Assembly (NCBI RefSeq): GCF_900112865.1
Contig: NZ_FONH01000003.1
Coordinates: 328,005-392,004 of the forward strand
Length of the DNA: 64,000 nt
Source: Dyella marensis
Lineage (GTDB): Bacteria > Pseudomonadota > Gammaproteobacteria > Xanthomonadales > Rhodanobacteraceae
Direction: 5' to 3'
Position 1 is the stretch's first letter. Every line of letters starts with the position of its first letter. Position numbers and translations under genes: made by a program. The notes beneath the pieces were generated by a model that ran no database searches, was not told the origin of the DNA, and saw only the letters and a program-made list of their open reading frames with translations. Shown here one piece after another: positions 1 to 64,000 of this stretch.

Positions 1-912
1 GCGATGGTCGATCGCCGTGTCGGTCGGTACCGGCGCGCGCTCGGCGCCGGCGGTGACGCTGAACACGTCGCTGGGCTGCAGGGTCCAGTCGGCATTGCCC
101 TGCACGTAGTGCCAGCCGTTGCTGCGGCCGGGACCGACGCGCAGGTTGACCGACTGGTCCTCGCCGACGCGCAGCTGGCCGGTCAGCGACAGGTCGTCCA
201 TGCGGCGCGTGACGCCGTCGTGGTCGATATGCGTAGTGCCGGCGGCGACGCCCCAGCGCTGGGTGAAGTCCTCGCCGGAGGACGGCGCGAAGCGATACGC
301 GGCGCCGACGCGCCAGGTGTCCAGGCCGTCGCTGTCGTGGCTGTAGCCGAAACCGCCTTCCACCTGGGCGGCACGGTTGAAGGCGACGTCGTCCTTGAGC
401 AGGCGGTACTGCGTGCCGAGATAACCGCCGGCGTCGGGCGCGGGCGCGGCGTCCAGGTACGGCTGGCCGCGGTCCAGCCAGCCCAGTGCCTGGTCGGCGC
501 GCAGCAGTTCCACCGTAGGGCGGGTCTGGCTCATCGCATAGGGCGCGACCAGCGAGCGCGCTTCGCGCGGGTAGTCGCGCGCATTGAGCGCCTGCGCCAG
601 CCCGGTGGATGCGGCCTGGCGGGCGCTGTCGTCCGGCGCTGCCTCGCGGGCGATGCGGAACGCGCGCTCCGCGGCGGCGTAGTCGCCCAGCCACAGGGTG
701 GACTGGCCCAGGCCCATGGCCGCGGCAAAGCGCTCGTCGCGCGTGCCGTTGCCGGCCAGCGCGGCGGCGAAGCGGTCGCGCGCCTGCGCGGGCTGGCTGG
801 CGGCCATCGCGGCGCGGCCGGCGTGCAGATCGTCGGCCACCGTGGCGGCCTGGGCATGCAGCGCCGCGACCGGCGCGAGCGACAGCGCGAACAGCAACCG
901 TGGCGTGTTCAT
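1..912 (-). CDS. TPR/outer-membrane exporter-like protein, C-terminus cut off by window edge
   Basis: The gene enters the window at its start and runs off the left edge; 304 N-terminal residues are visible. It opens with a signal peptide (about residues 1-22, MNTPRLLFALSLAPVAALHA). TPR-like helices follow up to about residue 120 (for example DYAAAERAFRIA). From about residue 145, alternating aromatic/glycine strands look like the start of an outer-membrane beta-barrel. Its ATG overlaps the stop of the upstream glycosyltransferase (ATGA), so the two are translationally coupled. The TPR-plus-barrel layout next to a processive glycosyltransferase resembles PgaA/HmsH or BcsC-type polysaccharide exporters. 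The polymer cannot be identified, and the TPR part is shorter than in PgaA. Confidence 0.75.
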   Translation of the reverse strand, partial: MNTPRLLFALSLAPVAALHAQAATVADDLHAGRAAMAASQPAQARDRFAAALAGNGTRDERFAAAMGLGQSTLWLGDYAAAERAFRIAREAAPDDSARQAASTGLAQALNARDYPREARSLVAPYAMSQTRPTVELLRADQALGWLDRGQPYLDAAPAPDAGGYLGTQYRLLKDDVAFNRAAQVEGGFGYSHDSDGLDTWRVGAAYRFAPSSGEDFTQRWGVAAGTTHIDHDGVTRRMDDLSLTGQLRVGEDQSVNLRVGPGRSNGWHYVQGNADWTLQPSDVFSVTAGAERAPVPTDTAIDHR

Positions 913-2309
913 TTCGTTCCCCAGCGCTTGCGCATCTTCAGCAGCTCGGCGGCATAGCCCAGCACGCAGCCGGGCTGCAGCACGATGCCGTAGAACAGCG
1001 TATAGACCAGCAGCCCCAGCGGGTTATGGCGCACCTTCAGGCCCTGCGCGCGGAACATGCGCGACTGGATGAAGAACATCAGGTAATTGACCAGCCCGGC
1101 CATCGGCAGCACCAGCAGGGTCATCGGGCCGGCCAGCCAGTAGATGCCGAAGCAGGCCAGGATCAGGCCGGGGATGAAGACCAGGGTGTAGACCAGGTCC
1201 ATGTAGGGGAACAGCAGGTTCCACCAGATGAAGAGCGTGCTCATGCGGCGCTGGAACAGCAGCGCGCCGTGTGCCTTGAACGCTTCGATCAGCCCGCGCG
1301 ACCAGCGCTGGCGCTGGCGGATGAACTGGCGGAAGCTGGTCGGCGCATTGGTGAAGGCCACCGCGTCCTCGCAGTAGCCCACGCGATGGCCCAGGCGCAG
1401 GATCGACCAGGTGAGCACGATGTCCTCGCCCACGTCTTCGGGCCAGCCGCCGACCTGGCGCAGGATGTCGGTGCGATACAGCGAGAACGCGCCCTGCGCC
1501 ACCAGGGTGCCCTGGAACAGGCTCTGCAGGCGCTTCACCGCGGCGATGCCGTGGAAGTAGTCCCACTCCTGCATGCGCGTGATCAGGTTCTGCCGCGAAT
1601 TGCGCACCAGCACGGCACCGGCCACCGCGGCGGTGTTCGGCGGATCGCTCAGATAACGCTCGACCAGGCGGCGCAGCGCGTGCTTGTAGAGGTAGGAGTC
1701 GGCATCCAGCGTGATGGTCAGCGGCTGCGTCGCATGGCGCAGGCCGACGTTGAGCGCATTGGCCTTGCCGCCATTGCACTTCAGGTCGATCACGTGCAGC
1801 CACGGATGCGCCACGCTGCGCAGCCGGTCCATGGTGCCGTCGGTGGAGCCGTCGTTGATCACGATCACTTCCAGCGTGCCGCCGTAGCACTGGCGCTCGA
1901 GGCTGGCGATGGTGGAAAGGATCGAATCCTCCTCGTTGTACGCGGCCACCAGCACGGTGATGCCCGGCAGCTCGGCGTCGGCCACCTGGCGGCGCACCGG
2001 GCGGCGGTCCATCAGCAGGCCGAACACCAGGAAGGCGTTCATGAAGCCGGGCAGGATGGCGATGCCGAAGATCATGATCATCGCCAGCACGTTCCCTTCC
2101 ACCGCGGCCAGGTCGTGCAGCCAGCGGCGCGCCAGCAGGTAGGACACGATCGACCAGGCCAGCGACAGCGCGACGGTGAGCGCGAACTTCATCCGCACCG
2201 ACAGGTAATAGCGGCGGTGCTGCTCGCTGTCGGCTGGCCTGGCCTGCGCCGTCTCGATGGGCGGCAGCGGGCGGGGGTAGCTGGACCAGTCTTGGGCTTG
2301 CGTACTCAT
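909..2309 (-). CDS. Processive family 2 glycosyltransferase (PgaC/HmsR-like)
   Basis: This is a membrane glycosyltransferase of 466 residues. Two N-terminal membrane segments (about 41-60 and 75-100) precede a GT2 domain. The domain carries the processive-synthase signature: DGS at 153-155, DAD at 202-204, the catalytic GED around 294-296 and QRQRW (QxxRW) at 332-336. More membrane segments lie at 350-445. These motifs are known for synthases of poly-N-acetylglucosamine, hyaluronan and cellulose, and the overall build is closest to PgaC. An AGGGGA ribosome site precedes the ATG. It is first in a two-gene operon with the TPR/barrel protein, and a sigma-54-like promoter lies about 150 bp upstream. 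Donor sugar and product are not determined by sequence; no deacetylase (PgaB) or PgaD is visible. Confidence 0.85.
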   Translation of the reverse strand: MSTQAQDWSSYPRPLPPIETAQARPADSEQHRRYYLSVRMKFALTVALSLAWSIVSYLLARRWLHDLAAVEGNVLAMIMIFGIAILPGFMNAFLVFGLLMDRRPVRRQVADAELPGITVLVAAYNEEDSILSTIASLERQCYGGTLEVIVINDGSTDGTMDRLRSVAHPWLHVIDLKCNGGKANALNVGLRHATQPLTITLDADSYLYKHALRRLVERYLSDPPNTAAVAGAVLVRNSRQNLITRMQEWDYFHGIAAVKRLQSLFQGTLVAQGAFSLYRTDILRQVGGWPEDVGEDIVLTWSILRLGHRVGYCEDAVAFTNAPTSFRQFIRQRQRWSRGLIEAFKAHGALLFQRRMSTLFIWWNLLFPYMDLVYTLVFIPGLILACFGIYWLAGPMTLLVLPMAGLVNYLMFFIQSRMFRAQGLKVRHNPLGLLVYTLFYGIVLQPGCVLGYAAELLKMRKRWGTK

Positions 2310-2463
2310 GAGGTTTCCCCTGGTAGGCCAGTACAGGCGCAGGAATCCCTGTCCCTGCCGGCCTGGCGCCGGAGTGGAGCGTGTGTGGTTGGTCGGATGA
2401 GGCGGCCCGCGTCCCTGGAGCGTGTCGGCTGTCGGCGGGCTTGGAACTGTTTCGCCGAAGAGG

Positions 2464-2480
2464 TGGCAAAAGCTATGCCA
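2464..2480 (-). promoter_or_regulatory. Sigma-54 (RpoN)-type promoter for the glycosyltransferase operon
   Basis: Read on the minus strand the bases are TGGCATAGCTTTTGCC. This fits the TGGCAY-N5-TTGC consensus, with the essential GG (2479-2478) and GC (2467-2466) separated by exactly ten bases. It faces the glycosyltransferase start at 2309 and would give a leader of about 145 nt. No good sigma-70 promoter is evident there. The call rests on the motif alone. Confidence 0.5.
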
Positions 2481-2513
2481 TGCTGGGATTTGCCTTGAAA
2501 TAAAATAAATTCA

Positions 2514-2532
2514 ATGATTTACGTTAAATCAT
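2514..2532. promoter_or_regulatory. AT-rich palindrome, candidate activator or repressor site
   Basis: A perfect inverted repeat ATGATTTA-N3-TAAATCAT sits in an AT-rich island (about 2490-2535) inside otherwise GC-rich DNA. It lies about 35-50 bp upstream of the -24 element of the sigma-54-like promoter, where an enhancer-binding protein could sit. The intergenic stretch 2310-2609 (300 bp) holds this site and the promoter, and nothing else recognisable. Confidence 0.5.
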
Positions 2533-2609
2533 CCGGGTGCGAACCTGAACAGATCTTCCGGAATGTATGCGGCAGGTCACAAAATGACAGGGCCCGACTC
2601 GCACCAAAG

Positions 2610-3914
2610 TTATAGGTCCGGCGCCGCCGGCTTCACCGCCGCGCGATAGCGCTGCCACAGGAATACCGGCAGCCCGAGCAGCAACAGCACGCCGCCCCAC
2701 AGCAGCGCTTCCGCGCCCGTGCCGATCAGCGCCCACAGGCTGTAGGCGAGGGCGAGCGCGGCGGCCGTGCGGCGCGCGACGCCGGCGCCGCGGTCGATGC
2801 GCCACCAGGCCAGCACGCTGAGCACGTAGGGCAGCAGGGTGGCCGCGGTGGAAAGCAGGATCGACAAGGTGAACAGCGCCACCAGCGACTTGCTGCCGTT
2901 GGCGGCGATCAGCACGCTGGCCAGCACGCTGCTGAGCAGCAGGCCGAACCACGGCGTGCCGCGCGCATCGGTGCGCGCGAACGGTGCCGGGAACAGGCCG
3001 TCCTGCGCGGCGGCGTAGGGCGTCTGGCCCTGCAGCAGCACCCAGCCGTTGAGCGCGCCCAGGCAAGAGACGGTGGCGACCAGGCCCATCGCCCAGCCCG
3101 CAGCCGGACCCCAGGTCTGCGCGGCCGCCGCCGCCATCGGCGCGGCCGACCCCTGTGCCGCGCCGTGCGGCAGCAGGCCGATCACCGCGGTGCAGGCGAG
3201 CATGGTGGCGACGCCGGCGACCAGCATGCCGGCCACCGTGGCGCGCGGCACCGTGCGCTGCGGATCGCGCACCACGCCGGTGGGCACGGTGGCCGCTTCC
3301 AGGCCCAGGAACGCCCACAGGGTGAGCGCGGCGGTGGCGGTGGTCACGCTCGGCAGCGACTGCCCGCTCGGATTGAACGGCTGGTACGCCGCGCCATGCA
3401 CCAGCGCCAGGCCGCAGACGCCAAACACCAGCAGCGGGATCACCTTCAGCGCGGTGGTGACCAGCTGCATGCGCCCGGCTTCGCGCACGCCGGCCGCATT
3501 GATCGCAGTGCATAGCCACAGCACGGCCAGCGCCGCGGCGGTGCCGCGCCAGGGCGTGGCGTTCGCCGCGGGCCAGATCGCGCCCAGGCTGCCGGCGAAG
3601 GCCACCGCGATCGCCGCATTGGCGGTCCACACGCAGGTCCAGTAGCTCCATGCCGCGACGAAGCCGGCGGTATCGCCGAAGGCCTGGCGTGCATAGGCGT
3701 AGGCGCCGCCATGGTTGGCCACGAGCTGCGCCAGCCACGCATGCACCAGCGCCAGCAGCAGCGCGCCGCCCATGGTGAATGCCCAGCCGAGCAGGCTGGC
3801 CGCACCGTACGGCGCCAGCGCGGCCGGCAGCACGAACACGCCGGAGCCGATCATGTTGCCGACCACCAGGGCGGTGAGCATCCACGGGCCCAGCAGCCGG
3901 GCCGGCGAGGTCAT
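2610..3914 (-). CDS. APC-superfamily amino acid permease
   Basis: An integral membrane transporter of 434 residues with about twelve hydrophobic segments. It carries the family's N-terminal glycine-rich helix-1 motif (NMIGSGVFVLP, about residues 19-29), which forms part of the substrate site in AdiC/PotE-type antiporters. The length is normal for the family. Its ATG overlaps the TGA of the upstream Rieske oxygenase (ATGA, 3911-3914), so both are made from one message. The transporter therefore probably imports or exchanges the amino-acid or amine substrate used by the oxygenase; this is inferred from context. The substrate itself cannot be read from the sequence. Confidence 0.85.
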   Translation of the reverse strand: MTSPARLLGPWMLTALVVGNMIGSGVFVLPAALAPYGAASLLGWAFTMGGALLLALVHAWLAQLVANHGGAYAYARQAFGDTAGFVAAWSYWTCVWTANAAIAVAFAGSLGAIWPAANATPWRGTAAALAVLWLCTAINAAGVREAGRMQLVTTALKVIPLLVFGVCGLALVHGAAYQPFNPSGQSLPSVTTATAALTLWAFLGLEAATVPTGVVRDPQRTVPRATVAGMLVAGVATMLACTAVIGLLPHGAAQGSAAPMAAAAAQTWGPAAGWAMGLVATVSCLGALNGWVLLQGQTPYAAAQDGLFPAPFARTDARGTPWFGLLLSSVLASVLIAANGSKSLVALFTLSILLSTAATLLPYVLSVLAWWRIDRGAGVARRTAAALALAYSLWALIGTGAEALLWGGVLLLLGLPVFLWQRYRAAVKPAAPDL

Positions 3915-4996
3915 GCGTGCGCGCTCTCGCGGTAGGCGCGGCGCAGCAGTTCGTGGAAGTGGTGCACGGCGTTCTCGCGCAGCGGATTCAGCCGGCCCGC
4001 CTCGTACGAGCCGGAAGCCAGGCCGCGCTGCACGTCCTCGCAGATGGTCACGTCCTCGACCTGCACTTCGTCGCTGAAGGCGATGTCGGCGGCGCGGCGC
4101 GCCTGCGCGGCGTCGCCGGGTTCGGGCGCGTAATAGAAGTCGAACTCCACGCGGCAACGGTCCACGCCCAGCGGCAATACGCGGTTGGTCTGCAGCCGGC
4201 CGGGCAGGATGTTGAGCATGGCGTTGGGGTAGAGGAAGTAATACAGCGCCTCGCCGCTGCCGTAGAGATCCGAAGCGCTTTCCAGCGGACTGAACTGGTA
4301 CGAGTACCACTCGGCCGTCTCGGTGATGTAGCTGCGGTAGTCGAGCAGGCTGTTCAGGCCCGGATGGATGTGCGGCACGTGGTAACCCTCCAGGTAGTTG
4401 TCCACGTACACCTTCCAGTTGCAGGCCACGTCGTAGCCGACGCGATGATGGAATTCGAAATCGCTTAAGCGACGGCCGGGCCCGAGGCGCTGGTCGATGC
4501 CTTCGACAAAGTGCTCGAACGGCGGCGCCTCGCCGACGGCGACGAAGACCAGGCCCTGCCACACCTGCACGCGCACTTCGGGCAGGCGGATCTGCGCCGG
4601 ATCGAAGTCCGGCGTGCGGCCCATTTCCGGCGCGCCGCGCAGCACGCCGTCGAGGCCGTAGGTCCAGCCGTGATAGCGGCAGCGCAAGGCCTTGGCGCCC
4701 TTGCCGTCGCAGCTGGCGATGGGGCCGGCGCGATGGCGGCAGACGTTATGAAAGGCACGGATGGTCTGCTCGTCGCTGCGCACGATCAGCAAGGGCAGGC
4801 CGGCGATCTGGGTGACCAGATGGTCGCCTGTCTCGGCCAGCTGCGCCCGATGCCCGACCAGTTGCCAGCTGCGCGCGAATACCGCGCGCGTATCCAGGGC
4901 CGGCGCGGCGGCATGGGTATAGAAGCGCGCGGAAAGCGCCAGCGCATGGTCGAGCGCCTGCGGCGCGAGGACATCGGGCGAGAGCAGTTCGGTCAT
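3911..4996 (-). CDS. Rieske non-heme iron oxygenase, alpha subunit
   Basis: 361 residues from the ATG at 4996; an upstream extension to 5116 would run into a repeat element and is less likely. The Rieske [2Fe-2S] ligands are Cys86-x-His88 and Cys106-x2-His109. The mononuclear iron site is in VDNYLEGYHVPHIHPG, with His206, His211 and a bridging Asp/Glu nearby. Such alpha subunits hydroxylate aromatic rings or quaternary amines (choline/carnitine monooxygenase type). The C-terminal domain looks closer to the amine-oxidising branch, but this is tentative. No ferredoxin or reductase gene is next to it, so electrons must come from elsewhere. It is co-translated with an amino acid permease. Confidence 0.85.
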   Translation of the reverse strand: MTELLSPDVLAPQALDHALALSARFYTHAAAPALDTRAVFARSWQLVGHRAQLAETGDHLVTQIAGLPLLIVRSDEQTIRAFHNVCRHRAGPIASCDGKGAKALRCRYHGWTYGLDGVLRGAPEMGRTPDFDPAQIRLPEVRVQVWQGLVFVAVGEAPPFEHFVEGIDQRLGPGRRLSDFEFHHRVGYDVACNWKVYVDNYLEGYHVPHIHPGLNSLLDYRSYITETAEWYSYQFSPLESASDLYGSGEALYYFLYPNAMLNILPGRLQTNRVLPLGVDRCRVEFDFYYAPEPGDAAQARRAADIAFSDEVQVEDVTICEDVQRGLASGSYEAGRLNPLRENAVHHFHELLRRAYRESAHA

Positions 4997-5083
4997 GATG
5001 GGTTCCGTCGGCGGCGAAGCCTGAGTATCGACCCGCCGCGCCGACGGCGTGAAGGAGCGCCGCAGCATGCGGCGCCGACGCAC

Positions 5084-5138
5084 GGCGTAGGTTGGGGTGA
5101 GCGCAGCGAACCCCAACAGGCGTTTCCAACCTACGCCA
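5084..5138. repeat. GTAG-type REP element, copy 1 (short form)
   Basis: Starts with GTAGGTTGGGGTGAGC and ends with the inverted CCAACCTAC. This copy is about 55 bp, shorter than the paired copies at 11968, 39140 and 49584. It lies between the convergent-side end of the helicase gene and the oxygenase gene. The helicase stop codon TAG (5133-5131) falls inside it. Confidence 0.85.
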
Positions 5139-6999
5139 GTTGGGTCTGCACGTCGTTGATCGAGTTGCGGATGCGTGCGCTGAAGATCGAGTCGGCGTGA
5201 TGGATCATCACCAGCCGCTCGGTGGCGCGGGTCATCGCCACGTAGAGCAGGCGTGCCTCCTCGGCTTCGTCCTTGCCCGGCATCGGCAGCGAGCCCAGGC
5301 CCGGGATGATCACCAGCGGGAATTCCAGGCCCTTGCTGGAATGCATGGTGACCAGCTTGACGGTGTCCTCGCCGGTGGCGAACAGCGCGCGCTTGCCGTC
5401 GCCCTCGGCCAGCGTGCTAGGCACCTCGGCGCGCTGCAGTGCCTCGTGCAGCCGTTCGCCCTCCCAGCGGTTGCGGAAGATCACCGCCATGTCGGCCAGC
5501 GGACGACCCAGCGTGCGTTCTTCGCGCAGGCGGTCGATGATCGCCGGCAGCTGGTCCTCGGTGCGCTCCACGCGGACCAGCTCGGGCAGGGCGCCGCGGC
5601 GGCCGGCGCTCTCGGGCGCGACCAGCGGCACGCCGTCTTCGTCGGCGTCGTCGTGGCCGAGCAGCAGTTCGTTGGCGAAGCCGCGCGCGACGGAGAGGAT
5701 CTCCAGCGTGTTGCGGTAGTTGAGCTTGAGGATGGTGGTGCGGCCCTGCGCCTGCACGCCCAGGCTTTTCCAGCTCAGGCGCTTGCGGTCCGGCTTGCCG
5801 TAGATGTTCTGCGCGTCGTCGTACAGCACCAGCAGCGAGTTGGTGTTCGGATCGATCATCTGCACGATCAGCTTGTACCAGTCCGGCTCGAAGTCGTGGC
5901 CTTCGTCGATCAGCACGGCGCCGTACTGGAAGCGCGGGATCCGGCCCTTGTCCACGCCGTCGATCACGGCGGGCGGCAATGCATCGAAGAAGCCGCGGCC
6001 TTCCGGCGGCAGCGGCACGTGGTAGGCGCTGAGCATGGCGCGGCACCACTTGTGGAAGTTGTAGACCTGCACCTTGTCGCTCAGGCCCCGCTCGCCCATC
6101 AGCTGGTCCAGCCTGGCGGCCAGCGTCTTGTTGTAGCAGAGCACCAGGATCGGCTTGCTCAGCGCGCGCGCCAGGTGCATGGCGCGGAAGCCCAGAATCA
6201 TGGTTTTGCCGGAGCCGGCCACGCCATGGATGATGCGGTGCTCGTCGCCGAGCGAGCGCGCCAGCTGTTCCTGCTGCGCATCCATCACCTTGATCAGGTC
6301 GGGAATCTCGACCTTCGCCACCGCACCGGCGGTGGAAGCATCGAACAGGCCGAACTGGCCGGAGCCGGGTTCCACGCGGATTTCCGGGAACAGGTGCCAG
6401 CGCACGCGATCGATCTGCGGCAAGGTCAGCGCGGTGGGGAAGACCTGCGGGTACATCGCCCACAGGCGCTCCTGGAAGATCTCCGCATCGACCGATTCGT
6501 ACATCTCGTCCTGGCAGATCACCAGGTGCGCGGGGATCACCGCGTCCAGCCCGCCCGCGTCGAACTGCTTGCGGCTGATATTGGCCAGCACCACGCCGTA
6601 GCCCCACGGCATGATCAGCTTGCCCTCGTAATGATGGCCGGGCGGATGGCGCAGCGCCGGGTCGTGCTGCAACACCTTGTAGACCTCGCTGGCGCAGTCG
6701 CGCGCCTGCATCAGCGGGTTGTGCTCCTTCACGCTGGCGCGGCCGGTGAGCAGGGTGAACAGGGTCGGGTCGGCCTGCTGGATGGTGTCCGGCTTCCAGT
6801 CCTTCACCTCCAGCACGAGCAGGCCGCGGCGGGGATGGAACACGATGAAGTCCGGGCGGCGCTGGCGCGGGCCGATCGGCACGTCGTACCACAGCAGGTA
6901 GTCTTCCTCGAGCTTCTGCTCCAGGCGCTCGGAAAAGCGCTTTTCGCCGCTGGTCATCCGCGACAGGCAGCTGTTTCGGGTTGGAATGAGCGTCGCCAC
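5131..6999 (-). CDS. NERD-domain superfamily I helicase (UvrD/Rep-like)
   Basis: 622 residues from a GTG at 6999, preceded by GGGAAGCGAAG; an ATG at 6957 is the alternative. The N-terminus (about residues 20-150) is a nuclease-related NERD domain, with DFIVFHPRRGLLVLEVKDW resembling the D-(D/E)xK nuclease core. A UvrD-type ATPase follows: Walker A GVAGSGKT (259-266), Walker B LIDEGHDF (363-370), the LNYRN motif, VTMHSSKGLEF and YVAMTRATERL. NERD helicases are thought to process DNA in repair or defence, but the exact role is unknown. The gene stands alone, and its last codon and stop lie within a REP element. Confidence 0.85.
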   Translation of the reverse strand: MATLIPTRNSCLSRMTSGEKRFSERLEQKLEEDYLLWYDVPIGPRQRRPDFIVFHPRRGLLVLEVKDWKPDTIQQADPTLFTLLTGRASVKEHNPLMQARDCASEVYKVLQHDPALRHPPGHHYEGKLIMPWGYGVVLANISRKQFDAGGLDAVIPAHLVICQDEMYESVDAEIFQERLWAMYPQVFPTALTLPQIDRVRWHLFPEIRVEPGSGQFGLFDASTAGAVAKVEIPDLIKVMDAQQEQLARSLGDEHRIIHGVAGSGKTMILGFRAMHLARALSKPILVLCYNKTLAARLDQLMGERGLSDKVQVYNFHKWCRAMLSAYHVPLPPEGRGFFDALPPAVIDGVDKGRIPRFQYGAVLIDEGHDFEPDWYKLIVQMIDPNTNSLLVLYDDAQNIYGKPDRKRLSWKSLGVQAQGRTTILKLNYRNTLEILSVARGFANELLLGHDDADEDGVPLVAPESAGRRGALPELVRVERTEDQLPAIIDRLREERTLGRPLADMAVIFRNRWEGERLHEALQRAEVPSTLAEGDGKRALFATGEDTVKLVTMHSSKGLEFPLVIIPGLGSLPMPGKDEAEEARLLYVAMTRATERLVMIHHADSIFSARIRNSINDVQTQLA

Positions 7000-7138
7000 C
7001 TTCGCTTCCCTTCTTGCGTGTGGCGGCGACGTTAGCGGATCGCGGGTCCGTGTCAATTCGCGGTTGGCATGGCGGACCGCATGGGACGGGGCCTGGCGGA
7101 GGGTGCATGATGGCCGTTCCCACCCCAAGGAGCCTGCC

Positions 7139-7606
7139 ATGGATGCCTCGTCCTTGCCCCAGATCCACGAGCTGTATCCCTACCTGCGCGTGCACGATGC
7201 GCGGGCCGCGCTGGCGTTCTACCAGCGCGTGTTCGGCGCCAGCGTCCGGCTGCGCCTGGACGAAGCGGGCACCGGCCGGATCGGCCATGCCGAGCTGGTG
7301 TTCGGCGAACACATGGTGCTGATGCTGTCCGACGAATATCCCGAGTACGGCATCGTCGGACCGAAGTCGGTCGGCGGCACCAGTATTACCTTGCACCTGC
7401 ACGTGGACGATGCGGACCGCCTGATCGCCCGCGCGGTGGAGGCCGGCGCCGAGCTGGTGCGTCCGCCGGCGGATGCGTTCTACGGCGAGCGCGGCGGCAC
7501 GGTGCGCGACCCGTTCGGGCACGAGTGGCTGATCGGCCATTCGATCGAAGAGGTCAGTCCCGAAGAGATGCAGCGCCGCTACGACGCGCTGATGGCCGGC
7601 GGCTGA
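7139..7606 (+). CDS. VOC (glyoxalase/PhnB-like) family protein
   Basis: 155 residues with the tandem beta-alpha-beta-beta-beta modules of the vicinal oxygen chelate fold. The start matches the PhnB-like pattern (YLRVHDARAALAFYQRVFGA), and the end has VRDPFGHEWLIG, which carries a typical metal-binding acid/His region. An AAGGAG site lies 5 nt before the ATG. Members include glyoxalases, dioxygenases and antibiotic-binding proteins, so the activity cannot be fixed. It is divergent from the helicase and meets the next gene stop-to-stop: TGA ends at 7606 and the opposing stop begins at 7607. Confidence 0.8.
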   Translation: MDASSLPQIHELYPYLRVHDARAALAFYQRVFGASVRLRLDEAGTGRIGHAELVFGEHMVLMLSDEYPEYGIVGPKSVGGTSITLHLHVDDADRLIARAVEAGAELVRPPADAFYGERGGTVRDPFGHEWLIGHSIEEVSPEEMQRRYDALMAGG

Positions 7607-8530
7607 TCAGCCCCAGCGGTGCAGCGCTTCGGGCGACACGCCGACGCGCCGGCAGGCGCGGCTGGCGATACCGTCTTTGAGCGCGGCACGGAACAGCGGC
7701 GACATCGTCCGCAGCGTGCCCGCCGCGATCCGCGCGCGGGTGCGCTGCAACGGCGTGCGTTGCAGCAGCGCCTGCGCCCAGGGCGGCAGCAGGTCGGCGC
7801 CGGCGTACAGGAACAGGTCGCGCGACAGGCCTGCCGCCGGCACCGGCAGGCGTACCTTCGACAGGATCGCCAGCACGGTGCGCGAGCGATCGCCGTAGAG
7901 CAGCTGCGGCTGCACGCGTTCGAAGTATTCGCTCACCTGTGCCTGCGAGGCCGGCACGTCGCGCGCGCCCAGCGCTTCGGCGATGCGGCGCGCCTCGTCG
8001 TAGTAGCGATCGGCCGCATCCGGCGGCATGGCGATCCCGCTGAAACGGCGATAGCCCTCGAGGAAGCTGTGCGCCTCGGTGACGTGGACCCAGGTGAGCA
8101 GGTCCGGATCGTCCGCGGCATACGGCCGTCCGTCCTCGGCGGTGCCGATGACCTGGCCATGGATCCGCTTCACGTGCTCGATCAGCTGCTGCGCCTGCTC
8201 CCGCGGCGCGTACGTGGTGCCGCCGACGAAAGCGGTGGTGCGACGCAGGCGGCCGACCAGGTCTTCGCGGAAGTTGGAGTGGTCCCACACGCCGGCCAGG
8301 GCCAGCGGATGCAGGGTCTGCAGCATCAGCGCGGCCAGGCCGCCGGCGAGCATGCCGGGGAAGTCGCAGTGCACGCGCCAGGTGGCGCTGTCCGGCCCGA
8401 ACAGGCCGGGGTCGCCGGCCGGGTGGTCGTAGTCGAGATGGCTGCTGCCCTGCCTGGGGAAGGCGCCGAGCACCCAGCGCCGGATCGAGGCCTGGGCGGG
8501 ATGGGCGAGCAGCTGGATAGGCGAAGGCAT
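7607..8530 (-). CDS. DUF2236 family oxygenase (MpaB / latex-clearing type)
   Basis: 307 residues. The features match the DUF2236 (ER-bound oxygenase mpaB / rubber oxygenase catalytic) family: TWRVHCDFPGMLAGGLAALMLQTLHPLALAGVWDHSNF near residues 50-90 and WVHVTEAHSFLEGYRRF in the middle. The family includes b-type heme oxygenases such as the latex-clearing protein; the conserved histidines in these two segments are candidate heme ligands. The native substrate is unknown for most bacterial members. It is convergent with the VOC gene at zero spacing and divergent from the aroG leader. A palindrome at 8559-8578 lies about 30 bp upstream of its start. Confidence 0.75.
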   Translation of the reverse strand: MPSPIQLLAHPAQASIRRWVLGAFPRQGSSHLDYDHPAGDPGLFGPDSATWRVHCDFPGMLAGGLAALMLQTLHPLALAGVWDHSNFREDLVGRLRRTTAFVGGTTYAPREQAQQLIEHVKRIHGQVIGTAEDGRPYAADDPDLLTWVHVTEAHSFLEGYRRFSGIAMPPDAADRYYDEARRIAEALGARDVPASQAQVSEYFERVQPQLLYGDRSRTVLAILSKVRLPVPAAGLSRDLFLYAGADLLPPWAQALLQRTPLQRTRARIAAGTLRTMSPLFRAALKDGIASRACRRVGVSPEALHRWG

Positions 8531-8558
8531 GGCGCGGATTCTAGCGGGTGGCCATGCG

Positions 8559-8578
8559 GCGTTTGGATGTCCAAACGC
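8559..8578. promoter_or_regulatory. Palindromic operator candidate (TGGAYGTCCA type), site 1
   Basis: Inverted repeat GCGTTTGGA-TG-TCCAAACGC with nine-base arms, between the DUF2236 start and the aroG leader promoter. A near-identical palindrome occurs at 18556-18577 upstream of the dicarboxylate symporter. The shared core CGTYTGGAYGTCCARACG differs only by symmetric transitions, which is what one expects for binding sites of a dimeric repressor. Confidence 0.5.
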
Positions 8579-8582
8579 GTTA

Positions 8583-8607
8583 GTTGCGAGCGCAACCGAA
8601 ATTTCGG
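8583..8607. promoter_or_regulatory. Two adjacent small palindromes before the aroG leader promoter
   Basis: GTTGCG-AG-CGCAAC (8583-8596) is followed at once by the perfect 12-mer CCGAAATTTCGG (8596-8607). Both end just upstream of the putative -35 box. They could be operator half-sites, or chance repeats in an intergenic region that is dense in symmetry. Confidence 0.3.
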
Positions 8608-8610
8608 GGT

Positions 8611-8638
8611 TTGCATTCGCCGGATGCTGTGTTATCCA
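8611..8638 (+). promoter_or_regulatory. Putative sigma-70 promoter of the aroG leader
   Basis: TTGCAT (8611-8616) and TATCCA (8633-8638) are 16 bp apart. The expected transcription start would be at about 8645-8647, at or next to the leader-peptide ATG. The leader message would then be nearly leaderless, in line with the absence of a ribosome-binding site before 8647. Confidence 0.4.
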
Positions 8639-8646
8639 TACACGCC

Positions 8647-8727
8647 ATGACCTTCTCCTCCGCCCGCTATTACTTCTGGTTTTACGGCTATCCGATGCCG
8701 GCGGCGGAGGAAGAGGCGCGATCGTAA
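8647..8727 (+). CDS. Aromatic-rich leader peptide controlling aroG
   Basis: A 26-codon open frame with YYFWFYGY at residues 8-15: four Tyr, two Phe and one Trp in eight codons, plus Phe3. This composition is the hallmark of attenuation leader peptides such as PheL/TrpL. The ribosome would stall on these codons (8668-8691) when charged aromatic tRNAs are scarce. The frame ends 22 nt before a strong intrinsic terminator, and the DAHP synthase gene starts about 40 nt after that. There is no Shine-Dalgarno sequence, so initiation may be leaderless. The function is inferred from codon content and geometry. Confidence 0.8.
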   Translation: MTFSSARYYFWFYGYPMPAAEEEARS

Positions 8728-8781
8728 GCAGAACACGACCACTCTCCCGAAAAGCCGCCAGCCTCCACTGGCGGCTTTTTT
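8656..8781 (+). promoter_or_regulatory. Transcription attenuator of aroG
   Basis: Three mutually exclusive pairings are visible. 1:2 is TCCTCCGCC (8656-8664) with GGCGGAGGA (8703-8711), which encloses the aromatic codons. 2:3 is GGCGGC (8700-8705) with GCCGCC (8754-8759). 3:4 is the terminator stem GCCGCCAG/CTGGCGGC. Stalling at the Tyr/Phe/Trp codons would block strand 1 and let 2:3 form, so transcription reads through into aroG. This is the standard trp/phe attenuation logic. Confidence 0.7.
8750..8781 (+). terminator. Attenuator terminator before aroG
   Basis: Stem GCCGCCAG (8754-8761) / CTGGCGGC (8768-8775), six-base loop, six-T tract (8776-8781), with an A-run on the 5' side. It is a complete intrinsic terminator placed between the leader peptide and the aroG start. 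Confidence 0.9.
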
Positions 8782-8819
8782 CATGGCCGCCGCTGGAAAC
8801 CCCACCCAGGAACCGAGCC

Positions 8820-9917
8820 ATGACGCTGCCCCATACCGACGACCTGCGCATCCGCGCGATCACACCCCTGAGCACGCCCGCCGAGGTGATGCGCGACTGC
8901 CACGCAGGCGAGCTCGCGCTTGACACCGTGGCGCATGCGCGCGCCGCGGTGCACGACATCCTCGCCGGCCAGGACGACCGGCTGGTGGTAGTGATCGGGC
9001 CCTGCTCGATCCACGACACCGCCGCGGCGATGGAATATGCGCGGCGCCTGCTCGGCCAGCGCCGCCGCTTCGCCGATACGCTGGAAATCGTCATGCGCGT
9101 GTATTTCGAAAAGCCGCGCACCACCGTGGGCTGGAAGGGACTGATCAACGATCCGGACCTCGACGGCAGCTTCCGCATCGACAAGGGCCTGCGCCTCGCG
9201 CGCACCCTGTTGCGCGACATCAACCAGCTGGGCGTGCCGGCCGGTTGCGAATTCCTGGACATGATCACGCCGCAGTACATCGCCGACCTGGTGGCCTGGG
9301 GCGCGATCGGCGCGCGCACCACGGAAAGCCAGGTGCATCGCGAGCTGGCCTCGGGCCTGTCGTGCCCGGTGGGCTTCAAGAACGGCACCGACGGTAATGT
9401 AAAGATCGCGGTCGACGCGGTGCAGGCCGCGTCGCAGCCGCACCATTTCATGGCGGTGACCAAGGACGGCCGTACCGCCATCGCCAGCACCATGGGCAAC
9501 GAGGATTGCCATGTGATCCTGCGCGGCGGCAAGCAGCCCAACTACGACGCGGCCAGCGTGGATGCCGCCTGCGAAGCGATCGCGCGCGGCGGGCTTTCGC
9601 CGCGGCTGATGGTCGACGCCAGCCATGCCAACAGCAGCAAGCAGCCCGAGAACCAGCCGCTGGTGATCGACGACATCGCCCTGCAGCTGGAAGACGGCGA
9701 GCGCCGCATCATTGGCGTGATGGTGGAAAGCCATCTGCTCGGCGGCCGCCAGGAGCTGGTGCCGGAACAGTCGCTGCGCTACGGCCAGAGCATCACCGAC
9801 GGTTGCATCGACTGGAACGCTTCCGTCGGCGTGCTGGAACGCCTCGACGAGGCCGTGCGCCGCCGCCGCGCGGGTTCCGGCGTAGCGGGGCGGTTGCGGC
9901 AGGCCGTGGGTTGTTGA
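8820..9917 (+). CDS. aroG: 3-deoxy-7-phosphoheptulonate (DAHP) synthase, type I
   Basis: 365 residues. It condenses phosphoenolpyruvate and erythrose-4-phosphate in the first step of the shikimate pathway, in the cytoplasm. Family blocks are all present: VVVIGPCSIHD near residue 60, VMRVYFEKPRTTVGWKGLINDP (PEP site), GCEFLDMITPQYIADLVAWGAIGARTTESQVHRELASGLS, GFKNGTDG, and the C-terminal DASHANSSKQ and GVMVESHL. It belongs to the AroF/G/H class; which amino acid inhibits it cannot be read with certainty. Expression is probably set by attenuation through the upstream Tyr/Phe/Trp-rich leader. It is downstream of nothing else and appears monocistronic. Confidence 0.93.
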   Translation: MTLPHTDDLRIRAITPLSTPAEVMRDCHAGELALDTVAHARAAVHDILAGQDDRLVVVIGPCSIHDTAAAMEYARRLLGQRRRFADTLEIVMRVYFEKPRTTVGWKGLINDPDLDGSFRIDKGLRLARTLLRDINQLGVPAGCEFLDMITPQYIADLVAWGAIGARTTESQVHRELASGLSCPVGFKNGTDGNVKIAVDAVQAASQPHHFMAVTKDGRTAIASTMGNEDCHVILRGGKQPNYDAASVDAACEAIARGGLSPRLMVDASHANSSKQPENQPLVIDDIALQLEDGERRIIGVMVESHLLGGRQELVPEQSLRYGQSITDGCIDWNASVGVLERLDEAVRRRRAGSGVAGRLRQAVGC

Positions 9918-9969
9918 GCCTGGGTTGTTGGGTGTGGGTTGCTGAGCCGCGGGTTGTTGAGCCGCGTGC

Positions 9970-10800
9970 TCAGGAGCCTTCGCGGCTGGTCTGGCCGGGA
10001 TCGACCGTAAGCGTGAGGCGTGCGCGCCACGGGCCTTGTTGGTGATCGCGGGTGATCGCTGCCACCGATTGCGCGCCATGCTGCGAGGCGTAGATGTCGT
10101 CCTGGTCGACGGTGGTGCGCGCGAGGCGTTCGCGCCGGTACGGCGCCGTCGCCATCGCGGCCCTGGTGTCTTCTTCGCGGAAGAACACTTGTCCGGTGTG
10201 CACGGTATGGCCGCCGCGATAATGGCCGTCCTGCACCATGCCGCCGACGTGCAGCTTCAGGTGGATGTGGTTGCAGCGTCCGGCGTAGTAGCCGGGAAAG
10301 ATGGTGTGGAACGCCAGCTTGCCGCGCGCATCGGCAAGCTGCGCGCCGCGCAGGAAAGTCAGCGCATCGCTGGCCTGCGCATGCGGCGGATGGCCGCCGC
10401 CGGGGCGCGGACCGCCTGGAGGCATGGCGCCGCGCGGCGGCGGGCCGGGCGGGGGAGGCGGCATGCCGGGGCCGCCAGGACCGCCGCCGTGGTCGTGGCC
10501 GAAGCCCGAATACACGCCCTGCGCATCGCAATGCCAGATCTCCAGCGCGACATCTTTCAGCGGACGGCAAGTGCGGCTGTCGAGCACTTCGAATTCCAGC
10601 GTGAGCGGCAGGCCTTGCTTGCCCTCGGTGATGTCCTGGCGCAGCAGCGCGCGATCGAGGTAATACGGACCTTCCGTCTGCTCCGCGCTGAGCCGGCAGG
10701 CCGGCGCGCCGCCGGGCAGGGCGCGCACGCGTGCGAGCGGCAGCGCGGCGAGGCCGCCGAGGCAGGCCTGGACGAAGTGGCGGCGGTTCCAGACGGGCAT
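9970..10800 (-). CDS. Exported intradiol ring-cleavage dioxygenase-like protein
   Basis: 276 residues, starting at an ATG with an AGGAGAA site. The N-terminus has a twin-arginine-like signal (NRRHFVQACLGGLAALPLA), so it is probably exported. The intradiol dioxygenase core follows: TEGPYYLDR (Fe-ligand Tyr), LEIWHCDAQGVYSGF, TIFPGYYAGRCNHIHLKL (Tyr and the His-x-His pair) and GQVFF. Family members cleave catechols with Fe(III). An insertion of Pro/Gly/His-rich sequence (about residues 105-140) interrupts the core and is unusual. The physiological substrate is unknown, and no catechol pathway genes adjoin it. Confidence 0.8.
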   Translation of the reverse strand: MPVWNRRHFVQACLGGLAALPLARVRALPGGAPACRLSAEQTEGPYYLDRALLRQDITEGKQGLPLTLEFEVLDSRTCRPLKDVALEIWHCDAQGVYSGFGHDHGGGPGGPGMPPPPPGPPPRGAMPPGGPRPGGGHPPHAQASDALTFLRGAQLADARGKLAFHTIFPGYYAGRCNHIHLKLHVGGMVQDGHYRGGHTVHTGQVFFREEDTRAAMATAPYRRERLARTTVDQDDIYASQHGAQSVAAITRDHQQGPWRARLTLTVDPGQTSREGS

Positions 10801-10935
10801 GGATGGGGTTCTCCTGGGGCGGTGCAACAGGAACGCCCGAAGCGAAGTCATGGATGACAATCGCTGCGTGCCTTTCACGACCGCACGCACGCCGCGTGCC
10901 CTAAGCTGAGGACTTCATCCGTTCCGGCCAGCAAT

Positions 10936-11226
10936 ATGAGCTACGACATCCAGCATCAGCCCAACGAGCGCCGCTTTTCAACCTCGGTCGACCTGGAACT
11001 ATGCGTGCTCGACTACACGCTGTCGCCCACGCCATCGGGAGAAGTGATGACGATCACCCACACCGAAGTGCCGCCGCCGCTGGAAGGTCGCGGCATCGCC
11101 TCGGCCCTGGTGAAAGCCGCACTGGATCATGCGCGGGAGCAAGGCTGGAAGGTGCGGCCCGCATGTTCCTACGCCAATGCCTGGATGCGTCGTCATCCGG
11201 ACTACGAAGACCTGCGCGCGGGCTGA
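10936..11226 (+). CDS. Small GNAT acetyltransferase-like protein (YjdJ type)
   Basis: 96 residues of the short GNAT subfamily. It has the acetyl-CoA loop LEGRGIASALVKAALDHAREQGWKVRPACSYANAWMRRHPDYEDL, which matches the conserved block of YjdJ-type proteins including the invariant C-(S/P)-Y and HP(D/E)Y. Typical family members are about 90-100 residues and have no known substrate. It is divergent from the intradiol dioxygenase and 43 bp upstream of a membrane protein gene in the same direction, possibly an operon. Confidence 0.8.
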   Translation: MSYDIQHQPNERRFSTSVDLELCVLDYTLSPTPSGEVMTITHTEVPPPLEGRGIASALVKAALDHAREQGWKVRPACSYANAWMRRHPDYEDLRAG

Positions 11227-11269
11227 CGTCATCGCTATCATCGCGGTCGCCCATCTCCAGGAGGACGCG

Positions 11270-11947
11270 ATGAACAGCACAGCCCACGCCAAGGCCAGGC
11301 CCAGGACGCACCGGCGTTTCCACTACCTGCGCGCGCGGCCGCGCCTGATGCTGTCGATGGCGATCTTCGCCGCCGCGCTGGCCGGCCTGCTCGCTTGTGG
11401 GACGCGCGCATCGATGGCGCTGCTGCTGGCCTTCGATCTGGCGGCGCTGGTCTATCTGAGCCTGCTCGCCGTGCTGTTCGGCCGCGCCAGTCCGGAACTG
11501 ATGCGCTGCCAGGCACGCGCGCAGGACACCGGGCGCTGGGGTTTCCTGTGGAGCGCCATCATCCTCACTGCCGTAGTGATGGTGGCGCTGGGTGCCGAGC
11601 TGCATGGCGGCGCGGAAGGCGGCATGGCTTCCATCGCGCTGGCCGCGGGCAGCATCGTGCTGTCGTGGCTGTTCATGAACACCATGTTCGCCATGCATTA
11701 CGCGCATGGCTATTACGGCGACTTCGGCAAGAAGCACGAAGGGTTGCAGTTTCCCGAAACGCCGGAGCCGGACTACTGGGACTTCGCGTACTTCGCCATC
11801 GTGATCGGCATGACCTTCCAGGTGTCGGACGTGCAGATCACCAGCCGCTACCTGCGCCGCGTCGCGCTGCTGCACAGCGTGATCGCGTTCTTCTTCAACG
11901 TGTTCATCATTGCGTTGAGCGTGAACGTGGTGGCGGGCAAGGCCTGA
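11270..11947 (+). CDS. DUF1345 family membrane protein
   Basis: 225 residues with about five hydrophobic segments and a basic N-terminus. The block PEPDYWDFAYFAIVIGMTFQVSDVQITSRYLRR is the conserved signature of DUF1345 proteins, which are inner-membrane proteins of unknown function. A strong ribosome site (CAGGAGGACGCG) precedes the ATG at 11270. A REP dimer follows about 20 bp after the stop. Confidence 0.8.
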   Translation: MNSTAHAKARPRTHRRFHYLRARPRLMLSMAIFAAALAGLLACGTRASMALLLAFDLAALVYLSLLAVLFGRASPELMRCQARAQDTGRWGFLWSAIILTAVVMVALGAELHGGAEGGMASIALAAGSIVLSWLFMNTMFAMHYAHGYYGDFGKKHEGLQFPETPEPDYWDFAYFAIVIGMTFQVSDVQITSRYLRRVALLHSVIAFFFNVFIIALSVNVVAGKA

Positions 11948-11967
11948 AGGCGTCGAACGAACGCGGA

Positions 11968-12060
11968 GTAGGTTGGGGTGAGCCGCAGGCGAACCCCAAC
12001 ATTGCGGGGCACATGAAAGTGGCGATGTTGGCGTTCGCCTGCGGCTCACCCCAACCTACG
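11968..12060. repeat. GTAG-type REP dimer, copy 2
   Basis: Left arm GTAGGTTGGGGTGAGC continuing to CGAACCCCAAC, a spacer of about 25 bp, then the inverted right arm ending in CACCCCAACCTAC. Each arm can fold on itself (GTTGGGG with CCCCAAC), and the two arms can also pair. It lies between the convergent DUF1345 and yajQ genes. Confidence 0.9.
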
Positions 12061-12074
12061 CCAGGCGGTGGAGG

Positions 12075-12557
12075 TCAGTCGCGGAAATTGTCGAACTGCA
12101 ACGGCAACTCCACCTCCGCCTTGCGCAATACCTGCATCGCCAGCTGCAGGTCGTCGCGTTTCTTCCCGGTCACGCGCAGCTTGTCGCCGTTGATCTGCGC
12201 CTCGACCTTCAGCTTGGCCTCCTTCAGCGACGCCACCAGCTTCTTCGCCACCGGCTGCTCGATGCCCTGCTTGACGGTGATCTTCTGGCGCGAGCCGCCC
12301 AGGTTGGTCTCCGGATCGGCCACGTCCAGTGCACGCACGTCGATCTTCCGCGACACCAGCCGCCCGCGCAGGATGTCCAGCATCTGCTCCAGCTGGAATT
12401 CGCTCGGCGCGCGCTGGGTGATCACGAACTCCTCCAGCTCGAACTTGGCGTCGGTACCTTTGAAGTCGAATCGGTTGGCCAACTCGCGGTTGGCCTGGTC
12501 GACGGCGTTGGTGAGTTCGTGCTTGTCGACTTCGGAAACTACGTCGAAGGAAGGCAT
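12075..12557 (-). CDS. yajQ: YajQ family nucleotide (cyclic-di-GMP)-binding protein
   Basis: 160 residues, the usual family length. It starts MPSFDVVSEVDKHELTNAVDQA and contains RFDFKGTDA and the two-domain ferredoxin-like pattern up to QVTGKKRDDLQ-type sequence near the C-terminus (RVTGKKRDDLQLAMQVLR). Members bind nucleotides. A Xanthomonas homologue is reported to bind cyclic-di-GMP and act with a transcription factor in virulence control; whether that applies here is an inference. The ATG at 12557 was chosen over a further upstream in-frame start because it gives the conserved N-terminus. Confidence 0.92.
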   Translation of the reverse strand: MPSFDVVSEVDKHELTNAVDQANRELANRFDFKGTDAKFELEEFVITQRAPSEFQLEQMLDILRGRLVSRKIDVRALDVADPETNLGGSRQKITVKQGIEQPVAKKLVASLKEAKLKVEAQINGDKLRVTGKKRDDLQLAMQVLRKAEVELPLQFDNFRD

Positions 12558-12643
12558 GGATGCATCTCGCAAGTGGAAACCGGTGGGGAAGTGTACGCGG
12601 GTAGGGGATAATCCGTCCCCTTGCAGCTAGGGCGGGTGATGGC

Positions 12644-13822
12644 GTGAAGGTAGACGTACTGGTGATCGGCGCGGGCGCGGCCGGCCTGATGTGTGCGATC
12701 GCGGCGGGGCAGCGCGGGCGCAGCGCGCTGGTGGTCGACCATGCCAACAAGCCGGGCAAGAAGATCCTGATGTCCGGCGGCGGGCGCTGCAATTTCACCA
12801 ACCTGGGCGTGACGCCGGCGCAATACCTCTGCGCCAATCCGCATTTCGCCAAGTCCGCGCTGGCGCGCTACACGCCGGCGGACTTCATCGCGCTGGTGGA
12901 AAAGCACCGCATCGCCTATCACGAGAAGGAACTGGGCCAGCTGTTCTGCGACGAATCGTCCAAGCTGATCGTGCGCATGCTGCTGGACGAATGCGCGGCG
13001 GCCGGGGCGAAGGTCGAAACCAGCTGCGCGGTAGAGCGAGTGCGCAAGACCGAGGAGGGTTTCGCCGTGCACACCGCGCGTGGCGAAGTGCATGCGCAAT
13101 CGCTGGTGGTCGCCAGCGGCGGCCTGTCGATTCCCAGCATGGGCGCCACCGGCTTCGGCTATGAACTGGCGCGGCAGTTCGGACATAACGTGCTGCCGAC
13201 CCGCGCCGGCCTGGTGCCGCTGACCTTGAGCGGCAAGCACCAGGAGCGCTACCAGGATCTGTCGGGCCTGGCCTTGCCGCAGGTAGAGACCCGCGTAGGC
13301 AAGCGCCGCTTCCGCGCCGGCCTGCTGTTCACCCATCGCGGCGTCAGCGGACCGTCGATCCTGCAGATTTCCTCGTACTGGCAGCCCGGCGACGATCTGC
13401 GCATCGACCTGTTGCCCGACCAGGATGCGGCGGGTTGGCTGCAGGCTCAGCGCGACACGCGCCCGGCGATGGAGCTGAAGAACGTGCTCGCCGACCTGCT
13501 GCCGCGCCGCCTGGCGCAGCGCCTGTGCGAGCTGTGGTTCGAAAGCCGGCCAATGAAGCAGTACCGCCCGGCCGAACTGGACGCGATCGCCGCGCAGCTA
13601 CGCGACTGGCCGCTGGTCGCCAGCGGTACCGAGGGCTACCGCACGGCCGAGGTGACGCTGGGCGGTGTCGATACCGACGGCCTGTCGTCCAGCACCATGC
13701 AATCGAAGCTGGTGCCGGGCTTGTACTTCATCGGCGAGGTCGTGGACGTGACCGGTTGGCTGGGTGGCTACAACTTCCAGTGGGCATGGGCCTCGGGCCA
13801 GGCCGCGGGGCAGGCGGCCTGA
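12644..13822 (+). CDS. HI0933/YhiN-family flavoprotein
   Basis: 392 residues from a GTG. The ATG a few bases upstream is followed immediately by a stop, so it is excluded. The N-terminal dinucleotide site is VLVIGAGAAGLMCAIAAGQRGR, followed by GKKILMSGGGRCNFTN, the family signature. The C-terminal GLYFIGEVVDVTGWLGGYNFQWAWASG is the FAD-closing motif. It belongs to the NAD(P)/FAD-dependent oxidoreductases typified by HI0933/YhiN, whose reaction is not established. It is divergent from yajQ. Confidence 0.88.
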   Translation: MKVDVLVIGAGAAGLMCAIAAGQRGRSALVVDHANKPGKKILMSGGGRCNFTNLGVTPAQYLCANPHFAKSALARYTPADFIALVEKHRIAYHEKELGQLFCDESSKLIVRMLLDECAAAGAKVETSCAVERVRKTEEGFAVHTARGEVHAQSLVVASGGLSIPSMGATGFGYELARQFGHNVLPTRAGLVPLTLSGKHQERYQDLSGLALPQVETRVGKRRFRAGLLFTHRGVSGPSILQISSYWQPGDDLRIDLLPDQDAAGWLQAQRDTRPAMELKNVLADLLPRRLAQRLCELWFESRPMKQYRPAELDAIAAQLRDWPLVASGTEGYRTAEVTLGGVDTDGLSSSTMQSKLVPGLYFIGEVVDVTGWLGGYNFQWAWASGQAAGQAA

Positions 13823-13898
13823 GTCACGTTCCATCCACCCGGCGTGGCGCACGGTGGCGCGTCTGCTTTTTCGTATTCCCGTGTTTGAGGAGCTATCC

Positions 13899-14777
13899 AT
13901 GAAAGTCGGTTTCATCGGCCTCGGTGCCATGGGCAGCGCGATGGCCAGCAACCTGCTCAAGGCCGGCCACAGCGTGACGGTGTGGAACCGTTCGCCGGAG
14001 GCGACCGCGCCGCTCGCTTCGCTGGGCGCCAAGGTGGCCAGCACGCCGCAGCGCGCGGCGCAGGGCGAAGCGCTGTTCAGCATGCTGTCCAATGACCAGG
14101 CCGTGCGCGAGGTGGTGCTGGACAGCGGCCTGCTCGAGGAGATGGACAAGGGCACCGTGCACGTCAACCACGCCACCGTGTCGGTGGCCCTGGCGCGCGA
14201 ACTGGCGTCGGCGCATGCGCAGCGCGGGTTGGATTACGTGGCCGCGCCGGTGTTTGGCCGGCCGGACGTGGCGGCGGCTGGCCGCCTCAATATCGTGGTC
14301 GCCGGCAAGCCGGCGGTGCTCGAACGCGTACGGCCCCTGCTCGAAGCGATGGGCAGTGCGATCTGGCCGATGGGCGAGGAGGCGGAGCGCGCCAACGTGG
14401 TGAAGATCGCCGGCAATTTCATGCTCGGCGCGGCGATCGAAAGCATGGCGGAGGCTTCGGCGCTGACCCGCGCGCATGGGGTCAGCGCGGGCGATTTCCT
14501 GCACGTGATGACCAGCACGCTGTTCGCCGCGCCGCCTTACCAGGGCTACGCCAAGCTGATCGCCGAGCAGCGCTTCAAGCCGGCCGGCTTCGCGCTGCCG
14601 CTGGGCTACAAGGACATCAACCTGGCACTGTCCGCCGCCGACGCCACGCGCGTGCCATTGCCGTTCGCCAGCGTGCTGCGCGACAGCCTGCTGGAGACGC
14701 TGGCGCTGGGCGACGAGGACGTGGACTGGTCGGCGCTGGCGATGGTGGCCGCGCGCCGCGCCGGCTTGAAGGACTAA
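13899..14777 (+). CDS. 3-hydroxyisobutyrate dehydrogenase-family NAD(P) oxidoreductase
   Basis: 292 residues. The Rossmann start [31 protein letters not shown] is the family pattern. The middle [16 protein letters not shown] contains the catalytic-lysine region (VVKIAGNFM), and [12 protein letters not shown] is in the all-alpha C-terminal domain. The usual HIBADH substrate motif (DAPVSGG) is replaced by AAPVFGRP, so it may act on another beta-hydroxyacid or on an imine. A GAGGAG site precedes the ATG. It is convergent with yaiI; the two stop codons overlap (14774-14777). Confidence 0.85.
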
Positions 14778-15268
14778 GGAGTAGCCTTGCGCGCCTGCCG
14801 CAGGCGTGCCAGCCAGCCATCGAGCTGGTTGGCGAACGCCTGCTTGTCACGCGGATGGAACGCGGCCGGGCCGCCGGTATCGACGCCCGCGCCGCGCAAT
14901 TCCTCCATGAAATCGCGCATCCCCAGGCGCTGGGCGATGGTATCGGGCGTGAACAGCTCGCCGCGCGGATGCACCGCCAGCGCGCCCTTGGCGATCACCT
15001 GGGCGGCCAACGGGATGTCCTGGGTCACCACCAGGTCGCCCGGCGCCACGCGGTTGGCGATTTCCGCATCGGCGACATCGAAGCCGCCGGGCACCTGGAC
15101 GGCGCGCACGAAGCGCGAGGGCGGCGTGCGCAGGAACTGGTTGGCGACCAGGGTCACCTGCACCTGTTCGCGCTCGGCGGCGCGAAACAGGATTTCCTTG
15201 ATCGCTACCGGGCAGGCGTCGGCGTCTACCCAGATGCGCGCATCCGCGTGGGCGGCGGGGAGTTTCAC
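14774..15268 (-). CDS. yaiI: UPF0178 family protein YaiI
   Basis: 164 residues from a GTG that overlaps the stop of the upstream phzF-like gene (GTGA at 15268-15265); a TTG at 15283 is the alternative. The family hallmarks are [20 protein letters not shown] at the start, [25 protein letters not shown] and [18 protein letters not shown] at the end. It is a PIN-like fold protein of unknown function. Coupling to the PhzF-like gene suggests co-expression only. Confidence 0.88.
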
Positions 15269-16164
15269 GCGTGCCCGTTCCAATGCAGCGTGCCATCGAC
15301 CACCGTATGGGTGCGGCCGCCGATCCAGATCGTGCCGTCGATGATGCGCACGCGCAGGCTGGCATCGTGGCCGATCTCGCGGCCCTGGCTCACCGTATAG
15401 CCGGCGGCCAGCGGGCCGTGCGGCTCGGCGTGAGCGATATAGGCGGCGATCAGGCCATTGGCGGCGCCGGAAGCCGGATCCTCGACGATGCCGACACCGG
15501 CGGGGAAGGCGCGCACCACAAGCCCATACTCAGAAGGCATGTCGTCCGGATGCGCGGCGCGCGCGAACGCGCACAGGCCCAGGCTGTCGGTGGCGCGGGC
15601 CAGCGCGCCGATGGCGGCGTGGTCCGGCTGCCAGGCGCGCAGGCTGGCTTCGTCGGCGCATTCGGCCAGCCACCAGTGGCGGCCGCCGGCGACATAGGCG
15701 GGCGGCAGCGCGCCTAGCCCGATGCCGGACAAGGCGGCGGCGAGCAGCGGATGCGCGTCGGCGCCGGTTTTCTCAACCGTGGCATGCGGCGATTGCAGAA
15801 GTAACTGTCGCGCTTCGCCCGCGTCTTCAATGCGGATCGGCAGCACCCCGGCGCCGCATTCCTGCCACAGCACGCCGTCACGCGGCGTGGCCAGGCCGCA
15901 TTCGAGCACGGCATGCGCGCTGCCTATGCTGGGATGGCCGGCGAAGGGGATTTCCTTGTGCGGGGTGAAGATGCGCACGCGATAGCTGGCGTCCGGCGTC
16001 GACGGCGGCAGCAGGAAGGTGGTCTCGACCAGGTCGGTCCAGCGGGCGAAACGCTGCATCTGCGCGTCGCTCCAGCCGGTCGCGTCGGTGACGACGCCGA
16101 GGTGGTTGCCGCCGCCGTGGGAAGCGGCAAAGACGTCCAGATGCAGATAGCGGATGGGAGGCAT
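15265..16164 (-). CDS. PhzF family isomerase/epimerase
   Basis: 299 residues, normal for the family. It shows [17 protein letters not shown] at the start, with the Asn-His pair near the expected catalytic acidic residue position, and [23 protein letters not shown], where the family has its conserved GHPT/S motif. The C-terminal [17 protein letters not shown] mirrors the first motif, as expected for the duplicated diaminopimelate-epimerase-like fold. Most family members are of unknown substrate; the phenazine enzyme PhzF is the named one, and no phenazine genes are nearby. It is translationally coupled to yaiI. Confidence 0.88.
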
Positions 16165-16300
16165 GAGGGGAGGGTGTGGCGGGGGAAAGAAACGCGTAGC
16201 CGCGCATCATACGTGGCCGGACGCAGGCGGGCGAGGTCGACAAGGCGCCGCCGGGCGGCGAAGATGCGCGCTTTGCCGTACCCGCGGACGAGAACCGTAC

Positions 16301-16906
16301 ATGCTGATCACCCTGCTCATCATCGCCGTCACCTGCATCGTGTCCTTCGTGGCGTTCAACAACGCACGCCTGATGGACGACCTGATCCTGTGGCCGCCGG
16401 CGATCGAAAAGAAAAAGGAATACCACCGCCTGGTGACCTACGGCCTGATCCACGCCGACTTCTATCACCTGCTGTTCAACATGATCACGCTGTTCTTCTT
16501 CGGCCGCGCGATGGAGCCCAGGTACGCCGCGCACCTGGGCAGCACCGGCTTCCTGCTGTTCTACATCGGCGCGCTGGTGGTCTCGATCCTGCCGACCTTC
16601 CTGGCCAACCGGCACAACCCCAATTACCGCAGCCTGGGCGCTTCGGGAGCGGTGTCGGCGGTGCTGTTCGCTTTCATCCTGTGGATGCCGTGGGCACGCA
16701 TGGTGGTATTCGTCATCCCGATGCCGGCGATCGTCTATGCGGTGCTGTACGTCGCCTATTCGATCTGGATGGACCGGCAGGGCACGGACAACGTCAACCA
16801 CAGCGCGCACTTGTGGGGTGCGGCCTATGGCATCGCGTTCACCCTGATCATGCAGCCGGACCTGTTCTCACACTTCCTTAGCGAACTGGCGCGCCCGCGA
16901 TTCTGA
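16301..16906 (+). CDS. Rhomboid family intramembrane serine protease
   Basis: 201 residues with about six membrane helices. The catalytic serine is Ser115 in GASGA (113-117). The catalytic histidine is in the HSAHLWGAAYG helix, most likely His170. The first-loop NMITLFFFGRAMEP and the HADFYHLLFN block are also typical. It cleaves membrane-protein substrates within or near the bilayer; the substrates are unknown. It is divergent from the PhzF-like gene and apparently monocistronic. Confidence 0.88.
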   Translation: MLITLLIIAVTCIVSFVAFNNARLMDDLILWPPAIEKKKEYHRLVTYGLIHADFYHLLFNMITLFFFGRAMEPRYAAHLGSTGFLLFYIGALVVSILPTFLANRHNPNYRSLGASGAVSAVLFAFILWMPWARMVVFVIPMPAIVYAVLYVAYSIWMDRQGTDNVNHSAHLWGAAYGIAFTLIMQPDLFSHFLSELARPRF

Positions 16907-17009
16907 ACGCGGCCGGCCCGGGTCAAACACCCGTGGCAGGTGGCAATCCGCTCAGTGGGCATTCAACGCGGCGGGCCTAGCGTGGTTTCATCAAACCGCG
17001 AGGTGCGCC

Positions 17010-17387
17010 ATGAAACGCCTGCTTGCCGGCCTGACCCTGGTCGCCGCCACCGCGGCCCTGTCGGGTTGTTACTACGACCCTGGCTACAGCTACGTCCGCA
17101 GCTCCAGCTACGTGGGCGACGCGTATTACGGCTCGGGCCGCACGGTGGTCTACGACGACGGCTATTACGCGCCGACCTATTACAGCGGCGGCTACTACGG
17201 CTGCTGCTACGCCCCGCCGGTGACGGTGGGCATCAGTGGCGTGTGGTATGGCGGCGGTTCGCGCTGGCACGATCACGGCGGCCGCTACTACCGCGGCGGC
17301 GGCAACTGGCGTGGCGGCAACTGGAGCGGCCATCGCGGCAACTGGAGCGGCGGCCGCGGCGGCCACTGGAACGGGCACGGCCGCTGA
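17010..17387 (+). CDS. Gly/Tyr/Trp-rich lipoprotein
   Basis: 125 residues. The lipobox LSGC (Cys20) follows a lipoprotein signal. The mature part is almost entirely Gly, Tyr, Ser, Asn, Trp and His, including a double Cys (YGCCYAPP) and C-terminal repeats of the form NW(R/S)GG. No known domain is recognisable. Such low-complexity outer-membrane lipoproteins occur in this family of bacteria, often without known function. A GAGGT site precedes the ATG. Confidence 0.75.
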   Translation: MKRLLAGLTLVAATAALSGCYYDPGYSYVRSSSYVGDAYYGSGRTVVYDDGYYAPTYYSGGYYGCCYAPPVTVGISGVWYGGGSRWHDHGGRYYRGGGNWRGGNWSGHRGNWSGGRGGHWNGHGR

Positions 17388-17430
17388 GCCTGCCCTGGCC
17401 GGCTGAGGGCCGGCCCGGCACAATTCCCTG

Positions 17431-18519
17431 ATGAGCTATCCGGGCAGGCGGTTGCCGCAACGATTGAACAGGCTCATCGCCCTCGCGGCGGTGGGCCTTT
17501 TGCTATCCGCCTGCGGCGGCCTGGGCTACTACGCGCATGTGGCGCATGGGCAGGGCGAGCTGCTGTTCAACCAGCGCGCGGTCGAGCGGGTGATCGCCGA
17601 TCCGGCGACCAAGCCGGCCCTGGCCGGTCGCCTGGAGCTGGCGCAGCAGGCGCGCCGCTTCGCCTCGCTCCGGCTGGGCTTGCCCGACAACCGCAGTTAC
17701 ACGCGCTATGTGGCACTCGACCGCCCCTACGTGGTGTGGAACGTGTTCGCCACGCCGCGCTATTCGGTGGATGCCGTGCGGCATTGCTTTCCGGTCGCCG
17801 GCTGCGTGGCTTATCGCGGCTACTTCGATGAAGCCAGGGCCAGGGGCGAGGCGGCGCGGTTGAAGGCGGACGGCGACGATGTCTACGTCGGCGGCGTCTC
17901 CGCGTATTCCACCCTGGGCTGGTTCGCCGATCCGATCCTCAGCAGCATGCTGCGCTGGGACGACGACGAGCTGGCCGGCACCATCTTCCACGAGCTGGCG
18001 CACCAGCTGGTCTATGTGCGCGACGACAGCGCCTTCAACGAGTCCTTCGCCAGCTTCGTGCAGGAGCAGGGCCTGAAGGAGTGGCGCGCTTCGCGCAAGC
18101 TGCCGCCGCTGCTCGGGCACGAGCAGGCGGAGGAGGATGGCTTCACCCAGCTGGTGCTGGAACTGCGCGACCGCCTGCGCCAGGCCTACGCCAAGGGCGG
18201 CGACGAGGCCACGCTGGAAGCGGCCAAGCAGGCGGAGATCGCCGCCTTCCGCGAGCGCTACCGCCAATGGCGCGATACCAACTGGCCTGACCATCACCGC
18301 TACGACGCCTGGGTGGCCGCGCCGATCAACAATGCGCGCCTGCTGCCGTTCGGCCTCTACGACCAGTGGAAGCCGGCCTTCGCGGCGTTGTTCCGGCAGG
18401 CGGAAGGGCAGTGGCCGCTGTTCTATGCCGACGTGCGCCGCCTGGCGAAACTGTCGAAGGACGAGCGCGATCGCGAGCTGCGGCGTCTTGCCGCGGAAGT
18501 CCCGGCGGGGCCGGCCTAG
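17431..18519 (+). CDS. Putative aminopeptidase lipoprotein (zinc metallopeptidase)
   Basis: 362 residues. The lipobox is LLSACGG (lipidated Cys28). The zinc motif HELAH is at 187-191 and is followed by a downstream FNESFASFVQE segment that supplies the likely third ligand (Glu). This is the pattern of the predicted-aminopeptidase family (PF10023-type). It has the expected length, is probably anchored in the periplasm, and has an unknown substrate. It lies 43 bp after the Gly/Tyr-rich lipoprotein gene, in the same direction. Confidence 0.82.
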   Translation: MSYPGRRLPQRLNRLIALAAVGLLLSACGGLGYYAHVAHGQGELLFNQRAVERVIADPATKPALAGRLELAQQARRFASLRLGLPDNRSYTRYVALDRPYVVWNVFATPRYSVDAVRHCFPVAGCVAYRGYFDEARARGEAARLKADGDDVYVGGVSAYSTLGWFADPILSSMLRWDDDELAGTIFHELAHQLVYVRDDSAFNESFASFVQEQGLKEWRASRKLPPLLGHEQAEEDGFTQLVLELRDRLRQAYAKGGDEATLEAAKQAEIAAFRERYRQWRDTNWPDHHRYDAWVAAPINNARLLPFGLYDQWKPAFAALFRQAEGQWPLFYADVRRLAKLSKDERDRELRRLAAEVPAGPA

Positions 18520-18555
18520 CCGGCCTGGATCGTTCCCAAAAGGAAACGCTGTGTC

Positions 18556-18577
18556 GCCGTCTGGACGTCCAGACGGC
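18556..18577. promoter_or_regulatory. Palindromic operator candidate (TGGAYGTCCA type), site 2
   Basis: A perfect 22-bp palindrome with core CGTCTGGACGTCCAGACG, 46 bp upstream of the symporter start. It matches the site at 8559-8578 over an 18-bp core. It also resembles overlapping MetJ-type boxes (AGACGTCT octamers), but that assignment is speculative. Confidence 0.55.
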
Positions 18578-18623
18578 CAATCCGGGTGTAAGGTCGGGGC
18601 TTTCGCGTGGTTGGAGAAGGCCC

Positions 18624-19892
18624 TTGAAGCTGGTGTCCTGGTGGCTCGGTATCCGTTTCTGGAAGCGCGTGCTGGCGGGCTTCGTGCTGGGTGCGCTGGC
18701 GGGCTGGCTGTGCGGGCCGGGCTCCGTGGCGTGGTTCCAGCCGCTGGGCGATGTCTATGTGGCGCTGATCAAGATGATCGCGGTGCCGCTGGTGTTCTTC
18801 GCGGTGGTCAACAGCGTGTCGAGCCTGCACGGCGTGCAGCGCATGGCGGCGCTGGGAGGGCGTACCTTCCTGTGGTTCGCGCTGACGGCGGCGCTCGCGG
18901 TGGGCGTGGGGCTGCTGGTTGGCCACCTGACCGATCCCGGCCTCGGCGTGGGCCAGTTGACCATGGCCGGCGACTACAAAGTGCGCGAAGTGCCGTCGGC
19001 GGTGAAGGTGCTGCTCGACGTGGTGCCGACCAACCCGTTCCGTGCCCTGTCCGAGGGCAAGATCCTCCAGGTGATCTTCTTCGCCGGCCTGCTCGGCCTG
19101 GCGCTGGTGAAGATCGGCGAGAAGTCCGCGCGCCTGCGCGAGCTGTTCGGCGAGGCCAACGACGCAATGATCCAGGTCACCCGCTTCGTGCTGGAGATGA
19201 CGCCGATCGGCACCTTCGGCCTGATTGCCGCGCTGGTCGCCGGCTACGGCTTCGAAAAACTGCTGCCGCTGGGCAAGTTCGTGCTCGCCCTGTATGCCGC
19301 CTGCGCGGTGCAGATCGTGGTGGTCTACGGCGGCCTGCTGCTGGCACATGGCCTCAGCCCGCGCCGCTTCTTCCGTGGCGTGCTGCCGGCGATGCAGGTG
19401 GCTTTCACCTCGTCCTCGAGCTTCGCCTCGATGCCGGTCGCGCTGCGCAGCGTGACGCAGAACCTCGGCGTCTCGCCGGCCTATGCCTCGTTCGCCGTGC
19501 CGCTGGGCGCCAGCATCAAGATGGACGGCTGCGGCGCGATCTATCCGGCGATCAGCTCGATCTTCGTGGCGCAGTATTTCGGCCTGCAGCTGGAACCTGC
19601 GCAATATTTCGTGATCCTGCTGGCCTCGGTGCTCGGTTCGTTCGGCACCGCGGGCGTGCCGGGCACGGCGACGGTGATGGTCACCCTGGTGCTCAGCTCC
19701 GCGGGCCTGCCGGTGGAGGGCATCGGCTACCTGGTGGCGATCGACCGCGTGCTCGACATGATGCGCACCATGACCAACGTTACCGGCCAGATGCTGGTGC
19801 CGGTGCTGGTGGCGCGCGAGCAGGGGCTGCTGGATATGGACGTCTATCTGGGCGAGGCCGCGCCTGCGGGGTTGCAGGAGCCCGCGCGCTGA
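18624..19892 (+). CDS. Dicarboxylate/amino acid:cation symporter (DAACS family)
   Basis: 422 residues from a TTG at 18624 with a strong GGAGAAGG site four bases upstream; no better ATG is in the right place. Eight or more membrane segments plus the two re-entrant loops are visible: the serine-rich hairpin FTSSSSFASMPVAL and the NMDG-like MDGCGAIYPAISSIF. The substrate motif FGTAGVPGTATVMV is also present. The family (GltP, DctA, GltT) moves dicarboxylates, glutamate or aspartate with H+ or Na+; the exact substrate is uncertain. A 22-bp palindrome in its promoter suggests specific regulation. Confidence 0.9.
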   Translation: MKLVSWWLGIRFWKRVLAGFVLGALAGWLCGPGSVAWFQPLGDVYVALIKMIAVPLVFFAVVNSVSSLHGVQRMAALGGRTFLWFALTAALAVGVGLLVGHLTDPGLGVGQLTMAGDYKVREVPSAVKVLLDVVPTNPFRALSEGKILQVIFFAGLLGLALVKIGEKSARLRELFGEANDAMIQVTRFVLEMTPIGTFGLIAALVAGYGFEKLLPLGKFVLALYAACAVQIVVVYGGLLLAHGLSPRRFFRGVLPAMQVAFTSSSSFASMPVALRSVTQNLGVSPAYASFAVPLGASIKMDGCGAIYPAISSIFVAQYFGLQLEPAQYFVILLASVLGSFGTAGVPGTATVMVTLVLSSAGLPVEGIGYLVAIDRVLDMMRTMTNVTGQMLVPVLVAREQGLLDMDVYLGEAAPAGLQEPAR

Positions 19893-19893
19893 C

Positions 19894-20703
19894 TCAGGGG
19901 CCGTGCTTGCGCCCGGCCATGTGGCGCAGATAGGCCAGCAGGGCATCCAGGTCGGCGTCGCTCAGCACCTTGGCGTCGAAGCCCGGCATCTTCGCCTGCG
20001 GCCAGTGGCGCAGCGCTTGCGGATCGCGCACGTAGGCGCGCAGCAGGTCGGCGCGCAGGTATTCGGTGGGGTTGTACGGCACGTTGAGATCCGGCCCCAG
20101 CCTGGCGTCACCCTGGCCGTTGAGCGTGTGGCAGGCCAGGCAGATGTGCTGGAACACCTCGAAGCCGCGCCGCTCGGGGCTGCCCGTGGCCAGCGCGGGA
20201 TCGGGCGCCATGGCCGGGAAGCGCGCCGCCACCGCGTCGAGCTTGCGGATCGCGGCCAGCTGATAAGGCCATTGCTCCGGATTGACGCCGCCCGCCTCGG
20301 GGCGCGTCCACACCACATAGAACGGCCCGGCGCCCTGGCTCTTGCCGGGCAGGGCGGGCCAGGGCTGCTGCGGATCCTCGATCGCCAGCCAGGCCTCGGC
20401 GCCGTGGCCATCCAGGACCAGGGCCGCCGGCACCTCGGCCGCAAAGCCGTCGCTGGCGACGAACTGCAGATGGTCGCCAGCCGTCGCGCCGGCCAGCAGC
20501 GCCTTCAGCGGCACGGCGCGGTAGCGCATGGCGCGGCGGTAGGCGACGTCCTGCGGGATATCGATCGTGCGTGCATCCGGGCGCGTTGCCAGCTGGCTGC
20601 TTTCCAGCGTCTTCGCGCCATGGCCCAGGTCGATCTTCAGCTCGGCGGCGCCTGCGGGCAGGGCGGCAAGCAGGGCGAGCAGGCATAGAAGGCGCAGCAG
20701 CAT
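19894..20703 (-). CDS. Periplasmic monoheme cytochrome c with N-terminal extra domain
   Basis: 269 residues with a signal peptide (MLLRLLCLLALLAALPAGAA). Residues about 20-160 form a domain that resembles a molybdopterin-oxidoreductase-like fold (LKALLAGATAGDHLQFVASDGFAAEVP). The C-terminal class I cytochrome c has the heme motif CLACH and the axial-methionine region KMPGF. It would shuttle electrons in the periplasm, and its partner is unknown. It is convergent with the symporter (1 bp apart). Confidence 0.85.
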   Translation of the reverse strand: MLLRLLCLLALLAALPAGAAELKIDLGHGAKTLESSQLATRPDARTIDIPQDVAYRRAMRYRAVPLKALLAGATAGDHLQFVASDGFAAEVPAALVLDGHGAEAWLAIEDPQQPWPALPGKSQGAGPFYVVWTRPEAGGVNPEQWPYQLAAIRKLDAVAARFPAMAPDPALATGSPERRGFEVFQHICLACHTLNGQGDARLGPDLNVPYNPTEYLRADLLRAYVRDPQALRHWPQAKMPGFDAKVLSDADLDALLAYLRHMAGRKHGP

Positions 20704-21124
20704 CGGCGATTCTCGGGGTTGGCAAGCGGCGCATTGTGGCATGGCCCCGGAGCCCGGCATGGCCGTGAAAACAGACGGTTGCGATCGAAAACAAGATGCG
20801 GGATTTTGCCCGGGTTTTCCCGAAGCTGGCGGAAACCTGAACCGATCTAAATTCGCTCTTGAACTAAGCCGGGGGCGACCGCACTAATCACCCGTATCGC
20901 CGTGAGGCGAAATGAGATGGGGCAGAAGATCGCACCATCGGGGGCCGCCTCTTTTTCTCCCCCTCTTTGTAGAGGACGGCCTGACAAGACCCCGGTAGCT
21001 ACTCCCCTGGCTACCGGGGTTTTCATTTTTCCGGCTCATGGTTTTTTCTCAGGCTCGCGTTTCGCCGCGAGGCGCGGGGATAATCGGCGACGGCTCGCGC
21101 CGCTCCTCCCCCTGTGGATCCCCG
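20704..21124 (+). other. Intergenic region holding a candidate pncB leader RNA
   Basis: 421 bp without a credible long gene. It contains a stem (GGCCG-CCTC at 20943-20951 with GAGG-A-CGGCC at 20972-20981), a short frame at 20912-20998 (28 codons, preceded by GAGGCG) whose stop falls inside the next hairpin, and a complete terminator at 20989-21030. CGGGG at 20939-20943 could pair with CCCCG at 20990-20994 as an anti-terminator. It could be an attenuator for pncB or an independent small RNA. Confidence 0.45.
20989..21030 (+). terminator. Intrinsic terminator upstream of pncB
   Basis: An 11-bp perfect stem ACCCCGGTAGC (20989-20999) / GCTACCGGGGT (21010-21020), ten-base loop, followed by TTTCATTTTT. 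It reads on the plus strand and lies about 95 bp before the pncB start. The upstream gene is on the minus strand, so it must terminate a separate leader or small RNA. Confidence 0.85.
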
Positions 21125-22318
21125 ATGATCATCCGCTCGTTGCTGGACACCGACCTGTACAAGTTCTCGATGATGCAGGTGGTGCTGCACCACTATCCGG
21201 CCGCCCAGGTCGAATACCGCTTCAAGTGCCGCAACCCGGGCATCGACCTGGTGCCGTACATCGGGGAGATCCGCGCCGAGCTCGACGCGCTGTGCAGCCT
21301 GCGCTTCAGCGAGGACGAGCTGGCCTACCTGCGCTCGTGGCGTTTCATCAAGAGCGACTTCATCGATTTCCTCGGGTTGTTCCAGCTCAACGCCAAGTAC
21401 GTAAGCATCGAACCGGCATCCAGCGGCAATGGCGAGATCGAGATCCGCATCGTCGGTCCGTGGCTGCACACCATCCTGTTCGAGGTGCCGCTGCTGGCCA
21501 TCGTCAACGAGGTGTACTTCCGTAACGCCCATCCCGGCCTGGGCCTCGACGAGGGGCGCGAGCGCCTGCGCGACAAGATCGCCTTGCTGCGCGATACGCC
21601 CGGCTACGAAGGCTGCCGCATCGCCGACTACGGCACGCGCCGCCGCTTCTCGCGCGAATGGCACGCCGAAGTGGTGGAAGCGCTGCGCGACGGGCTGGGC
21701 CCGAAGCTGGCCGGCACCAGCAACGTCTGGCTGGCCTGGAAGCTGGGCCTGACCCCGCTGGGCACGCTGGCGCATGAGTACCTGCAGGCGCACCAGGCGC
21801 TGGGTCCGCGCCTGCGCGATTCGCAGGTGGCGGCGCTGGAAACCTGGGCGAAGGAATACCGCGGCGACCTCGGCATCGCGCTGTCCGATGTCTACGGCCT
21901 CAACGCCTTCCTGCGCGATTTCGACATGTACTTCTGCAAGCTGTTCGACGGCACCCGCCACGATTCCGGCGACCCGTTCGCCTGGGGCGAGCGCGTGCTG
22001 GCGCATTACCGCGCCAACCGCGTGGACCCGAGCAGCAAGGTGCTGGTCTTCAGCGACGGCCTGGACATCCCCAAGGTGATGCAGCTGTACGAGCACTTCC
22101 GCGGGCGCTGCCTGCTGGCCTTCGGCGTCGGCACCAACCTCACCAACGACGTGGGCCCGACGCCGCTGAACATCGTGATCAAGATGATCCGCTGCAACGG
22201 CCAGCCGGTGGCCAAGCTCAGCGATTCGCCGGGTAAGAACATGTGCGAGGACAAGGCCTACGTGACCTATCTCCGGCAGGTGTTCGAGATTCCCGTGCCG
22301 GTCGAAGAGGGGGCCTGA
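21125..22318 (+). CDS. pncB: Nicotinate phosphoribosyltransferase
   Basis: 397 residues. It converts nicotinate and PRPP to nicotinate mononucleotide in the NAD salvage pathway. Recognised blocks are [20 protein letters not shown] at the start, [13 protein letters not shown] with the catalytic-histidine region, [48 protein letters not shown] and [10 protein letters not shown]. Length and order match bacterial PncB. A terminated leader upstream suggests regulation of transcription elongation, which is an inference. Confidence 0.94.
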
Positions 22319-22345
22319 GAGACCGGCTGTAATTTGCTACACGCT

Positions 22346-22481
22346 CGTCATTCCGGCGCAGGCCGGAATCCAGTGCCAACACGCTAAATGGAGCGGATAC
22401 GCCTAAAGATGCGCTCTTGAAGTTTATCGCGACAACCAAGCGCCATCGCCACTGGATTCCGGCCTGCGCCGGAATGACGAG
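22346..22481. repeat. Inverted pair of REP-like repeats (GTCATTCCGG type)
   Basis: CGTCATTCCGGCGCAGGCCG is followed by ATCCAGTG, then by its inverted copy ending in GGAATGACG at 22481. Each arm has an internal GC-rich dyad. The same family, with a CCCGG variant, occurs at 40610-40744. The element lies between the convergent pncB and metQ. Confidence 0.85.
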
Positions 22482-22484
22482 CAA

Positions 22485-22515
22485 AGAAAACGCCGGGCAC
22501 TGCCCGGCGTTTTCG
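22485..22515. terminator. Bidirectional terminator between pncB and metQ
   Basis: AAAACGCCGGGCA (22487-22499) pairs with TGCCCGGCGTTTT (22501-22513). With A/T runs on both sides it can serve the minus-strand metQ and the plus-strand pncB. Confidence 0.8.
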
Positions 22516-22535
22516 CATGACGGAGAAGACGCCGC

Positions 22536-23339
22536 TCAGAACGCCGGCAACACCGCCCCCTGGTACTTCTGCTCGATGAAGGCCTTGATCTCGGGGCTGG
22601 TCAGCGCCTTGGCCAGCTTCTGCACGCGCGGGTCGTCCTTGTTGTCGGGACGGCCGACCAGGTAGTTCACATAGGGCGAGTCCTTGCCCTCGATCAGCAG
22701 CGCATCCCTGGTCGGATTGAGGCCGGCGGCCAGCGCGTAGTTGGTATTGATCAGCGCCAGGTCCACCTCGTCCAGCGTGCGCGGCAGCATCGCCGCTTCC
22801 AGCTCGCGGAACTTCAGGTGCTTGGGGTTGGCGGTGATGTCCTTCTGCGTGGCCAGCTCGTCGTTCGGGTCCTTCAACGTGATGATCCCGTGGCGCGCGA
22901 GCAGGAGCAGGGCGCGGCTGTTGTTGCTGGGGTCGTTCGGCAGGGTGACGGTGGCGCCGTCGGACAGCTCGGCGATGTTCTTGAGCTTGCGCGAGTAGGC
23001 GCCGAACGGCTCGATGTGCACGCCGGTAACGATGGTCAGCTGGGTGCCGCGCTGGCGGTTGAATTCGTCCAGGTAGGGCTTGGTCTGGAAGTAGTTCAGG
23101 TCGATGGCCTTCTCGGCCACCTGGGTATTGGGCTGTACGTAGTCGGCGAAGACCTTGATCTCCAGGTCCACGCCTTCCTTGGCCAGCAGCGGCTTGACCT
23201 GCTTGAGGATCTCCGCGTGCGGCACGGCGGTGGCGGCGACCACCAGTTTCTGGCCGCCGGCGGTGGCATCGCCGGAACCGGAGGACGAGCAGCCGGCCAG
23301 CGCGAGCAGGGCGGTCAGGGCGGCGAGCAGCTTCTTCAT
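22536..23339 (-). CDS. metQ: D-methionine-binding lipoprotein (NlpA family)
   Basis: 267 residues with lipobox LAGC (about residue 17) after MKKLLAALTALLALAG. It has the NlpA/MetQ pattern: VAATAVPHAEILKQV, DYVQPNTQVAEKAIDLNYFQTKPYLDEF, TIVTGVHIEPFGAYSRKLKNIAEL and PNDPSNNSRALLLL. It binds methionine in the periplasm for the MetNI transporter. The gene is downstream of metN and metI, separated from metI by about 140 bp that contain a repeat. Confidence 0.93.
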   Translation of the reverse strand: MKKLLAALTALLALAGCSSSGSGDATAGGQKLVVAATAVPHAEILKQVKPLLAKEGVDLEIKVFADYVQPNTQVAEKAIDLNYFQTKPYLDEFNRQRGTQLTIVTGVHIEPFGAYSRKLKNIAELSDGATVTLPNDPSNNSRALLLLARHGIITLKDPNDELATQKDITANPKHLKFRELEAAMLPRTLDEVDLALINTNYALAAGLNPTRDALLIEGKDSPYVNYLVGRPDNKDDPRVQKLAKALTSPEIKAFIEQKYQGAVLPAF

Positions 23340-23390
23340 GGGGCGGGATCCTTGTGCGACGCACCAGAATAGCCGTCTATATGCCTTTGA

Positions 23391-23482
23391 GGGAATAGGG
23401 AGTGGGGAATAGGGAATAGGGAAGAGCAAACACCGCCAGCTTGCAGCGCCGCTCTTCCTATTCCCTATTCCCGATTCCCTTA
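23391..23482. repeat. Inverted array of GGGAATA heptamers between metI and metQ
   Basis: GGGAATAGGG-type heptamers (23391-23427) are followed by the inverted CCTATTCCCTATTCCC array (23451-23482). They can form a long stem with a loop of about 23 nt. The right arm includes the metI stop codon (23480-23482). It lies inside a presumed operon, so it could stabilise or partly terminate the message. Confidence 0.8.
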
Positions 23483-24169
23483 TTGGCGATTCCCTGCAAA
23501 GCGGGCCACCACGCGGTCGCCGACCATCTGCAGCAGCTGCACCAGCACGATCAGCAGCACCACGGTGACGAACATGTAGTCCGACTTGTAGCTCAGGTAA
23601 CCGTAGCGATAAGCCAGGTCGCCCAGGCCGCCGGCGCCGATCGCGCCACCCATGGCGGTATAACCGACCAGGGCGATGGCGGTGACCGTGGTGCCGGCGA
23701 TCAGGCCGCCGCGGGCCTCCGGCAGCAGCACGTGGCGCACGATCTGCCAGGTGCTGGCGCCCATCGCCTGGCTGGCCTCGATTACGCCGCGCTGCACTTC
23801 GCGCAGCGCCGTCTCGACCAGGCGCGCGAAGAACGGTGCCGCGCCGATCACCAGCGGCGGGATCGCGCCGCGGATGCCGAGCTTGGTGCCGACCAGCACA
23901 TAGGTCAGCGGCATCAGCACGATCATCAGGATGATGAAGGGAATCGAACGCAGGATGTTCACCACCAGCGACAGCGCCGCATACAGCTTGGGCATCTCGC
24001 GCAGCTGGCCCTTGCCGGTGAGATACAGCAGCACGCCCAGCGGCAGGCCGATCAGCACGGTAAGCGCGAGCGAACCGCCGAGCATCAGCAAGGTGTCGAT
24101 GCAGGCGTGGCCGAGCTCGGCCCAGTCGTCGATGTTCGGAAACAGGCTTTGCAGCAGCGGCGCGCTCAT
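23480..24169 (-). CDS. metI: Methionine ABC transporter permease
   Basis: 229 residues with about five membrane helices. The block [55 protein letters not shown] is the MetI/EAA-loop signature that contacts the ATPase. Its ATG overlaps the metN stop (ATGA at 24169-24166), so the two are translationally coupled. With MetN and MetQ it forms the high-affinity D/L-methionine importer. Confidence 0.94.
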
Positions 24170-25176
24170 CGGTTCAGTTCCTCGATCTCGATGCCGGCGG
24201 CGCGCAGCGCCACCAGCGCCTGGTCCACGCCGCTGCCCTGCATGGCCAGCGTGAGCTGGCCGTAGGGCAGGTCCTTGATGCGGTCGATGCGGCCGGCCAG
24301 GATGTTGAAGTCCACGCCGGTATCGCGCGCCACGCGGCCCAGCGCAGGCGTCCAGGTGGCTTCGCCGCGGAAGGACAGGCGCAGGATGCGGCCCGGCACA
24401 TGGGTATACGGAGCCAGTTCGCCGGCGGCTTCCTCCGGCAGCGCTTCGTTGACGAAACGCCGCGTGGTCGGATGCCGCGGATGCAGGAACACGTCCGCCA
24501 CCGCGCCGTGCTCGACGATGCGGCCGGCGTCCAGCACCGCCACGCGGTCGCACACGCGGCGCACCACGTCCATCTCGTGGGTGATCAGCACGATGGTGAG
24601 TTTCAGCTCGCGGTTGATCTCGGCCAGCAGTTCCAGCACCGAGGCGGTGGTCTGCGGATCCAGCGCGCTGGTGGCCTCGTCGCACAGCAGGATGGACGGC
24701 CGGTTGGCGAGCGCACGGGCGATGCCCACGCGCTGCTTCTGGCCACCCGAAAGTTGCGCGGGGTATTTGCTGGCATGCGCCTCCAGGCCCACGCGGCGCA
24801 GCAGCTCGTCCACTCGCGCCTTGATCTTGCCGGCGTCGGTTTCGCCGGCCAGGCGCAGCGGAAAGGCGATGTTGTCCGCCACCGTCTGCGAGCTGAGCAG
24901 GTTGAAGTGCTGGAAGATCATGCCGATGCGCCGCCGCTGCGCGCGCAGGGCGGCATCGCCCAGCGCGGTCATCTCGGTGCCGTCGATCAGGATGCTGCCG
25001 CCGCTGGGACGCTCCAGCAGGTTGATCAGCCGGATCAGCGTGGACTTGCCGGCGCCCGAATGCCCGATGATGCCGAACACCTCGCCGTCGGCGATGTCCA
25101 GGCTGAAAGGCTGCAGGGCGGGGATGTCCTTGCCGTCGACGCGGTAGGACTTGTGGACATCGACGAAGCGGATCAC
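24166..25176 (-). CDS. metN: Methionine ABC transporter ATP-binding protein
   Basis: 336 residues from a GTG. Walker A is GHSGAGKST (about 38-46), the signature is [15 protein letters not shown], Walker B is [12 protein letters not shown], and there is an H-loop ITHEMDVV. After about residue 260 comes the NIL regulatory domain ([34 protein letters not shown]), which in E. coli MetN binds methionine and inhibits transport. It is first in metN-metI-metQ. The divergent 89-bp gap to glutathione peroxidase holds no recognisable SAM riboswitch or met box. Confidence 0.95.
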
Positions 25177-25265
25177 GACGGGCCTTGGACAGTGACCGGA
25201 AGCGGCATTCTATGCCAGCTGGACCGGGCGGCGTAGACTGCCGGGACCTCTACCGGAGCTTCGCC

Positions 25266-25751
25266 ATGACCACGGCCTACGACTTCAGCGCGCGCGACAT
25301 CGACGGCAACGAGCGCTCACTCGCCGAATGGCGCGGCAAGACCCTGCTGATCGTCAACGTCGCCTCCAAGTGCGGCTTCACACCGCAGTACGAAGGGCTG
25401 GAGCAGCTGTGGCGCGCCGGCCGCGACAAGGACCTGGTGGTGCTGGGCTTCCCCTGCGACCAGTTCGGCCACCAGGAACCGGGCGACGAGGCCGAGATCA
25501 AGAACTTCTGCAGCCTCAGCTACGACGTGACCTTCCCGATGTTCGCCAAGATCGAGGTCAACGGCGACGGCACGCATCCGCTCTACCAGTGGCTGAAGAG
25601 CGAGGGCAAGGGCATCCTCGGCAGCGAGTCGATCAAGTGGAACTTCACCAAGTTCCTGGTCGGCCCGGACGGCCAGGTGGTGAAGCGCTACGCGCCCACC
25701 GACACGCCGGCCAGGATCGGCAAGGACGTCAAGGTTCAGTTGGCCGGCTGA
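25266..25751 (+). CDS. Glutathione peroxidase family protein
   Basis: 161 residues. The peroxidatic cysteine is Cys36 in NVASKCGFTPQY (selenocysteine in animals). GFPCDQFGHQEPG supplies the Gln of the catalytic tetrad and a possible resolving Cys, and KWNFTKFLV the Trp and Asn. Bacterial homologues (BtuE/BsaA type) usually use thioredoxin and reduce organic and hydrogen peroxides. Its 3' end overlaps the opposing dacB gene by 16 bp. Confidence 0.92.
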   Translation: MTTAYDFSARDIDGNERSLAEWRGKTLLIVNVASKCGFTPQYEGLEQLWRAGRDKDLVVLGFPCDQFGHQEPGDEAEIKNFCSLSYDVTFPMFAKIEVNGDGTHPLYQWLKSEGKGILGSESIKWNFTKFLVGPDGQVVKRYAPTDTPARIGKDVKVQLAG

Positions 25752-27307
25752 GCGGCCACCGCGCCGGTCTTTTCCGGCACCGGTGCCTGCGCCGGCAGCC
25801 CGGCCAGCATCTGCGCGATCGCATCGATGTCGCGGCTGGCGCTGGGTGCGCCGGCCGGCGGGTCGTAATTGTTGAGCATGATGGCGAAGGCCAGGCGCTC
25901 GCCGCCGGCGGTAGTGACGTAGCCGGCCATGCAGTGCACCAGCGACATGCTGCCGGTCTTGGCGCGCAGGTTGTTGTTGGCCGGCGTGTCGCGCATGCGC
26001 CACTGCAGGGTGCCGTCCACGCCGGCGATCGGCAGCGCATCGAATAGCACGTGCGCGTACGACTGCGCGGCGAGGAAGGACAGCAGGCGCGTCATCGAGG
26101 CCGGCGTGCTCAGGTCGCGGCGCGACAGGCCGGTGCCTTCCTCGATCACCGTGCTGCCCGGCGGCAGCCCCATCTGCTCCAGCAGCTGGCGCAGGCCGCG
26201 CAGGCCCCAGTTCTCGGTGGTGAGGAAGCCGGTCGGGGGCGACGCGGCCTGCATCGCCGCGGCCTGCGCGCGCACGCCGGCGATCAGCAGCAGGTTCTGC
26301 AGGTACAGGTTCTGCGAGCGCTTCAGGCCGCGCTGCACGATCTCGGCCAGCGGCGGCGATTGCACTTCGGCGATCAGCCTGGCGTCGTCGCGCAGCGCGT
26401 CGCTGTTCTGTGGCCAGTGCAGCGCGCGCACGCCGCCCTGCACGGCGACGCCGTGCCGCATCAGCGCGGCACGCAGTTGCTCGCCGGCGAGCAGGGCCGG
26501 GTCGAACACGGCGAGCTTGAAGCGCTGCGCCGTGCTGCGCGCGGCGATATGGCCGAAGGCGTACAGCGTGCGGTCGCCCGGCGCGCGGTAGAGATTGATG
26601 TCGTTGCGCACGCCGTGCGCACTGGTGGCGATGCGGTTGGCGACCTCGGGCAAGGCGTCGGCGGGATTCTGCGTGACCACCGCCGGCCGCCCTTCGGCGC
26701 CGGGCGCGACGGTCACGTCGACCTGGTTCTCCTGCACGCTCAGTGCGGAGGACGGCACGGCGAACCAGCTCTGCAGGTCCGCCGCTTCCCAGCCCGAGCC
26801 CATCGCCGGGCTGGCGAAATAGCTGTCGTCGGCGACGATGCCGCCCTTGACCGTGCGGATGCCGCGCGCGGCCGCCTGCTGCGCCATGCGGTCCGCCCAG
26901 TCCGCGGTCGACGCATCCGCACCCAGGGTGGGATCGCCCATGCCGTAGAGCAGCAGCGGGCCGTCCAGCACGCCGTTGCGCACGTGCTCGTGAGCGAGCA
27001 GGCGGGTCGGGATGCGGTAGTCCGGGCCCAGCTCGCTCAGTGCCAGCGCGGCGGTGAACAGCTTGGCGGTGGACGCGGTCTGGTACAGGCGATCGCCGTC
27101 GTGCTCGTAGAGCGTGCGGCCGGTGTCCAGCGAGACCACCGCGATGCCCCAGCGCGCGCCGGCAAAGCGCGGCTGCGCGATCTGCGCTTCGATGCGGGAG
27201 GCCAGCGACAACGCTTCGCCGGCGTGTGCCGCGGTGCCGAGCAGCAGCGCTGCGGCCACGGCGAGCAGGCGGCCAATCCTTGGGCGGTCAGTCAGGATGT
27301 CCTTCAT
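25736..27307 (-). CDS. dacB: D-alanyl-D-alanine carboxypeptidase/endopeptidase (PBP4 type)
   Basis: 523 residues with a signal peptide ending near AHAG (residue 30). The penicillin-binding motifs are SxxK at Ser79-Lys82 (STAK), the SxN motif in RSQNLY, and KTG at 450-452 (AKTGSM). The large insertion between SxxK and SxN is typical of class C PBP4/DacB. It trims peptidoglycan peptides in the periplasm. It lies 10 bp downstream of the MATE pump gene, so they probably share a message. Confidence 0.92.
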   Translation of the reverse strand: MKDILTDRPRIGRLLAVAAALLLGTAAHAGEALSLASRIEAQIAQPRFAGARWGIAVVSLDTGRTLYEHDGDRLYQTASTAKLFTAALALSELGPDYRIPTRLLAHEHVRNGVLDGPLLLYGMGDPTLGADASTADWADRMAQQAAARGIRTVKGGIVADDSYFASPAMGSGWEAADLQSWFAVPSSALSVQENQVDVTVAPGAEGRPAVVTQNPADALPEVANRIATSAHGVRNDINLYRAPGDRTLYAFGHIAARSTAQRFKLAVFDPALLAGEQLRAALMRHGVAVQGGVRALHWPQNSDALRDDARLIAEVQSPPLAEIVQRGLKRSQNLYLQNLLLIAGVRAQAAAMQAASPPTGFLTTENWGLRGLRQLLEQMGLPPGSTVIEEGTGLSRRDLSTPASMTRLLSFLAAQSYAHVLFDALPIAGVDGTLQWRMRDTPANNNLRAKTGSMSLVHCMAGYVTTAGGERLAFAIMLNNYDPPAGAPSASRDIDAIAQMLAGLPAQAPVPEKTGAVAAQPAN

Positions 27308-27317
27308 GCCGCGCAGT

Positions 27318-28682
27318 TTACGCAGCCTCGTGCAGGCGTGGCAGCGGCGCGATCCACGCGCCGCGCCGGCGCAGCTCCCAGGCGATCCAGCCCAGTCCGG
27401 CGCCGCGCACCGCCATGAAGGCGAGAAACGCCAGCCACAAGCCGTCATTGCCCCAGCCGCGCGCGGCCCAGGCGAGCAGGGCGAACAGCGCCACCGCCAC
27501 CAGCATGCCGTCGCGCATCTCCCGTCCGCGCGTGGCGCCGATGAACAGGCCATCGAGCAGATAGCTCCACACCGACACCACCGGCAGCGCGGCCAGCCAG
27601 GGCAGCGCGCCGTAGGCTACGGCGCGCACTTCCGGCAGGCTGGTCTGCACATTCACGAACAGATGGCCGGCGCCGGCGAACAGCAGCGCACAGGCCACGC
27701 TGCCCAGCAACGACCAACCGCCCGCCACCACCAGCGCGCGGCGCAGCGCCAGTGGATCGCGCGCGCCGATGGCGTGGCCGCACAGCGCCTCCACTGCATT
27801 GGCGAGGCCGTCCAGGCCGAACGCGGTCAGCATCAGCCCGTTGAGCAGCAGGGCGTTGGCAGCCACGGTGGCGTCGCCCAATCGCGCGCCGAGCAGCGAG
27901 ATGCTGAAGAACACGCCTTCCAGCGCCAGCGTGCGGATGAAGATGTCGCGGTTGACCATCAGCAGTGGCCGCCAGTGCGCCCAGCCGCGCATTGCCTGCC
28001 AATCCACGCGGCCCGGCCAGCCATGCACGGCGCGGCGCGCGCACCACAGGCCATACAGGGCGCCGCACCATTCGCCGCAGGCCGAGGCCAGCGCGATGCC
28101 CGGCACGCCCCAGCCGAAGCCGGGCACGAACAGCAGGTTCAGCGCGATATTCACCAGGTTGGCCACCAGCAGCAGGGACAGCGTGGTGCGTGCGCGCTGC
28201 GCGCCGATGAACCAGCCGGCGAGTGCATAGTTGAGCAGCGCGGCCGGCAGGCCGAGCAGGCGCAGGTGCAGATAATCGAGGCCGCGCGCGGCCAGTGCCG
28301 GCGTGGCATGCATCTGGCCGATCAGCCACGGCAGCAGCGGCAGCATCAGCAAGCCCACGCCGATACCGAACACGGCGGCCAGCAGCAAGGCCTGGACCTG
28401 CACCGTGCGCAGCGCGATGCGATCGCCGGCGCCCTCGGCCTGCGCGGCGAAGCCGGTGGTGCCCATGCGCAGGAAGCCCAGACTCCACACCGGCAGCGCA
28501 TAGATCGCGCTGCCGACCGCGACGGCGCCCAGGTCCTGCGTCTGCGGCAGATGGCCGGCCACCGTGCTGTCGACCAGCGCCACCAGCGGCACGGTGAGGT
28601 TGGACAGGATCATCGGCACGGCCAGCGCCCAGACCCGGCGATGGGTGGGGCGATGGCGCCAGGCGTCGAGCAGCTCGGACAT
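27318..28682 (-). CDS. MATE family efflux transporter (DinF type)
   Basis: 454 residues with about twelve membrane helices in two homologous halves. The first helix region (WALAVPMILSNLTVPLVALVDSTVAGHL) and GFLRMGTTGFAAQA match DinF-type MATE exporters, including the conserved LVDSxVAG motif. It probably exports cationic compounds or drugs using H+ or Na+. It is upstream of dacB with 10 bp between them. The substrate is not predictable. Confidence 0.9.
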   Translation of the reverse strand: MSELLDAWRHRPTHRRVWALAVPMILSNLTVPLVALVDSTVAGHLPQTQDLGAVAVGSAIYALPVWSLGFLRMGTTGFAAQAEGAGDRIALRTVQVQALLLAAVFGIGVGLLMLPLLPWLIGQMHATPALAARGLDYLHLRLLGLPAALLNYALAGWFIGAQRARTTLSLLLVANLVNIALNLLFVPGFGWGVPGIALASACGEWCGALYGLWCARRAVHGWPGRVDWQAMRGWAHWRPLLMVNRDIFIRTLALEGVFFSISLLGARLGDATVAANALLLNGLMLTAFGLDGLANAVEALCGHAIGARDPLALRRALVVAGGWSLLGSVACALLFAGAGHLFVNVQTSLPEVRAVAYGALPWLAALPVVSVWSYLLDGLFIGATRGREMRDGMLVAVALFALLAWAARGWGNDGLWLAFLAFMAVRGAGLGWIAWELRRRGAWIAPLPRLHEAA

Positions 28683-28842
28683 GGGGCGGGCTTGAGGCGG
28701 GGATGTCGCGCAGAGTAGCGCCCCGCGGAAAACAGCGCATTGACGCCCAAGCTGGTAATCTTCCCGACCGTTGTCTCGCCGGTCCCCGTCACGCATGGGT
28801 CCGGACCGGCAGCTTCTTTCCTTTCCCCTTTGCGAGAACACC

Positions 28843-29325
28843 ATGCAGATCGCCGAGCGCTCCGTTGCCTCCTTCCATTACACGCTGACCGACGACCAGG
28901 GTCAGGTCCTCGACAGCTCCGAAGGCCGCGAGCCGCTCACCTATCTGCACGGCGTGGGCCAGATCGTGCCCGGCCTGGAGAAGGCGATGACCGGCCGCCA
29001 GGCCGGCGACCAGTTCAAGGTCGACGTCGCGCCGGAAGAAGGCTACGGCGTGCACCATGCCGAACTGACCCAGTCGGTGCCGCGCGAAGCGTTCCAGGGC
29101 GTGGACGACATCCAGCCGGGCATGCAGTTCCAGGGCCACGGCCCGCAGGGTGTCATCAACGTCACCGTCACCGCGGTCGACAACGACACCGTGCATATCG
29201 ACGGCAACCATCCGCTGGCCGGCAAGACGCTGCACTTCGCCGTCGAGGTGACCGACGTGCGCCAGGCCACCGAGGAAGAGCTGGCCCACGGCCACGTCCA
29301 CGGCGAAGGCGGCCACGAGCACTGA
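28843..29325 (+). CDS. slyD: FKBP-type peptidyl-prolyl isomerase SlyD
   Basis: 160 residues. An FKBP core split by the insert-in-flap domain is visible: FHYTLTDDQGQVLDSSEGREPLTYLHGVGQIVPGLEKAMTG, then APEEGYGVHHAELTQSVPREAF, then NHPLAGKTLHFAVEV. The C-terminus is His-rich (AHGHVHGEGGHEH), which in SlyD binds nickel for hydrogenase and urease assembly. The tail is shorter than in E. coli. It is both a folding catalyst and a chaperone. It is monocistronic, with a strong terminator right after the stop. Confidence 0.93.
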   Translation: MQIAERSVASFHYTLTDDQGQVLDSSEGREPLTYLHGVGQIVPGLEKAMTGRQAGDQFKVDVAPEEGYGVHHAELTQSVPREAFQGVDDIQPGMQFQGHGPQGVINVTVTAVDNDTVHIDGNHPLAGKTLHFAVEVTDVRQATEEELAHGHVHGEGGHEH

Positions 29326-29337
29326 GCCATGACACGC

Positions 29338-29369
29338 GCCGGCCCGGTTTCGACCGGGCCGGCTTTTTT
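29338..29369 (+). terminator. Intrinsic terminator of slyD
   Basis: An 11-bp stem GCCGGCCCGGT / ACCGGGCCGGC with a TTCG tetraloop (29349-29352), followed by six T. Confidence 0.92.
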
Positions 29370-29421
29370 GTGGGCGTTTCGCACGGCGCGCCCCAACCGC
29401 TCGCTCAAGGATCGAGTCGCC

Positions 29422-30609
29422 ATGCAGGCACCCCTGCGCATCGCGATCGTCGGCTATGGCGCCGCCGGCCAGGCCGTCGCGCTGTTTCTCTCTGCGCAGG
29501 GACATGCGCTGAGCGTGTTCGAGCAGGCGGCCACGCCCGGCCCGGTCGGCGCCGGGTTCCTGCTGCAGCCCACCGGCCTGGGCGTGCTGTCGCGCCTGGG
29601 TCTGCACGAAGGCGCGCTGGCGCAGGGGCAGCGCATCGAGCGCCTGCACGGCGAGAATCGCCGCGGCCGGCGCGTGATGGACATGCGCTATGCCGACCAT
29701 GCGCCGGCGTGTTTCGGGCTGGGCCTGACCCGCGGTTCCTTGTTCACCCTGCTGCGCGATGCGTATGACGATGCCGGGCGCATCCATACCGGCGTGTGCA
29801 TCGAGGCAGTCGCTGACGATGGCGTGCACCTGCGCGACAGCAACGGCGGCATGCATGGGCCGTTCGACCTGATCGTCGTCGCCGACGGCGCGCACTCGCG
29901 CTTGCGGCGCCATTTGCCGCAAGCGCAGCGGCGGCGTGAAGCGGTCTATCCGTGGGGAGCGATGTGGTGCCTGCTGCCGGCCGGCGACTGGCCGCATGGC
30001 AACGAGCTGCGCCAGCGCTATGCCGGTACGCGCGAGATGATCGGGTTGCTGCCGGTGGGGCGGCGCGCCGATCGCGACGGGGATTGGCTCACCTTCTTTT
30101 TCAGCCTGCCGGGCGAGCAGGTGGACGGTTTCGATGGCGCGGCGCTGGAACGCCTGCGCGAGCGCGTGGCGGAGCTCTGGCCGGAGGCGTCGCCGCTGCT
30201 GGATGGCATCGATACGCCCGGGCAACTCCACCGCGCGCGTTATCGCGACGTGGCGCTGCGCCATCCCGTGCACGGCCGCGTGGTCTTCGTCGGCGACGCG
30301 GCTCATGCGATGAGCCCGCAGCTGGGACAGGGCGTGAACATGGCGCTGCTCGATGCGCAAGCGCTGGCCGATGCGCTGGCCGCGCATGTCACGCCCGAGG
30401 CGGCACTGCTCGATTACGCGCGGCAGCGGCGTAATCACCTGGCGGTGTACCAGCGCATCAGCCGCTGGCTGACGCCGCTGTTCCAGTCGGACCGCAACGG
30501 ACTGGCCTGGTGGCGCGACCTGGCCTTCCATCCGCTGAGCCGCCTGCCGCTGGCGCGCGTCCAGACGCTGAAAATCCTCACCGGCACGAAAAAGGCCTGG
30601 TGGCGCTGA
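29422..30609 (+). CDS. FAD-dependent monooxygenase (UbiH/salicylate hydroxylase type)
   Basis: 395 residues. The FAD fingerprint is IAIVGYGAAGQAVALFLSAQGH (GxGxxG near residue 12). The second FAD/NADPH motif is DLIVVADGAHSRLR, and the third is VVFVGDAAHAMSPQLGQGVNMALLDA. This is the class A flavoprotein hydroxylase layout. The substrate is unknown. A Trp/Lys-rich tail closes the protein (TGTKKAWWR). It is convergent with the phospholipase gene. Confidence 0.88.
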   Translation: MQAPLRIAIVGYGAAGQAVALFLSAQGHALSVFEQAATPGPVGAGFLLQPTGLGVLSRLGLHEGALAQGQRIERLHGENRRGRRVMDMRYADHAPACFGLGLTRGSLFTLLRDAYDDAGRIHTGVCIEAVADDGVHLRDSNGGMHGPFDLIVVADGAHSRLRRHLPQAQRRREAVYPWGAMWCLLPAGDWPHGNELRQRYAGTREMIGLLPVGRRADRDGDWLTFFFSLPGEQVDGFDGAALERLRERVAELWPEASPLLDGIDTPGQLHRARYRDVALRHPVHGRVVFVGDAAHAMSPQLGQGVNMALLDAQALADALAAHVTPEAALLDYARQRRNHLAVYQRISRWLTPLFQSDRNGLAWWRDLAFHPLSRLPLARVQTLKILTGTKKAWWR

Positions 30610-30637
30610 CCACCATGCCTTTCGCGGCGGCCTGCGC

Positions 30638-31729
30638 TCAGTACCAGTCGAGCAGCGAGATGCCCACGCCCAGGTAGGTGGCGTTGTGGTTGTAGTCGAT
30701 CATGCTCTCGCCGTAGCCCTTGAACAGCTCCATGTAGGCGCGCAGGTTGCCGCTGATCGGAAAGGCCCAGCTGAACTGCGCGGCGCCATGGCTGCGGCTG
30801 CCGCCGCGCAGCGAGTGGCGCAGCATCAGGCCGAATTCCTGGCCGTTCCATTCGTGCACGATCTGCACGTCGCCGCGGCCCATGTAGTCGCTGATGTCGG
30901 GGTTGTTGTCGTCCTTGCCGTGCTCCGGCACACGCCACCACGGGCGGAACATCACCGTCCAGCCGTCGCGCTCGAAGCCGACGTTGCCGATCACGCGGTT
31001 CCAGCTGCGCGACAACGGATTGGAGCGGCCGTTCGACTCGTGGTTGACGCCGATGCCGAGCAGGCGGCCGTCCCAGCCAGCCAACTGGTAGTTGGTGGCG
31101 AACACCAGCATCGCTTCCGGTTCGTAATTGGTCTCGCGGAACGGACGCGAGATCTTGTTGTTGTAGACCTGCCAGCGCGAGGACTGGGTATAGCCCACCC
31201 ACAGGTCGCCCGCGTCGCCGAATACGCCCTGCCACACCTTGGTCTTCAGGCTGAGCTGGAACTTCGCCTCGACGTTCTGCAGCTGCTGCGGCGTGTCGAC
31301 GGTGTTCAAGGGATTGGGGCTGTGCGGCTGCGCGTTCTGGTTGCTGGTGGCGAACACCGGCAGCAGGTACAGCGGCTTGTAGCCGCGCACGTTGAAGGTG
31401 CCGAGCTTGCTTTCCGGCGACAGCTCCCAGCGCGAATCCAGCAGCGACAGCGGGCGGCTCACTTCGGGATTGCCTTGCGTGGCCAGTTCGCGCTGGCTCT
31501 TGTCGGCCGCGAACACGCCCGATGCCGCGCCGTTCTCGTTGACGCGCTTCTGCGCGGTAGGCAGGTTCACCCGGCCGGTGGCGTGGTCGTAGCAGGCCAG
31601 GCGCTGCGCGTCGCTTTCGATCGCGGTGCAGGCGCGGATGTCCATCGGATCGGGATTCTGCGCATGCGCGGACAGGGTGAACAGGCTTGCTGCCGATAGC
31701 AGCGCCATGGTGACGAGCGGTCGCGTCAT
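30638..31729 (-). CDS. pldA: Outer-membrane phospholipase A
   Basis: 363 residues with a signal peptide cleaved near AHA-Q24. The catalytic triad is visible in GVNHESNGRSNPLSRSWNR: His230, Ser232 and Asn244, with the 14-residue spacing found in E. coli OMPLA (His142, Ser144, Asn156). The barrel ends with an aromatic residue (LLDWY), as outer-membrane proteins do. It hydrolyses phospholipids that reach the outer leaflet. An N-terminal extra region (residues about 30-110) is longer than in E. coli. Confidence 0.92.
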   Translation of the reverse strand: MTRPLVTMALLSAASLFTLSAHAQNPDPMDIRACTAIESDAQRLACYDHATGRVNLPTAQKRVNENGAASGVFAADKSQRELATQGNPEVSRPLSLLDSRWELSPESKLGTFNVRGYKPLYLLPVFATSNQNAQPHSPNPLNTVDTPQQLQNVEAKFQLSLKTKVWQGVFGDAGDLWVGYTQSSRWQVYNNKISRPFRETNYEPEAMLVFATNYQLAGWDGRLLGIGVNHESNGRSNPLSRSWNRVIGNVGFERDGWTVMFRPWWRVPEHGKDDNNPDISDYMGRGDVQIVHEWNGQEFGLMLRHSLRGGSRSHGAAQFSWAFPISGNLRAYMELFKGYGESMIDYNHNATYLGVGISLLDWY

Positions 31730-31809
31730 TGCGTACTCCACGAAAGACGAGCCCATCCGGGCGCGGGGGAATTCATGAGGGGGCGCGGCCGGACGTGGGT
31801 GCCGCACAC

Positions 31810-31842
31810 AAAAAAAGCCGGCCGCGGCGTGCCGCGGCCGGC
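31810..31842 (-). terminator. Intrinsic terminator after the Pro/Gln-rich protein gene
   Basis: A 12-bp stem GCCGGCCGCGGC / GCCGCGGCCGGC with a two-base turn. The A-run at 31810-31816 gives a U-tract on the minus-strand transcript. It lies between the minus-strand gene at 31860 and pldA. Confidence 0.88.
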
Positions 31843-31859
31843 GTCAGGGTGCCGGAAGC

Positions 31860-32318
31860 TCAGCGCTGCTTCAACCAGCGCGCATACGCGGCCTTGCTTA
31901 AGTGCTGCGCGCCGCCGGACGCATGCAGGAAGTCATTGGCGAGCGGCGGATACGCGGACGCGTCGTCCTCGGTGACATAGGCCTTGCCGTTGGCGAGCGT
32001 GGCGAAATCCGGCGGCGGGCCGGCATCCTTCACCGCGGGAATGCTCGAATTGACGGTGACCTGGCCCTGCGGGCTGTTGTAGCTCGCGCTGTCCTGGCCG
32101 GGCTGTGGCGCGGGCGCGGCCTGCTGCGGCATCGCTTGCGGTTGTGCCTGCGGCTGTGGCGCGGGTTGCGGCATGGGTTGCGCTTGCGGCATCGCCTGCG
32201 GTTGCGGCGGAGGAGGCGGCGGCACGGTCTGTGCGGGTTGATTCTGCGCCAGCAGCGTGCCGGCGAACAGCAGCGAACCGGAGGCGACAAGAGTGAGCAG
32301 GGAATGGCGAGGGTTCAT
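31860..32318 (-). CDS. Secreted Pro/Gln-rich protein of unknown function
   Basis: 152 residues: signal peptide (about 1-25, ending LLAQ), then a Pro/Gln/Ala/Met-rich stretch (about 28-75) of PQPQAMPQ-type repeats. A short globular part follows (GQVTVNSSIPAVKDAGPPPDFATLANGKAYVTEDDASAYPPLANDFLHASGGAQHLSKAAYARW). The C-terminal part looks conserved rather than random, but I do not recognise it. It may span or bind the cell wall through its Pro-rich linker; this is a guess. It is terminated separately from pldA. Confidence 0.7.
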   Translation of the reverse strand: MNPRHSLLTLVASGSLLFAGTLLAQNQPAQTVPPPPPPQPQAMPQAQPMPQPAPQPQAQPQAMPQQAAPAPQPGQDSASYNSPQGQVTVNSSIPAVKDAGPPPDFATLANGKAYVTEDDASAYPPLANDFLHASGGAQHLSKAAYARWLKQR

Positions 32319-32438
32319 CGTCGATGCTCCATGCCAGAATGACTGGCTCGGGGAGGGAAGGCGTGGGAGCCGAAGCGACCGCGATGTCGGGCCACTGCAC
32401 GTCCCGCGCTGAGGACAACGCTAGCAAAGGCCGGGTAA

Positions 32439-33752
32439 ATGCCTGCACAACCATTCGATGTGGTGGACGTGAAAACTTCGTCATCGCCGTCTGCATCTTC
32501 GTCGGAACGACTGCATCTGACGCTTGCGCAGGCGCAGCGCCTGCAACTGGCGGCGCAGGGACTGCTGCGCGCGCCGCGCCGCCGTGCGCGGCGCGCCGAC
32601 GTGGTGGAAGCGATCGCGCGCATGCGCCTGCTGCAGATCGACACCATCCATGTGGTGGCGCGCAGTCCCTACCTGGTCCTGCATTCGCGGCTGGGCGAAT
32701 ACGAGCCCGCCTGGCTGGACGAAGCGCTTGCGCAAGGGAAGCTCGCCGAATGCTGGGCGCATGAAGCGTGCTTCGTGCCGGCGGCGGACTATGCGTGGCA
32801 TCGCGCGTGGAGTGTCCGGCGCGGCACGCATTGGGCGCATCGCCATGCCGAGCGCATGCATCGCGAGCAGCGCGAAGACATGGACGGATTGCTCGAACGC
32901 ATCCGCGCGAACGGCCCGGTACGCGCGGCCGACTTCGAACGCGAAGAGCGCGGCGCGGCCAGCGGCTGGTGGTCGTGGAAACCGGAGAAACGCTGGCTGG
33001 AAGCGTGGTTCGCTCTGGGCGAGCTGATGGTCAGCCGGCGCGAGCGTTTCCAGCGCGTGTACGACCTGGCCGGGCGTGTGATCGCGCAGCTGCAGCCTTC
33101 GTTCGACGCTGCCCCGCTCGGTCTGGAACAGGACGCCTTGCGCCGGCGCTTCATCCTGGATGCCGTGCGGGCGCTCGGCGTCACGCAGGCGCGCTGGATC
33201 GCGGATTACCACCGGCTCAAGCCGGCGGTCACCGAGCGCGAACTGGCGCCGCTGGTGGCGTCCGGTGAGCTGATCGAAGTGGCGGTGGCGGACTGGAAAG
33301 TCCCCGGCTATGTGCACGCCGAGCATGCGGATCTGCTGGCTCAGGCATCACGCGGCAGCCTGCGCGCCAGCTGCACGACGCTGCTGTCGCCGTTCGATCC
33401 CCTGGTATGGGACCGGGCCCGCGCGCAGGCGATGTTCGGCTTCGAATACACCATCGAGTGCTACGTGCCGGCGGCGAAGCGCCGCTATGGCTACTACGTG
33501 CTGCCGATCCTGCGCCGCGGCCGCCTGGTGGGGCGACTCGATGCCAAGGCACATCGCGCCGAATGTGTATTTGAAGTGAAGGCCCTTTATCTGGAGGAGG
33601 GCGAAACGCCTACGCCGGAATGGATCGCCGATGTGGCCGAAGCAGTCGCCGCGACCGCGCGCTGGCACGGCACGCCGAAGATCCGGCTGGGGCGCTGCCG
33701 CCCCGCGAACGTGGCGGCAGCGCTGCGCGCGCATTGGCGCGGGAAGGAATGA
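32439..33752 (+). CDS. ycaQ: YcaQ/AlkZ-type DNA glycosylase (winged-helix HTH_42 family)
   Basis: 437 residues. HTH_42 winged-helix repeats are visible: LTLAQAQRLQLAAQGLLRAP, WAHEACFVPAADYAWHRAW, RYGYYVLPILRRGRLVGRLDAKAHR. The catalytic QxD motif is Gln66-Ile67-Asp68 (LLQIDTIHVVARS), as in the family that removes alkylated bases and opens interstrand cross-links. The first 24 residues are Ser-rich and not conserved, so a start downstream of 32439 (GTG near 32463) is possible. Confidence 0.85.
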   Translation: MPAQPFDVVDVKTSSSPSASSSERLHLTLAQAQRLQLAAQGLLRAPRRRARRADVVEAIARMRLLQIDTIHVVARSPYLVLHSRLGEYEPAWLDEALAQGKLAECWAHEACFVPAADYAWHRAWSVRRGTHWAHRHAERMHREQREDMDGLLERIRANGPVRAADFEREERGAASGWWSWKPEKRWLEAWFALGELMVSRRERFQRVYDLAGRVIAQLQPSFDAAPLGLEQDALRRRFILDAVRALGVTQARWIADYHRLKPAVTERELAPLVASGELIEVAVADWKVPGYVHAEHADLLAQASRGSLRASCTTLLSPFDPLVWDRARAQAMFGFEYTIECYVPAAKRRYGYYVLPILRRGRLVGRLDAKAHRAECVFEVKALYLEEGETPTPEWIADVAEAVAATARWHGTPKIRLGRCRPANVAAALRAHWRGKE

Positions 33753-33762
33753 GCGGCGTGAC

Positions 33763-34224
33763 TCAGTGCGAACCGCCGCTGGCCGGGGCGACCGGCTGGG
33801 AGGCGCAGGATTTGCCGTGCAGGGCTTGGTGCAGCGAATTGGCCAGCGAAGTGCAGCGATTGCCCAGCTGCGGGCGGATGTCGGGGTTCAACGAATCGCG
33901 CAGCAAGCCGGTGCGCATTTCCTCGTAATGGCCTTCGATCTGGTCAGGCGCATAGATGCCGGCGACCTGGTGGCAGGCGATGTAGCTGTTGAGGAAGTTG
34001 TCGCAGGCGGGGATGCCGGTCTGGTCGGGCAGGGCTTCGCCGGCCGCGGCCTTCGGCTTGGTGGTGGCGGTGCGGGGAGGCGTCGCGGGCGCCGTACGGC
34101 TGGTGCTGCTGGACGTCGTGGCAGTGGTGCTGGAGCTTGGACGGGTGGTCTTGTCATTGCATCCGGCCAGCACAAGTCCGCCGGCGAACACGAGCAGGGC
34201 GAGGCGCGAGGGAAGTCTGGTCAT
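33763..34224 (-). CDS. Small lipoprotein with a four-cysteine C-terminal module
   Basis: 153 residues from the ATG at 34224. The lipobox LAGC (Cys about 20) is followed by a Ser/Thr/Ala-rich linker (residues 25-60). A compact domain with four cysteines spaced C-x9-C and C-x15-C follows (IPACDNFLNSYIACHQ ... NRCTSLANSLHQALHGKSC), which resembles helical-hairpin disulfide modules. No function is recognised. It is convergent with ycaQ. Confidence 0.72.
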   Translation of the reverse strand: MTRLPSRLALLVFAGGLVLAGCNDKTTRPSSSTTATTSSSTSRTAPATPPRTATTKPKAAAGEALPDQTGIPACDNFLNSYIACHQVAGIYAPDQIEGHYEEMRTGLLRDSLNPDIRPQLGNRCTSLANSLHQALHGKSCASQPVAPASGGSH

Positions 34225-34458
34225 GAGGCATCTCCTTGACTGTCGGCCCCGGGCGGGCCGTGCCGCGAATGGATGGTGAGCAACGCCCGGTTGCCAAAAT
34301 GCAGTCGCAATAGACACTGAGCGTCGTAAAGAAAAGCTGAATCGGGCGCCGATTTCAGTGAAAAAACGAACGCGGCAGTTGTCACGATCTAATTCATTCA
34401 GCTTGCCTCGGCGGCTTCGCCGTTCGCTTTCCGGCCTTTGAAACAGCTATGATGCAGG

Positions 34459-34613
34459 CACTGTGTTTGCCGGGGTCACCTGTTTTGTGACCCGATGCCG
34501 CTGATCAGCGATCCGCTACATCGCCTCACCCCTAGGGTTTTCCTTAGCAGCCAGTAAGTCGGCCTTTCCGCTGGTAGGGCTGAGTCTCATTAAAACCTTT
34601 AGGAGTGTTTCGT
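34459..34613 (+). promoter_or_regulatory. Long 5'UTR of the first cold-shock gene
   Basis: -10 box TATGAT (34448-34453), probable start at CACTGTG (34459), leader of about 155 nt. It folds locally: GGGTCAC (34473-34479) / GTGACCC (34487-34493), and an AAGTCGGCC...GGGCTGAGTCTC hairpin (34556-34588) that recurs in the other two csp leaders. The upstream part of the gap (34225-34440) shows nothing recognisable. The leader probably acts as a cold-sensing RNA, as known for cspA in E. coli; this is inferred. Confidence 0.6.
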
Positions 34614-34823
34614 ATGTCTGATCGTCAGATCGGTACCGTCAAGTGGTTCAACGACGCCAAGGGCTTCGGCTTCATCAGCCGTGACAACGGCCCGGATGTG
34701 TTCGTGCATTTCCGCGCCATCCAGGGCAACGGCTTCAAGAGCCTGGCCGAAGGCGACAAGGTCAGCTTCAAGGTGGTGCAGGGCCAGAAGGGCCTGCAGG
34801 CCGACGAAGTGCAGAAGGCCTGA
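34614..34823 (+). CDS. Cold-shock protein, copy 1
   Basis: 69 residues; a single cold-shock domain with RNP1 KGFGFI and RNP2 VFVHF. It binds single-stranded nucleic acid and melts RNA structure. The ATG at 34614 has an AGGAG site eight bases upstream; an ATG three codons earlier is less likely. It is first of a tandem triplet, each with its own promoter, leader and terminator. It has the sequence [10 protein letters not shown] rather than the SDGN start of the other two. Confidence 0.95.
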
Positions 34824-34848
34824 GCAGTCCTTCTTGATCGATTCAAAA

Positions 34849-34878
34849 AGGCCGGGCAGCAATGCCTGGCCTTTTTTT
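34849..34878 (+). terminator. Terminator of cold-shock gene 1
   Basis: Stem AGGCCGGGCA / TGCCTGGCCT (one G-U pair), GCAA loop, six-T tract. Confidence 0.9.
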
Positions 34879-34937
34879 ACGCCCTCGATTCGGCGGTTTT
34901 CGTGCATACCACTGCGAAAAATCCGCTATGCTCGGGC

Positions 34938-35076
34938 CACTGTGTCTGCCAGGTCACGCGTGCCCCGATGTACGGTTTCACCCGCATCGCTCCACCGATT
35001 CCCAGCATGCCCAGTAAGTCGTCGGTCGTAAGGGGGAGGCCGGCCTGTCTCAGTGTCGATTCGATCGGAGTGAGTC
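34938..35076 (+). promoter_or_regulatory. Long 5'UTR of the second cold-shock gene
   Basis: -10 TATGCT (34927-34932), start region CACTGTGTCTGCC (34938), about 139 nt to the ATG. It contains CCAGTAAGTCGTCGG followed by the loop AAGGGGGA and the partner GGCCGGC (35011-35053). The leader is nearly identical to the third gene's, with compensating base changes in the stem. Confidence 0.65.
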
Positions 35077-35292
35077 ATGTCGGATGGTAATCGTGAAACC
35101 GGCACGGTGAAGTGGTTCAACGACGCCAAGGGGTTCGGCTTTATCAGCCGCGAAAACGGGCCCGATGTCTTCGTGCATTTCCGCGCGATTTCGGGGTCCG
35201 GGTTCAAGAGCCTCAAGGAAGGCCAGAAGGTCACCTTCAAGGTGGTCACCGGCCAGAAAGGGCTGCAGGCCGAAGACGTCGTGCCAGCCTGA
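35077..35292 (+). CDS. Cold-shock protein, copy 2
   Basis: 71 residues; cold-shock domain with KGFGFI and VFVHF and the family's surface aromatics. It starts [15 protein letters not shown] and is closest to copy 3. The ribosome site is GGAG (35065-35068), with a second, stronger Shine-Dalgarno-like run (AAGGGGGAGG) held in the leader hairpin loop further upstream. It is separately promoted and terminated. Confidence 0.95.
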
Positions 35293-35316
35293 AAGTCGGA
35301 TAAAAATCGTGGCGAA

Positions 35317-35350
35317 ACGAAAGCCGGGCGGCGACGCCCGGCTTTCGTTC
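35317..35350 (+). terminator. Terminator of cold-shock gene 2
   Basis: A 13-bp stem ACGAAAGCCGGGC / GCCCGGCTTTCGT with a six-base loop. The T-tract is weak (TTCTTCG). Confidence 0.75.
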
Positions 35351-35403
35351 TTCGCGCCTGCGCATCATCACTTCGCCTCGAAAAAAATCGGCTATGCTCG
35401 CCC

Positions 35404-35545
35404 CACTGTGTTTGCCAGGCCACGCGCGTGCCCGATGTCCCGGCCCATGCCTCGCATCGCTTCACCGGTTCCCTGCAGCCCAGTAAGTCGTCGGCCGCAA
35501 GGGGGAGGCTGACTTGTCTCAAATCGAGTCGATTGGAGTTAAGTC
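35404..35545 (+). promoter_or_regulatory. Long 5'UTR of the third cold-shock gene
   Basis: -10 TATGCT (35393-35398), start region CACTGTGTTTGCC (35404), about 142 nt to the ATG. The hairpin AAGTCGTCGGCC / GGCTGACTT with a GCAAGGGGGA loop lies at 35480-35520. It shows strong identity to the leader of copy 2 over its whole length. Confidence 0.65.
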
Positions 35546-35767
35546 ATGTCGGATGGTAATGGCCGTGAAACCGGCACGGTGAAATGGTTCAACGATGCCA
35601 AGGGGTTTGGCTTCATCAACAGGGGAAACGGCAAGGAGGACGTCTTCGTCCACTTCCGCGCGATCCAGGGCCAGGGCTTCAAGAGCCTCAAGGAAGGACA
35701 GACAGTGAGCTTCAAGGTGGTGCAGGGCCAGAAGGGCCTGCAGGCCGAGGAAGTGATGCCGGTCTGA
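35546..35767 (+). CDS. Cold-shock protein, copy 3
   Basis: 73 residues; a single cold-shock domain with KGFGFI and VFVHF. It carries a two-residue insertion before the RNP2 strand ([13 protein letters not shown]) compared with the other copies. The start [13 protein letters not shown] aligns with copy 2, so the two are recent duplicates. The ribosome site is GGAG (35535-35538). Confidence 0.95.
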
Positions 35768-35790
35768 TCCATGCGTAAAAACAGACCCGA

Positions 35791-35815
35791 AAAGGCCGGC
35801 GCAAGCCGGCCTTTT
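35791..35815 (+). terminator. Terminator of cold-shock gene 3
   Basis: Stem AAAGGCCGGC / GCCGGCCTTT with a GCAA loop; five T follow the GC-rich stem. Confidence 0.9.
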
Positions 35816-35880
35816 TCTTGCGCGCCGCCTGCACGGAAGCGCGTGCTAGCCTGCCGTTTTCCCCAGGGCCGGAGATCGCC

Positions 35881-36762
35881 GTGCAGGAAGCCGTCGCAGA
35901 TACACCGGCCATCGTCGTGCCTGTGGCGATCGCGGACGGAGCCCGTTCCGAACTGCTGCTGGTCCTTCCCGTGCAGGCGCCGTCGAGCCTGCTCTACTGG
36001 CTGCCGGCGATGGGCGTCGGCGCGCGGCATTACCTGCCGCTGGCGCAGGCGCTGGCCGATCGTGGCATCGCGGTGGCCTTGCACGAATGGCGCGGCATCG
36101 GTTCCAGCAACCGCCGCGCGGGGCGGCGTTGCGACTGGGGTTATCGCGAGCTGCTGCGGCAGGATCTGCCGGCCGGTGTGGCCGCGGCGCGCGAGCGTTG
36201 CCCGAATCTGCCATGCCTGCTGGGCGGCCACAGCCTGGGCGGCCAGCTCGCCTCCCTGTATGCCGGACTGCATCCGCAGGCCTTCGCCGGCCTGGCCCTG
36301 GTGGCCAGCGGTTCGCCGTACTGGCGGCGCTTCCGGCGCGGTGCGTGGATCGGCCTGGCCTATGCGCTGGCGCCCGTGCTCGCCGGGCTGGTCGGCCATC
36401 TGCCCGGCCGGCGCCTGGGCTTCGGCGGCAACGAGGCGCGCGGCGTGATCGCCGACTGGGCCCGCAGCGGCCGCACCGGCCGCTATGCCGCGGCAGGGCT
36501 GCCGGAGGACCTGGAGGCAGCCCTGGCGCGCCTGCGCCTGCCGCTGCAGGCGGTGCGCCTGCGCGACGACTGGCTGGGCCCGCAGGCCTCGCTGGACTGG
36601 CTGCTGGCGAAGATGCCGCTGGTATCGGCAAAGCGCGCCGTGCTCGATCCGGACGACCTGGGCGTGCCGGCCGATCACTTCGCCTGGATGAAGCAGCCCG
36701 CGGCGGTTGCCGCCGCCCTCGCCGACGGCCTGGCGGCGGCCGGGCGACGCGCCGGCTCTTGA
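35881..36762 (+). CDS. Alpha/beta hydrolase
   Basis: 293 residues from a GTG preceded by CCGGAGAT. The nucleophile elbow is GGHSLGGQLAS (Ser about residue 118). The oxyanion/early region is LLYWLPAMGVGARHYLPLAQALADRGIAVALHEWRGIGSSNRRAGR, and the likely catalytic His is in PADHFAWMK near the C-terminus. It resembles the YheT/serine aminopeptidase-like hydrolases annotated as predicted alpha/beta hydrolases. The substrate is unknown. Confidence 0.82.
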   Translation: MQEAVADTPAIVVPVAIADGARSELLLVLPVQAPSSLLYWLPAMGVGARHYLPLAQALADRGIAVALHEWRGIGSSNRRAGRRCDWGYRELLRQDLPAGVAAARERCPNLPCLLGGHSLGGQLASLYAGLHPQAFAGLALVASGSPYWRRFRRGAWIGLAYALAPVLAGLVGHLPGRRLGFGGNEARGVIADWARSGRTGRYAAAGLPEDLEAALARLRLPLQAVRLRDDWLGPQASLDWLLAKMPLVSAKRAVLDPDDLGVPADHFAWMKQPAAVAAALADGLAAAGRRAGS

Positions 36763-36817
36763 AGCGCGCACGATCCGCCGGCATGTCGCGGGTTCACCCC
36801 ATTCCCGGTAGGCCCCC

Positions 36818-37870
36818 ATGCAGCTGTTCACCCCGTTCACCCAGCGCGGCCTGACCCTGCGCAATCGCATCGCCGTCGCGCCGATGTGCCAGTACTCCGC
36901 CGTCGACGGCGTGCCCGACCACTGGCACCTGGTACACCTGGGCAGCCGCGCGGTCGGTGGCGCCGCGGTGGTCATCGCTGAAGCCACCGCCGTGACGGCG
37001 CAGGGCCGCATCTCGCCGCAGGACGTCGGCCTGTGGAACGACGCGCAACGCGAGGCCTGGCGTCCGATCACCCGCTTCATCGATACGCAGGGCGCGATCG
37101 CCGGCGTGCAGCTGGCGCATGCGGGACGCAAGGCCAGTTCGCAGCGTCCGTGGGAAGGCGGCGGTGCGCTGCGCGAAGGCGCGTGGGACACCGTGGCGCC
37201 CTCGGCGATCGCTTTCGACGAGGGCTGGCATACCCCGCAGGCACTGGACGCCGCCGGCCTGCGCCAGCTGGTCGAGGATTTCCGCCGCGCCGCCGAACGC
37301 GCGCTTGCCGCCGGCTTCCGCCTGGTGGAACTGCATGCCGCGCACGGCTACCTGCTGCACCAGTTCCTGTCGCCGCTGAGCAACCATCGCGAGGACGCCT
37401 ACGGCGGCAGCTTCGAGAATCGCACGCGCCTGCTGCGCGAGATCATCGCCGCCGTGCGCGAAGTGTGGCCGGCGGAACTGCCGCTGTGGGTGCGCATCTC
37501 CGCCACCGACTGGCATGAGGGCGGCTGGGACATCGAGCAGAGCGTGCGCCTGGCGCGCGAACTGCCGGCGCTGGGCGTCGATCTGGTCGACGTCTCCAGC
37601 GGCGGCCTGGTGCCGCACGTGAAGATTCCGCTCGGCCCCGGCTACCAGGTGCCGTTCGCCGCGCGCATCCGCCGCGAGGCGGGCATCGCCACCGGCGCAG
37701 TGGGCCTGATCACCGAGTCGGACCAGGCTGCGCGCATCGTCGCGCAGGACGAGGCGGACATCGTGCTGATCGCGCGCGAAAGCCTGCGCGATCCGTACTT
37801 CCCGCGCCGTGCGGCGCAGGAACTGGGTGCGTCGCTCGAGGCACCGGTGCAATATCGACGGGCTTGGTAA
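36818..37870 (+). CDS. Old yellow enzyme family NADH:flavin oxidoreductase (YqjM-like)
   Basis: 350 residues. TIM-barrel FMN enzyme blocks: LTLRNRIAVAPMCQYSAVDG at the start, GVQLAHAGRKAS with the conserved His, ELHAAHGYLLHQFLSPLSNHREDAYGGSFENRTR, and C-terminal ADIVLIARESLRDPYFPRRAAQELG. The CQYS motif near residue 26 is typical of the thermophilic-like YqjM class. It reduces activated C=C bonds with NAD(P)H. The pirin gene follows 13 bp later. Confidence 0.93.
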   Translation: MQLFTPFTQRGLTLRNRIAVAPMCQYSAVDGVPDHWHLVHLGSRAVGGAAVVIAEATAVTAQGRISPQDVGLWNDAQREAWRPITRFIDTQGAIAGVQLAHAGRKASSQRPWEGGGALREGAWDTVAPSAIAFDEGWHTPQALDAAGLRQLVEDFRRAAERALAAGFRLVELHAAHGYLLHQFLSPLSNHREDAYGGSFENRTRLLREIIAAVREVWPAELPLWVRISATDWHEGGWDIEQSVRLARELPALGVDLVDVSSGGLVPHVKIPLGPGYQVPFAARIRREAGIATGAVGLITESDQAARIVAQDEADIVLIARESLRDPYFPRRAAQELGASLEAPVQYRRAW

Positions 37871-37883
37871 AGAGGAATACCGC

Positions 37884-38759
37884 ATGGACCAGAACCCGCT
37901 GCTGATCGAAGGCCGCCTGCACGACCTGGGCGACGGCTTCACCGTGCGCCGCCTGCTGCCGGTGCTGCAGGCCCGCCACGTGGGGCCGTTCGTGTTCTTC
38001 GACTTGATGGGCCCGGCGGATTTCGCGCCGGGCAAGGGTATGGACGTGCGCCCGCATCCGCATATCGGCCTGGCCACGGTGACCTGGCTGTTCGACGGCG
38101 CGATCCGCCATCGCGACAGCGTCGGCAGCCTGGCCGACATCCGTCCCGGCGAGGTGAACTGGATGACCGCCGGCCGCGGCATCGCGCACTCCGAACGCAC
38201 GCCGCCGGAGCAGCGCCGCGACGGCCAGCGCATGCACGGCGTGCAGGTGTGGGTGGCGCTGCCGCAGCACGACGAAGAAGTGGAGCCGGAGTTCCACCAC
38301 CACGGCGCCGACGCGCTGCCGCGCATCTGCCGCCCCGGCGCCGAGCTGGTGCTGATCGCCGGCACGGCATACGGCGAGCGCTCGCCGGTCAAAGTGTTCG
38401 CACCGATGTTCTTCATCGAGGCGACGCTCGAGGCGGGTGCCGAACTGGCCTGGCCGGAGGAACATATCGAGCGTGGCGTGTGCGTGATCGATGGCGAAGT
38501 GAGCTGGGGCGAACTCACCGTGCCGGCTGCCCACACGGCGGTGCAGAGCGGCGATACCGCCGCACCGCTGAAGGCCGCCGTGCGCAGCCGCGTGATGCTG
38601 TTCGGCGGCGCGCCGCTGGATGGCGAGCGGCATCTGTGGTGGAACTTCGTGTCCAGCCGCAAGGAGCGCATCGAGCAGGCCAAGCTCGAGTGGCAGGAAC
38701 AACGCTACGGCAAGGTGGCGGGCGACGAGCTGGAATTCATTCCGCTGCCGACGCGCTGA
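37884..38759 (+). CDS. Pirin family protein
   Basis: 291 residues of a two-cupin fold. Metal ligands are in VRPHPHIGLATVTWLFDG (two His) and WMTAGRGIAHSERTP (His and Glu), as in human pirin and E. coli YhhW, some of which are quercetinases. An AGAGGAA site precedes the ATG. It is 13 bp downstream of the old-yellow-enzyme gene and so probably in its operon; the pairing suggests a role in redox handling of quinones or electrophiles, which is inferred. Confidence 0.92.
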   Translation: MDQNPLLIEGRLHDLGDGFTVRRLLPVLQARHVGPFVFFDLMGPADFAPGKGMDVRPHPHIGLATVTWLFDGAIRHRDSVGSLADIRPGEVNWMTAGRGIAHSERTPPEQRRDGQRMHGVQVWVALPQHDEEVEPEFHHHGADALPRICRPGAELVLIAGTAYGERSPVKVFAPMFFIEATLEAGAELAWPEEHIERGVCVIDGEVSWGELTVPAAHTAVQSGDTAAPLKAAVRSRVMLFGGAPLDGERHLWWNFVSSRKERIEQAKLEWQEQRYGKVAGDELEFIPLPTR

Positions 38760-38840
38760 TGCTGCGGGCGCGCATGCGCCCGCACTGGGGCGGCGCTAGG
38801 CTGCCCCGGCCGCGCCAGGAAATCTTCGAGGGAACCGCCC

Positions 38841-39143
38841 ATGTCCGGCTTCGCCAGCTTCCGCGAGTTCTACCCGTTCTATCTGGGCGAACACAGCGAT
38901 GTGAATTGCCGGCGCATGCATTTCGCCGGCAGCACGCTGGTACTGGCGGTGATCGCGCTGGCGGTGACTACCGGCCACCTGGCCTGGCTATGGCTGGTGC
39001 CCGTCGCCGGCTATGGCTTCGCCTGGGTCGGGCATTTCGCCTTCGAGAAGAACCGGCCGGCCACGTTCCGCCATCCGCTCTACAGCCTGATGGGCGACTG
39101 GGTGATGTACTGGGACGTGCTGCGGGGCAGAGTCAAACTGTAG
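38841..39143 (+). CDS. Mpo1-like (DUF962) small membrane protein
   Basis: 100 residues with two to three membrane helices. The start SGFASFREFYPFYLGEHSDVNCRRMHFAGSTLVL and the end HPLYSLMGDWVMYWDVLRGRV match the DUF962/Mpo1 family. The conserved His residues bind iron in yeast Mpo1, a 2-hydroxy fatty acid dioxygenase. Its stop codon TAG (39141-39143) is part of a REP element. Confidence 0.82.
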   Translation: MSGFASFREFYPFYLGEHSDVNCRRMHFAGSTLVLAVIALAVTTGHLAWLWLVPVAGYGFAWVGHFAFEKNRPATFRHPLYSLMGDWVMYWDVLRGRVKL

Positions 39144-39228
39144 GTTGGGGTGAGCGACAGCGAACCCCAACGTCGCTGCATCGACGAGGCTCATGTTGGG
39201 GTTCGCCTGTGGCTCACCCCAACCTACG
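39140..39228. repeat. GTAG-type REP dimer, copy 3
   Basis: GTAGGTTGGGGTGAGC left arm, spacer of about 25 bp, inverted right arm ending CACCCCAACCTAC. The left arm begins at the stop codon of the Mpo1-like gene. The right end lies about 10 bp before the stop of the opposing cytochrome gene. Confidence 0.9.
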
Positions 39229-39237
39229 CCGGTTCTC

Positions 39238-39627
39238 TCAGCGGTATTTCTGATGGCAGGACTGGCAGGTCTCGCCCACCGGCTTGAGCGCGGCGGCCAG
39301 CGCGGCGCAGTCGGCCGGAGCGGCGTGCACGGCGGCCTGCAGGCGCGTGTGCAGCTGGTTCGCTTCGTCGATGAAGCCCTGGTCGACCCCGGGAAAGGCC
39401 GGGACGATGTCGCTGGAGGTGGACAGCAGCCGCTGCAGGTGCTCACTGTTCGCCGCCGCCTCGCAGCGCTGGCCCTTGACCGCATTGCGCAGGGCGCCGG
39501 AGTGGTGGGCCATCACGTCCATCACCGCACGTGGAAACGGGTTGCGTTGGTTCAGGGCGTTCATCGCGAACACGGTGCCGACGATGCCGATGGCCAGGCC
39601 GAGGACGATCAGAAGTACTGCACGCAT
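39238..39627 (-). CDS. Cytochrome c'-like small c-type cytochrome
   Basis: 129 residues. An N-terminal hydrophobic helix (residues 4-22, signal or membrane anchor) is followed by a helical domain. The heme motif CQSCHQKYR is at the very C-terminus. Heme near the C-terminus followed by Tyr-Arg is typical of the class II cytochrome c'/c-556 fold. It probably acts in periplasmic electron transfer or gas binding; the partner is unknown. Confidence 0.82.
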   Translation of the reverse strand: MRAVLLIVLGLAIGIVGTVFAMNALNQRNPFPRAVMDVMAHHSGALRNAVKGQRCEAAANSEHLQRLLSTSSDIVPAFPGVDQGFIDEANQLHTRLQAAVHAAPADCAALAAALKPVGETCQSCHQKYR

Positions 39628-39781
39628 GCCTTTGTCTATCCGCTGGTGGAACGAATCGTTCGCGAGGTTAGCACGGCCACTCGCGGCGCCCGCCGCTCGC
39701 TCCCGCTAAAATGGCGCGCTTTACGCCGTCGATGACCCATCCCATGTATCCGACACTTTCGAACCGCCGCGGAGCGCGCGC

Positions 39782-40579
39782 ATGAACGACGTGGCTTTTC
39801 CCGCCGAACGCTTCCAGGGCGTCGAGCGCCTGTACGGCGTGGGCAGCGTGGAGCGCCTGCGGCAGGCGCATGTCTGCGTGATCGGCATCGGCGGCGTCGG
39901 CTCCTGGGCGGCCGAGGCGCTGGCGCGCAGCGGCGTGGGGCGGCTCACCCTGATCGATGCCGACGAGGTCTGCGTCTCCAACACCAACCGCCAGCTGCAT
40001 GCGCTGGACGGCGAGTACGGCAAGCCCAAGGTGGAGGTGATCGCCGCGCGTGCGCGGGCGATCAATCCGGCGATCCAGGTCGACGCGATCGAGCGCTTCC
40101 TCACGCCCTCCACCCTGGACGAGCTGCTGGACCGCGGCTACGACGTGGTGCTCGACGCCTGCGACGCCTTCCGCGTCAAGCTCGAAGCGATCGCCTGGTG
40201 CCGCCGCCGCAAGCTGCCGATGGTGAGCGTGGGCTCGGCCGGCGGCCGCACCGATCCGACCATGATCCGCGTGCGCGACTTGTCGCGCACCGAGCACGAC
40301 GCCATGTTCAGCCTGATCCGCAAGAAGCTCCGCCAGGACTTCGGCTTTCCGCGCAATCCCGACCGCTACTTCGGCGTGTCGGCGGTGTATTCGCTGCAGA
40401 ACGTGCAGTACCCGCAGCCGGACGGCACCGTCTGCGGCACGCGGCCGCCGGGCGGCGATGCCTTGAACCTGGCCTGCGGTGGCGGCCTGGGCGCGGCCAC
40501 GCATGTCACCGGCGTGTTTGCGTTCGCCGCGGCGGGCAAGGTGTTGGAGAAAGTGCTGGAGAAGAAACCCGCGGCCTGA
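39782..40579 (+). CDS. tcdA: tRNA threonylcarbamoyladenosine dehydratase
   Basis: 265 residues of the ThiF/E1-like family. The ATP site is VCVIGIGGVGSWAAEALARSGVGRLTLIDADEVCVSNTNRQLHAL, followed by the middle DACDAFRVKLEAIAWCRRRKLPMVSVG and PTMIRVRDLSRTEHDAM. It closes t6A37 of ANN-decoding tRNAs into cyclic ct6A, usually with the CsdA/CsdE sulfur relay. Length and motifs match E. coli TcdA (CsdL). The ATG has a GGAG upstream. Confidence 0.92.
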   Translation: MNDVAFPAERFQGVERLYGVGSVERLRQAHVCVIGIGGVGSWAAEALARSGVGRLTLIDADEVCVSNTNRQLHALDGEYGKPKVEVIAARARAINPAIQVDAIERFLTPSTLDELLDRGYDVVLDACDAFRVKLEAIAWCRRRKLPMVSVGSAGGRTDPTMIRVRDLSRTEHDAMFSLIRKKLRQDFGFPRNPDRYFGVSAVYSLQNVQYPQPDGTVCGTRPPGGDALNLACGGGLGAATHVTGVFAFAAAGKVLEKVLEKKPAA

Positions 40580-40609
40580 AACGTAGCGCGGCGTTCGAGG
40601 TTCCCTCAC

Positions 40610-40744
40610 CGTCATCCCGGCGCAGGCCGGGATCCAGTGGCGATATCGCTCGATTGTCGGTGCAGCGCCTGGAGGCGGCTATCAAACGTGGCGACTGCGA
40701 TGCGGCGTGGTCGCTACTGGGTCCCGGCCTGCGCCGGGATGACG
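40610..40744. repeat. Inverted pair of REP-like repeats (GTCATCCCGG variant)
   Basis: GTCATCCCGGCGCAGGCCGG is followed by ATCCAGTGGCG, and the inverted copy ends in CCGGGATGAC. It is the same family as 22346-22481. It occupies the gap between the convergent tcdA and phaB-like genes. Confidence 0.85.
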
Positions 40745-40792
40745 GCCTCATATGGCGCGTTTAAGTCGACGGATGGCGTCGAGCCTCAGCTC

Positions 40793-41533
40793 TTACCACC
40801 CCATGTAGTGCCCGCCGTTGATCGCCAGGTTGGTGCCGGTGATCCACGCCGCTTCCTCGCCGGTAAGGAAAGCCACCGCATGGGCGATCTCCTCCGGCTT
40901 GCCCAGGCGGCCGACCGGGATCTGCGCCACGATCTTCTCGCGGACTTCCTCCGGCACCGCCATCACCATGTCGGTGGCGACGTAGCCGGGCGAGACGGTG
41001 TTCACCGTGATGCCGAACTTGGCGTTCTCCTGCGCCAGCGAAATGGTGAAGCCGTGCATGCCGGCCTTGGCCGCGGCGTAGTTGGCCTGGCCGTACTGGC
41101 CCTTCTGGCCGTTGATCGAGCTGATCTGCACGATGCGGCCCCACTTGCGCCCGCGCATGCCGTCGATCACCGGGCGGGTGACGTTGAAGCAGGCGTTGAG
41201 GTTGGTGTTCACCACGTCCGTCCACTGCTGGTAGCTCATCTTGTGGAAGGTGGTGTCGCGGGTGATGCCGGCGTTGTTGACCAGGATCTCGACCGCGCCG
41301 AGCTTCGACTCGAGCTCGCGCACCATGGCTTCGCAGGAAGCCGGGTCGGACACGTCGCCCTGCACCATGGCCACCTCGATGCCTTCCTGCGCGATCGCGG
41401 CGCGCCACGCGTCAGCCCTGGCCGGGTCGCGATAATTGGTGGCGACGCGATGCCCTTGGCGAGCCAGATACCGAACGATGGCGGTGCCGATGCCGCCCGT
41501 GCCACCCGTGACCAATGCCGTGCGCTGCGTCAT
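40793..41533 (-). CDS. phaB: Acetoacetyl-CoA reductase (PhaB/PhbB)
   Basis: 246 residues, a short-chain dehydrogenase. The cofactor loop is LVTGGTGGIGTAIVRYLARQGHRVATNYRDPARA, the catalytic Ser is in VQISSINGQKGQYGQANYAAAKAG together with Tyr and Lys (YxxxK), and there is NNAGITRDTTFHKM. The block NGQKGQYGQ is typical of PhaB. It reduces acetoacetyl-CoA to (R)-3-hydroxybutyryl-CoA with NADPH for polyhydroxybutyrate. A GGAGATAAAGG site precedes the ATG. No phaA or phaC is visible in this window. Confidence 0.9.
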   Translation of the reverse strand: MTQRTALVTGGTGGIGTAIVRYLARQGHRVATNYRDPARADAWRAAIAQEGIEVAMVQGDVSDPASCEAMVRELESKLGAVEILVNNAGITRDTTFHKMSYQQWTDVVNTNLNACFNVTRPVIDGMRGRKWGRIVQISSINGQKGQYGQANYAAAKAGMHGFTISLAQENAKFGITVNTVSPGYVATDMVMAVPEEVREKIVAQIPVGRLGKPEEIAHAVAFLTGEEAAWITGTNLAINGGHYMGW

Positions 41534-41708
41534 GCCTTTATCTCCATAGATCCGCGATGAGAGCCGTGAAACCCGATCCCGCCTGCCCGCGCCATGTTGA
41601 AGGGGAAACATGGCAATTCGTCTACGCGGGGACGCCGCCGTGCAGGTGATGCGCCGGGGCTTGGCGGCTCGGTCTTTATAGCGGTTTATGCCGCCAGACG
41701 TTAGCGCT

Positions 41709-42575
41709 TCAAGAGGCCGGTCGTTCGCTGCAGTGCGGCAAACGCGCGGGATCGAAATGCGCGAGCGCCTGGGACAGCAAGGCGTCGGGATGGTTCGCTG
41801 ACGCATCGACCGGAAGATCGAGAAAGTGCAGGGCACGTTGCAGCGCGGGCAGCGGGTCGCGCGGATCCACCGGATGCGCGTTTTCGGACTTCGAGAGCTT
41901 GCGCCCATCTGCATCCACCGCCAGCGGCAGATGCAGGTAGGCAGGCGTCGGCAGGCCCAGGCAGCGCTGCAGCCAGAGTTGCCGCGCGGTCGAGTCCAGC
42001 AGGTCGTTGCCGCGCACCACCTCGGTCACGCCCTGCCAGGCGTCGTCCACCGCGCAGGCCAGCTGGTAGGCGTAGAAGCCTTCCACGCGCTTGATCACGA
42101 AATCGCCGGCAGCCTGGCGCAGGTTCTGTCGCTGCGGGCCCTGCAGGCGATCCACGAAGGCGATCTCAAGATCCGGCGCGCGCAGGCGCCAGGCCGGTGC
42201 GCGGGATGGGTCCGGCGATGCGACGCAATGTCCGTCGCGATGCATGCCGCCGGCCGCGGCGAGGTCGGCGCGGCTGCACCAGCAGGGGAACACCTGGTCG
42301 TGGTCGCGCAGCCGCTGGAATGCCGCTTCGTAAGCGTCAAGCCGATGTGATTGGAACAGCACCGGCTCGTCGGCGGCCAGGCCGAAGGCGGGCAGGGCGT
42401 CGAGGATGTCGCGCGCCGAACCGGGCACCTCGCGCGGCGGGTCGATGTCCTCCATGCGCAGCAGCCAGCGGCCGCCCGCATGGCGCGCGCACAGCCAGCT
42501 GGCCACGGCGGCGACGAGGGAACCGAAGTGGAGCCGGCCGGTCGGAGAGGGGGCGAAGCGTCCGCGATAAGTCAT
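41709..42575 (-). CDS. gluQ: Glutamyl-Q tRNA(Asp) synthetase
   Basis: 288 residues. It resembles the catalytic half of glutamyl-tRNA synthetase without the anticodon domain. HIGH-like FAPSPTGRLHFGSL (residues 8-20), FPCWCSRADL with the zinc cysteines, and KMSKS-like RKLSKSENA. It attaches glutamate to queuosine at position 34 of tRNA(Asp). In many gammaproteobacteria it sits next to dksA; here dksA is not visible. Confidence 0.93.
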   Translation of the reverse strand: MTYRGRFAPSPTGRLHFGSLVAAVASWLCARHAGGRWLLRMEDIDPPREVPGSARDILDALPAFGLAADEPVLFQSHRLDAYEAAFQRLRDHDQVFPCWCSRADLAAAGGMHRDGHCVASPDPSRAPAWRLRAPDLEIAFVDRLQGPQRQNLRQAAGDFVIKRVEGFYAYQLACAVDDAWQGVTEVVRGNDLLDSTARQLWLQRCLGLPTPAYLHLPLAVDADGRKLSKSENAHPVDPRDPLPALQRALHFLDLPVDASANHPDALLSQALAHFDPARLPHCSERPAS

Positions 42576-42691
42576 CGAGCCATTGTACGGGCGGTGCCAG
42601 GCCCGCTCTTGAAACCTGCGCGCCTCGCCACGATTTCCTACGATGCGGCCCGGCCGCATTCCCCTTTTCATGACTGCCCAGAGAGACAGCC

Positions 42692-43582
42692 ATGCGTCGC
42701 ATCGCACTGTTCCTGCTTACCAATATCGCCGTCCTGTTCCTGCTCAGCATCGTGTGCCGGCTGCTCGGCATCGATCAGTGGGCCGCCTCGCGCGGACTCG
42801 GCGGCATGACCGGGCTGCTGATCTATGCCGCGGTATTCGGCATGGGCGGCGCCTTCATCTCGCTGGCCATCTCCAAGTGGACGGCGAAAATGTCCACCGG
42901 CGCCCGGGTGATCGAGCAGCCGCAGAACGAGGCCGAGCGCTGGCTGCTCGACACCGTGCGCCGCCACGCGCAGAACGCCGGCATCAGCATGCCGGAGGTG
43001 GCGATCTACGACGCGCCGGAAATGAACGCCTTCGCCACCGGCATGACCAGGAACAGCTCGCTGGTGGCGGTCAGCACCGGCCTGCTGCAGCAGATGGACC
43101 GCGAGCAGGTCTCGGCCGTGCTCGGCCATGAGATCGGCCACGTCGCCAACGGCGACATGGTCACCCTGACCCTGATCCAGGGCGTGCTGAATACCCTGGT
43201 GATCCTGGCGGCGCGCCTGGTCGGCCGTGCGGTGGACAGCTGGATGTCCGGCGGGCGCGACCGCGAGGGCGGCGGCGGCATCGGCTATTTCGTGTCGGTG
43301 ATGGTGCTGCAGCTGGTGTTCGGCCTGTTCGCCTCGATGATCGTGATGGCCTTCTCGCGCTGGCGCGAGTTCCGCGCCGACAAGGCGGGCGCCCAGCTGG
43401 CCGGTCGCGGTTCGATGATCTCGGCCCTGCAGCGCCTGCAGGCCAACCACGGCGAGAGCACGCTGCCGCAGACCATGGCCGCGTTCGGCATCGCCGGCCA
43501 CCTGGCCACGGGCCTGCAGCGCCTGTTCATGAGCCACCCGCCGCTGGAAGAGCGCATCGCCGCGCTGCAGCAGCAGGGCTGA
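42692..43582 (+). CDS. htpX: Membrane zinc protease HtpX
   Basis: 296 residues with four hydrophobic segments. The active site is HEIGH (His146, Glu147, His150), and a third zinc ligand is in FSRWREFRADKAGA (about 227). It degrades misfolded inner-membrane proteins with FtsH. It lies just upstream of htpG, separated by a strong terminator, so the two heat-shock genes neighbour each other but are probably transcribed separately. Confidence 0.95.
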   Translation: MRRIALFLLTNIAVLFLLSIVCRLLGIDQWAASRGLGGMTGLLIYAAVFGMGGAFISLAISKWTAKMSTGARVIEQPQNEAERWLLDTVRRHAQNAGISMPEVAIYDAPEMNAFATGMTRNSSLVAVSTGLLQQMDREQVSAVLGHEIGHVANGDMVTLTLIQGVLNTLVILAARLVGRAVDSWMSGGRDREGGGGIGYFVSVMVLQLVFGLFASMIVMAFSRWREFRADKAGAQLAGRGSMISALQRLQANHGESTLPQTMAAFGIAGHLATGLQRLFMSHPPLEERIAALQQQG

Positions 43583-43598
43583 GCACCATGTTTTCTCC

Positions 43599-43640
43599 GG
43601 GAGGCGGGCGCGCGGCGCCCGCCTCCCTTGTTATTGTTCG
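43599..43640 (+). terminator. Terminator between htpX and htpG
   Basis: A 13-bp stem GGGAGGCGGGCGC / GCGCCCGCCTCCC with a three-base turn, followed by TTGTTATTGTT. Confidence 0.85.
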
Positions 43641-43679
43641 ACCCCACCTCCGTCAGCCATCCACGCCACGAGCGCGTCC

Positions 43680-45542
43680 ATGACTACCGAAACCCGCAAA
43701 TTCGAAGCCGAAGTCGCCCAGGTCCTGCACCTGGTGACCCACTCGCTGTACTCGCACAAGGAAATCTTCCTGCGCGAGCTGATCTCCAATGCCTCCGACG
43801 CCTGCGACAAGCTGCGCTTCGAGTCGATCGCCCAGCCGGAGCTGCTGGCCGGCGACGGCGAGTTGCACATCGACGTGAGCTGGGATCCGCAGGCGCGCAC
43901 CGTCACCGTGCGCGACAACGGTGTCGGCATGAACGTGGACGAGGTGGTCGCCAATATCGGCACCATCGCCAGCTCCGGGACGCGGCGTTTCCTGGACGCG
44001 ATGAGCGCCGAGCAGAAGACCGACGCCCGCCTGATCGGCCAGTTCGGCGTGGGTTTCTATTCGGCCTTCGTGGTCGCCGACCGCGTCACCGTGCTGACCC
44101 GCCGCGCCGGCGCGCCGGCCGGCGAGGGCGTGAAGTGGGAGAGCGACGGCAAGGGCGAATATTCGCTGGAGCGCGTGGAGCTGGCCGAGCGCGGCACCGC
44201 GGTGATCCTGCACCTGAAGGCCGACGAGGACGAATTCCTCCAGCCGTGGACGCTGAAATCGCTGATCACCCGCTACTCCGACCACGTGGCCTTCCCGATC
44301 CGCCTGCCGGTCGAGCAGGACGGCAAGCCGGGCGAGGAGTGGGAGACCGTCAACGCCGCCTCGGCGCTGTGGACCAAGCCCAAGTCGGAGATCAGCGACG
44401 AGGACTACCAGAGCTTCTACAAGTCGCTCGGCCACGATTTCAACGACGCGCTGGCCTGGGCGCACAACCGCGTCGAGGGCAGCCAGAGCTTCACCACCCT
44501 GCTGTACATCCCCGCGCAGCCGCCGTTCGAGCTGATGATGGGCGGGCGCGACGAGCGCAAGGGCCTGAAGCTGTACATCAAGCGCGTCTTCATCATGGAC
44601 GCCGCCGAGGAACTGCTGCCGAACTACCTGCGCTTCGTGCGCGGCGTGGTGGATGCGGACGACCTGCCGCTCAACGTCAGCCGCGAGATCCTGCAGCAGA
44701 ACCGCCAGCTGGAGCGCATCAAGAGCGCCTGCGTGAAGCGCGTGCTCGACCTGCTGGAGAAGATGGCGCGCGACGAGCCCGAGAAATTCGCCACCTTCTA
44801 CAAGGCCTTCGGCAACACGCTCAAGGAAGGCATCGCCGAGGACCACGCCAACCGCGAGCGCATCGCCAAGCTGCTGCGCTTCGCTTCCACCAAGGGCGAG
44901 GGCGCGGCGCAGGCCGTGTCGCTGGACGACTACATCCTGCGCATGGCGCCGGGCCAGGACATCATCTGGTACATCACCGCCGACAGCCACGCCGCCGCCA
45001 TCGGCAGCCCGCAGTTGGAAGCGTTCAAGGCCAAGGGCATCGAAGTGCTGCTGATGTCCGACCGCATCGACGAATGGATGCTCGGCAGTCTCAACGAATA
45101 CGCCGGCAAGAAGCTGCAGAACGTGGCCAAGGGCGAGCTGCCGCTGGACGAGGCGGACAAGCAGCGGCAGCAGGAAGCCAGCGCGGCGGCCGCGCCGCTG
45201 CTCGACAAGCTCAAGTCGCTGCTGGGCGAGCGCGTGAAGGACGTGCGCGTATCGGCGCGCCTCACCGACTCGCCATCCTGCCTGGCGCTGTCGGACTACG
45301 AGATGGCCCCGCACCTGGCGCGCCTGCTGCGCGAGGCCGGGCACGACATGCCGGAAAGCAAGCCGGTGCTGGAGATCAATCCGCGCCACGCCCTGCTGCA
45401 GCGGGTCGAGGCGGAGGGCGACGAAACCAGGGCCGGCGACCTGGCCAACCTGCTGCTGGAGCAGGCGGAGATCGCGGCCGGCGCGCAGCTGCCGGATCCG
45501 GCGGCGTTCGTGCAGCGCATGAACCGCGTGCTGCTCGGCTGA
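43680..45542 (+). CDS. htpG: Hsp90 family chaperone HtpG
   Basis: 620 residues. The N-terminal GHKL ATPase shows LISNASDACDKLRF, VRDNGVGMN and GQFGVGFYSAFVVAD. The middle domain has NVSREILQQNRQLERIK, and the C-terminal dimerisation domain follows LADEGEL-like acidic stretches. This is the full length for bacterial HtpG. It assists folding of a client set in the cytoplasm, typically under heat stress. There is no obvious Shine-Dalgarno sequence in front of the ATG. Confidence 0.97.
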   Translation: MTTETRKFEAEVAQVLHLVTHSLYSHKEIFLRELISNASDACDKLRFESIAQPELLAGDGELHIDVSWDPQARTVTVRDNGVGMNVDEVVANIGTIASSGTRRFLDAMSAEQKTDARLIGQFGVGFYSAFVVADRVTVLTRRAGAPAGEGVKWESDGKGEYSLERVELAERGTAVILHLKADEDEFLQPWTLKSLITRYSDHVAFPIRLPVEQDGKPGEEWETVNAASALWTKPKSEISDEDYQSFYKSLGHDFNDALAWAHNRVEGSQSFTTLLYIPAQPPFELMMGGRDERKGLKLYIKRVFIMDAAEELLPNYLRFVRGVVDADDLPLNVSREILQQNRQLERIKSACVKRVLDLLEKMARDEPEKFATFYKAFGNTLKEGIAEDHANRERIAKLLRFASTKGEGAAQAVSLDDYILRMAPGQDIIWYITADSHAAAIGSPQLEAFKAKGIEVLLMSDRIDEWMLGSLNEYAGKKLQNVAKGELPLDEADKQRQQEASAAAAPLLDKLKSLLGERVKDVRVSARLTDSPSCLALSDYEMAPHLARLLREAGHDMPESKPVLEINPRHALLQRVEAEGDETRAGDLANLLLEQAEIAAGAQLPDPAAFVQRMNRVLLG

Positions 45543-45572
45543 CACCCAACGTTGCGATGCGTACAAAGGTGG

Positions 45573-45612
45573 CGGATGTTGGGGTTCGCCTGCGGCTCAC
45601 CCCAACCTACAT
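45573..45612. repeat. GTAG-type REP, single right arm (copy 4, incomplete)
   Basis: Only the inverted arm is intact (GATGTTGGGGTTCGCCTGCG ... CACCCCAACCTAC). The left arm has decayed to CACCCAACGTTGCGATGCG at 45543-45561, right at the htpG stop. This copy shows partial loss of the dimer. Confidence 0.8.
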
Positions 45613-45627
45613 GCCGTATCGCGCATG

Positions 45628-45658
45628 AAAAAAGCCCGCCGGTGACGGCGGGCTTTTT
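45628..45658. terminator. Bidirectional terminator after htpG
   Basis: GCCCGCCG (45634-45641) / CGGCGGGC (45646-45653), flanked by A6 and T5. It can stop both htpG (plus) and the minus-strand gene at 45673. Confidence 0.9.
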
Positions 45659-45672
45659 CGTTGGCTTGGCGC

Positions 45673-46230
45673 TCAGCGACCTTTGGCGGGAGCCGGCGGG
45701 GGCGGCGGCGGGGCGGCCGCCTGCCGCATGGCCGGCATCGGCGGCGCACTGCGGGCGTACGGAGAGACCACTCCGCCACGCAGCCGCGGATCGCCGTCGT
45801 AGTGCGGATAGGTATGCCGCGGGAAATCGTCGCTGGCCAGCATCAGGCGGCGGCCGTCCAGGTTGACCCAGTGCCAGCGGCCGAGCGGCACCGGCTGGCT
45901 GGACAGGTAGGCGAAGCCGGCGTCGTAGTTGCCGTCATCGCGCGGCGACGCCTTCAGCGACACGTTGATGATGCACTGGCTGCTGATCGCCTTGCCCTTC
46001 CAGTGCGCGGGGCCGGAGACCATTTCGTCCAGGTTGGTGCGCAGCAGCCGCTCGAGGTTGGGCGGCAGATGCATCGCCGGCGAGGCATCGGTGATCTTGC
46101 CCGCGGCATCGACGTTGATCAGCACCGGCAGGGTCTTCAAGGGGAAATCGCTGAGCGATTCACTCGCTGCCGTCGCCTGGGACGCGACGAGCGAGATGCC
46201 CAGTACCGCGAGGAAACGGAAACGCTTCAT
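45673..46230 (-). CDS. Periplasmic protein of unknown function
   Basis: 185 residues with a signal peptide (MKRFRFLAVLGISLVASQATA). The middle contains PVLINVDAAGKITDASPAMHLPPNLERLLRTNLDEMVSGPAHWKGKAISSQCIINVSLKASP, which reads like a TonB-C/energy-transduction-like domain (prediction weak). The tail is Pro-rich (MRQAAAPPPPPPAPAKGR). Homologues with the same layout are common uncharacterised exported proteins. Confidence 0.7.
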   Translation of the reverse strand: MKRFRFLAVLGISLVASQATAASESLSDFPLKTLPVLINVDAAGKITDASPAMHLPPNLERLLRTNLDEMVSGPAHWKGKAISSQCIINVSLKASPRDDGNYDAGFAYLSSQPVPLGRWHWVNLDGRRLMLASDDFPRHTYPHYDGDPRLRGGVVSPYARSAPPMPAMRQAAAPPPPPPAPAKGR

Positions 46231-46321
46231 GGTTGACTCCTTGTGTGGAGGTTGGGGGACCTCCGAGTCGCAGGGACGACCTCCTCCCGGCGGAAGACTC
46301 TGATCCCGGCCCGTAGCCCTG

Positions 46322-47464
46322 TCAACGCACCAGGGCCGCCGCCAGCCGACCGATCCGCTCGGCCTCGATGCCGATCTCGCGCAGCTGGCCGGTGGGGGAG
46401 GGATGCTGTCCGCAGAAGAACAGCCCGGGGGCGGCCGCCTGGCCGGTGATCCGTGGCTGGCCTCGCGCGTCCAGGGCCTGCGGCGTGTCCGGCAGCAGGG
46501 TGCGCAGGTCGGGGCGGAAACCGGTGGCGAGGATCACCGCGTCGAAGGCTTCGCTCAGCGGCTCGCCGCCGGTGGCGGGCGAGGCCTCGAAGCGGACGCC
46601 ATGCGCGTCGAAGCGCTCGATGCCGCCGCGCACCTTGATCCGGCCGTCGCGGATCGCCGCCACCGTGCCGATGTCCAGCAAGGGAATCTTGCCGTCCTCG
46701 GCGATCATCCGGCGCGGTCCCTTCGGCGCTTTCATCAGGCCCAGGCGTTCGATGGAGCCGACGGCGAGCCGGATCGCCGGCGCATTGAGCGCATCGGCCA
46801 GCCCCGACGGCAGGCCGGCCTGGGCGATGGCCCAGGTGAGGATCGGCAGGCCCAGCAGTTCGCGCGGCAGGATGCAGACCGGACTGCGCACGGCCATGCT
46901 CACGTCGATGCCGGCCTCGGCCAGGTCCAGCGCGATCTCGCCGCCGGAATTGCCGAAGCCCACCACCAGCACGCGCCGTCCGGCATAGGGCGCCGGATTG
47001 CGGTAAGCGCTGCTGTGGAGCACCTCGCCGGTGTAGCTGGCCTGTCCCGGCCAGGCCGGCACATGCGGGAAGTCGGCCCAGCCGGTGGCGATCACCACGA
47101 TCGGCGCGGCCCAGTCGCGCGCCGGCGTTTCGACGCGCCAGCCGCTTTCCGTCCGGCGGATCGCGCGCGCCGCGCTGCCGTATTCGGGGCGCAGCGCGAA
47201 GTGCGCGGCATAGCTTTCCAGATACGCCACCACCTGCGCCCGCGACGGATAGCGCGGATAGTCCCGCGGCATCGGCAGGCCGGGCAGGGCGGAGTGGCCG
47301 CGGTCGGTGTGCAGGTGCAGGCGGTCGTAGTGGCGGCGCCATACCGCACCCACCGTCGAGGCCTTTTCCAGGATGCTGGCGTGCAGACCATGCCGGCCGA
47401 GCACCGCCGCGCAGGCCAGGCCGGCGGGGCCCGCGCCGATCACCAGGGCGTCCGTGTCGCGCAT
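46322..47464 (-). CDS. FAD/NAD(P)-dependent flavoprotein (CzcO/FMO-like)
   Basis: 380 residues. The FAD site is ALVIGAGPAGLACAAVLGRHGL, the second dinucleotide site is RRVLVVGFGNSGGEIALDLAEAGIDVSMAVRS, and ATGFRPDLRTLLPD closes the fold. The WRRHYDRLHLHTDRGHSALPGLPMP segment is typical of YUCCA-type/CzcO flavin monooxygenases. The substrate is unknown. It is divergent from the AEC carrier gene (141 bp apart). Confidence 0.88.
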   Translation of the reverse strand: MRDTDALVIGAGPAGLACAAVLGRHGLHASILEKASTVGAVWRRHYDRLHLHTDRGHSALPGLPMPRDYPRYPSRAQVVAYLESYAAHFALRPEYGSAARAIRRTESGWRVETPARDWAAPIVVIATGWADFPHVPAWPGQASYTGEVLHSSAYRNPAPYAGRRVLVVGFGNSGGEIALDLAEAGIDVSMAVRSPVCILPRELLGLPILTWAIAQAGLPSGLADALNAPAIRLAVGSIERLGLMKAPKGPRRMIAEDGKIPLLDIGTVAAIRDGRIKVRGGIERFDAHGVRFEASPATGGEPLSEAFDAVILATGFRPDLRTLLPDTPQALDARGQPRITGQAAAPGLFFCGQHPSPTGQLREIGIEAERIGRLAAALVR

Positions 47465-47605
47465 CGGTGCGTGCCTTCGTCGTGGGCGAGGAGCGGATTA
47501 TGGGCCTATCCATCGCGCCTTCGCGCCGGCCGGGCGAAGCTCGCGGCGAAGCTGCGACACTAGCGGCTGCTCACCCGTCGTTGCCCCCAGGCCCGCCCGC
47601 TGCCG

Positions 47606-48508
47606 ATGACTGCCCTGATCCTGCTGTTCGCCTGTCTCCTGCTCGGCCTGCTGGTCCGGCGCTACGCGCGGCCGCCGGCGGGCACGGTGCAGGGCATCAA
47701 CTGGTGGGTGATCAACATCGCGCTGCCGGCGCTGGTGCTGCAGCTGGTGCCGAAGGTGCAGGTCGATGCGCAGCTGTGGTTTCCGGTGGCCACGATGTGG
47801 ATCACCTTCTTCGGCGCCTGGGGCCTGTTTGCGCTGCTGGGCCGCTGGCTGGGCTGGTCGCGCGGGCGCATCGGCGCGCTCACCCTGGTGTGCGGGTTGG
47901 GCAATACCTCGTTCATGGGCTATCCGATGATGCAGGCGCTGCACGGCTCGGAGGGCCTGACCCTGGCGGTGGTGGCCGACCAGCTCGGCTGCTTTCCGCT
48001 GCTGGCCTCGGCTGGCGTGGTGGTGGCCAATCTTTATGCGGGCGGTTCGACCGATGCGGCTGCGATCGTGCGCCGCATCCTCACCTTTCCGGCGTTTCTC
48101 GCCCTGGTGCTGGGCGGCATTGCCGGTGCGCTCGGCGGCTGGCCGACCATCGTCGACGGCGTGCTGGGCCAGGTCGGCGCGACGCTGACGCCGCTGGCGC
48201 TGTTCTCGGTGGGCCTGCAGTTCCAGTTCAAGCTCGGCGAGCGGCAGGCCGGGCCGCTGGCGCTGGGATTGGCGTGGAAACTGGCGCTGGCGCCCCTGCT
48301 CAGCCTGGCTGTCGGCGTGGCGGCGGGCGTGGGCGGACTGGTGCTGACCATCGGCGTGCTGCAGGCGGCGATGGCGCCGATGATCTCGGCGGCGATCCTC
48401 GCCGACGAACACGGGCTCGAACCTTCGCTGGCCAATACCGTGCTGGGCGCCGGCATCGTGCTCTCGCTCGCCACGGTGCCTTTGGCGAACCTGCTGCTGG
48501 GCGGATAA
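47606..48508 (+). CDS. AEC family transporter (auxin efflux carrier-like)
   Basis: 300 residues with about ten membrane helices. The start TALILLFACLLLGLLVRRY, the middle NTSFMGYPMMQALHG and the final AMAPMISAAILADEHGLEPSLANTVLGAGIVLSLATVPL match the AEC/malonate-permease family. Substrates of members include dicarboxylates and auxin-like acids; this one is unknown. hslR follows after 7 bp, so they likely form one message. Confidence 0.87.
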   Translation: MTALILLFACLLLGLLVRRYARPPAGTVQGINWWVINIALPALVLQLVPKVQVDAQLWFPVATMWITFFGAWGLFALLGRWLGWSRGRIGALTLVCGLGNTSFMGYPMMQALHGSEGLTLAVVADQLGCFPLLASAGVVVANLYAGGSTDAAAIVRRILTFPAFLALVLGGIAGALGGWPTIVDGVLGQVGATLTPLALFSVGLQFQFKLGERQAGPLALGLAWKLALAPLLSLAVGVAAGVGGLVLTIGVLQAAMAPMISAAILADEHGLEPSLANTVLGAGIVLSLATVPLANLLLGG

Positions 48509-48515
48509 TGGCCGC

Positions 48516-48905
48516 ATGAGCGAATCCTCTTCGAGCGCCGTGCGCGCGGACGTATGGCTCTGGGCCGCGCGCTTCTTCAAGACCCGCAGCCTGGCCAAGC
48601 AGGCGATCGACGGCGGCAAGATCGCCGTCAACGACCTGGGCTGCAAGCCGGCCAAGACCCTGCACCTGGGCGACATGCTGCGCATCACCCGCGGCGAGGA
48701 ACGCCTGCAAGTGGAGGTACTGGCGCTGAGCGAACAGCGCGGCCCGGCACCGGTGGCGCAGGCGCTTTATCGCGAGACCGAAGCCAGCCTCGCCGCGCGC
48801 GAAGCCACGCGCGAACAGCGCCGCCTGACCGGTGCTTCCGGCCCGCCGAGGCGCCCGGACAAGCAGGAACGTCGGGAATTGCGACGGCTAAAGGATTCCC
48901 TGTGA
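48516..48905 (+). CDS. hslR: Heat shock protein 15 (S4-domain RNA-binding protein)
   Basis: 129 residues. The S4 domain comprises VRADVWLWAARFFKTRSLAKQAIDGGKIAVNDLGCKPAKTLHLGDMLRITRG, and the basic tail ends RPDKQERRELRRLKD. Hsp15 rescues stalled 50S subunits that carry a nascent chain by fixing the tRNA in the P site. It is 7 bp after the AEC carrier gene. It belongs to the heat-shock set together with htpX and htpG nearby, though not in one operon. Confidence 0.92.
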   Translation: MSESSSSAVRADVWLWAARFFKTRSLAKQAIDGGKIAVNDLGCKPAKTLHLGDMLRITRGEERLQVEVLALSEQRGPAPVAQALYRETEASLAAREATREQRRLTGASGPPRRPDKQERRELRRLKDSL

Positions 48906-49015
48906 GCAGCGCATCGCAGTTTATTCGGCGCGTCTGAGCGAGCATGCGCATCGGCTACGGCGCGGCGCGATGGCGTGTTCCGCCCCGGCAGCCAGCGGAA
49001 AAGGGGCCGCTCATC

Positions 49016-49567
49016 ATGTCTGGAATCGGATTCTTCAAGCGCCTGCTCGGCGCCACGCCACTCGATCAGGCGGAGCCTGTGCGGCTGCAGGCGACCGAAG
49101 GCACGCGCGTGCTGATGGTCGACGACTCGCCGACCCTGCTGGCCGTGTTGGGCCGCCATCTTGCCCAGGAAGGCTACGGCACGCTCAAGGCGGCCGACGG
49201 CGAAAGCGCGCTGGAACTCGCGCGCGAGGAACAGCCGGCGCTGATCTTCCTGGACATCGTGCTGCCCGGCATGAACGGCTTCGCCGTGCTGCGTGCGCTG
49301 CGGCACGACCCGCTCACCCGCGACATCCCGATCGTGATGATCAGCGGCAATCCGCAGGCCACCGAACAGTTCTACGTGCAGCGCTTCGGCGCCGACGACT
49401 TCCTCAAGAAGCCGTTCGGCCGGCGCGAGATCCAGCAGTCGATCGACCGGCTGGTGCGCGTCGGACGGCTGCCGGCACGGGCGCCGGAGCCGGTGGAAGT
49501 GGCCACGGCCGAGCCGGTGCTGCCGTGCGAGGAGATTCCGAGCGGGTTGTCCGGCCTGGCGGTGTAA
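49016..49567 (+). CDS. Single-domain response regulator (PilG/PilH/CheY-like)
   Basis: 183 residues. The receiver domain is at about 30-150: acidic pair Asp36-Asp37 (LMVDDSPT), phospho-acceptor Asp80 (IFLDIVLPGMNG) and the conserved Lys in DDFLKKPFG. An N-terminal stretch (SGIGFFKRLLG) and a Pro/Glu-rich tail (about 155-183) extend it. There is no output domain, so it probably acts by protein contact, as twitching-motility regulators do. Its histidine kinase is not nearby. Confidence 0.85.
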   Translation: MSGIGFFKRLLGATPLDQAEPVRLQATEGTRVLMVDDSPTLLAVLGRHLAQEGYGTLKAADGESALELAREEQPALIFLDIVLPGMNGFAVLRALRHDPLTRDIPIVMISGNPQATEQFYVQRFGADDFLKKPFGRREIQQSIDRLVRVGRLPARAPEPVEVATAEPVLPCEEIPSGLSGLAV

Positions 49568-49583
49568 CAGTGCCTCTATCGAC

Positions 49584-49676
49584 GTAGGTTGGGGTGAGCC
49601 GCAGGCGAACCCCAACAATGCGATGCGCCTGAAGGTGGCGATGTTGGGGTTCGCCTGCGGCTCACCCCAACCTACG
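49584..49676. repeat. GTAG-type REP dimer, copy 5
   Basis: GTAGGTTGGGGTGAGC ... CGAACCCCAAC, spacer of about 30 bp, inverted right arm ending in CACCCCAACCTAC. It lies between the convergent response regulator gene and katG. Confidence 0.9.
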
Positions 49677-49692
49677 CAGGTGTCGTGACAAC

Positions 49693-49735
49693 AAAAAAGC
49701 GCCGCAGCGTGGCCACGCTGCGGCGCTTTGTTTTG
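49693..49735. terminator. Strong bidirectional terminator before katG end
   Basis: A 17-bp perfect stem AAAGCGCCGCAGCGTGG / CCACGCTGCGGCGCTTT (49696-49729), flanked by an A-run and TTTTG. It would end katG (minus) and the response regulator unit (plus). Confidence 0.9.
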
Positions 49736-49752
49736 CTTCCGCGTAAAGCGGA

Positions 49753-52056
<2,304 letters not shown>

Positions 52057-52065
52057 TTAGGTGAA

Positions 52066-52102
52066 CTAGATTGTTCCGATGCTTGCCATAGCTTCAGGCT
52101 AT
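52066..52102. promoter_or_regulatory. OxyR-like binding site upstream of katG
   Basis: Reading left to right: CTAG-N7-CGAT-N7-ATAG-N7-CTAT. It matches the ATAG-N7-CTAT-N7-ATAG-N7-CTAT OxyR consensus at 14 of 16 key positions with exact spacing. It overlaps the last codons of the tetR-like gene (stop at 52094) and faces katG. Confidence 0.6.
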
Positions 52103-52705
52103 CGATGTGCCGGCGTCCGGTCCGATCAGCTGCAAGGCCAGGTCGCGCGCCGCCAGCCGCACTTCCTCCACGAAGGCCGGATCGTCGATGGTGCGCGCCA
52201 GCACCATGCCGCCCACGCACAGCGCGGTGATCGCCAGGCCGCGCTTGCGCGCCTCTTCGCCTTCGAAACCTTCCAGGCCGCCGCTCAGCATGCCGGCCAT
52301 GTGCTCGACCAGCTTGCAGTAGGCCATGCGCGCCTGCGGACCGGCGCGCGCCGCGTCGGCGGGCAGGGCGACCAGCGGGCAATGGCCTTCGACGTCTTGG
52401 AGATGCGCGGTGGACAGATAGATGTTGACCATCTGCTGCGCACAGGCCGTGCCGGTCGCCTGCGGATCGAACCGGATGCCGCTCCAGCGCTGCGACGGAT
52501 CGAAATGCATGTAGGCCGCGACGGTCTCGGCGTACAGCTCTTCCTTCGCCTTGAAGTGGTTGTAGAAGCCGCCGCGGGTCAGGCCCGCGTGGCGCATGAT
52601 CTCGTCGATGGATACCTCGGAGAATCCGCGGCGATTGAACAGCTCGCGCGCGCACTCGACGATGCGCTGGCGGGTTTTCTGCTTGTGCTCGGCGGTGTAG
52701 GGCAT
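52094..52705 (-). CDS. TetR family transcriptional regulator
   Basis: 203 residues. The N-terminal helix-turn-helix is TRQRIVECARELFNRRGFSEVSIDEIMRHAGLTRGGFYNHFKAKEELY. The remainder is a helical ligand-binding domain of the AcrR/NemR sort. It is divergent from the GST gene (138 bp), with an 18-bp palindrome between them, so it probably represses itself and the GST. The inducer is unknown, possibly an electrophile. Confidence 0.92.
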   Translation of the reverse strand: MPYTAEHKQKTRQRIVECARELFNRRGFSEVSIDEIMRHAGLTRGGFYNHFKAKEELYAETVAAYMHFDPSQRWSGIRFDPQATGTACAQQMVNIYLSTAHLQDVEGHCPLVALPADAARAGPQARMAYCKLVEHMAGMLSGGLEGFEGEEARKRGLAITALCVGGMVLARTIDDPAFVEEVRLAARDLALQLIGPDAGTSIA

Positions 52706-52757
52706 GGCGGCGTCATGCAGGGCAGGGGAAGCGGCGCAAGCCTACTCCCGAAGCAGA

Positions 52758-52775
52758 ATATGTTCTTGAACATAT
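52758..52775. promoter_or_regulatory. Palindromic operator between tetR-like and GST genes
   Basis: ATATGTTC-TT-GAACATAT, perfect eight-base arms, AT-rich in GC-rich DNA, in the centre of the divergent promoter region. This is the expected position and form for a TetR-family operator. Confidence 0.65.
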
Positions 52776-52843
52776 GTAGTTCGCCGGCAGACTTCCGCTC
52801 ATTCCCCCGAGGGCGGAGCCCTCATTCCCATGGAGGCATGACC

Positions 52844-53473
52844 ATGAAGTTGTACTACGCAGAGACCATGAACCCGCGCAAGGCATGTGCGGTCGCGAAG
52901 TATCTGGGATCGCCGGTGGAGTTCATCCGGGTGGATCTGTCCAAGGGCGAGCATCGCGCGCCCGCCTTCCTCGAGCAGAACCCCAACGGCAAGGTGCCGT
53001 TGCTGGTCGACGGCGACCTGCATCTGTGGGAAAGCACGGCGATCATGGCCCATCTGGCGGTAAAAGCAGGCTCTGACCTGTGGCCGTCGGACGCCGCCAG
53101 CCAGGTGGAAGTATTGCGCTGGCTGTCCTGGGACATCGCGCATTTCTCGCGCCACGGCAGCTCGCTGTACTTCGAGCATGTGATCAAGCCGTGGGCGGGT
53201 CTGGGCGAACCGAATCCGGCGGCAGTGGAAGAGGCGACCGGTTTCTTCCTGCGCTTCGCGGCCATTCTCGATGCGCATCTGGCGACGCGCGATTACCTGG
53301 TCGGCGACAAGCTCAGCATCGCCGATTTCGGCGTGGGCGTGCTGCTGCCGTGGGCGAAAGAGGCGCGCCTGCCGGTGGACGACTTTGCGAACATCCAGCG
53401 CTGGCACGAACGGATGATGGCGCTGCCGGCGTGGCGCGAGCCGTTCCCGGCGCCATTGCCGGTGGCGGCGTAA
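52844..53473 (+). CDS. Glutathione S-transferase
   Basis: 209 residues from the ATG at 52844 (TGGAGG eight bases upstream; an ATG two codons earlier is too close to it). The thioredoxin-like N-terminal half shows MKLYYAETMNPRKACAVAKYLGSPVEF, with the cis-Pro NPNGKVPLL and the ESTAI loop. The helical C-terminal half has DYLVGDKLSIADFGVGV (N-capping box). It belongs with bacterial beta/nu-like GSTs; the substrate is unknown. It is probably controlled by the divergent TetR protein. Confidence 0.9.
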   Translation: MKLYYAETMNPRKACAVAKYLGSPVEFIRVDLSKGEHRAPAFLEQNPNGKVPLLVDGDLHLWESTAIMAHLAVKAGSDLWPSDAASQVEVLRWLSWDIAHFSRHGSSLYFEHVIKPWAGLGEPNPAAVEEATGFFLRFAAILDAHLATRDYLVGDKLSIADFGVGVLLPWAKEARLPVDDFANIQRWHERMMALPAWREPFPAPLPVAA

Positions 53474-53522
53474 GTGCATCGGACTGTTATTGCCTTAGGG
53501 GATATGGGCGCAGCGCAAGTGG

Positions 53523-53990
53523 GATGTGCACCGCTCCGACCGAACCCTCATCCGGCTGCCGCCACCTTCTCCCGGAGGGAGAAGGGTTCCACTTTGAAAC
53601 GGTGAGGTGATCCCCTCTCCCTCCGGGAGAGGGGGTGGGGTGAGGGTACGGGCGGAGCGCAAGCGTGATGTGCACCGCTCCGCCCGAACCCTCATCCGGC
53701 TGCCGCCACCTTCTCCCGGAGGGAGAAGGGATCCAGTTTGGAACGATGAGGTGATCCCCTCTCCCTCCGGGAGAGGGGGTGGGGTGAGGGTGCGGGCGGA
53801 GCGCGAGGGTGATGTGCATCGCTCCGGCCGTACCCTCATCCGGCTGCCGCCACCTTCTCCCGGAGGGAGAAGGGTTCCAACTTGAAAAGATGAGGTGATC
53901 CCCTCTCCCTCCGGGAGAGGGGTTGGGGTGAGGGTTCGGGCGGAGCGCAACAGCGATGCGCTCAGCTCCGCTCGAATCCTCATCCGGCTG
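53523..53990. repeat. Tandem array, 144-bp period, about 3.2 copies
   Basis: The marker GATGTGCA recurs at 53523, 53667 and 53811, and a diverged GATGCG at 53955, so the period is exactly 144 bp. Each unit holds two inverted elements: CCTTCTCCCGGAGGGAGAAGG-like and CCCCTCTCCCTCCGGGAGAG-like, both strong hairpins, flanked by CCTCATCCGGCTGCCGCC and GGTGGGGTGAGGGT. Units differ by a few substitutions. It fills the 563-bp gap between the GST and mutS genes; no gene is credible there. Confidence 0.9.
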
Positions 53991-54030
53991 CCGGCGCCTT
54001 CCTCGCGCCTCAACGCCGGGCACAAATCAG

Positions 54031-54059
54031 ATCGCCTCAAAGCAATGCCTTGAGGCGAT
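54031..54059 (-). terminator. Hairpin over the mutS stop codon
   Basis: ATCGCCTCAA (54031-54040) / TTGAGGCGAT (54050-54059), a perfect 10-bp stem that includes the mutS stop (54037-54039). The U-tract is poor on the minus strand, so it may protect the mRNA end rather than terminate. Confidence 0.5.
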
Positions 54060-56610
54060 ACAACACCTCCAACGCCTCGCGCGGCGTCAACGCATCCGGA
54101 TCGACTTCCTCCAAGGCGCGCTCCGCCGCTGACGGCTCCGCCGGCGCGAACAGCCCCAGCTGCGGCGAATCGTCCATCTTCAGCTTCGCCGCCGATGCCT
54201 GCTGATGCATGCCGCGCTCCAGCTCCGCCAGCGTGCGCCGCGCATCGGCGATCACCGACTTGGGCAGGCCGGCCAGCGCCGCCACCTGCAGGCCGAAGCT
54301 GCGGTTGGCCGGGCCTTCCTTCACCGCATGCATGAAGACCAGCTGCTCGCCGTATTCGACCGCATCCAGGTGCACGTTGGCGATGGTCGGATATTCGTTG
54401 GCCAGCTCGGTCAGCTCGAAATAATGCGTGGCGAACAGCGTGTACGCGCGGCTGCTGGCGGCCAGGTGCACCGCCGCGGCGCGTGCCAGCGCCAGGCCGT
54501 CGTAGGTGCTGGTGCCGCGGCCCACTTCGTCCATCAGCACCAGGCTGGACTCGGTGGCGTTGTGCAGGATGTTGGCCGTCTCGCTCATCTCCACCATGAA
54601 GGTGGACTGGCCGCGCGACAGGTCGTCGCCCGCGCCGATGCGGGTAAAGATGCGGTCGACCGGCCCGATCGCCGCCGCGCTGGCCGGCACGTAGCTGCCG
54701 ATATGCGCGAGCAGCACGATCAGCGCGTTCTGCCGCATGTAGGTCGACTTGCCGCCCATGTTCGGACCGGTGATCACCAGCATGCGGCGCGCGTCGTCGA
54801 GCTTCAGGTCGTTGGGCTCGAACGGCTCGGCGCGCACCTTCTCCACCACCGGGTGGCGGCCGCGCTCGATGCGCAGGCCCGGTTCGTCGGTGAGCTGCGG
54901 CTGGCTCCAGTCCAGCGCGGACGCGCGCTCGGCCAGGGTGGCGAGCACGTCGAGCTCAGCCATCGCGGCGGCGGCGGACTTCAGCGGTTCCAGGCGTTCG
55001 GTGAGCGTGTCCAGCAGCGCCTCGTACAGCGCGCGCTCGCGCATCAGCGAGCGCTCCTTGGCCGAAAGCACCTTGTCCTCGAATGTCTTCAGTTCCTCGG
55101 TGATGTAACGCTCGGCGTTCTTGGTGGTCTGGCGGCGCGTGTAGTGCGTCGGCGCCTTCTCGGACTGCGCCTTGCTGATCTCGATGTAGTAGCCGTGCAC
55201 GCGGTTGTAGCCGACCTTCAGCGTGGCGATGCCGCTGGCGGCCTTCTCGCGTTCCTCCAGCTCGACCAGGTACTGGTCGGCGTGGGTGGACAGGCGGCGC
55301 AGTTCGTCCAGTTCGGCGTCGTAACCGTCGGCGATCACGCCGCCGTCGCGCTGCAGCACCGGCGGCTGCGGCACCACCGCGGCGGCGAGCAGGGCGGCGT
55401 TGTCGGCGTGGTCGCCGATGCGCTCGACCAGGGCATGCAGCAGCGGGCTGTCCAGCGCGGCAATCTCTTCGCGCAGCAATGGTGCGGCGGCGAGGCCGTC
55501 GCGCAGCGTGGAGAGATCTCGCGGACGCGCCGAGCGCAGCGCCACGCGGGCCAGGATGCGTTCCAGGTCGCCGATGCCGCGCAGGCGTTCGCGCAGATTT
55601 TCGTAGGCGCGGTTGTCGAGCAGCGCGCCGATCGCCTGGTGGCGCCGGCGCAGCGTGTCGCGCGCGCGCAGCGGGCGGTTGAGCCAGCGGCGCAGCAGGC
55701 GCGCGCCCATCGGCGTCACGCTTTCGTCCAGCACGCCGAGCAGGGTGTGCTCGGTGCGGCCGCTGGGATGCGTGTCCAGTTCGAGGTTGCGGCGCGTGGC
55801 GGCGTCCATCGCGATGGTCTCGCCGGCGCTTTCCACCGCCATGCCGGAGACGTGCGGCAGCGCGCTCTTCTGGGTCTCCTCGACATAGCCCAGCAGGCAG
55901 CCCGCGGCGGCGATCGCCAGCGGCAGGTTGTCGACGCCGAAGCCGCCGAGGTCGCGCGTGCCGAAGAAGCGGTTCAATTCGCGCCGCGCCGCATCGCTGT
56001 CGAAATGCCAGGGCGGCCGCCGGCGCAGGCCGGGCAGGGTGCTGACCAGCTTGGGCCAGGCCACCGCTTCGTCGACCAGGGTCTCGGCCGGCTGCAGGCG
56101 CGCCAGTTCCGCCGCCAGCGCCTCGGCGCCGGGCACTTCGCTGAGCAGGAAGCGGCCGCTGCCCAGATCCACCCAGGCCAGGCCGTAGCTGGCCTGCGGA
56201 CCGGCGGCGATGGCCAGCAGCAGGTTGTCGCGGCGTTCTTCCAGCAGGGCGGCGTCGGTCACCGTGCCCGGCGTGACGATGCGCACCACCTTGCGCTCGA
56301 CGATGCCCTTGGCCAGCGCCGGATCGCCGATCTGCTCGCAGATCGCCACCGACTCGCCCAGCCGCACCAGCTTGGCCAGGTAGTTCTCCAGCGCGTGATA
56401 CGGCACGCCGGCCATCGGAATCGGCTGGCCGGCCGACTGGCCGCGCTGGGTGAGCGTGATGTCGAGCAGGCGCGCCGCCTTGCGCGCGTCGTCGTAGAAC
56501 AGCTCGTAGAAATCGCCCATGCGGAAGAACAGCAGCACCTCGGGGTGCGCGGCCTTGGCCGTCAGGTACTGGCGCATGAGCGGGGTGTGTTCGAGATGGG
56601 CGTCCGTCAT
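54037..56610 (-). CDS. mutS: DNA mismatch repair protein MutS
   Basis: 857 residues from the ATG at 56610; a longer upstream open frame lacks conservation and is rejected. The mismatch-reading Phe-x-Glu is in [11 protein letters not shown] (about residue 33). The ATPase has Walker [34 protein letters not shown] (Walker B) and [12 protein letters not shown]. The C-terminus ([15 protein letters not shown]) is the tetramerisation tail. It recognises mismatches and recruits MutL. It is alone in its transcription unit. Confidence 0.96.
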
Positions 56611-56875
56611 CGGTGTCCGTGCGTTCCGGTGGCGCTTCCGGCGCGGGCTGGCCGCGTGGTTCGCGGCGACGGCGGAAGGTGGAGCGAAAGAGGCGAAGCA
56701 TACGGCCTGGGGGCGCGGCAAACGAGGGGAGCGGCGCAAGTCACTGACGCGACAGGTACCGGGGTGCCGCCGTCGCATTTCAAAAACGCCTGGCAAGTTC
56801 GTCCTCCGGGGGTCTCTAACGATTCGCGAGCTTCCCCGCTTGAACACCCGCCCTCATTCCCCGGATGGCATCGCC

Positions 56876-57913
56876 ATGGGCATGGTCCCGGACATGGCCG
56901 CGCGCTTGCGGCGGCACCTGCCCGTCGCGCCGGTACACGGCTGGCTCGCCTCGCTGCGCCAGCGCCAGGACTGGCCGCAGGCGCCGCGCGCACGGCTGCG
57001 CGAAGCGGCCAAGTACCTGGCCCGCGCGCTGTGCCTGCCGCTGCTGCATACGCGCTACCTGCGCTTCGTGCAGAGCGAGCCGCGCATGCGCGCCTGCCGC
57101 CGCCGCGATCCGCGCCTGCTCGAGCGCCATCTGCATCGCTTCGTCAATGACGGCTGGCGTCGCCGCGATCGCCTGCGCGCGCTGCTGGCGCACTACCGCT
57201 TCGCTCTGGCGAAGCTGCCGGCGCCGCTGTTCGACGCGATCTATGTCGAGGGCGGCGTGCCGCTCGGCCTGCTGGCGCTGAAGGATGGCAGCGAGCTGGT
57301 GCTGAGCCTGCGTCCTTCGATCGACAAGGGCTGCGAAGGCGAGCTGGGCATCCAGCTGGAGGAGATCGGCGGGCGCACGCTGTACCGCATCGTGTTCACC
57401 GTGATCGACGACGGCCGGGCGCTGGCCGTCGGCTGCCTGCAGGGCCCCGGCGGCGACGATGCGCGCGAGGTGGTGCGCGAACTCACCAGGCAGATGCACG
57501 GCCTGCGCCCGAAGCAGCTGATGCTGTCGCTGGCCTGCGCGTTCGCGCGCCATGCCGGCATTGGCCGCGTGCTGGGCATCGCCAACCGGGCGCATCCGCT
57601 GAGCCGCCGCCGCGCGGGCTCGTTCCAGGCGGACTACGATGCGTTCTGGACCGAGCAGCACGGCGTGGCCGAGGCCGGCGGCGACTGGTTCGCGCTGCCG
57701 CTGGACGCGCCGCGCAAGAGCGAGGCGGAGGTGCCCAGCCAGCACCGCGCCGCATTCCGCCGGCGCGAGGCGCTGCGCGTCGCCGCCGAACGCATCCTGA
57801 CCGATGCCCTGGGGCGCGCCGCGCCGCATGCCGACAGCGCGCCGCAGCTCGCGCCGCGCGGCGCTGCACCGTTGATGCCCTTCCTGCCGCAGGAGCCCGC
57901 GTGGATACCGTGA
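56876..57913 (+). CDS. DUF535 (VirK/YbjX family) protein
   Basis: 345 residues from the ATG at 56876 (a second ATG lies two codons later). VirK/YbjX signatures are AKYLARALCLPLLHTRYLRFVQSEPRMRACRRRDPRLLERHLHRFVNDGWRRRDRLRALLAHYRF near the start, and LYRIVFTVIDDGRALAVGCLQGPGG and RPKQLMLSLACAFARHAGIGRVLGIANRAHPL further on. Members are linked to virulence or antimicrobial-peptide resistance in enterobacteria; the mechanism is unknown. Its 3' end overlaps the sigma factor gene by 13 bp, so the two are co-expressed. It is divergent from mutS. Confidence 0.85.
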   Translation: MGMVPDMAARLRRHLPVAPVHGWLASLRQRQDWPQAPRARLREAAKYLARALCLPLLHTRYLRFVQSEPRMRACRRRDPRLLERHLHRFVNDGWRRRDRLRALLAHYRFALAKLPAPLFDAIYVEGGVPLGLLALKDGSELVLSLRPSIDKGCEGELGIQLEEIGGRTLYRIVFTVIDDGRALAVGCLQGPGGDDAREVVRELTRQMHGLRPKQLMLSLACAFARHAGIGRVLGIANRAHPLSRRRAGSFQADYDAFWTEQHGVAEAGGDWFALPLDAPRKSEAEVPSQHRAAFRRREALRVAAERILTDALGRAAPHADSAPQLAPRGAAPLMPFLPQEPAWIP

Positions 57914-58452
57914 GCCCCCATCCGGACGATCCGGCCACCCGCACGGCGACGCATGTCGCTCGCCTCGAAGCGCTGTGCCGCACGCATCACCGTGCGCTGC
58001 TGGCGTTCCTGCAGTGCCGGCTGCAATCGCCGTCGGACGCGCAGGAGGTCGCGCAGGAAGCCTACGTGCGCATGCTGACGCTGGCGCGTCCCGACAGCGT
58101 CGACGACCTGCGCGCTTATCTGTTCCGCACCGCTTCCAACCTGGCCATGGACCGGCTGCGCCAGCGCGGCATTCATGCCCGCGCGGTCGACGAGGTGGCG
58201 ATCCGCGAAGCGCAGACCGCGCCGGCGCCGGAACGCCGGGCGATGGCGGTCGAACGCCTGCATGGCTTGAAACAGGCGCTGGGCGAACTGCCGCCGAAGA
58301 CGAGGGAAGCCTTCATGGCGCACATGGTCGAAGGCCTGGATTTCGGCGCGGTGGCGCGCGCCATGAAGCTGAGCGAGCGCATGGTGCGCTACCACGTGAC
58401 GCGGGCCCTGGCGCATTGCCGGGCGCGGGTCGACCAGATGGAGGAATGCTGA
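57901..58452 (+). CDS. ECF sigma factor, FecI type
   Basis: 183 residues from a GTG inside the end of the DUF535 gene. Region 2 is AQEVAQEAYVRMLTLARPDSVDDLRAYLFRTASNLAMDRLRQ. Region 4 is LKQALGELPPKTREAFMAHMVEGLDFGAVARAMKLSERMVRYHVTRALAHCR, a helix-turn-helix. It directs RNA polymerase to iron-transport promoters. It is followed by its anti-sigma FecR-like gene (TGATG overlap) and a TonB-dependent receptor, the classic surface-signalling trio. Confidence 0.93.
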   Translation: MDTVSPHPDDPATRTATHVARLEALCRTHHRALLAFLQCRLQSPSDAQEVAQEAYVRMLTLARPDSVDDLRAYLFRTASNLAMDRLRQRGIHARAVDEVAIREAQTAPAPERRAMAVERLHGLKQALGELPPKTREAFMAHMVEGLDFGAVARAMKLSERMVRYHVTRALAHCRARVDQMEEC

Positions 58453-59423
58453 TGTCCGGCATCCATGCGAACGAAGAAGCGCTGCTGCGCACCGCCGCCG
58501 ACTGGCGCCTGCGCCTGCGCGATCCCGACGTGTCCGAGGCGACCCTGCTGCAGTGGATCGCCTGGTCCGCGGAAGAGGCGCACCTGGCCGCGTTCGAGCG
58601 CGTCAATGCGCTCGCCGACGAGGTGGAGCTGCTGGACGATGCCTCGCGCGCCACGCTGCGACGAGCCTTCCCGGCCCGCCGGCCTGGCCGCCCGTGGCTG
58701 CCGCTGGCTTGGGCCGCCGGCTTCGCCGCGGCGGCGGTCGGCGGCTACCTGGCGTGGGGCCTGCTCACCGCCACCGTGGCGCGCGATTACGCCAGCGCCG
58801 TGGCGCAGCGCGAGGACATCCGCCTGCCGGACGGCACCCGCGTCGCACTGGGCGGCGCCACGCGGCTGGCCGCGCGCTTCGATAGCCAGCTGCGCAAGGT
58901 GGAGTTGAACGAAGGCGAAGCCTTTTTCCAGATCGCCCCGGACGACACGCCGTTCGAAGTACGCGCCGGCCAGGTACATATCCGCGACATCGGCACCGCG
59001 TTCGATGTGCGGCGCGGCGGTGACCGGGTGATCGTCGACGTGGCCGAGGGCCGCGTGCTGGTCACCGCGCCCGGCGCCGTCGGCGTGCACGAAGCCGTCG
59101 CCGGCCAGCGCGTGGTCTATGTGCCGGGAGCCGGGCTGCAGCTGAGCCAGGTCGATCCGGCGCGGACCGCGGCCTGGCGCGAGCAGCGCCTGGAATTCGA
59201 CAACGAGCCGCTGGAGGTGGTGATCGCCAGCCTCAATCGCTACAGCCGCCGTCCGGTGCGCATCGCGGACGCCGGGCTGGGCTCGCTGGCCTTCAGTGGC
59301 ACCGTCCGCACCGACGCCATCGACCGCTGGCTGGAAGCCTTGCCGCAGGTGCTGCCGCTGCGCGTGGAGATGCGGCCGGACGAGGTGGTGCTGAGCCGTC
59401 GCGAACCGACCGCGCGTCAGTGA
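58452..59423 (+). CDS. FecR-family anti-sigma/sigma regulator
   Basis: 323 residues; the ATG overlaps the sigma stop (TGATG). It has an N-terminal cytoplasmic part with the DUF4880-like FecR_N motif (TLLQWIAWSAEEAHLAAFERV), one membrane helix (about 79-98, LPLAWAAGFAAAAVGGYLAWGLL) and the periplasmic FecR domain (RLPDGTRVALGGATRLAARF, LNEGEAFFQIAPDDTPFEVRAG, GTAFDVRRGG). It relays receptor occupancy across the membrane and activates the sigma factor. Confidence 0.93.
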   Translation: MSGIHANEEALLRTAADWRLRLRDPDVSEATLLQWIAWSAEEAHLAAFERVNALADEVELLDDASRATLRRAFPARRPGRPWLPLAWAAGFAAAAVGGYLAWGLLTATVARDYASAVAQREDIRLPDGTRVALGGATRLAARFDSQLRKVELNEGEAFFQIAPDDTPFEVRAGQVHIRDIGTAFDVRRGGDRVIVDVAEGRVLVTAPGAVGVHEAVAGQRVVYVPGAGLQLSQVDPARTAAWREQRLEFDNEPLEVVIASLNRYSRRPVRIADAGLGSLAFSGTVRTDAIDRWLEALPQVLPLRVEMRPDEVVLSRREPTARQ

Positions 59424-59542
59424 GGTGCAAGCTTGGCCGACGGACGGCTGAATCGATGCCTGCATTTCGGACTAAGACGAATTCCTATTGATTTGCCTGC
59501 CATGTCACACTCCTCGTTTTCGTCTGGGACTCGTCGAGGGAC

Positions 59543-61954
59543 ATGGGGCGTTTCGGGTGGCTGTTCGCTTGCGGCTGCATGGTGGCGTCGCCGTGGACGT
59601 CCCGTGCAGCCGCGGCGAACGATGACAGCGCTGTCCAGGCGCGCCTGCGCTTCGCCATCCCCGCCCAGCCGCTCGCCTCGGCGCTGATCGCCTACGGCAG
59701 CCAGGCCAATGTGCAGGTGCTGGTCTCCGGCCAGCTGGCGGCCGCGCTGCGCTCCGCGCCGGTGCAGGGCGAACTGGCGCGCGAAGACGCGCTGGCCCAG
59801 CTGCTGCGCGACACCACGCTGACCTATCGCTACATCGGCGCCACCACCGTGGTGATCCGGCCGGCATCGGCGCCGGCCAGCCATGCCGAAACGCCGCCGG
59901 TGCCGGTCACCGACCTGGCACCGGTGCGCGCGGTGGGACTGTTCGCCGAGGGCTACCGGGCGGATTTCGCCAACGGCTCGGTGCGCATGGACGCCGATCC
60001 GGCCGACCTGCCGCAGTCGATCGGCCTGGTCACCCGCGACCTGATGGATGCGCGCCAGGACCGCACCGTGCCCGACGCGCTGCGTACCGTGGCCGGCGTG
60101 CAATACCTGGACACCAACGTGGGCCTGCCGCAGTTCTTCATCCGCGGCTTCCGCACCGGCAACGGCCTGACCGACGGCATGCCCAACGCGGTGGTCGGCG
60201 TGGGCGACCTGCCGCCGCTGGTGGCGGTGGAGCGCATCGAAGTGCCGCGCGGGCCGCAGTCGATCCTGGGCGACGTCTCGGCCAACAACAATTTCGGCGG
60301 CCTGGTCGGCCTGGTGATGAAGAAGCCGCAGGCCACGCCGGTGCACCGGCTGAGCTGGGCGCTGGGCAGCCATGGCGATACCCAGCTCGACGGCGACTTC
60401 GCCGGCAAGCTCGATGGCGACGGGCGCTGGCTCTATCGCGCGGTGTTCTCGCTGGACCGCACCGACCTTACGCCGCAGGGCTATGCCGGGCGGCGCACCA
60501 ACTACGTCGCGCCTTCGCTGGGCTGGAACGGGCGCGATACGCAATGGATCGTCGGCCTGTCGCGCATGGTCAACCGCTTTCCGATGCCCGACCACGTCGC
60601 CTGGTCGGACGGCACGCCATCGTCGGCGACGCCGCCCGGACTGCTGCTGGGCAATGCGCAGGACCACGCGCAGTTCCGCACGACCCGCTACTACTACCTG
60701 TTCGAGCACGCCTTCGACGACACCTGGTCGCTGCGCAGCCGCGCGCAGTACGTGCACGAGTCCAGCATGCAGCAGGCCTGGTGGGTGTTTTTCTCGCCAT
60801 ACGACCAGAGCGCGTTCGCGCTGGCGGACAAGTACCGCTACACGGACGCGTTCTATACGCTGCAGAACGAACTGGTCGCGGCGTTCGAGCTCGGCGCCAC
60901 GCGCCACAAGGTGATGCTCGGCTTCGACTACTCGCGCGCCCGCGTCGGCCGCTTCGAGGATGTGCAGGCCACCGTCGGCGACGGCAGCGTCGACATCCTG
61001 GGCGGCGAACGCCTGCCGCCGGTCGACTCGCTGACCTCGGACCAGGTGGTGCACCCGTTCGGCGCCAGCAAGTTCGCGTTTTCCGGCAATCCCTGGATCA
61101 CCGACAGCGGCCTGTTCCTGCAGGACCAGATCCAGCTGGGCGAGCGCTGGAACGCGCTGGTGGCGATCCGCCGCTCCGCCTACGTGCTGGAAACCGAGCA
61201 TCTCGACGGCAGGCCGTGGACGCGGCGCAAGGCGGAATGGGTGCCCAACCTCGGCCTGGTCTACAAACCGCGGCCCGGGGTGGCGCTCTATGCCAGCCTG
61301 TCGCACGGCTTCCAGCCCGACACGGTGCTCGGCAAGAATGGCAAGCCGCTGCTGCCGGCGCTGTCGCGGCAGCTGGAAGCCGGCGCCAAGTTCGACCTCG
61401 CCCAGGACCGGGCGCGCCTGACCGTGGCCTGGTACCGGATCATGCTCGACCGCAGCACCGACCTGTTCTCGCCGAAGCCGCCGTATTTCGGCTATCGCGG
61501 CCCCGGCCAGACCAACCAGGGTTTCGAGGCGGAGCTCAACGGCCGGCTGGCGCCGGGGCTGGATGTCAGCGCGAGCTACACCTATGCGCGCGTGCGCAAG
61601 CACGACGGCGCGCCGGTTCCCGGTGCGCCGCGGCATCGCTTCGACGCCTGGACCAGCTACACCTTCGATCCCGCGGCGCGAGCCAGCTGGGGCATCGGCG
61701 CCGGCGTGCACGCGCGCAGCAGCGCCATCAGCCTGCTCGACGGCAACTGGTTCGGCACCGACCGGCTCACCTTCCGCAATCCCGGCCAGTACAGCCTCGA
61801 CGCCAATATTTTTTACCGCGCGCCGCGCTGGAGCGTGACCCTGGGTGTGCGCAACCTGCTGGGGCGGCAGCTGCGCGCAGAGGATTTCGACGACAGCTTC
61901 GTGCCGCTGGTGGAGCGGCGCAGCGTGCTGTTGAGCGGCAGCTACGATTTCTGA
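59543..61954 (+). CDS. TonB-dependent siderophore receptor with STN signalling domain
   Basis: 803 residues, signal peptide to about residue 24. The secretin/TonB short N-terminal (STN) domain is at about 32-108 ([27 protein letters not shown] ... [13 protein letters not shown]), followed by a plug ([53 protein letters not shown]) and a 22-strand barrel ending in Phe (LLSGSYDF). The STN domain identifies a transducing receptor that contacts FecR. The ligand is likely a ferric siderophore but cannot be named. The ATG has GAGGGAC upstream. Confidence 0.95.
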
Positions 61955-62078
61955 GTGCGGATCCGTCGCAAGCGCTGGAGTCGCCGCGGGTCAAGTCTTG
62001 GCCCGCACGTCATTAAGGGGTAGAACAGCCCGCTTCGCACCTGAGCATCCGGTGCGCCCCGCTTGTTGTGGAGTTTCC

Positions 62079-62588
62079 ATGTCGTTGTCGTCCCTTCCCA
62101 CCGACGCCGATCTCGCGGCGCTCGCCCGCGAGGTAGCCGAGGCCGCGCTGGCCGCCAAGCTGATGCTGGTCACCGCCGAGTCCTGCACCGGCGGCTGGAT
62201 CGCCAAGGCGCTTACCGACCTGCCGGGCAGCTCGGCCTGGTTCGACGCCGGCGTGGTGACCTACAGCTACGAGGCGAAGGAAGCCTTGCTCGGCGTCAAC
62301 CCGCGCACGCTCGAACGCACCGGCGCGGTCAGCGAGGAGACCGTGCTGGAAATGGTTTCCGGCGCGCTGGCGCGCTTCGGCGCGGGCATGGCGGTGGCGG
62401 TCACCGGCATCGCCGGGCCCAGCGGCGGCACGCCGGACAAGCCGGTGGGCACGGTGTGGATCGGCTGGAAGCGCCGTGGCGGCTATGCGCATGGCCGGCT
62501 GTTCCGGTTCGACGGCGATCGCGAGGCGATCCGGCGCCAGACCGTGGCCGCTGCCCTCGTCGGCGTGCGCAAGGCGCTGACGGATTGA
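62079..62588 (+). CDS. pncC: Nicotinamide-nucleotide amidase (PncC, CinA C-terminal domain)
   Basis: 169 residues. The family core is [45 protein letters not shown], then [49 protein letters not shown]. It deamidates nicotinamide mononucleotide to nicotinate mononucleotide in NAD recycling. Only the C-terminal CinA domain is present, without the N-terminal MoaB-like half. It is the gene before recA, as in many proteobacteria; a GGAG site precedes the ATG. Confidence 0.93.
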
Positions 62589-62724
62589 CCAGTTTTCGCC
62601 TACACGGGCGGACTTGACCGGTATGGGATACTGCTCGTCTGCGTGATCGCAGTCCCTGAGACACGGCGGGCGCATCATGCACGGCACCTGACCACCACTC
62701 CTCAAGCATTCGGGATACCAGACG

Positions 62725-63759
<1,035 letters not shown>

Positions 63760-63842
63760 TCGGAGCCAGCCTGATCTAATCAGCATGGTCCGTCCATACT
63801 CGGCCGGGTCATGCCCGATCCGGGCAATAAGGGGCAGGGAAC

Positions 63843-64000
63843 ATGCCTAAGCTACGCTGGACTTTTATCGCGGCCATCGTGCTCGGTGCGGCGGCGGTGC
63901 TGGCCACCGCCGCATTCGACCGGCACGGCGACGCCAAGGCGCACGTCGATGCCAAGGCCCTCGTGCCGGGCGTGTGGATTTCCGAGCAGATCGGCCCGGA
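63843..64000 (+). CDS. Partial membrane-anchored or secreted protein, cut off by window edge
   Basis: 52 codons are visible. It starts MPKLRWTFIAAIVLGAAAVL, a signal or anchor helix, then a mature part with PGVWISEQIGP. The phrase VWISEQ could belong to a dual-specificity-phosphatase-like domain, but there is too little to decide. It is not a typical RecX start, although recX often follows recA. The ATG has GGGGCAGGGA upstream. Confidence 0.55.
   Translation, partial: MPKLRWTFIAAIVLGAAAVLATAAFDRHGDAKAHVDAKALVPGVWISEQIGP

Follow-up and report, generated by a model that had tools for sequence, protein, structure and literature searches.

Attenuators of the pheL/trpL type combine a short leader ORF containing codons for the product of the pathway with a terminator placed before the biosynthetic gene, and in their leader RNA the pairing of segments 2 and 3 and that of segments 3 and 4 are mutually exclusive. 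The leader upstream of aroG in Dyella marensis resembles this type (Rfam Phe_leader RF01859 and its kin) in having product codons, exclusive 2:3 and 3:4 pairings and a terminator ahead of a biosynthetic gene, and it differs from it in its target, a DAHP synthase gene, in its codons, which cover Phe, Tyr and Trp, and in lacking a ribosome-binding site on an mRNA that is probably leaderless. Leaderless attenuation is described for Sinorhizobium meliloti, in which rnTrpL starts with the AUG of trpL (PMC10117765). This system (rnTrpL/peTrpL) thus shares with the aroG leader a leaderless start, predicted in the latter case, but it is a tryptophan attenuator that sits before trpE, and functions in trans are reported for it in S. 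meliloti.

Aromatic codons upstream of DAHP synthase or shikimate genes have also been described. The uORFC-13-1 motif before aroF in Acholeplasma carries an RBS, and its run of U codes for at least one Phe (PMC8632094), and two uORFs of shikimate genes contain Phe and Tyr codons (PMC6429828). Both resemble the aroG leader in their Phe, or Phe and Tyr, codons; uORFC-13-1 differs from it by its taxa and its RBS, and the passages describing these uORFs mention no Trp codon. Similarly, putative attenuators are listed before the aroF/tyrA operons of two Vibrio species (PMC1173090, Table 7), and an "Attenuator sensing tyr-tRNA" is given for Shewanella aroF (PMC2659441, Table 3). In these cases, as for the aroG leader, the gene under proposed attenuation encodes a class-I DAHP synthase, but they belong to other lineages with an operon layout, and the tables in question describe no tri-aromatic leader. 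The passages retrieved from the open PMC literature hold no account of an aromatic leader before aroG in the bacteria considered here, and an earlier listing in attenuator surveys or databases is possible.

The locus lies in a 64-kb stretch of D. marensis DNA, hereafter the window, and all its features are on the forward (+) strand. The leader peptide ORF (MTFSSARYYFWFYGYPMPAAEEEARS, 8647-8727), delineated from the sequence, shuffles and the family alignment, has 26 codons, and its putative regulatory codons, Tyr Tyr Phe Trp Phe Tyr Gly Tyr, are codons 8-15 (8668-8691; family alignment, n=49). A hairpin with a U tract (8749-8781) begins 21 nt after the stop of the ORF. It is followed by AGGA (8808-8811), which can be read off the sequence as the likely ribosome-binding site of aroG, and by aroG itself (8820-9917), which codes for a 365-aa class-I 3-deoxy-7-phosphoheptulonate (DAHP) synthase. 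The assignment to class I comes from TIGR00034 (524 bits against a cut-off of 173); with the AroG equivalog model the score is 534, under its cut-off of 568, and the aroG product is the sole match to this protein in its own genome. A first-pass annotation of this DNA had proposed the 26-codon ORF with YYFWFYGY at codons 8-15, the absence of a ribosome site, the terminator before aroG and three alternative pairings, and all of them were found where it had placed them. Judged from sequence, the aroG leader very probably controls transcription by ribosome-mediated attenuation, as pheL and trpL do, with Tyr, Phe and Trp as the amino acids sensed; the mRNA from which it is translated is probably leaderless. 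By score it is not a member of Phe_leader RF01859 (16.7 bits against a gathering score of 55, E 1.9), and Rfam searches at the gathering score and at a relaxed E-value returned no family at gathering score over the leader region. A cspA thermoregulator RNA is present elsewhere in the window (34533-34877, +; 80.8 bits, gathering 78).

The leader ORF, with seven aromatics per 10 codons, far exceeds what chance would give. When the 500-nt upstream region was dinucleotide-shuffled 1000 times, the maximum was five aromatics per 10 codons, a value reached once, and among all ORFs of 7-60 codons in the 64-kb window the leader is the sole one that scores above five. This anatomy is conserved in the Rhodanobacteraceae, for which 97 genomes were sampled. 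Class-I aroG, called at E <= 1e-40, is present in 49 of them, and a leader ORF with at least five aromatics per 10 codons precedes it in 49/49 (five in 3, six in 32 and seven in 14), while shuffled versions of these upstream regions scored five or more in 17/1960 cases (six once, five in 16). The start AT, the Trp codon TGG, GCGG, CCGCC, GGCGG and TTTT are invariant in the alignment of the 49 leaders, the Tyr and Phe codons swap synonyms with the residues kept (in the 44 of 49 that could be anchored), and all 53 gap runs in alignment columns 4-68 are multiples of three; the synonymous changes and the frame-keeping gaps point, indirectly, to translation of the ORF. Beyond the family, an order-wide sample of 81 genomes contained AroG in 15, 10 of them outside the family, and the leader is found in 10/10 of those. 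Near the end of the ORF (8716-8724), beyond segment 2, GCGCGATCG tends to persist in the family alignment, with CGA in 36/44 and TCG in 23/44 anchored leaders.

The terminator is formed by segment 3 (GAAAAGCCGCCAG, 8749-8761), its 5' arm, and by segment 4 with the U tract (CTGGCGGCTTTTTT, 8768-8781), its 3' arm, both defined by folding, covariation and alignment. It folds at -20.1 kcal/mol (8750-8785; z -5.6), and the fold of 8645-8781 as a whole consists of the 1:2 and 3:4 pairings (-55.1 kcal/mol, z -3.9). A consensus terminator scan did not list it and reported only another site, at 8613-8627; the absorption of most of the U run into the stem would account for this miss. In the family, the 3' arm and T run are present in 49/49 aroG upstream regions. 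A strict hairpin parser recovered the terminator in 42/49 members, and the remaining 7 show the GCCGCC/GGCGG arms by eye. The stem is paired in 92.0% of the cells of the family alignment, with a covariation score of 0.170 against 0.118 for shuffles, and pairs with two-sided changes do not exceed shuffles in the family (3 against 2.1). RNAalifold applied to the family alignment returned the terminator and a 3-pair local stem only. The proposal of a classical attenuator was open to a comparative test, namely loss of the aromatic codons or of the pairing in relatives, and this came out against loss, as the codons and the terminator arm with its T run are kept in 49/49 members. The same conservation bears on another reading, in which a fixed terminator would merely insulate aroG and the leader codons would be a by-product. 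The very strong stem (-20.1 kcal/mol) speaks for it, but aromatic content far above chance in 49/49 leaders, together with a conserved antiterminator strand, makes that reading scarcely credible.

The antiterminator strand is segment 2 (GGCGGCGGAGGA, 8700-8711), located by cross-clade comparison and folding. Its GGCGG aligned with relatives occupies 8703-8707, a second register, GGCGGC, occupies 8700-8705, and GCCGCC at 8754-8759 in segment 3 pairs with it, so that this pairing and the terminator are mutually exclusive. Across clades segment 2 is GGCGG or nearly so and faces CCGCC of the terminator. When nascent RNA was folded as it would stand with a ribosome stalled in the middle of the aromatic run and segment 4 still to be transcribed, five or more 2:3 pairs formed in 116/118 leaders, against 57.8 expected from shuffles, and in 41/42 representatives, against 18.6. 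The last aromatic codon lies 8-12 nt from the paired strand in 89/118 leaders and 5-19 nt in 115/118. The 118 rows are those left in the pairing table after 21/139 had been dropped, 13 for want of a leader and 8 at the hairpin parser (L164, L173 and L006 among them show the terminator by eye), and a few pairings in it are parser errors (e.g., L159, L162 and L026).

Inside the family only one row departs from an otherwise invariant 2:3 core, and the flanks of the core covary no more than shuffles do (75.0% of cells paired vs 75.6%, score 0.025 vs 0.022); the claim of covariation therefore rests on the comparison across clades. Among 39 representatives, with 4/118 rows dropped and relatedness uncorrected, the four positions flanking the segment 2 core are Watson-Crick paired with segment 3 in 75 cells, against 55.9 when permuted, a value attained by 0/10000 permutations. 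Position by position, again uncorrected for relatedness, the observed and permuted counts are 30 vs 26.6, 26 vs 16.5, 17 vs 10.1 and 2 vs 2.7. The base before the core forms T-A in 16 and C-G in 10 cases, and the second base after the core, with its 2 pairings for 2.7 expected, shows no excess in this cross-clade set. GGCGG is read in codon phases 2, 0 and 1 in 26, 7 and 4 of 37 representatives (7/118 rows dropped from this test and from that of 1:2), giving peptides such as PLAE, TGG and RRD, which indicates that the RNA, not the peptide, is conserved at segment 2. To judge from the use of all three phases and from the covariation of the flanks with the terminator arm, the attenuator switch is maintained at the RNA level.

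These data also speak to the nature of the stalling signal. The leader could encode an arrest peptide, the nascent aromatic chain stalling the ribosome on a small molecule and not through codon starvation, as is described for TnaC, which responds to free tryptophan (PMC8429421). The good conservation of FWFYGYP inside the family is what such a peptide would call for. Across clades, however, aromatic content is kept but order and spacing are not (FFTAYFYF, FYFYFFWHL, SYFWYFSY), and the residues past the aromatic run follow the RNA, whereas specific residues would be expected to be kept; an arrest peptide is accordingly regarded as very improbable, and attenuation by codon starvation as the preferred reading.

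The third pairing of the attenuator would involve segment 1 (TCCTCCGCC, 8656-8664), which is partly conserved and can pair with 8703-8711, as it does in the minimum-energy fold. In the window this 1:2 pairing is stable (8655-8712; -25.9 kcal/mol, z -3.5). In the family 71.4% of its cells are paired, against 69.2% for shuffles, and its covariation score is 0.104 against 0.076 for shuffles, but 0.103 is obtained when the pairing is slid by +3. Over all clades it exceeds shuffles at p<=0.05 in 42/111 sequences and 7/37 representatives. In distant clades the 1:2 pairing of the first-pass annotation is mostly not above shuffles. Of the three pairings put forward by the first-pass annotation, 2:3 and 3:4 are thus conserved, while 1:2 in its exact form is so only in part. 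With the 1:2 protector strong in the window but conserved only in part, segment 1 may not be what holds segment 2 off after passage of the ribosome in many relatives.

The region preceding the leader ORF contains candidate promoter elements. An extended -10 element, TG-T-TATCCA, is found at 8630-8638, and TGnTA occurs 15-19 nt before the leader ATG (-15 to -19) in 49/49 family members, that is, 44 anchored ones, on which the promoter-column counts are based, and 5 others whose -10 was examined separately; the same motif arises by chance in 16/980 shuffled 9-nt windows. A -35-like element, TTGCAT (8611-8616), is contained in a TTTGCAT stretch, and T is found in 28, 40 and 28 of the 44 anchored members at columns -35 to -37, counted from the leader ATG. 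This element is below the threshold of the consensus scan, and a sigma-70 consensus scan listed no promoter, the candidate before the leader scoring below threshold. Given the placement of the extended -10, transcription is expected to start at about 8644-8647, at or next to the leader ATG, so that the leader mRNA is probably leaderless or nearly so. This would explain the lack of a ribosome site: a Shine-Dalgarno-like 4-mer precedes only 1/115 leaders over all clades. A comparison of Shine-Dalgarno content with that of aroG's own start was discarded as a control, because the start of the protein match is not always the start codon. The base before the leader ATG (8646), near the expected start, is C in 40/44 anchored family members.

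The sequence data establish the anatomy of the leader, how widely it is kept and that its alternative structures can fold; from them we infer a leaderless start, translation of the leader, ribosome stalling and a response to aromatic amino acids. RNA polymerase would start at or a few nt from the leader ATG, and a ribosome would load on the 5' AUG. With charged tRNA-Tyr, tRNA-Phe and tRNA-Trp present, it would cross the aromatic codons and cover segment 2; with segment 2 so covered, or held by segment 1, the 3:4 hairpin would form and transcription would end near 8781. If any of the three were short, the ribosome would stall at codons 8-15, leaving free segment 2, which starts 8-11 nt past the last aromatic codon and could pair with segment 3 while segment 4 is still to be transcribed. 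Once 2:3 had formed, aroG would be transcribed, and the output in the D. marensis genome would be one class-I DAHP synthase beside those encoded by two class-II genes. The leader would probably exemplify attenuation on an mRNA that is leaderless, and a starvation reporter for aromatic amino acids could be built from it.

The terminated leader, of about 135 nt, might alternatively act mainly elsewhere, as a small RNA or a small protein gene, with the control of aroG secondary, by analogy with rnTrpL/peTrpL of S. meliloti; its small size, its terminator, its conserved peptide and its probably leaderless start do recall rnTrpL as described there. A search for the core-codon pattern in the 97 family genomes gave 37 matches in 35 genomes (6 for a reversed-pattern control), and 29 of the 30 matches inspected, the window's own included, are directly upstream of aroG; the other leader searches were anchored on aroG and thus blind to leaders elsewhere. 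Moreover, a role in trans alone would not require a conserved 2:3 pairing, and we consider a mainly trans-acting leader very improbable compared with an attenuator of aroG.

Which amino acids are sensed would depend on the lineage. Codons for Trp, Phe and Tyr are all present in 49/49 family leader cores, and over all clades Phe is found in 115/115 cores and Tyr in 114/115. Trp occurs in 10/10 cores of other members of the order, 0/12 of Oxalobacteraceae, 11/13 of Burkholderiaceae, 13/14 of alphaproteobacteria, 7/7 of Comamonadaceae-like bacteria and 4/10 of others, the clade groups having been assigned by hand with the aid of record titles and the tree. By its codons, Trp sensing is thus lineage-specific. 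The suggestion of a single leader sensing all three aromatics is therefore borne out, at the level of codons, for the family of D. marensis but does not extend to all relatives.

The physiological role first attributed to the leader, control of entry to the shikimate pathway, proved too broad. A class-II DAHP synthase is encoded in 97/97 sampled family genomes, and by two genes in that of D. marensis, while class-I aroG is found in 49/97. The presence of the two class-II genes implies that the leader would govern an accessory, class-I entry enzyme. In the 700 nt upstream of each class-II gene of the D. marensis genome there is no aromatic leader, the best frames having 3 and 2 aromatics in 10 codons. 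The second class-II gene (locus L179, contig C44:14000-24500) has two neighbours of note: a gene resembling PhzG (258.6 bits, cut-off 270) and an ORF that matches isochorismatase-like hydrolases weakly and below cut-off. They suggest that its surroundings form a phenazine cluster and that this class-II copy may be a phenazine-pathway enzyme.

The contrast drawn in the first-pass annotation with E. coli, in which TyrR and TrpR repress the DAHP synthase genes, holds in part. A TyrR-type domain (HTH_TypR, TIGR04381) was detected in the E. coli control and in 0/31 family genomes, that of D. marensis included, whereas a TrpR-family protein is encoded in 30/31; the TrpR-family model also matches in Bacillus subtilis, and this protein need not be TrpR itself. 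A regulon survey reports TrpR and TyrR to be absent from other proteobacterial classes (PMC5343134). For proteobacteria that lack TyrR, the leader is a specific and testable candidate for the means by which a DAHP synthase is regulated.

Among the AroG loci closest to that of D. marensis in named genomes (the best 80 of at least 592 matches), an aromatic leader and a terminator are present in 63/80, from Xanthomonas, Dyella, Rhodanobacter, Bordetella, Burkholderiaceae, Burkholderia, Oxalobacteraceae, Comamonadaceae, Bradyrhizobium, Mesorhizobium and Devosia. The 17/80 labelled as lacking the leader in this set include Methylotenera, Thauera, Azoarcus, Ferrovum, Dechloromonas and Rhodocyclus, as well as one locus (L071) whose 49 nt of upstream DNA are too little to judge; the leader labels of L112-L115, whose upstream regions are rows of the family leader table, were set by hand. 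In a class-wide sample of 143 genomes, class-I AroG was found in 106, and 27 of the 28 best new places (L180-L207) have no leader upstream, L202 alone having one; three others of these 28 regions reach a score of 5 without a terminator, which is the background level.

When the leader label (79 rows) is mapped onto a quick tree of 123 AroG proteins, 7 changes are required, against 36.1 for shuffled labels, and well-supported branches force at least 2 changes; near-copies cluster labels anyway, and the tree gives no direction of transfer. In this tree, the 14 alphaproteobacterial and 21/23 Lysobacterales rows form one group (support 95) in which the leader is present in 35/35, a grouping that fits the transfer of aroG together with its leader. 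The two may thus have moved as a unit between classes. A broader proposal, which we put forward tentatively and rate somewhat short of even, is that the leaderless tri-aromatic attenuator and aroG would make up a cassette that regulates itself and has passed between Lysobacterales, Burkholderiales and Alphaproteobacteria; in bacteria already equipped with a housekeeping class-II DAHP synthase it would supply an extra entry enzyme, made only upon shortage of Phe, Tyr or Trp, with the set of amino acids retuned in each lineage, as by the dropping of Trp in Oxalobacteraceae. The mechanism itself is classical, and the interest lies in this lineage-wise retuning and in the possible transfer, the same attenuator design being found in three groups of proteobacteria with a set of amino acids that changes by lineage.

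Two loci depart from the common pattern. In Candidatus Burkholderia humilis (L037), the best leader frame reaches within 34 nt of the start of the AroG match, unlike in its relatives, as if frame-shifted. In an Anaerolineae (Chloroflexota) bin (L069), labelled by rule as without leader, MSRYFSFFSWYGYF... precedes aroG together with a different GC-rich hairpin, and this may be an independent aromatic attenuator.
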